Assembly: GCA_009845505.1 (NCBI GenBank)
Contig: VXZL01000633.1
Span: forward strand, 1-15,851
Direction: 5' to 3'
Length of the DNA stretch: 15,851 nucleotides
Origin: Candidatus Poribacteria bacterium
Lineage (GTDB): Bacteria; Poribacteria; WGA-4E; WGA-3G
Made by a program: the position numbers and the translations under genes. Below are positions 1 to 15,851 of this stretch, piece after piece; position 1 is the first letter of the stretch, and each line of letters begins with the position of its first letter. The notes below the pieces were generated by a model. It searched no databases. It was not told the origin of the DNA and saw nothing but the letters and a program-made list of their open reading frames with translations.

Positions 1-77
1 CAATTCTGCGGCGTACTCGCCCAAATGCGACGTGCATTATTGCCCGTCGATTACCCAATTAATTTTTTAGAAAAACC
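1..77. other. Window edge, no assignable gene
   Basis: These 77 bases precede the first complete gene. Plus-strand frames 2 and 3 stay open from the window edge and stop at 68-70 (TAG) and 60-62 (TAA), so either could be the tail of an upstream gene. The visible 19 to 22 residues are too few to recognise or to choose between them. No clear Shine-Dalgarno or promoter was found for the gene at 78. Confidence 0.3.
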
Positions 78-767
78 ATGTCAACATTTTTCAAACGTTA
101 TATTGTCCTACTGCTGATTTTTATAGGCATTGGACTCCTATGGAACACACTGTTCATTTATCCGATCAAAATCTTCGTCGTGTTTATGCATGAGGTGAGT
201 CACGGACTTGCGGCAATCGCAACAGGTGGCCGTATCGTTGAAATTCAGATTAACCCGCAGCAGGGAGGGCATGCACTTACACAAGGCGGCTCTCGGTTTT
301 GGACGTTGACTGCGGGGTATCTCGGCAGCCTCTTGTGGGGCGGTCTTATCCTGCTTTTGGCAGCGAGAACGCATTTCGACAAAGGGATTAGCATCCTTAT
401 CGGTCTCGGCATGGTGGCAATTTCCATCGCCTACGGTGAGAGCACTTTTACCTATCTGTTCGGCATCGGTTTCGGTGTCGCGCTCATCGCCATTGGGTTT
501 TATCTCTCAGAAGCCATCAACGATTGGGTCCTACGTATCATCGGCGTGACGAGCTGCCTTTACGCGATTCTGGACATCAAAAGCGATGTCTTAGATAGAT
601 CCAATCTCCGGTCAGATGCTCGGATGCTCTCAGAAGTGACAGGCATTCCAACCGAAGTGTGGGGTGTGCTTTGGATTCTTATTGCAATTGGACTCACCTT
701 CTGGTTCCTCTACTTATCCGGCAAGACTACGGACAACACTCCAGAACCCACTGAAGAAGATATTTAA
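78..767 (+). CDS. M50B-like membrane metalloprotease (site-2-protease-like)
   Basis: This 229-residue polytopic membrane protein fits the peptidase M50B-like family, predicted zinc proteases acting inside the membrane. The zinc motif HEVSH is at residues 38-42, within the hydrophobic stretch 31-50, as expected for an HExxH at a membrane-embedded active site. Further hydrophobic segments lie at about 8-28, 78-96, 104-118, 122-143, 152-166 and 194-214. A conserved-looking YAILDIKSD (residues 162-170) could supply the third metal ligand, which in M50B-like proteins sits in a late D-containing motif; that assignment is inference. The C-terminal tail (216-229) is acidic and soluble. No PDZ or CBS domain is fused, so this is the minimal form. 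The start is the first ATG; no strong SD precedes it. It stands alone, convergent with the small gene at 832-1050. The substrate is unknown. Confidence 0.8.
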   Translation: MSTFFKRYIVLLLIFIGIGLLWNTLFIYPIKIFVVFMHEVSHGLAAIATGGRIVEIQINPQQGGHALTQGGSRFWTLTAGYLGSLLWGGLILLLAARTHFDKGISILIGLGMVAISIAYGESTFTYLFGIGFGVALIAIGFYLSEAINDWVLRIIGVTSCLYAILDIKSDVLDRSNLRSDARMLSEVTGIPTEVWGVLWILIAIGLTFWFLYLSGKTTDNTPEPTEEDI

Positions 768-831
768 CACCGCCAGAAACCGACCTTAACTGACTGCTGA
801 AAGCGCAGCGTCCTGATTGCTGGTCGCTATC

Positions 832-1050
832 TTAAAATGGACTAAATAGTCTCGGTGATATTCCGATAAAGTGGAGGAACCACGCGCAAAGACCTATCAG
901 GAAAAGTGGAATACAGACAAGCACGATGAGAATGAAGAAACCCCACACCCACGAACCTTTGGATTTGGCAACCGTTGCCAGACGCGCAAGCAGCGTCCCA
1001 CCACATATCATAATTACAACAACGAAACCAAAAACAACTACCAACACCAT
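832..1050 (-). CDS. Small two-helix membrane protein, unknown function
   Basis: This 72-residue protein is read on the minus strand. I do not recognise a family. Two hydrophobic helices are visible, about residues 1-24 (rich in V, G and F) and 34-66, joined by a short basic loop containing AKSKG. A real gene is supported by three things: the composition is that of a designed membrane protein rather than an antisense shadow, the region has no competing plus-strand gene, and an SD (GAGG) lies 7 bases before the ATG at 1048-1050. It ends facing the M50B gene and starts back to back with the 646-residue membrane protein at 1231, so 1051-1230 would be a divergent promoter region. Role unknown; similar tiny proteins are often accessory membrane subunits, but nothing here shows a partner. 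Confidence 0.6.
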   Translation of the reverse strand: MVLVVVFGFVVVIMICGGTLLARLATVAKSKGSWVWGFFILIVLVCIPLFLIGLCAWFLHFIGISPRLFSPF

Positions 1051-1104
1051 CTTTGACCCTCACCCCCAAGTTTCTTTAACAGGTGTCAACCGCCAGAATT
1101 TAAA

Positions 1105-1162
1105 TGGAAGATTGGAAAACTGGAAGGTTGGATACCTATTCTTCCGTCCTTCCATTCTTCCA
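1105..1162. repeat. Imperfect inverted repeat of TGGAAG motifs
   Basis: The left arm (1105-1126) starts TGGAAGATTGG and the right arm (1141-1162) is its imperfect reverse complement: 17 of 22 positions can pair. Within the left arm the TTGGAA/CTGGAAG motif recurs. It lies in the 180-bp gap between the divergent genes at 1050 and 1231. It has no T-run on either side to make a typical terminator. It looks like a dispersed palindromic repeat or a regulatory hairpin in the leader of the 1231 gene. Confidence 0.5.
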
Positions 1163-1230
1163 CCCAAACACTGATAATTGATAGCTGCTAAAAAGGCACC
1201 TATCTATTGAAAAGCACATAAGTCACAGAC

Positions 1231-3171
1231 ATGAAACACCCTTCCAAAAGCCCCATCACGCTACGCGCAACGCTGATTGGTATTTTCCTTATTCCATTTA
1301 ATAGCTACTGGGTCCTACACCTCAGTTATATCTGGGATTCCAACCGACCCACGAGTTTGGCACTGCTCTTCAATGTCCTATTTACGTTGCTTGTTCTTAT
1401 CGGATTCAGTACAATCCTGCGTCGCTTGCGACCGAACTTGGCGTTTACACAGAGCGAATTGCTAACCATCTATGCGATGCTCTGCCAAGCCTCCGTTTTC
1501 GCTGGACGCGATATGCTGCAAGTTTTGGTGCCGTTGATGGGTAACGGGTTCTGGTACGCAACAACCGAAAACGAGTGGGCACAACTCTTTCACCAACATC
1601 TCCCTGAATGGCTCGTCGTTGGAGAACAAGAAATATTACGAGGTTTTTATGAAGGCGAATCCACATTCTACCTTCGGACGCACATAGATGCATGGCTATT
1701 GCCGACGTTGATCTGGGTAGGCTTCTGTCTTGTCATCGGCGTAACAATGCTCTGCTTCAATGTCCTGTTACGCAAACAGTGGCAAGAACACGAACGCCTC
1801 ACCTACCCGATCGCACAACTCCCTTATGAAATCACACGAGCCGCTACAAACACAGGTCGCCTGTCAACAACCTCTCATCTCTTTTTTAATCGACGGATGA
1901 TGGTTGTTGGGTTAAGCATCGCCGCCGTGCTGAACCTTGTCTATAGTTTACATCAAATCGATCCTGTTTTCCCGACAATTCCGCTCTATCACGGATTCCG
2001 ACTCGCAGAAAAGCCGTGGAGCGCAATGAATAACCCCGGCTTCCGTATCAGTTTCTTTCCGTTTGCCATCGGCGTAGGTTTCCTGATTCCGCTTGATTTA
2101 GGGTTTTCCTGCTGGTTCTTCCATCTGTTTTGGCACTTTGAACGGATTATCGGGGATATGTTCGGTTGGCGAAGTGCCATCGGATTTCCGAGAGAGATGG
2201 CGCAAATCCGAGGGGTCTGGATCGCGCTCTTCCTCTGGACAGTGTGGATGGGACGCGCACACATCAAAGTCGTCTTGCAGACTATTTTCGGTAGATACAC
2301 ACAACCTGCAAGCGACGAAGGTGAAGCGATGCGCTATAGGACAGCAGGCATCGGCGTGCTTGTCGGGTTTATCTTGATTCTGGCATTCTGTCTGAAGGCA
2401 GGAATGTCCCTCTGGTTCGCAGCCTTATTCTTCGGACTCTATCTCGCTATGTCAATCACAATCACCCGGATCCGTGCCGAACTCGGTCCACCCGCACACG
2501 ACCTTTACAACGCCGGTCCAGACCTACTTTTGACGGACGCACTCGGTACACGCCGCATCGGCAATCGCAACCTCTCGGTGATGTCCCTCTTTTTCTGGCT
2601 GAACCATCTCTCCTACCGCGCACACCCGATGCCGCATCAACTGGAGGGGTTGAAACTCGCACACCAAACCCGTTTCAACCCTACCCAACTGATTTGGGTG
2701 TTGGCGATTGCGATCTTCGTAGGTGCGCTCTCTGCGGCGTGGGGACACCTCCATCTCTCCTATCAAGTCGGTTTAGAACAGGCACGCTCGTGGTATGCCC
2801 GCGCCGCTTTCAACAGACTTGCGGGATGGCTCTATAACCCCAGCGAAACGAGTATCAGCGGTATGCTCTATACCGCCGGTGGATTCGGCTTTGCTGTTAG
2901 CCTCCTGCTCCTACGGTGGCGATTCATTCAGTGGCCCCTACACCCTGTCGGCTATGTCGTTTCAAGTTGGTGGACATTCACTGGGTTGTGGTTTCCGCTC
3001 TTAATCAGTTGGGTCGTTAAACGGATACTGCTCTCGACGGGTGGTGTTCGCTTATATCGGCGATCCATCCCATTTTTCATCGGCTTGGTCATCGGCGATG
3101 TAATAATCGCTTCCATCATTAGTATTCTGGGGCTGATTTTCGACTTCCGCGTTGTTTATCTGAGTTGGTGA
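1231..3171 (+). CDS. Polytopic membrane protein, DUF6785/DUF6784-like
   Basis: This 646-residue integral membrane protein has about 12 to 13 predicted helices, for example near residues 12-34, 45-64, 155-180, 223-240, 277-300, 371-390, 393-413, 485-505, 545-562, 575-600 and 612-635. It matches my recollection of the DUF6785/DUF6784 family, common in Poribacteria, Armatimonadetes and Planctomycetes. A family-like block runs through residues 413-478: RIRAELGPPAHDLY, then a GTRR loop, then YRAHPMPHQLEG. A charged-to-hydrophobic motif ERLTYPIAQLP (188-198) resembles the conserved segment of oligopeptide-transporter (OPT) proteins, so a distant transporter role is possible but unproven. The ATG at 1231 has no good SD close by. 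The lipoprotein gene at 3242 follows on the same strand after 70 bp. Substrate and function unknown. Confidence 0.8.
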   Translation: MKHPSKSPITLRATLIGIFLIPFNSYWVLHLSYIWDSNRPTSLALLFNVLFTLLVLIGFSTILRRLRPNLAFTQSELLTIYAMLCQASVFAGRDMLQVLVPLMGNGFWYATTENEWAQLFHQHLPEWLVVGEQEILRGFYEGESTFYLRTHIDAWLLPTLIWVGFCLVIGVTMLCFNVLLRKQWQEHERLTYPIAQLPYEITRAATNTGRLSTTSHLFFNRRMMVVGLSIAAVLNLVYSLHQIDPVFPTIPLYHGFRLAEKPWSAMNNPGFRISFFPFAIGVGFLIPLDLGFSCWFFHLFWHFERIIGDMFGWRSAIGFPREMAQIRGVWIALFLWTVWMGRAHIKVVLQTIFGRYTQPASDEGEAMRYRTAGIGVLVGFILILAFCLKAGMSLWFAALFFGLYLAMSITITRIRAELGPPAHDLYNAGPDLLLTDALGTRRIGNRNLSVMSLFFWLNHLSYRAHPMPHQLEGLKLAHQTRFNPTQLIWVLAIAIFVGALSAAWGHLHLSYQVGLEQARSWYARAAFNRLAGWLYNPSETSISGMLYTAGGFGFAVSLLLLRWRFIQWPLHPVGYVVSSWWTFTGLWFPLLISWVVKRILLSTGGVRLYRRSIPFFIGLVIGDVIIASIISILGLIFDFRVVYLSW

Positions 3172-3241
3172 TGTCTTTATGGAACTTCACAATAGGTTGG
3201 TAAAAGGAGTTGCGAAAATCGCAATAGTAAAGGAGCAAGAA

Positions 3242-3841
3242 ATGGGTAAGGAACAGTTTGCATTCGTTTGTTTTTTCGGGTTGCTTTTTCTCTATAGCTG
3301 CCATTCGGAACGGGTTTCGCCCGTTCAAGAGGATAGGGTCTCATTGTCTGCATTTAATGAGACATTTGGCTCGCCGCATATCTTCGATGCCGATGAAGGT
3401 GTTTGTTATTACATGGGGGCTTGGGGCCCCGGCGCAACGCTGATGAAAATTCGGTTTCAGGACGATATGATTTTAAGCATGGAATCCGAATACTATGAGG
3501 AAGCTGTCTTATCCACCTATATCCCACGCTTGATTGAGTCGCTTCGGGTTGAGGAGAGCGAAGTCGATGAATTTTATCGTAGGATAGGGATAAATCCGCT
3601 GGACGTTGCGAATCGAGCCTTAATGTTTCTAACGAATGTTATGCACCAAACATATCCAAATGGCTATGGTGAACACTACATGACAAGTGAGCCTTACAAA
3701 GATACGCCGTTTGAAACTTCCTACCCCGTCTGGTCTCCGAATTCCTATCAACAATGGAACAAATGGTGGCAACGGAAAGGACATGTTTATTTTTCTCGCT
3801 TCCAACCCAAAGGAGTGTATTTTATGGGGGATGACCGATAA
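3242..3841 (+). CDS. Small putative lipoprotein, unknown function
   Basis: I chose the ATG at 3242 (199 residues) because TAAAGGAG at 3228-3235 sits 6 bases before it; an upstream in-frame ATG at 3179 has no SD and would bury the signal sequence. From this start the N-terminus is MGKEQ, then a hydrophobic run, then LYSC with Cys20, a plausible lipobox for lipid attachment. The mature part is acidic then aromatic: EYYEE near residue 83, and a Trp/Tyr/Pro-rich C-terminus (about 160-195) with a WNKWW cluster at 172-176. I recognise no domain. It follows the DUF6785-like membrane protein gene by 70 bp on the same strand and might be co-transcribed with it. It precedes the pyrD promoter. Confidence 0.65.
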   Translation: MGKEQFAFVCFFGLLFLYSCHSERVSPVQEDRVSLSAFNETFGSPHIFDADEGVCYYMGAWGPGATLMKIRFQDDMILSMESEYYEEAVLSTYIPRLIESLRVEESEVDEFYRRIGINPLDVANRALMFLTNVMHQTYPNGYGEHYMTSEPYKDTPFETSYPVWSPNSYQQWNKWWQRKGHVYFSRFQPKGVYFMGDDR

Positions 3842-3858
3842 AAACTTCTGTAAAAAAC

Positions 3859-3887
3859 TTGACTTTCCCAACCAGACTTGGTATCAT
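3859..3887 (+). promoter_or_regulatory. Promoter of pyrD, predicted leaderless
   Basis: The -35 TTGACT (3859-3864) and -10 TATCAT (3882-3887) each match consensus at 5 of 6 bases, with an ideal 17-bp spacer. A TGG extended -10 immediately precedes the hexamer. Standard spacing puts the start of transcription at about 3894, one base before the ATG at 3895, so no room remains for a Shine-Dalgarno sequence. Confidence 0.6.
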
Positions 3888-3894
3888 TATCCTT

Positions 3895-4824
3895 ATGGAG
3901 ACAATAGAAACGGCACTCAACGTGAACATCGGCGGGATCGAGATGCGGAACCCCGTCATGACGGCATCCGGCACCTTCGGCTACGGAAGTGAATACGCTG
4001 ATTTCGTGGACCTAAATCAACTCGGCGCAGTTGTCGTCAAAGGCGTTACGAGTGTCCCGTGGCCCGGCAATCCGATGCAGCGTATCATGGAAACCCCCTC
4101 CGGCATGCTCAACGCCATCGGACTCCAAAACGTCGGTGTAGACGGTTTCATTTCAGAGAAACTCCCCTACCTCCGCGACTTTGACGTGCCAGTGATTGTC
4201 AATGTCTGTGGCAAAACGGTCGAAGAATACTTGACAGTGATTGAGAAACTAAACACCGCAGACGGTGTTGCTGGCGTAGAACTCAACATCTCCTGTCCGA
4301 ACTTAGATTGTGGCGGTATGAGTTTCGGTGTCGATGCAACGCTGGCATATCAACTCGTTAAAGAAGTCAGAGCTATAACACACCTACCGCTATTGGTGAA
4401 ACTCTCCCCGAACGTCACAGACATTACCGTAATTGCGCGCGCTGTCGAGGATGCCGGTGCAAACGCGCTCTCTGCCATCAACACACTCCTCGGCATGGCG
4501 ATCAACGCTGAAACACGAAAACCCGAACTGGCAAATGTGACGGGCGGACTCTCCGGGCCTGCAATAAAACCCGTAGCACTCCGATTGGTCTGGGAGGTCT
4601 ACAAAAGCGTCTCTATTCCGATTGTAGGGATGGGGGGTATTATGACCGCAAGGGATGCTGTGGAATTCTTTATTGCCGGTGCGTCTGCTGTAGCAGTAGG
4701 AACAGCGAACTTCGTCAATCCCTGTGCATCGATGGAAGTGGTGAAAGGTATCTATGACTATCTTCAGAAAGCAGATATGAAATCGGTTAAAGAATTGGTT
4801 GGAAGCTTAAAGGTCAATCTGTAA
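3895..4824 (+). CDS. pyrD: Dihydroorotate dehydrogenase, class 1B catalytic subunit
   Basis: This enzyme oxidises dihydroorotate to orotate with FMN, the fourth step of de novo UMP synthesis, in the cytosol. The 309-residue length and full TIM barrel fit the class 1 family. The N-terminal block NPVMTASGTFGYG (19-31) and VVVKG with Lys49 bind FMN and substrate. The catalytic base is Cys134 in NISCPN (131-136), which marks class 1 enzymes (class 2 uses Ser). Lys169 in VKLSPN, GGLSGPAIKP (217-226) and GMGGI (245-249) form the flavin phosphate site. FGVD at 144-147 favours class 1B, which normally needs the iron-sulfur/FAD partner PyrK to use NAD; no pyrK is in the window. A longer TTG start at 3859 lies inside the promoter and was rejected. 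pyrB lies downstream, separated by an Rpn-type gene. Confidence 0.93.
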   Translation: METIETALNVNIGGIEMRNPVMTASGTFGYGSEYADFVDLNQLGAVVVKGVTSVPWPGNPMQRIMETPSGMLNAIGLQNVGVDGFISEKLPYLRDFDVPVIVNVCGKTVEEYLTVIEKLNTADGVAGVELNISCPNLDCGGMSFGVDATLAYQLVKEVRAITHLPLLVKLSPNVTDITVIARAVEDAGANALSAINTLLGMAINAETRKPELANVTGGLSGPAIKPVALRLVWEVYKSVSIPIVGMGGIMTARDAVEFFIAGASAVAVGTANFVNPCASMEVVKGIYDYLQKADMKSVKELVGSLKVNL

Positions 4825-4839
4825 TCGCTGCTGAAAAAA

Positions 4840-4869
4840 TTGATATTTTCGGACAATCTGGTGTATAAT
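4840..4869 (+). promoter_or_regulatory. Promoter of the Rpn-type gene, predicted leaderless
   Basis: The -35 TTGATA (4840-4845, 5 of 6) and a perfect -10 TATAAT (4864-4869) are separated by 18 bp. Standard spacing places +1 at 4876, exactly the A of the start codon. No Shine-Dalgarno precedes the ATG. This gene can therefore be transcribed independently of pyrD. Confidence 0.65.
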
Positions 4870-4875
4870 TAGAAT

Positions 4876-5832
4876 ATGGCACAATACTTTGATAATGCAG
4901 CAAAATATGTTATGCTTCAACACGCACAAGAATTCGCGGAATTCATGATGGGGTCTTCAGATATCATCGTTCGGGAGAAACTCGAAACGAAAGAACCCAC
5001 ACTCAAAGCGCATGAAAATGATAGCACTTTGAAGGTGGAAATCAACAATGAAACTGTGATACTCCATACAGAGGTGCAGACAGATAACAGCAGAAAACCG
5101 ATGCACTATCGTATGGCAGCATATCACGGTTTTCTCATGAATTTATATGAGCTCCCTGTCTATTCCAACGTTCTCTATCTACACCCGAGGGCAGGCAGGA
5201 ATGATAAAGGTTATTATGCGGACAAGGGTCCGGGTTATGAATACACACTACGCTATAAAGTGATAAGACTTATCGAGATAGAAGGACAATCGGTTTTGGA
5301 AATGCAGGCACCGGGATTATTGCCCTTCACGCCGCTAATGAAACCACCAGAAAGAATAGAACCAAACCGCTGGCTGGAAAAATGTATTGACGTGACAGCC
5401 TCGGCAAGCGTGGATCAAAGCACTCGTGATACTTTACTCGCAGCACTCGGCATTTTTGGTGAATTGGTTTATGAACCACAATTGATTAAAAAACTTTTAC
5501 CGGAGGGTATCATGCAAAAATCTCCTCTTCTCCAACTCTACATCCAAGAAGCTGAACAAGAAGCTCTTAAACGAGGTCTCGCACGAGGTCTCGAACAAGG
5601 TCTCGAACAAGGTCTCGAACAAGGTCTCGCACAAGGTCTCGAACAAGGCGAGAGAAAAGGCACTATCGAAAACATCATTGCATTGCTCGGAATGCAATTC
5701 AACACTGAAGCAGTCCACGCCTTGAAGCCGGCCCTTGAATCTATAGACAATTTGCAAGACCTCAGGCAATTGCTACTCACGGTTCCCCAATCTGAGAGTC
5801 TCGAAGCGTTCATGCAAACGCTACATAGATAG
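4876..5832 (+). CDS. Rpn-family PD-(D/E)XK nuclease/transposase-like protein
   Basis: This 318-residue protein resembles the Rpn (recombination-promoting nuclease, formerly YhgA-like putative transposase) family of PD-(D/E)XK enzymes, which cut DNA and stimulate RecA-independent recombination. The candidate active site is Asp49 (HENDS) followed by Glu66-x-Gln68 (HTEVQT), the usual D...ExQ pattern, with a conserved-looking MHYRMAAYHG block (76-85). Residues 234-257 are a GLEQ/GLAQ four-residue repeat encoded by a 12-bp tandem array, followed by ERKG and a helical C-terminus. Such G-x-x-x repeats are typical near the end of Rpn proteins and probably form a helix or oligomerisation stalk. It has its own promoter and sits 51 bp after pyrD and 55 bp before pyrB, an intrusion into a pyrimidine gene group. 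The biological role is unproven; a host-domesticated or mobile nuclease are both possible. Confidence 0.75.
   Translation: MAQYFDNAAKYVMLQHAQEFAEFMMGSSDIIVREKLETKEPTLKAHENDSTLKVEINNETVILHTEVQTDNSRKPMHYRMAAYHGFLMNLYELPVYSNVLYLHPRAGRNDKGYYADKGPGYEYTLRYKVIRLIEIEGQSVLEMQAPGLLPFTPLMKPPERIEPNRWLEKCIDVTASASVDQSTRDTLLAALGIFGELVYEPQLIKKLLPEGIMQKSPLLQLYIQEAEQEALKRGLARGLEQGLEQGLEQGLAQGLEQGERKGTIENIIALLGMQFNTEAVHALKPALESIDNLQDLRQLLLTVPQSESLEAFMQTLHR
5575..5646 (+). repeat. 12-bp in-frame tandem repeat, six units
   Basis: The unit GGTCTCGAACAA (Gly-Leu-Glu-Gln) is repeated six times. Units 2, 3, 4 and 6 are identical; units 1 and 5 differ by one or two bases (GCACGA, GCACAA), and a decayed seventh unit follows at 5647. 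Because the unit is a multiple of three, slippage would change protein length without shifting frame. The near identity suggests recent expansion. Confidence 0.9.
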
Positions 5833-5887
5833 AAACACATCAGCATACGCAGCGGGCATCCTTAAAAATGTCCTCCAAAGGAAAAGA

Positions 5888-6967
5888 ATGCGGCATCTGG
5901 TAACACTCGACGATCTGTCGAATTTTGAGATTGAACAGATTTTTCGACTCGCATCAGGCATGCAGTCACAACTGGAAACATGGGCGGGAATCTGTCGGAG
6001 CAAACTGCTCGCAACGCTTTTTTATGAACCGAGCACACGGACTCGGCTCTCGTTTGAAAGTGCGATGGAACGACTCAACGGCGGGACGCTCGGCTTTGCT
6101 GACCCACGCGCGACTTCCACCGCTAAAGGTGAAACCCTTGCCGATACCGCACGGATGGTGACGAATTACGCCGACATCATTGTGGTTCGACACAGCTGGG
6201 CGGGTTCAGCACGCGTTATGGCGCAGTACGCACATATTCCGGTCATCAACGGTGGCGACGGCAGCCACACACATCCGACACAAGCACTCGCTGATCTCTA
6301 TACCATTATACAGCGAAAATCGGAGGTCGAAGGACTCACCGTCGGTATCTGCGGAGATTTGCAGTTTGGCAGAGCAGCGCACTCCTTCGCACTCGCAGTC
6401 GCACGGTTCGGTGGGAAACTCATTCACATCGCGCCGAAACCGCTACAGATGCCAGCGTGGATACTTGCGTCATTGGAACAACGCTACGGTCAGAAACCGC
6501 TTGAGGTCGAAAGCGTCGCAGAGGTGATTGATCAGTTAGATGTCATCTACGTCAACAGGCTTCAGGAAGAGCGACTCCCTTCAAATATGGACGCAGCCAC
6601 CGTACGGGGCAGTTATCTGCTGAACGCAGAAGTTATGAAAAACGCGAAACCCGATGCGATGATTATGCATCCACTCCCCCGCGTCAACGAACTCGCCTAC
6701 GAGTTAGACGATGATCCGCGCGCTGCCTATTTCGAGCAATCCGCGAACGCCGTGCCGATTCGGATGGCACTGATTGCCAGTCTCATCGGACTCGAACAAC
6801 TCATTCTGACACAACCCCCGAAGCGAGACATCAGCACCTCTGCACATACGTGTGCAAACACAAACTGTGTCACGAACTATGAAACCTACTTAATTCCCGA
6901 ATGTGAAACGCTTAGCGGTGATGTCGAGTTGCGCGCTTGTGCGTACTGTGGGTATCTACTCTCGTAG
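5888..6967 (+). CDS. pyrB: Aspartate carbamoyltransferase fused to a PyrI-type zinc module
   Basis: It joins carbamoyl phosphate and aspartate, the first committed step of pyrimidine synthesis. The catalytic chain (about 1-305) has FYEPSTRTR (45-53) for carbamoyl phosphate, the mobile loop Lys80 in AKGETLADT, HPTQALAD (129-136) and HPLPR (261-265) for aspartate. At 359 residues it is about 50 longer than E. coli PyrB (311). The extra tail contains Cys322-x4-Cys327-x23-Cys351-x2-Cys354, the same spacing as the zinc site of E. coli PyrI (Cys109, 114, 138, 141), with similar CxNxNC and CxYC context. Only about 15 residues separate it from the catalytic chain, so PyrI's allosteric nucleotide-binding domain is absent. 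The SD AAAGGA (5877-5882) is 5 bases before the ATG. It lies downstream of pyrD and the Rpn-type gene. Confidence 0.92.
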   Translation: MRHLVTLDDLSNFEIEQIFRLASGMQSQLETWAGICRSKLLATLFYEPSTRTRLSFESAMERLNGGTLGFADPRATSTAKGETLADTARMVTNYADIIVVRHSWAGSARVMAQYAHIPVINGGDGSHTHPTQALADLYTIIQRKSEVEGLTVGICGDLQFGRAAHSFALAVARFGGKLIHIAPKPLQMPAWILASLEQRYGQKPLEVESVAEVIDQLDVIYVNRLQEERLPSNMDAATVRGSYLLNAEVMKNAKPDAMIMHPLPRVNELAYELDDDPRAAYFEQSANAVPIRMALIASLIGLEQLILTQPPKRDISTSAHTCANTNCVTNYETYLIPECETLSGDVELRACAYCGYLLS

Positions 6968-6980
6968 TGCTGAATACCGT

Positions 6981-7009
6981 ACGGGCGGATAGGGCAATTC
7001 ACCCGTTTT
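6981..7009. terminator. Possible weak terminator between convergent genes
   Basis: ACGGG (6981-6985) pairs with CCCGT (7002-7006), followed by TTT on the plus strand. It lies in the 56-bp gap where pyrB and the minus-strand lectin operon converge. The stem is only 5 bp with a 16-base loop, so this is a weak candidate. Confidence 0.3.
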
Positions 7010-7023
7010 CCGGACAGCCGCGT

Positions 7024-8319
7024 TTACTCCGCTGTGAGTGCACCGGCAGGTAATTCGTCTGCTTCAAGAATTGCCCGACGCGTAATCCGCCAGAACGGAC
7101 TTTCAGTGCCAACAGCTTGCCATTCGCCCGTAAAAATCTTGACAACATAATCTTTTTCGGCATCATCCAGGTCATCGGGAAAGATTTCGTTGGGGCTCCA
7201 GTTCGTGTATGTGACAGGTTCGCCGCTATCCCATTGCCACTCTCCCTCTGTTTCAACATCACTTAGCCCAATCCAAAAGGGTGCCGGGTCAAAAAGTCCC
7301 TCAAGCCACCGCTGTTCCATTTCGTCGTTAATAGAGACAAGATAGGCATTTTCTGCAGTTGCCAAGGCTTTTGCTTCCTCAGGTCCCTCAACATAAACCT
7401 CTTTGTAGGCGTGTCCATTTTCAGGGTTGACGACCCACACTCCTCTCCGGTCGAATGCCGGAGGTGTAGACGTTTCTACATCTTCCGCCACGGGCGCAAT
7501 GGGCGCACTATCAAACATCAACAGGAGATCTTCCCGTCGTTCCCCAGCATTCAGCACAAACTGCTCCGACGTGACAGAAAGGTCTTGATATGCGACTGTA
7601 ACGGTATACAGACCACCTCCACTAACATACTCCGTGAAGGTTCCATCGGCATCTGTCTGTGTCCCTCCACCTGAAGACCCACCGCCGCTGCCATCCAAAT
7701 CCTCTTGCCTCATACTTATGCGAATGCGCGCATCCGCGAGCGGAGAGCCGTCGTTGAAAACGAGCCGTCCCCGAATCCGCATACGCGGACGCACTTTAAC
7801 CTCAACGTTTTGGATGTGCACCCCGGGAGTGATAGTAAAGGTGATGCCACCAAACGCATACGGTGCATCCTGATGGTAAGTTACTTCCCCTATTTTGATG
7901 GAGAGGATCTCATCTTCAGGTTCAACGTAAAATTGTTTCTCAGTATCTATATCAAACGGTAATATTAATTGAACTTGGCCAGGGGTAATGCCCCTGAAAG
8001 AAAAAGCCCCATCCTCGTCCGTCTCTGTTTCTAACGGTTGTATCCACTCCGCCTCATCCGTATAATCATCAAACATGACATGTTGAATCGCTAACGAGAG
8101 TCCTGCAATTGACTCCCCCTCTAATCCCACAACGCGACCCGAAAACCCCACCGTGCCGTCTTGTGTCCTGTCGTGTGACACTGCAGAGAGGACAGGTTGT
8201 CGAAGATCACTACAGCCTGAAAAAAGACAGACTGCAATAACGAAGAAAAGCACTATGCCGATAAATGGATTTATTAATTGCGCATCCACAAGCCTTTGTA
8301 TAAAATCTGAACGCTTCAT
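7024..8319 (-). CDS. Lipoprotein with two CarboxypepD_reg-like domains and a C-type lectin-like domain (paralog C)
   Basis: This 431-residue exported protein has a hydrophobic segment at 18-35 and a lipobox-like FSGC with Cys36, suggesting a membrane-anchored lipoprotein. Two carboxypeptidase-regulatory-like beta domains follow: one at about 57-120 (SGRVVGLEG... and a TDEDGAFSFRGI turn), the second at about 176-268 (RIRGRLVFNDG, then TDADGTF), with a Gly/Ser insert at 210-219. After a Pro-rich linker comes a C-type lectin-like domain (about 295-418) with HAYK, AYLVSINDEMEQ, WIGL (349-352) and WQWDSGEP (361-368). No Cys lies outside the signal region, so the domain lacks the animal disulfides. 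The late WND-like motif is degraded to GEWQAV. The SD AGGAG overlaps the TAG stop of the preceding gene, predicting translational coupling. It is the last gene of a three-paralog operon. Ligand unknown. Confidence 0.8.
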   Translation of the reverse strand: MKRSDFIQRLVDAQLINPFIGIVLFFVIAVCLFSGCSDLRQPVLSAVSHDRTQDGTVGFSGRVVGLEGESIAGLSLAIQHVMFDDYTDEAEWIQPLETETDEDGAFSFRGITPGQVQLILPFDIDTEKQFYVEPEDEILSIKIGEVTYHQDAPYAFGGITFTITPGVHIQNVEVKVRPRMRIRGRLVFNDGSPLADARIRISMRQEDLDGSGGGSSGGGTQTDADGTFTEYVSGGGLYTVTVAYQDLSVTSEQFVLNAGERREDLLLMFDSAPIAPVAEDVETSTPPAFDRRGVWVVNPENGHAYKEVYVEGPEEAKALATAENAYLVSINDEMEQRWLEGLFDPAPFWIGLSDVETEGEWQWDSGEPVTYTNWSPNEIFPDDLDDAEKDYVVKIFTGEWQAVGTESPFWRITRRAILEADELPAGALTAE

Positions 8320-8331
8320 CGTAAATATCTC

Positions 8332-9651
8332 CTATTTTTGGTCCTTAATTCCTTTTTCAAGAAGTGCCATTTCTGTCATGTGGAGGATAACACTGCCCGG
8401 ATTAACGGCATACCACTTGCCATCAAAGAAGGTCATAACAGCATAATCCCTTCCACCAACATCTGAGGCTTCGGAAAAGAAGTCGTCAGGGACCCAGTTT
8501 TCATAAGCGACAGGTTCACCGTTATCCCACTGCCACTGTCCCGCTGTTTCGGTATTACTGAGACCAATCCAATAGAATTTATGCCCAAAAACCGCTTCCA
8601 ACCACGCCTGTTCCTCGGCATCGTTAATCGTGACGAGATGTGCCTTTTCATCGGCAGCTCGGGCAACCGCGGCGTCGCGCGTTTCGCAGCTAACCCTTTT
8701 ATAGGCATGACCATTGGTAGGATTTACTATCCACATCCCGTCTGATTCCTGCTCGGATGCCAGTTCAGACCCGTCAACTGCTGTTGTACGCGGCGGTTCA
8801 GGCAAAATCGGTTCGCTATCAAAGGTCAAGGTGAGCCCCTCAAAACGCTCTTCGGGTTCAAGACGAACAGCCTCAGCCTCTGCAGACAGAGTCCGATATG
8901 CCACAGAAAACGTATAGAAGGCAGCGTCATCTTTTTCGTCCAGATAATAGATAAAATAGCCTTCAGCATCCGTTCGCGGATCCCCACCCGACTGCCGACT
9001 GCCAGTTTCATTCACATCGTAAGAACGGAAGTGAAGACGAACACGCGCATTAGAAAGCGGGGTACCATCTTTAAAAAGAATACGTCCCCGAATCCGCATT
9101 CGTGGATGCACCGTAACTATGACATTATCAATATGTGTTCCGGGTTTGACACCAAACGCGATTGGGCTGAAATCATCGCGTGCGTAGAAGGTAATGTCTT
9201 GGATACGGAGGGATAGGACTTCAAGATCGGGTTCAAAATCGTCTGGTTCCATTCCGAAAGCATTAGCGTCTTGTGTATGTGGATCACTCTTTAATATCTT
9301 CTCAAAGTTCCTTGGAAGCAGGTTATCTATATTGTCCGGAAGCGCACCGAAATGCAATGGTCCTTGCGGAATGTCCGTAATCGAAAACCGCCCCTCAGCA
9401 TCTGTGCGAGCACGGCGTAACTGAGAATACTCATAAGGTAAAAAGACTCGATCCAGGTGTCCATCATCAAGTCTACTGGGAGCGACATATATTGATAAGC
9501 CAGCGACTGGATTTCCATCCAAATCAACAACGCGACCACTCAAAGTTCCTGTCTCCTCCTGAGCGGGACCGCGTAAAGTAAAACCGATGAAAAGGGCAAT
9601 GACTGCTGCCAGTAACACCAAATGCCGCTTTTTGAATGCTGAACGTTTCAT
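8332..9651 (-). CDS. Exported CarboxypepD_reg-like/C-type lectin-like protein (paralog B)
   Basis: I start this gene at the ATG ending at 9651 (439 residues), with GGAG 7 bases upstream; a TTG six codons earlier overlaps that SD and was rejected. The N-terminus is basic (MKRSAFKKRH) then hydrophobic (11-25), with no lipobox; cleavage near PAQ (29-31) or retention as an anchor are both possible. Beta domain 1 is at about 35-105 (LSGRVVDLDGNPVAG, TDAEGRFSITD), domain 2 at about 185-278 (RIRGRILFKDG, TDAEGYF). The lectin-like domain covers about 306-433, with HAYK, LVTINDAEEQAWLE, WIGL (361-364) and WQWDNGEP (373-380). Cys322 is the only Cys, so no internal disulfide is possible. It is the middle gene of the operon, 31 bp after paralog A and 12 bp before paralog C. 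It probably acts outside the cytoplasm in binding or adhesion; this is inferred from domains only. Confidence 0.8.
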   Translation of the reverse strand: MKRSAFKKRHLVLLAAVIALFIGFTLRGPAQEETGTLSGRVVDLDGNPVAGLSIYVAPSRLDDGHLDRVFLPYEYSQLRRARTDAEGRFSITDIPQGPLHFGALPDNIDNLLPRNFEKILKSDPHTQDANAFGMEPDDFEPDLEVLSLRIQDITFYARDDFSPIAFGVKPGTHIDNVIVTVHPRMRIRGRILFKDGTPLSNARVRLHFRSYDVNETGSRQSGGDPRTDAEGYFIYYLDEKDDAAFYTFSVAYRTLSAEAEAVRLEPEERFEGLTLTFDSEPILPEPPRTTAVDGSELASEQESDGMWIVNPTNGHAYKRVSCETRDAAVARAADEKAHLVTINDAEEQAWLEAVFGHKFYWIGLSNTETAGQWQWDNGEPVAYENWVPDDFFSEASDVGGRDYAVMTFFDGKWYAVNPGSVILHMTEMALLEKGIKDQK

Positions 9652-9682
9652 AATTTGTCTCCTTTTCAACGAAACATAAGGT

Positions 9683-10915
9683 TTACTGCTCTACCGGCGG
9701 TTCTTCCTTTTCAATGATAGCCGTCGTAATAAAACCCCACCGCCTGTTTCTCGGATTAACGTCTTCCCATTTTCCTGAGGGACCCATAATAACGTAATCC
9801 TCATCTCCATCGCCGGTGTCATGAGGTTCCTGCACACGCCAGTTGGTGTAAGTAAGCGGCTCGCCGTTGTCCCACTGCCATTGCCCTTCTTTCGCGATGT
9901 CGTTGAGTCCGATCCAACTCGGTTGGCCTCCAAAAACAGCCTGCAACCAATTCTGTTCGGATTCATCGTTAATTGCGACAAGGTACGCGCCTTCAGCGGC
10001 GGCTTGGGCTTGTGCGGATTCCCAACGCTCACGCTTAATCATTTTATACGCGTGCCAGTTCTCTGGTCTGATGACCCAAACATCGAATGCACTGGATCCA
10101 CCAACGGAAGCAGAAGCGGATGCGCTGAAGGAGTTCCTGCGCTGCGTAGGGAAAGGTGTAGCTGCCGGACTGTCAAATGTAAAAATCATGTCGTGCGTCG
10201 GATCCCCAGACTTAAGGATAATGGGATTCGCCTTCACAGTTTGTCCGGCGTATGTTACGGACAACATGTAAAAAGTCGGCTCCTCTATCCCGCTATCCAC
10301 ATAATACTTAAAGTAGCCTTGGGCATCCGTATGAAAACTCGAAGACTGAGAAGACTCACTGTGCAGACTTACCGTTCGCAAGCGAAATTTGATTCTCTCA
10401 TCGGCGATCGGTGTCCCATTTGCGCGCTGCACCTTACCTCGGATATGCGGATATTGTACGGTAATTTCAACGTTTCCAATGTCGTCCCCTTGCTCTACAG
10501 CAAACACAATCCCACGTTTCCATGTCCCACTCGCATAGAAAAACAGCCCTTCAATCTGAGCCTTTAGAAGCTGAACATCTACCTCACTGGATGGCAATAG
10601 CGTCAATAGCATAGGACCAGCAATAACATCAGTGATAATGAAATGCCCTTCTGAATCGGTTTCTGTTTGGAATGTCGGTGGATCTATCGGCGAACCGTGT
10701 TGATCCTCATACACTGGAAACCAGGCACCGTTGCCATCAAAAACAGAGACAAGCCCTATTGTGAGTCCCTCAATCGGATTTCCCGCCTCATCAACGACGC
10801 GTCCAGAGAAAGTTGTTAGGGCGCGATCCTGTCCATCGCTCTTCAAGGGAGCTACGAGCAAAAGCACAACACTTCCGATAAACAGTACGAGGAACATGAA
10901 GTCAAAGCGGTTCAT
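9683..10915 (-). CDS. Exported CarboxypepD_reg-like/C-type lectin-like protein (paralog A)
   Basis: This is the first gene of the three-paralog operon, 410 residues, with a strong SD (AAGGAGG) 8 bases before its ATG. The N-terminus MNRFDF is followed by a hydrophobic segment (7-24) and no lipobox. Beta domain 1 is at about 36-108 (FSGRVVDEAGNPIEG, TDSEGHFIITD) and domain 2 at about 155-248 (HIRGKVQRANG, TDAQGYFKYY). A Ser/Ala-rich linker (SFSASASASVGGSS, 262-275) leads to the lectin-like domain (about 279-402) with HAYK, AYLVAINDESEQNWL, WIGL (334-337), WQWDNGEP (346-353) and a preserved WEDVN (383-387). That last motif corresponds to the calcium-binding WND element and is lost in paralogs B and C. 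There is no Cys at all. It is flanked divergently by the DgoD-like gene. Function beyond extracytoplasmic binding cannot be stated. Confidence 0.8.
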   Translation of the reverse strand: MNRFDFMFLVLFIGSVVLLLVAPLKSDGQDRALTTFSGRVVDEAGNPIEGLTIGLVSVFDGNGAWFPVYEDQHGSPIDPPTFQTETDSEGHFIITDVIAGPMLLTLLPSSEVDVQLLKAQIEGLFFYASGTWKRGIVFAVEQGDDIGNVEITVQYPHIRGKVQRANGTPIADERIKFRLRTVSLHSESSQSSSFHTDAQGYFKYYVDSGIEEPTFYMLSVTYAGQTVKANPIILKSGDPTHDMIFTFDSPAATPFPTQRRNSFSASASASVGGSSAFDVWVIRPENWHAYKMIKRERWESAQAQAAAEGAYLVAINDESEQNWLQAVFGGQPSWIGLNDIAKEGQWQWDNGEPLTYTNWRVQEPHDTGDGDEDYVIMGPSGKWEDVNPRNRRWGFITTAIIEKEEPPVEQ

Positions 10916-10972
10916 TAGTAACGCCTCCTTTTGTGAAGTTCAAAGATTTTTTCAAAAAGGATAAACTACAAC

Positions 10973-11002
10973 TATATATTGTCCTCAAACGAAAAAAGTT
11001 AA
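10973..11002 (-). promoter_or_regulatory. Candidate promoter of the lectin-like operon
   Basis: On the minus strand, TTAACT (11002-10997) and TATATA (10978-10973) are separated by 18 bp; each matches consensus at 4 of 6 bases. It would start transcription about 50 bases before paralog A, leaving room for its SD. The region is AT-rich, so a chance match is quite possible. Confidence 0.3.
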
Positions 11003-11069
11003 CAGTAAGATTACAAGTTTTCTCGAAAAGAATCAACATAAATAACGCTAATACATCCCATATTAATCC

Positions 11070-11098
11070 TTGAAAAAATTCGGGGGAAATGGTAACAT
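11070..11098 (+). promoter_or_regulatory. Candidate promoter of the DgoD-like gene
   Basis: TTGAAA (11070-11075, 5 of 6) and TAACAT (11093-11098, 4 of 6) have a 17-bp spacer and a TGG extended -10. Transcription would begin near 11105, giving a leader of about 50 bases that contains the GAGGA Shine-Dalgarno at 11145-11149. Confidence 0.45.
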
Positions 11099-11155
11099 GG
11101 CACCAAAATAGATAAAACAATCCGTTTCAAGTCCATATCAATTTGAGGAATCTCA

Positions 11156-12259
11156 ATGAAGATTACAAAATTAGAGACGTTTCTGGTGCAACCGCGCTGG
11201 CTCTTTCTTAAAATCCACACGGACGAGGGATTGGTCGGACTCGGCGAACCGATTCTGGAAGGACGCGCGAAAACCTGTGCACAAGCCGTTGACGAACTCG
11301 CCCCCTATCTCATCGGTCAGGATCCGAGACGCGTCGTACATCACTGGCAAGCGATGTATCGTCATGCATTCTATCGCGGGGGTCCCATTTTGACAAGTGC
11401 ACTAAGCGGTGTGGAGCAGGCACTCTGGGACCTCGCAGGAAAGTCGCTCGGCGTTCCCGTCTATCAACTCTTCGGTGGACCAACCCGCGACCGCATCAGG
11501 CTCTACAAAGGCGGCGGCGATCCAGAAGGGATCAAAGAATGGATTGACAAAGGATTCACCGCTTTCAAAACAGGTCCTGCAGGCGGCAGACCGGCACGTA
11601 TCATCGAAAACAAAGCCTTTATCGACAGAGCCGTAGATCACTTCGCTGCGCTCCGTGAAGCTGCTGGCACAGAAGTTGACCTCGCCATAGACTTCCACGG
11701 AGCAATCAGTCCGCAAACCGCAAAAGTTCTGATTAAAGCGTTAGAACCCTACCAACCGATGTTCATTGAAGAGCCAATTCAGTGCCAAAACGTGGACACC
11801 CTCGCTGAAATAGCAAGGAGTACCCACATTCCGATTGCGACGGGTGAGCGCGTGTTCACAAAATGGGGATTCCGTGAAATCTTAGAGAAACAGGCAGCAT
11901 CTATCCTTCAGCCCGATCTCTGCCACGCCGGTGGTATCAATGAAGTGCGTATCATCGCAGGCATGGCAGAAGCCTATTACGGCGGCATCGCGCCACACAA
12001 CCCGTTGGGTCCCATCTCCTTAGCGGCGTGTATCCAGTTAGATGCCTCTATACCGAATTTCCTGATGCAAGAACACACCACCCTTGGTGAAGGCTACCTT
12101 AAAAATCCCTTTGTCTTCAAAGACGGCTTCGTTGAACTCCCAACCGGTCCCGGCCTCGGTATAGAACTCGACGAAGATGCCCTTGAAGACAAAATCGACC
12201 ACGACTGGCAGAACCCTGTGACTTACCACCCCGATGACGGTTCCGTTGTGGATTGGTAA
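11156..12259 (+). CDS. dgoD: DgoD-like galactonate dehydratase (enolase superfamily)
   Basis: This 367-residue enzyme belongs to the mandelate racemase/muconate lactonizing group and closely resembles E. coli D-galactonate dehydratase along its whole length, as judged from memory. DgoD removes water from D-galactonate to give 2-keto-3-deoxygalactonate. The N-terminal capping domain (1-125) contains WLFLKIHTDEGLVGLGEP and FYRGGPIL (72-79). Metal ligands are Asp179 (DFHG), Glu205 (FIEEP) and Glu231 (GER). His181 and His281 (APHNPLGP) correspond to the catalytic histidines of DgoD. The C-terminus ends DGSVVDW, similar to the DNSVAEW of DgoD. The SD GAGGA lies 6 bases before the ATG. Two TIM-barrel isomerase-like genes lie downstream beyond an IS insertion, implying sugar-acid catabolism. 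Exact substrate is uncertain because enolase-superfamily members vary. Confidence 0.8.
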   Translation: MKITKLETFLVQPRWLFLKIHTDEGLVGLGEPILEGRAKTCAQAVDELAPYLIGQDPRRVVHHWQAMYRHAFYRGGPILTSALSGVEQALWDLAGKSLGVPVYQLFGGPTRDRIRLYKGGGDPEGIKEWIDKGFTAFKTGPAGGRPARIIENKAFIDRAVDHFAALREAAGTEVDLAIDFHGAISPQTAKVLIKALEPYQPMFIEEPIQCQNVDTLAEIARSTHIPIATGERVFTKWGFREILEKQAASILQPDLCHAGGINEVRIIAGMAEAYYGGIAPHNPLGPISLAACIQLDASIPNFLMQEHTTLGEGYLKNPFVFKDGFVELPTGPGLGIELDEDALEDKIDHDWQNPVTYHPDDGSVVDW

Positions 12260-12322
12260 GGCATAGCGATCGGCTATCAGCCGTCAGTTAAAGAGGTTTC
12301 TGATGCACATCAAGTCTCTCCC

Positions 12323-12357
12323 TAACTGATAACTAATAACTGAAAACTGAAAACTAT
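12323..12357. repeat. Heptamer tandem repeat, TAACTGA-like, five units
   Basis: Five consecutive 7-bp units read TAACTGA, TAACTAA, TAACTGA, AAACTGA and AAACTAT. They lie in the gap after the DgoD-like gene. Related pieces appear after the M50B gene (TAACTGACTGCTGA, from 787) and before the 1231 gene (ACTGATAATTGATAG), so the motif recurs in intergenic DNA here. The same gap also holds a perfect 5-bp hairpin, CGGCT-ATC-AGCCG (12271-12283), with no T-run. Confidence 0.7.
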
Positions 12358-12380
12358 TATGAACGGACTCACTTAACAAT

Positions 12381-12401
12381 CCCAAAGTTTTAACTTTAGG
12401 G
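12381..12401. repeat. Small hairpin; alternative left end of the IS
   Basis: CCCAAAG pairs with CTTT-A-GGG around the loop TTTTAA. It follows TTAAC (12373-12377) and its ACTTTAG segment is shared with the right-end hairpin of the IS at 13726-13745. It is either the true left-end hairpin of the element or an unrelated attenuator after the DgoD-like gene. I favour a left boundary at 12480 instead. Confidence 0.35.
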
Positions 12402-12440
12402 TCCGTCCCGCGTGTCTCGTCCGTTTGCATTAAAAAACAT

Positions 12441-12470
12441 TCGACAAAAAGGTGTATTTTATGGTATAAT
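12441..12470 (+). promoter_or_regulatory. Near-consensus promoter reading into tnpB
   Basis: TCGACA (12441-12446, 5 of 6) and a perfect TATAAT (12465-12470) have an 18-bp spacer and a TGG extended -10. Transcription should start near 12477, at the TTAC that probably marks the left edge of the insertion, giving tnpB a leader of about 96 bases. If the IS begins at 12480, this promoter is host DNA and originally served the isomerase-like gene now at 13761. Confidence 0.6.
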
Positions 12471-12475
12471 GAGTA

Positions 12476-12563
12476 TTACCAGTTGGCAGACATACACAGC
12501 GTCACTGCTTAGTGACGTGTCTGCCTACCCACTGTGTAGGGGTTAAAGACTGGTAACTGGTAA
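12476..12563 (+). promoter_or_regulatory. Structured tnpB leader or IS left end, three-way junction
   Basis: A perfect 9-bp helix closes the structure: TTACCAGTT (12476-12484) with AACTGGTAA (12555-12563). Inside, GGCAGACA (12485-12492) pairs perfectly with TGTCTGCC (12518-12525); stacked on it, CGTCACT (12500-12506) pairs with AGTGACG (12511-12517) around a GCTT loop, leaving a 7-base bulge on one side. A second small arm is CCTAC (12524-12528) with GTAGG (12536-12540). The closing 3' strand is duplicated: ACTGGTAA occurs at 12549-12556 and 12556-12563, so two registers are possible. It ends 9 bases before the tnpB ATG, where an SD would lie. Confidence 0.55.
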
Positions 12564-13753
12564 ATATTCAAAATGGCACACAAAGCACACAAGATCGCCT
12601 TGTGTCCAACTGATGCACAGGTTGCGTGGTTTCAACAACAATGTGGTTATGCACGGTTTGCCTTCAACTCGGCTTTGGCAGATTTCAAGGCGGGTTTATC
12701 AGAAGGCGTGTTCCATTCCTTCATAAACCTCAATAATCGTTGGAATCAACGTAAAAAAGCGTTGGACTGGGCAGGCGAACAAGACCAACGCGCAGCTCTG
12801 CACGGTGTAAAAAACCTATCCGATGCTGTGACGCGCTGGCGAAAAAAGCAAAATCGTTTTCCGAAGTTCAAGAAACGTGGAAGCCGTCAATCGTATACCG
12901 TCGAAGGATACCAGTGCAAAGTCGAAGGCAAACATATCAAGTTGCCGAAAATCGGCACGGTCAAGATGTTTTCGGAATTACGTTTTGCTGGCAAAATCAA
13001 ACAGGTTACTATCTCAAGGAGCGCACATCGTTGGTTTGTCTCGATCCTTGTTGACACAGGAACACCTAACGTTCCACGGGACACGCGTGGGCTCCCTGTG
13101 ATTGGCATAGATGTAGGTATCAACACACTGGCAACCCTTGATAATGGTAAGCAATACGAAAACCCAAGACCGCTAAAGCGTTACGAGCGAAAGTTGGCAC
13201 GCGAACAACGCAAGTTAAGCCGAAAGGTATTCTTAAGTCAGAACTGGTATAAGCAGAAACGCAAAGTGGAACGCCTGCATTATCGGATTGCTTGTATCCG
13301 AAAAGACGCTCACCACAAGGTAACTACGGATATAGTTCGCAAAGCGTCTGCTATCGGTATAGAAACACTTTCGGTCACGAATCTACTCAAGAACAGAAAA
13401 CTTGCCAAAGCCTTATCCGATAGTGCGTTAGGTGGTTTCCTTGAGAAACTTAAGACGAAAGCCGAAGGGCTTGGCATACCGATTGTTCAAGCACCGCAGT
13501 TTTTCGCAAGTTCCAAGATGTGCAGCAGTTGTGGACACAAGAAAGACGATCTGACGCTTTCAGACAGAAACTATCAGTGTAACCACTGCGGAACGTCTAT
13601 AGATAGAGACCAAAATGCAGCAATCAACCTAAAACAGGTCGCGGTGGGATACACCGAGACGTAAAACGCTTGTGGAGTTTCTATAAGACCTCCACAACGG
13701 AGGCACGAAATGACGAAGCAAGAAGCCCACGACTTTAGACGTGGGAGTATCAC
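12480..13753 (+). mobile_element. IS200/IS605-family, IS1341-type element carrying only tnpB
   Basis: The element carries a complete tnpB and no tnpA transposase, so it would need a TnpA in trans to move. The right end is marked by a typical hairpin, CCCACG-loop-CGTGGG (13726-13745) with ACTTTAG in the loop, followed by AGTATCAC; I place the end at 13753. A second hairpin, TTGTGGAG with CTCCACAA (13670-13697), lies inside. The left end is less certain: I prefer the junction after TTAC (12476-12479), a known target tetranucleotide of this family, directly before the left hairpin. An alternative is after TTAAC at 12377. There are no terminal inverted repeats or target duplications, as expected. 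It lies 7 bases before the isomerase-like ATG at 13761. Confidence 0.7.
12573..13664 (+). CDS. tnpB: TnpB, RNA-guided nuclease of an IS200/IS605-type element
   Basis: TnpB is the compact RuvC nuclease ancestral to Cas12; with an omega RNA from the element's right end it cuts DNA next to a target-adjacent motif and helps the element persist. At 363 residues it is slightly below ISDra2 TnpB (about 400). The N-terminal wedge/recognition region (1-170) contains the early motif CGYARFAFNSAL (24-35). RuvC-I is VIGIDVGINTLA with Asp180, RuvC-II is IGIETLSVTNLL with Glu264, and RuvC-III is SIDRDQNAAINLK with Asp344/Asp346. The zinc ribbon has Cys317, Cys320, Cys336 and Cys339. All catalytic and metal residues are present, so the protein looks active. 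The ATG has no SD; the upstream leader is highly structured. Confidence 0.92.
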   Translation: MAHKAHKIALCPTDAQVAWFQQQCGYARFAFNSALADFKAGLSEGVFHSFINLNNRWNQRKKALDWAGEQDQRAALHGVKNLSDAVTRWRKKQNRFPKFKKRGSRQSYTVEGYQCKVEGKHIKLPKIGTVKMFSELRFAGKIKQVTISRSAHRWFVSILVDTGTPNVPRDTRGLPVIGIDVGINTLATLDNGKQYENPRPLKRYERKLAREQRKLSRKVFLSQNWYKQKRKVERLHYRIACIRKDAHHKVTTDIVRKASAIGIETLSVTNLLKNRKLAKALSDSALGGFLEKLKTKAEGLGIPIVQAPQFFASSKMCSSCGHKKDDLTLSDRNYQCNHCGTSIDRDQNAAINLKQVAVGYTET

Positions 13754-13769
13754 GTTTATCATGTTCACA
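13600..13769 (+). ncRNA. Predicted omega RNA with guide
   Basis: In characterised TnpB systems the omega RNA covers the end of tnpB and the right end of the element, and the guide is the flanking DNA just beyond it. Here the scaffold contains the hairpins at 13670-13697 and 13726-13745. The guide would be about 16 bases from 13754, starting GTTTATCATGTTC, which includes the start codon of the isomerase-like gene. The 5' end is a guess; the 3' end assumes the element stops at 13753. Confidence 0.5.
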
Positions 13770-14549
13770 AAACATCTGGAAGGTTTAGAAATTCCAGATA
13801 TTATTGATGCCCTGCAATCCGTCGGCGTGAGCGGTGCCGATTTATGCGTTCGCCCCGGCTATCCGGTGAACCCAGAAAACGCCACTGAGGCACTACCCGC
13901 TGCCGCAAAGCAATTCGCTGATGCTGGTTTGTCCATTCCACTCGTCACAACACCCGGCGACTTCCTCGACCCGACACAAGAAGAGACGCAACGCGTTTAC
14001 GCTGCCGCCGGTGAAGCCGGTGTCGAAAATATCAAATTAGGATACTGGCACTGGCATGCAGAAGACGGAGGTTACTGGGCACAGGTCGACTTTATCCGAA
14101 CCCAATTGGAAGGGTTCGCCAAACTCTCCGCACAATACGGACCCCGAACCTGTATCCATAACCATTCTGGCACCTCCATGGGACTCAATTCATGTGCAGT
14201 CATGAACCTTGTAAAGGGTTTCGATCCGCAACACGTCGGTGTTTTCGCCGATACAGGACATCTCTCAATCGTCGGTGAACCCATCAACATGGCACTCGAT
14301 ATTGTCAAATCGCACCTCGCTGTTATGGCGTTCAAGGATCTTGCGCGTTCCCCCGGTATGAGCGGCGGCAGAGTTGTCCGAATGAGCAAAGGCTTCGTTG
14401 ACTGGGAAACAGCAGTGAGGACGTTACGAACCATCGACTTTTCAGGTCCCGTGAGTTTCCACAGTGAATATAGCGGAGAACCCGTGGAGACCGTCATCGA
14501 CCTTGCACGCATAGATGTCCGTTTCATAAGAAGTTTAATGGACAAATAG
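13761..14549 (+). CDS. Xylose isomerase-like TIM-barrel protein (sugar isomerase/epimerase)
   Basis: This protein belongs to the AP endonuclease family 2/xylose-isomerase-like barrel fold, which includes sugar epimerases and inosose dehydratases. I start it at MFTKHLEGL (262 residues), the natural barrel beginning. An upstream in-frame ATG at 13710 adds 17 residues encoded entirely by the IS right end, yet it has a good SD (GGAGG, 6 bases away), so an extended product is possible. Likely metal-site residues lie in CIHNHSG (about 131-137), FADTGHL (about 161-167) and SFHSEY (about 232-237). The IS lies 7 bases upstream and probably separates the gene from its original promoter at 12441-12470. 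It is followed after 10 bp by a second barrel gene, so the two form an operon. Substrate unknown; the DgoD-like neighbour suggests sugar or sugar-acid catabolism. Confidence 0.8.
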   Translation: MFTKHLEGLEIPDIIDALQSVGVSGADLCVRPGYPVNPENATEALPAAAKQFADAGLSIPLVTTPGDFLDPTQEETQRVYAAAGEAGVENIKLGYWHWHAEDGGYWAQVDFIRTQLEGFAKLSAQYGPRTCIHNHSGTSMGLNSCAVMNLVKGFDPQHVGVFADTGHLSIVGEPINMALDIVKSHLAVMAFKDLARSPGMSGGRVVRMSKGFVDWETAVRTLRTIDFSGPVSFHSEYSGEPVETVIDLARIDVRFIRSLMDK

Positions 14550-14559
14550 AGGGAAATAA

Positions 14560-15366
14560 ATGTTTCAGCTAGGCTTAAATACCAGCACAATTCGTCCTGC
14601 CGGATTAATGGACAAGATTCGGATCGCTGCCGAAACCGGCTATTCAGCGATTGAGTTATGGAACGACGATCTAACGGCTTACGAGGAGCAAGGCGGCTCG
14701 CTCGCCGATGTCAAAAAAGCACTTGATGACTACGGACTTTCGGTTCCCACTGTCATCGCCTTACACGGTTGGCTTAATACCACAGGTGCGGAACACCAAG
14801 AAGCCATCGAAGAGGCAAAACGGCGGATGGCGCAAGCCGCTGCTGTCGGATCAACCTATATCATCTCAAGCCCACCGCGTGAGGTGGCAGATTTGCAGTT
14901 AGGTGGCAAGAACTACCGCGAACTGCTTGAACTCGGACGCGAATTCGGCGTTAAACCCGCCATGGAATTCCTCGGTTTCGTTGATGGTGTCAACCAAGTC
15001 AAACATGCCTGGGAAGTGATGGAAGTCGCAGATCATCCCGATAGCACGATTGTCCTTGATCCGTTCCACATCTATCGCGGCGGCGGGGAAATAGACGACA
15101 TGAAGGGTATCCCCGGTGAGAAAATCGCAGTCTTCCACTTCAACGACGCGCCTGCACAACCCGCACGCGAGGAGCAATCGGACGCAGACAGAGTTTATCC
15201 GGGTGATGGTATTCTTGACCTCGGACAGATGATCGCTATCTTGAAGGACGCTGGATATTCAGGGGTCATCTCGTTGGAGTTGTTCAATCCCAACTATTGG
15301 GAACAAGACCCCGCAGAAGTTGCTCGTATTGGGTTGGAAAAGATGCAGGTTATACTACAGTCCTGA
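14560..15366 (+). CDS. Xylose isomerase-like TIM-barrel protein, IolE/hydroxypyruvate-isomerase-like
   Basis: This 268-residue barrel protein differs clearly from the one upstream. Strand-end motifs suit a divalent metal site: AIELW with Glu32, AMEFLGF with Glu138, LDPFHIYRGGG (about 167-177) and ISLELFNPNYW (about 238-248, Glu242). FHFNDAP (about 192-198) is typical of inosose dehydratase and hydroxypyruvate isomerase relatives. The reaction is probably epimerisation, isomerisation or dehydration of a keto sugar; which one cannot be told from the sequence. An SD-like GAGGG follows the stop of the previous gene, and the ATG is 10 bases after that stop, so the two are cotranslated. The stop codon lies inside the first copy of a direct repeat at 15359. 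Confidence 0.82.
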   Translation: MFQLGLNTSTIRPAGLMDKIRIAAETGYSAIELWNDDLTAYEEQGGSLADVKKALDDYGLSVPTVIALHGWLNTTGAEHQEAIEEAKRRMAQAAAVGSTYIISSPPREVADLQLGGKNYRELLELGREFGVKPAMEFLGFVDGVNQVKHAWEVMEVADHPDSTIVLDPFHIYRGGGEIDDMKGIPGEKIAVFHFNDAPAQPAREEQSDADRVYPGDGILDLGQMIAILKDAGYSGVISLELFNPNYWEQDPAEVARIGLEKMQVILQS

Positions 15367-15462
15367 TATAATTTTGATTTAATCACCATTTGTTTTTGTA
15401 GCATTTCTGCTGTGCTTTGTGATACAGTAGTCCTGATATAGTTTTTGGTTTAACCACCATTT
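15359..15462. repeat. Direct repeat, two copies 70 bp apart
   Basis: Copy 1 (15359-15391) and copy 2 (15429-15462) both begin AGTCCTGATATA and end CACCATTT, differing by three substitutions and one single-base gap. The DNA following each copy is also weakly alike (ATTT then GCTG), so the unit may be a decayed 70-bp tandem duplication. Copy 1 contains the TGA stop of the gene ending at 15366. Nothing else is evident between that gene and the one at 15521. Confidence 0.75.
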
Positions 15463-15520
15463 TTTATCTGATTTGCAGCTGAGGCTACCTTCAGCGATTG
15501 TTATTTAAAGGAGAAATGAA

Positions 15521-15760
15521 ATGCCTATAGAGACAGGTGAACGTCTGACTTTCGATGAAATGATAGATCAGTATCCCGACCAATGGCTGTTTATTGTTGA
15601 TCCTGAAATCAATAATGAAACTTCAGAGCTTATATCAGGTATAGTTACTGCCCATAGTGATTTAAGGGATGATGTTTATAGTGAACTAAGGACCCTTACA
15701 GGCGGTGCCGTTATACGTTATACTGGGGAGATTCCAGAAGGGAGATTGTGCCTGCTATAA
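15521..15760 (+). CDS. Small conserved-type protein coupled to the next gene
   Basis: This 79-residue soluble acidic protein has a strong SD (AAAGGAG at 15507-15513) 7 bases before its ATG. Features are an N-terminal TFDEMIDQYPDQWLFIVDPE (10-29) and a C-terminal YTGEIPEG (67-74). The pattern (a F-x-E-x-x-x-x-YP-x-QW start, a middle SGIVTAHSD, a YTGEIP end) matches my memory of small proteins encoded just before retropepsin-like aspartic proteases in cyanobacteria and other bacteria. That comparison is from memory only. Its stop overlaps the next ATG (TAATG, 15758-15762), so the two should be translated together. A toxin-antitoxin-like or protease-accessory role is possible; none is shown. Confidence 0.7.
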   Translation: MPIETGERLTFDEMIDQYPDQWLFIVDPEINNETSELISGIVTAHSDLRDDVYSELRTLTGGAVIRYTGEIPEGRLCLL

Positions 15761-15851
15761 TGAGTCAGACACGTTTTGCGTTAAGCCCTGACAAATTAAT
15801 CATGGTTCAAGCTACAATACATGCATTAGACGATAGCAAGCATGTTACCAT
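15760..15851 (+). CDS. Partial gene, possibly a retropepsin-like protease
   Basis: An open frame begins at the ATG overlapping the previous stop and runs off the window. The 30 visible residues begin MSQTRFALSPDKLIM and end with DDSKHVT. This is compatible with the first beta strands of a small aspartic protease, whose DTG motif would lie further on, but the catalytic motif is not in view. Assignment rests mainly on the identity guessed for its upstream partner. Confidence 0.5.
   Translation, partial: MSQTRFALSPDKLIMVQATIHALDDSKHVT

Follow-up and report, generated by a model that had tools for sequence, protein, structure and literature searches.

The DNA analysed here, hereafter the window, is a 15,851-nucleotide stretch of contig VXZL01000633.1 from a Candidatus Poribacteria assembly (GCA_009845505.1). 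It contains pyrB, an open reading frame (ORF) of 359 amino acids (aa), which encodes an aspartate carbamoyltransferase (ATCase) catalytic chain ending in a zinc domain of the PyrI type. ATCase is the textbook allosteric enzyme; in E. coli, its catalytic trimers are linked through dimers of regulatory chains, which are held by the allosteric domain. The protein lies above the curated cut-off of the ATCase catalytic-chain family (TIGR00670; 321 versus 236.95 bits), and pyrD, another gene of the same pathway, lies upstream. By resemblance to the pyrD of the window, a pyrD-like ORF also precedes pyrB in L080 and L109; L114 and L115 have none in that place. The features of the window, together with those of related stretches that are discussed below, are collected in Table 1.

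Table 1. Features of the window and, where a stretch is named, of related loci
Feature	Positions	Strand	Evidence
646-aa ORF, two domains of unknown function	1231..3171	+	DUF6785, DUF6784
pyrD, dihydroorotate dehydrogenase	3859..4824	+	PF01180, E 5.2e-83
318-aa ORF between pyrD and pyrB	4876..5832	+	no Pfam match; LEQG-type repeat run near C-terminus; presumably Rpn-type-like, by eye
pyrB, aspartate carbamoyltransferase with C-terminal PyrI-type zinc domain	5888..6967	+	TIGR00670, 321 bits; Pfam OTCace_N, OTCace and PyrI_C (the last below cut-off)
Carbamoyl-phosphate domain, residues 2-141	5891..6310	+	PF02729, E 1.7e-48; includes positions touching the zinc domain in E. coli ATCase (PMC6056424, PMC6981877)
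Aspartate-binding domain, residues 148-298	6329..6781	+	PF00185, E 7.8e-26
Linker, residues 304-320	6797..6847	+	model secondary structure; least constrained, dN/dS 0.18
PyrI-type zinc domain, residues 314-357	6827..6958	+	PyrI_C, 17.6 bits, E 0.0035, residues 321-356; PDB profile search, hhalign, Foldseek
First zinc knuckle, Cys322-ANTN-Cys327 (E. coli PyrI Cys109/Cys114), with Asn111/Asn113 equivalents	6851..6868	+	alignments
Second zinc knuckle, Cys351-AY-Cys354 (E. coli PyrI Cys138/Cys141 equivalent)	6938..6949	+	alignments
First of three look-alike ORFs (7024-10915), ends NGHAYK or similar...WIGL	7024..8319	-	by eye; CarboxypepD_reg and C-type lectin domain matches (Pfam)
Second look-alike ORF, same type of end	8332..9669	-	by eye
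Third look-alike ORF, same type of end	9683..10915	-	by eye
TnpB-like IS605 OrfB protein, 363 aa	12573..13664	+	OrfB_IS605, Cas12f1-like TNB domain
PyrR-binding RNA before pyrR-pyrC-carA (L189, own genome)	6235..6362		RF00515, 58.6 bits
PyrB + zinc + PyrR-like chain (L151)	385..2337
PyrB + zinc + PyrR-like chain (L153)	760..2763
PyrB + zinc + PyrR-like chain (L154)	124..2337
PyrB + zinc + PyrR-like chain (L150)	784..1722		cut, PyrB part unseen

The protein has seven cysteines (36, 155, 322, 327, 339, 351 and 354), four of which form the motif Cys322-x4-Cys327-x23-Cys351-x2-Cys354 within a zinc domain of about 45 C-terminal residues. The first-pass annotation of this DNA had claimed that this spacing is identical to that of the PyrI zinc site, and the K-12 record of E. 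coli PyrI, read directly, agrees: C-PNSN-C, 23 residues and C-KY-C. Of 72 distinct PyrB proteins from the fetched Poribacteria loci, 71 carry the motif, 65 of them with a gap of exactly 23; the remaining protein (L065) ends at a contig end. Among database homologues (the best 120 of 8000 scored), it was present in 118, 108 of these with a gap of exactly 23, and the two exceptions are changed past the third cysteine (P0097) or truncated (P0115). Thus, the tail motif is no chance occurrence. The pyrB ORF of the window terminates five residues past Cys354, with no PyrR-like domain after the zinc domain. In a relative from genome G003 (L031), an in-frame TAA places the stop three codons early, and the end of the protein is still past the fourth cysteine.

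For the window protein alone, the Pfam match to PyrI_C (PF02748) is weak, as it misses the gathering cut-off of 23.4 bits (Table 1), and the structural Z of the tail is middling; both would suit a zinc ribbon that has no relation to PyrI and only a chance likeness to it. Five comparisons, however, all put PyrI first, with no noteworthy rival ribbon. PyrI_C was matched in 19 of 21 diverse members (E<=1, best 2.1e-6), with one rival zinc ribbon appearing once (E 0.29), and the precomputed Pfam annotation assigns PF02748 in 21 of the best 120 of 8000 homologues. When a profile built from 31 tails was run against all PDB sequences, all 12 matches (E<=10) were PyrI chains, the best at E 1e-4 and the others at 0.08-0.37. 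In hhalign, the tail profile matched a profile of 17 PyrI sequences at 97.1% (E 6.6e-11), and the one zinc-ribbon sequence from the TnpB protein of the window, used as a control, scored 0.9%. Since the full-length fold search covered residues 1-306 only, the tail was modelled separately (pLDDT 89.8, pTM 0.68); the best 14 of the 38 Foldseek matches to this model were all PyrI (probability 0.84-1.00, best E 1.1e-3), and the next had a probability of 0.13. The unrelated ribbon was rejected on the PyrI_C matches, the PDB profile search, Foldseek and hhalign, and its probability is negligible. The homology of the tail to PyrI_C and its domain identity are firm: the earlier assignment to the PyrI zinc domain is borne out at the level of sequence profiles, in profile-profile comparison and in the fold search with the modelled tail, and no unrelated zinc ribbon gave a better profile match.

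The nucleotide-binding half had been described as missing, and this also stands. In the window's own genome, the PyrI allosteric domain (PF01948) gave no match even at E<=10, so that the domain required for an E. coli-type PyrB+PyrI regulated holoenzyme was not found there; PF02748 matched only the pyrB locus, and no separate pyrI was found elsewhere in that genome. The same PF01948 search was positive in seven of the 14 genomes used as controls, E. coli and T. maritima among them. Because the window's own genome is a metagenome-assembled genome (MAG) with an estimated completeness of 86.5%, it is the phylum-wide absence that carries the claim: PF01948 was found in none of 60 Poribacteria genomes (own included) and none of eight further ones, 68 in all, at E<=0.01. 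The allosteric half of PyrI is firmly absent from Poribacteria as far as searched. Furthermore, the model for full PyrBI fusions (PRK13376, NF009916) gives the window protein 98.9 bits against a cut-off of 800, with residues 43-301 as the best stretch.

The tail profile was found in 80 of 84 Poribacteria genomes, in a single copy each, covering 54 of 55 good-quality genomes and 20 of 21 genera. Four genomes gave no tail match: in G048 the PyrB match covers only residues 1-102, up to the end of a contig, and no PyrB of the window kind was found in G013, G015 and G025. Among 51 distinct 359-aa genes, 24 non-overlapping pairs gave pooled dN/dS values of 0.042 (body), 0.178 (linker) and 0.129 (tail). 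The tail thus evolves at about three times the rate of the body, as a functionless, decaying relic might, but its dN/dS of about 0.13 is far under neutral, and even where overall identity falls to about 50%, the four cysteines, Asn324, Glu332 and Tyr353 show little or no variation. The low dN/dS and the presence in nearly all genomes indicate a working part; the tail is under purifying selection across Poribacteria. Decay is therefore very improbable, and the 'reduced relic' proposed in the first-pass annotation is disfavoured in that sense.

A further tail-directed protein search, started from a divergent member, retrieved nothing beyond that member, and genome searches were therefore used to look for relatives in other phyla. 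PF02748 was searched in samples of four other phyla (198, 240, 247 and 299 genomes; 984 in total) and scored over cut-off in 38 genomes (9, 2, 8 and 19 per sample). These counts are lower bounds, because PF02748 scores the window tail below cut-off and Poribacteria-type tails can therefore be missed; matches under the cut-off were left out in 1, 4, 3 and 4 genomes per sample, and so was a weak second match that a fifth genome in the fourth sample gave. Frame analysis of the 38 genomes gave a separate PyrI in 29, a full PyrBI fusion in three (L131, L138 and L139), in keeping with the earlier statement that such fusions exist, and a zinc domain without the nucleotide half in six. All six (L149-L154) belong to the same phylum as G090, which is a Desulfuromonadaceae MAG. 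PyrI_C is over the Pfam cut-off in each of them, and PF01948 was found in none (E<=0.01). The zinc domain lies directly behind PyrB in L149 and L151-L154 (L150 is cut before the PyrB part), and an insert in the aspartate domain of these relatives interrupts the PyrB match. In L149, L151 and L153, a stretch like YVGHTRSRKY...FDSIKQAEELGYEPY, without a Pfam match, follows the zinc domain; we take it, by eye, to resemble a degenerate Ada-type metal-binding repeat.

Four of the six chains (L150, L151, L153 and L154) run on into a phosphoribosyltransferase domain. With a curated PyrR cut-off of 138 bits, L153 scores over it (173.3) and the other three just under it (129.7, 127.8 and 131.2); by these scores, the domain is PyrR-like. 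In the longer stretches around L153, L151 and L154 (L194, L195 and L199, respectively), a separate pyrR lies upstream of the fusion with 197.6, 210.9 and 210.6 bits, and the fused copy is accordingly an extra paralogue; carA- and carB-like ORFs were seen downstream by eye. A PyrB-zinc-PyrR-like chain was not found in print among the matches listed in a search of the open literature. The PyrI zinc domain without its nucleotide half is newly seen in this second phylum, and in four of six cases it is extended by a PyrR-like domain.

In a tree of 52 rows, the Poribacteria PyrBs group in a single clade (100/98), which lies on the PyrI-bearing side, and the other PyrB-zinc rows form a second, separate clade (96/79). 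Ten of the 11 PyrI-less PyrBs form the opposite side; the eleventh (L087), a long branch of uncertain place, falls on the PyrI-bearing side. The root of this tree is arbitrary, it does not resolve the deep order of clades, and four of the 15 intended PyrI-less rows were left out for want of a recovered frame (L089, L090, L094 and L096). The tail had no match in phage records, and the PyrB relatives in plasmid records were all below 60% identity; among the latter, the Ilyobacter and Halobacterium PyrBs were used as PyrI-bearing references. Two separate PyrB-zinc clades without the allosteric half, both on the PyrI-bearing side, would be compatible with an ancestral state in which PyrB had its own zinc domain first and PyrI arose later from a split-off zinc domain and a nucleotide-binding half. 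We consider this order of events unlikely: the deep forks are without resolution under an arbitrary root, and two-domain PyrI is known from archaea and bacteria (control genomes), so that losing one half is simpler than gaining it repeatedly. The simpler account would be that the nucleotide half was lost, perhaps twice.

The active-site residues of the Poribacteria enzymes are intact. All 15 Poribacteria rows, the window protein (L001) included, are identical at fourteen active-site positions (E. coli Ser52, Thr53, Arg54, Thr55, Ser80, Lys84, Arg105, His134, Gln137, Arg167, Arg229, Gln231, Pro266 and Leu267); in L123, which is not among these rows, Thr53 is replaced by Pro. The predicted fold of the catalytic part (residues 1-306) matches ATCase chains of E. 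coli, P. abyssi, human and plant. Two other positions behave differently. E. coli Asp236 is kept in one of 15 Poribacteria rows versus 15 of 19 PyrI-bearing PyrBs, and Tyr240 in one of 15 versus 17 of 19. We take both residues to be important for the T and R states of the E. coli enzyme, and to lie in a region important for contact between trimers. The T-state-linked residues of E. coli are mostly lost in Poribacteria PyrB.

These losses bear on whether the zinc domain might join two catalytic trimers into a hexamer, as an assembly device in place of PyrI dimers. The rarity of Tyr240 and Asp236 is unfavourable to such an assembly, as is the absence of the allosteric domain, which we take to hold the PyrI dimers that link the E. 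coli trimers. The proposal draws on E. coli ATCase, in which regulatory chains connect two trimers (PMC4581275) and zinc-domain residues lie at the catalytic-regulatory interface (PMC6056424, PMC6981877). On balance, we regard a hexamer of this kind as improbable. Lys164 and Glu239 also matter for the T/R states (PMC6056424); in 12 of 15 Poribacteria rows Lys164 is replaced by Arg, and 12 of 15 have an acidic residue (Asp or Glu) at the Glu239 position. In plant-type ATCase, control by UMP is exerted via a Phe of an active-site loop (PMC7878868).

The first-pass annotation had suggested checking whether the tail docks on the aspartate domain. This is probably the wrong place, since the published PyrI-contacting residues of E. 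coli, cGlu109 and cAsn132, sit in the carbamoyl-phosphate domain (PMC6056424, PMC6981877). On the side of the zinc domain, the equivalent of rAsn111, whose published bond partner is cGlu109 (PMC6056424), is kept in 114 of 118 homologues and that of rAsn113 in 107 of 118 (from the best 120 of 8000). On the catalytic side, all 15 Poribacteria rows have Ala at the cGlu109 position, 12 have His at the cAsn132 position and 11 retain Arg113. Owing to the changes at cGlu109 and cAsn132, the catalytic-regulatory interface, if present, would be remodelled. An AlphaFold2 model of the full-length monomer (112 sequences) has a mean pLDDT of 93.0 and a pTM of 0.92, with every ten-residue block of the tail at 84 or above. 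Residues 307-359 make up 15% of the chain; a pTM of 0.92 implies a mean tail-to-body error of at most 7.5 Å even with a perfect body, and a floating tail would be expected to give about 0.84. The predicted tail is thus confidently placed against the body, which answers in part the earlier question of whether it folds away. The pTM argues for a definite position rather than for any particular one.

On our reading, pyrimidine control in Poribacteria would lie mainly elsewhere in the genome. Stand-alone PyrR is over cut-off in 38 of 40 Poribacteria genomes. In the window's own genome, pyrR is on a contig other than that of the window and is followed by the dihydroorotase gene pyrC (TIGR00857, 419 bits; cut-off 279) and by carA, for the small subunit of carbamoyl-phosphate synthase (TIGR01368, 465 bits; cut-off 307). 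In L191 and L192, pyrC- and carA-like ORFs were likewise seen by eye after pyrR, with carB next in L191. A PyrR-binding RNA (RF00515) precedes pyrR-pyrC-carA in the own genome above the gathering score of 54 (Table 1); upstream of pyrR, L192 is over the threshold (56.1 bits), L191 is under it (48.0 bits) and no such site was found in L190, giving two of four stretches over the threshold. In the window itself, no Rfam match to a PyrR-binding RNA was found at E<=1. The RF00515 site before pyrR-pyrC-carA may be read as pointing to attenuation by PyrR in Poribacteria. None of the 14 control genomes has both PyrI (present in seven) and PyrR (present in six). The pattern fits an ATCase without nucleotide control, and flux would then be set by a PyrR-controlled supply of carbamoyl phosphate.

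The near-universal presence of PyrR in Poribacteria also raises a different role for the zinc domain, namely as an adaptor to which a regulator, most likely stand-alone PyrR, would bind in trans, so that nucleotide control would be kept through another sensor. A PyrR-like domain that follows the zinc domain on one chain in L150, L151, L153 and L154 would speak for it, since domains fused in one lineage are a well-known clue that their separate counterparts may associate in another. Nevertheless, a separate pyrR over cut-off adjoins the fusion in L194, L195 and L199, and the own-genome pyrR is grouped with pyrC and carA, away from pyrB. We give the adaptor a low probability. A broader version, to which we also attach little weight, sees in the PyrI zinc domain a coupling module that can be exchanged, and in PyrB-zinc chains a class of PyrI-free ATCase taking different sensors: the nucleotide domain in E. 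coli, a fused PyrR-like phosphoribosyltransferase in some genomes of the second phylum, or PyrR in trans in Poribacteria. If this were true, transcription and the first committed enzyme would both be under the control of one protein, PyrR, in Poribacteria.

The reading that we favour, with a probability of roughly 0.6, is that the window encodes a PyrI-free ATCase with the zinc domain on the catalytic chain, forming a natural, permanently clamped trimer without CTP/ATP control, for which we infer the docking site, oligomer and kinetics. By analogy with the zinc domain of E. coli PyrI, that of each chain would dock on the carbamoyl-phosphate domain, either in cis or on a neighbour. The trimer would thereby be stabilized and held active, with hyperbolic kinetics and no response to CTP, ATP or UTP, as in the c3m3 complex described below. 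Pyrimidine flux would be governed mainly via carbamoyl-phosphate supply, through PyrR attenuation of pyrR-pyrC-carA. The clamp appears to have been kept and the nucleotide switch to be absent; from the sequences at hand, we soundly infer that CTP/ATP control has probably been lost.

The enzyme is confirmed as a phylum-wide variant of a known one. In Poribacteria, a largely uncultured bacterial phylum, the contact module is kept and the sensor is absent, which separates two roles that are joined in one E. coli chain; their PyrBs are natural enzymes for asking what effect the zinc domain itself has on the trimer. The same core in a second phylum, partly with a PyrR-like domain, suggests that ATCase control has been rebuilt from parts more than once.

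Compared with E. coli ATCase, the zinc domain is found on the catalytic chain rather than on a separate PyrI; in Poribacteria neither a separate PyrI nor the nucleotide half was found, Glu109 is not kept, and Asp236 and Tyr240 are each kept in one of 15 rows. The T. maritima-type PyrBI fusion (PRK13376) similarly joins catalytic and PyrI-derived zinc parts on one chain, but carries the allosteric domain that the window PyrB is without. With B. subtilis-type PyrI-less trimers, the window PyrB shares the lack of a regulatory chain and presumably of nucleotide control; those trimers, to our knowledge, have no zinc tail, and 10 of the 11 PyrI-less tree rows fall opposite the PyrI-bearing side, where the window PyrB falls. 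The chains from the phylum of G090 are alike in that PyrI_C comes straight after PyrB and PF01948 was not found; they differ in the aspartate-domain insert, in their separate clade and, in four of six, in the PyrR-like extension that the window PyrB is without. Finally, the Schachman laboratory reportedly prepared c3m3, in which the E. coli catalytic trimer is combined with a 70-residue zinc fragment of PyrI. Like the window PyrB, c3m3 joins a catalytic trimer and a zinc domain with no allosteric domain; however, c3m3 is a laboratory-made complex in trans, whereas the window PyrB is a natural fusion in cis.
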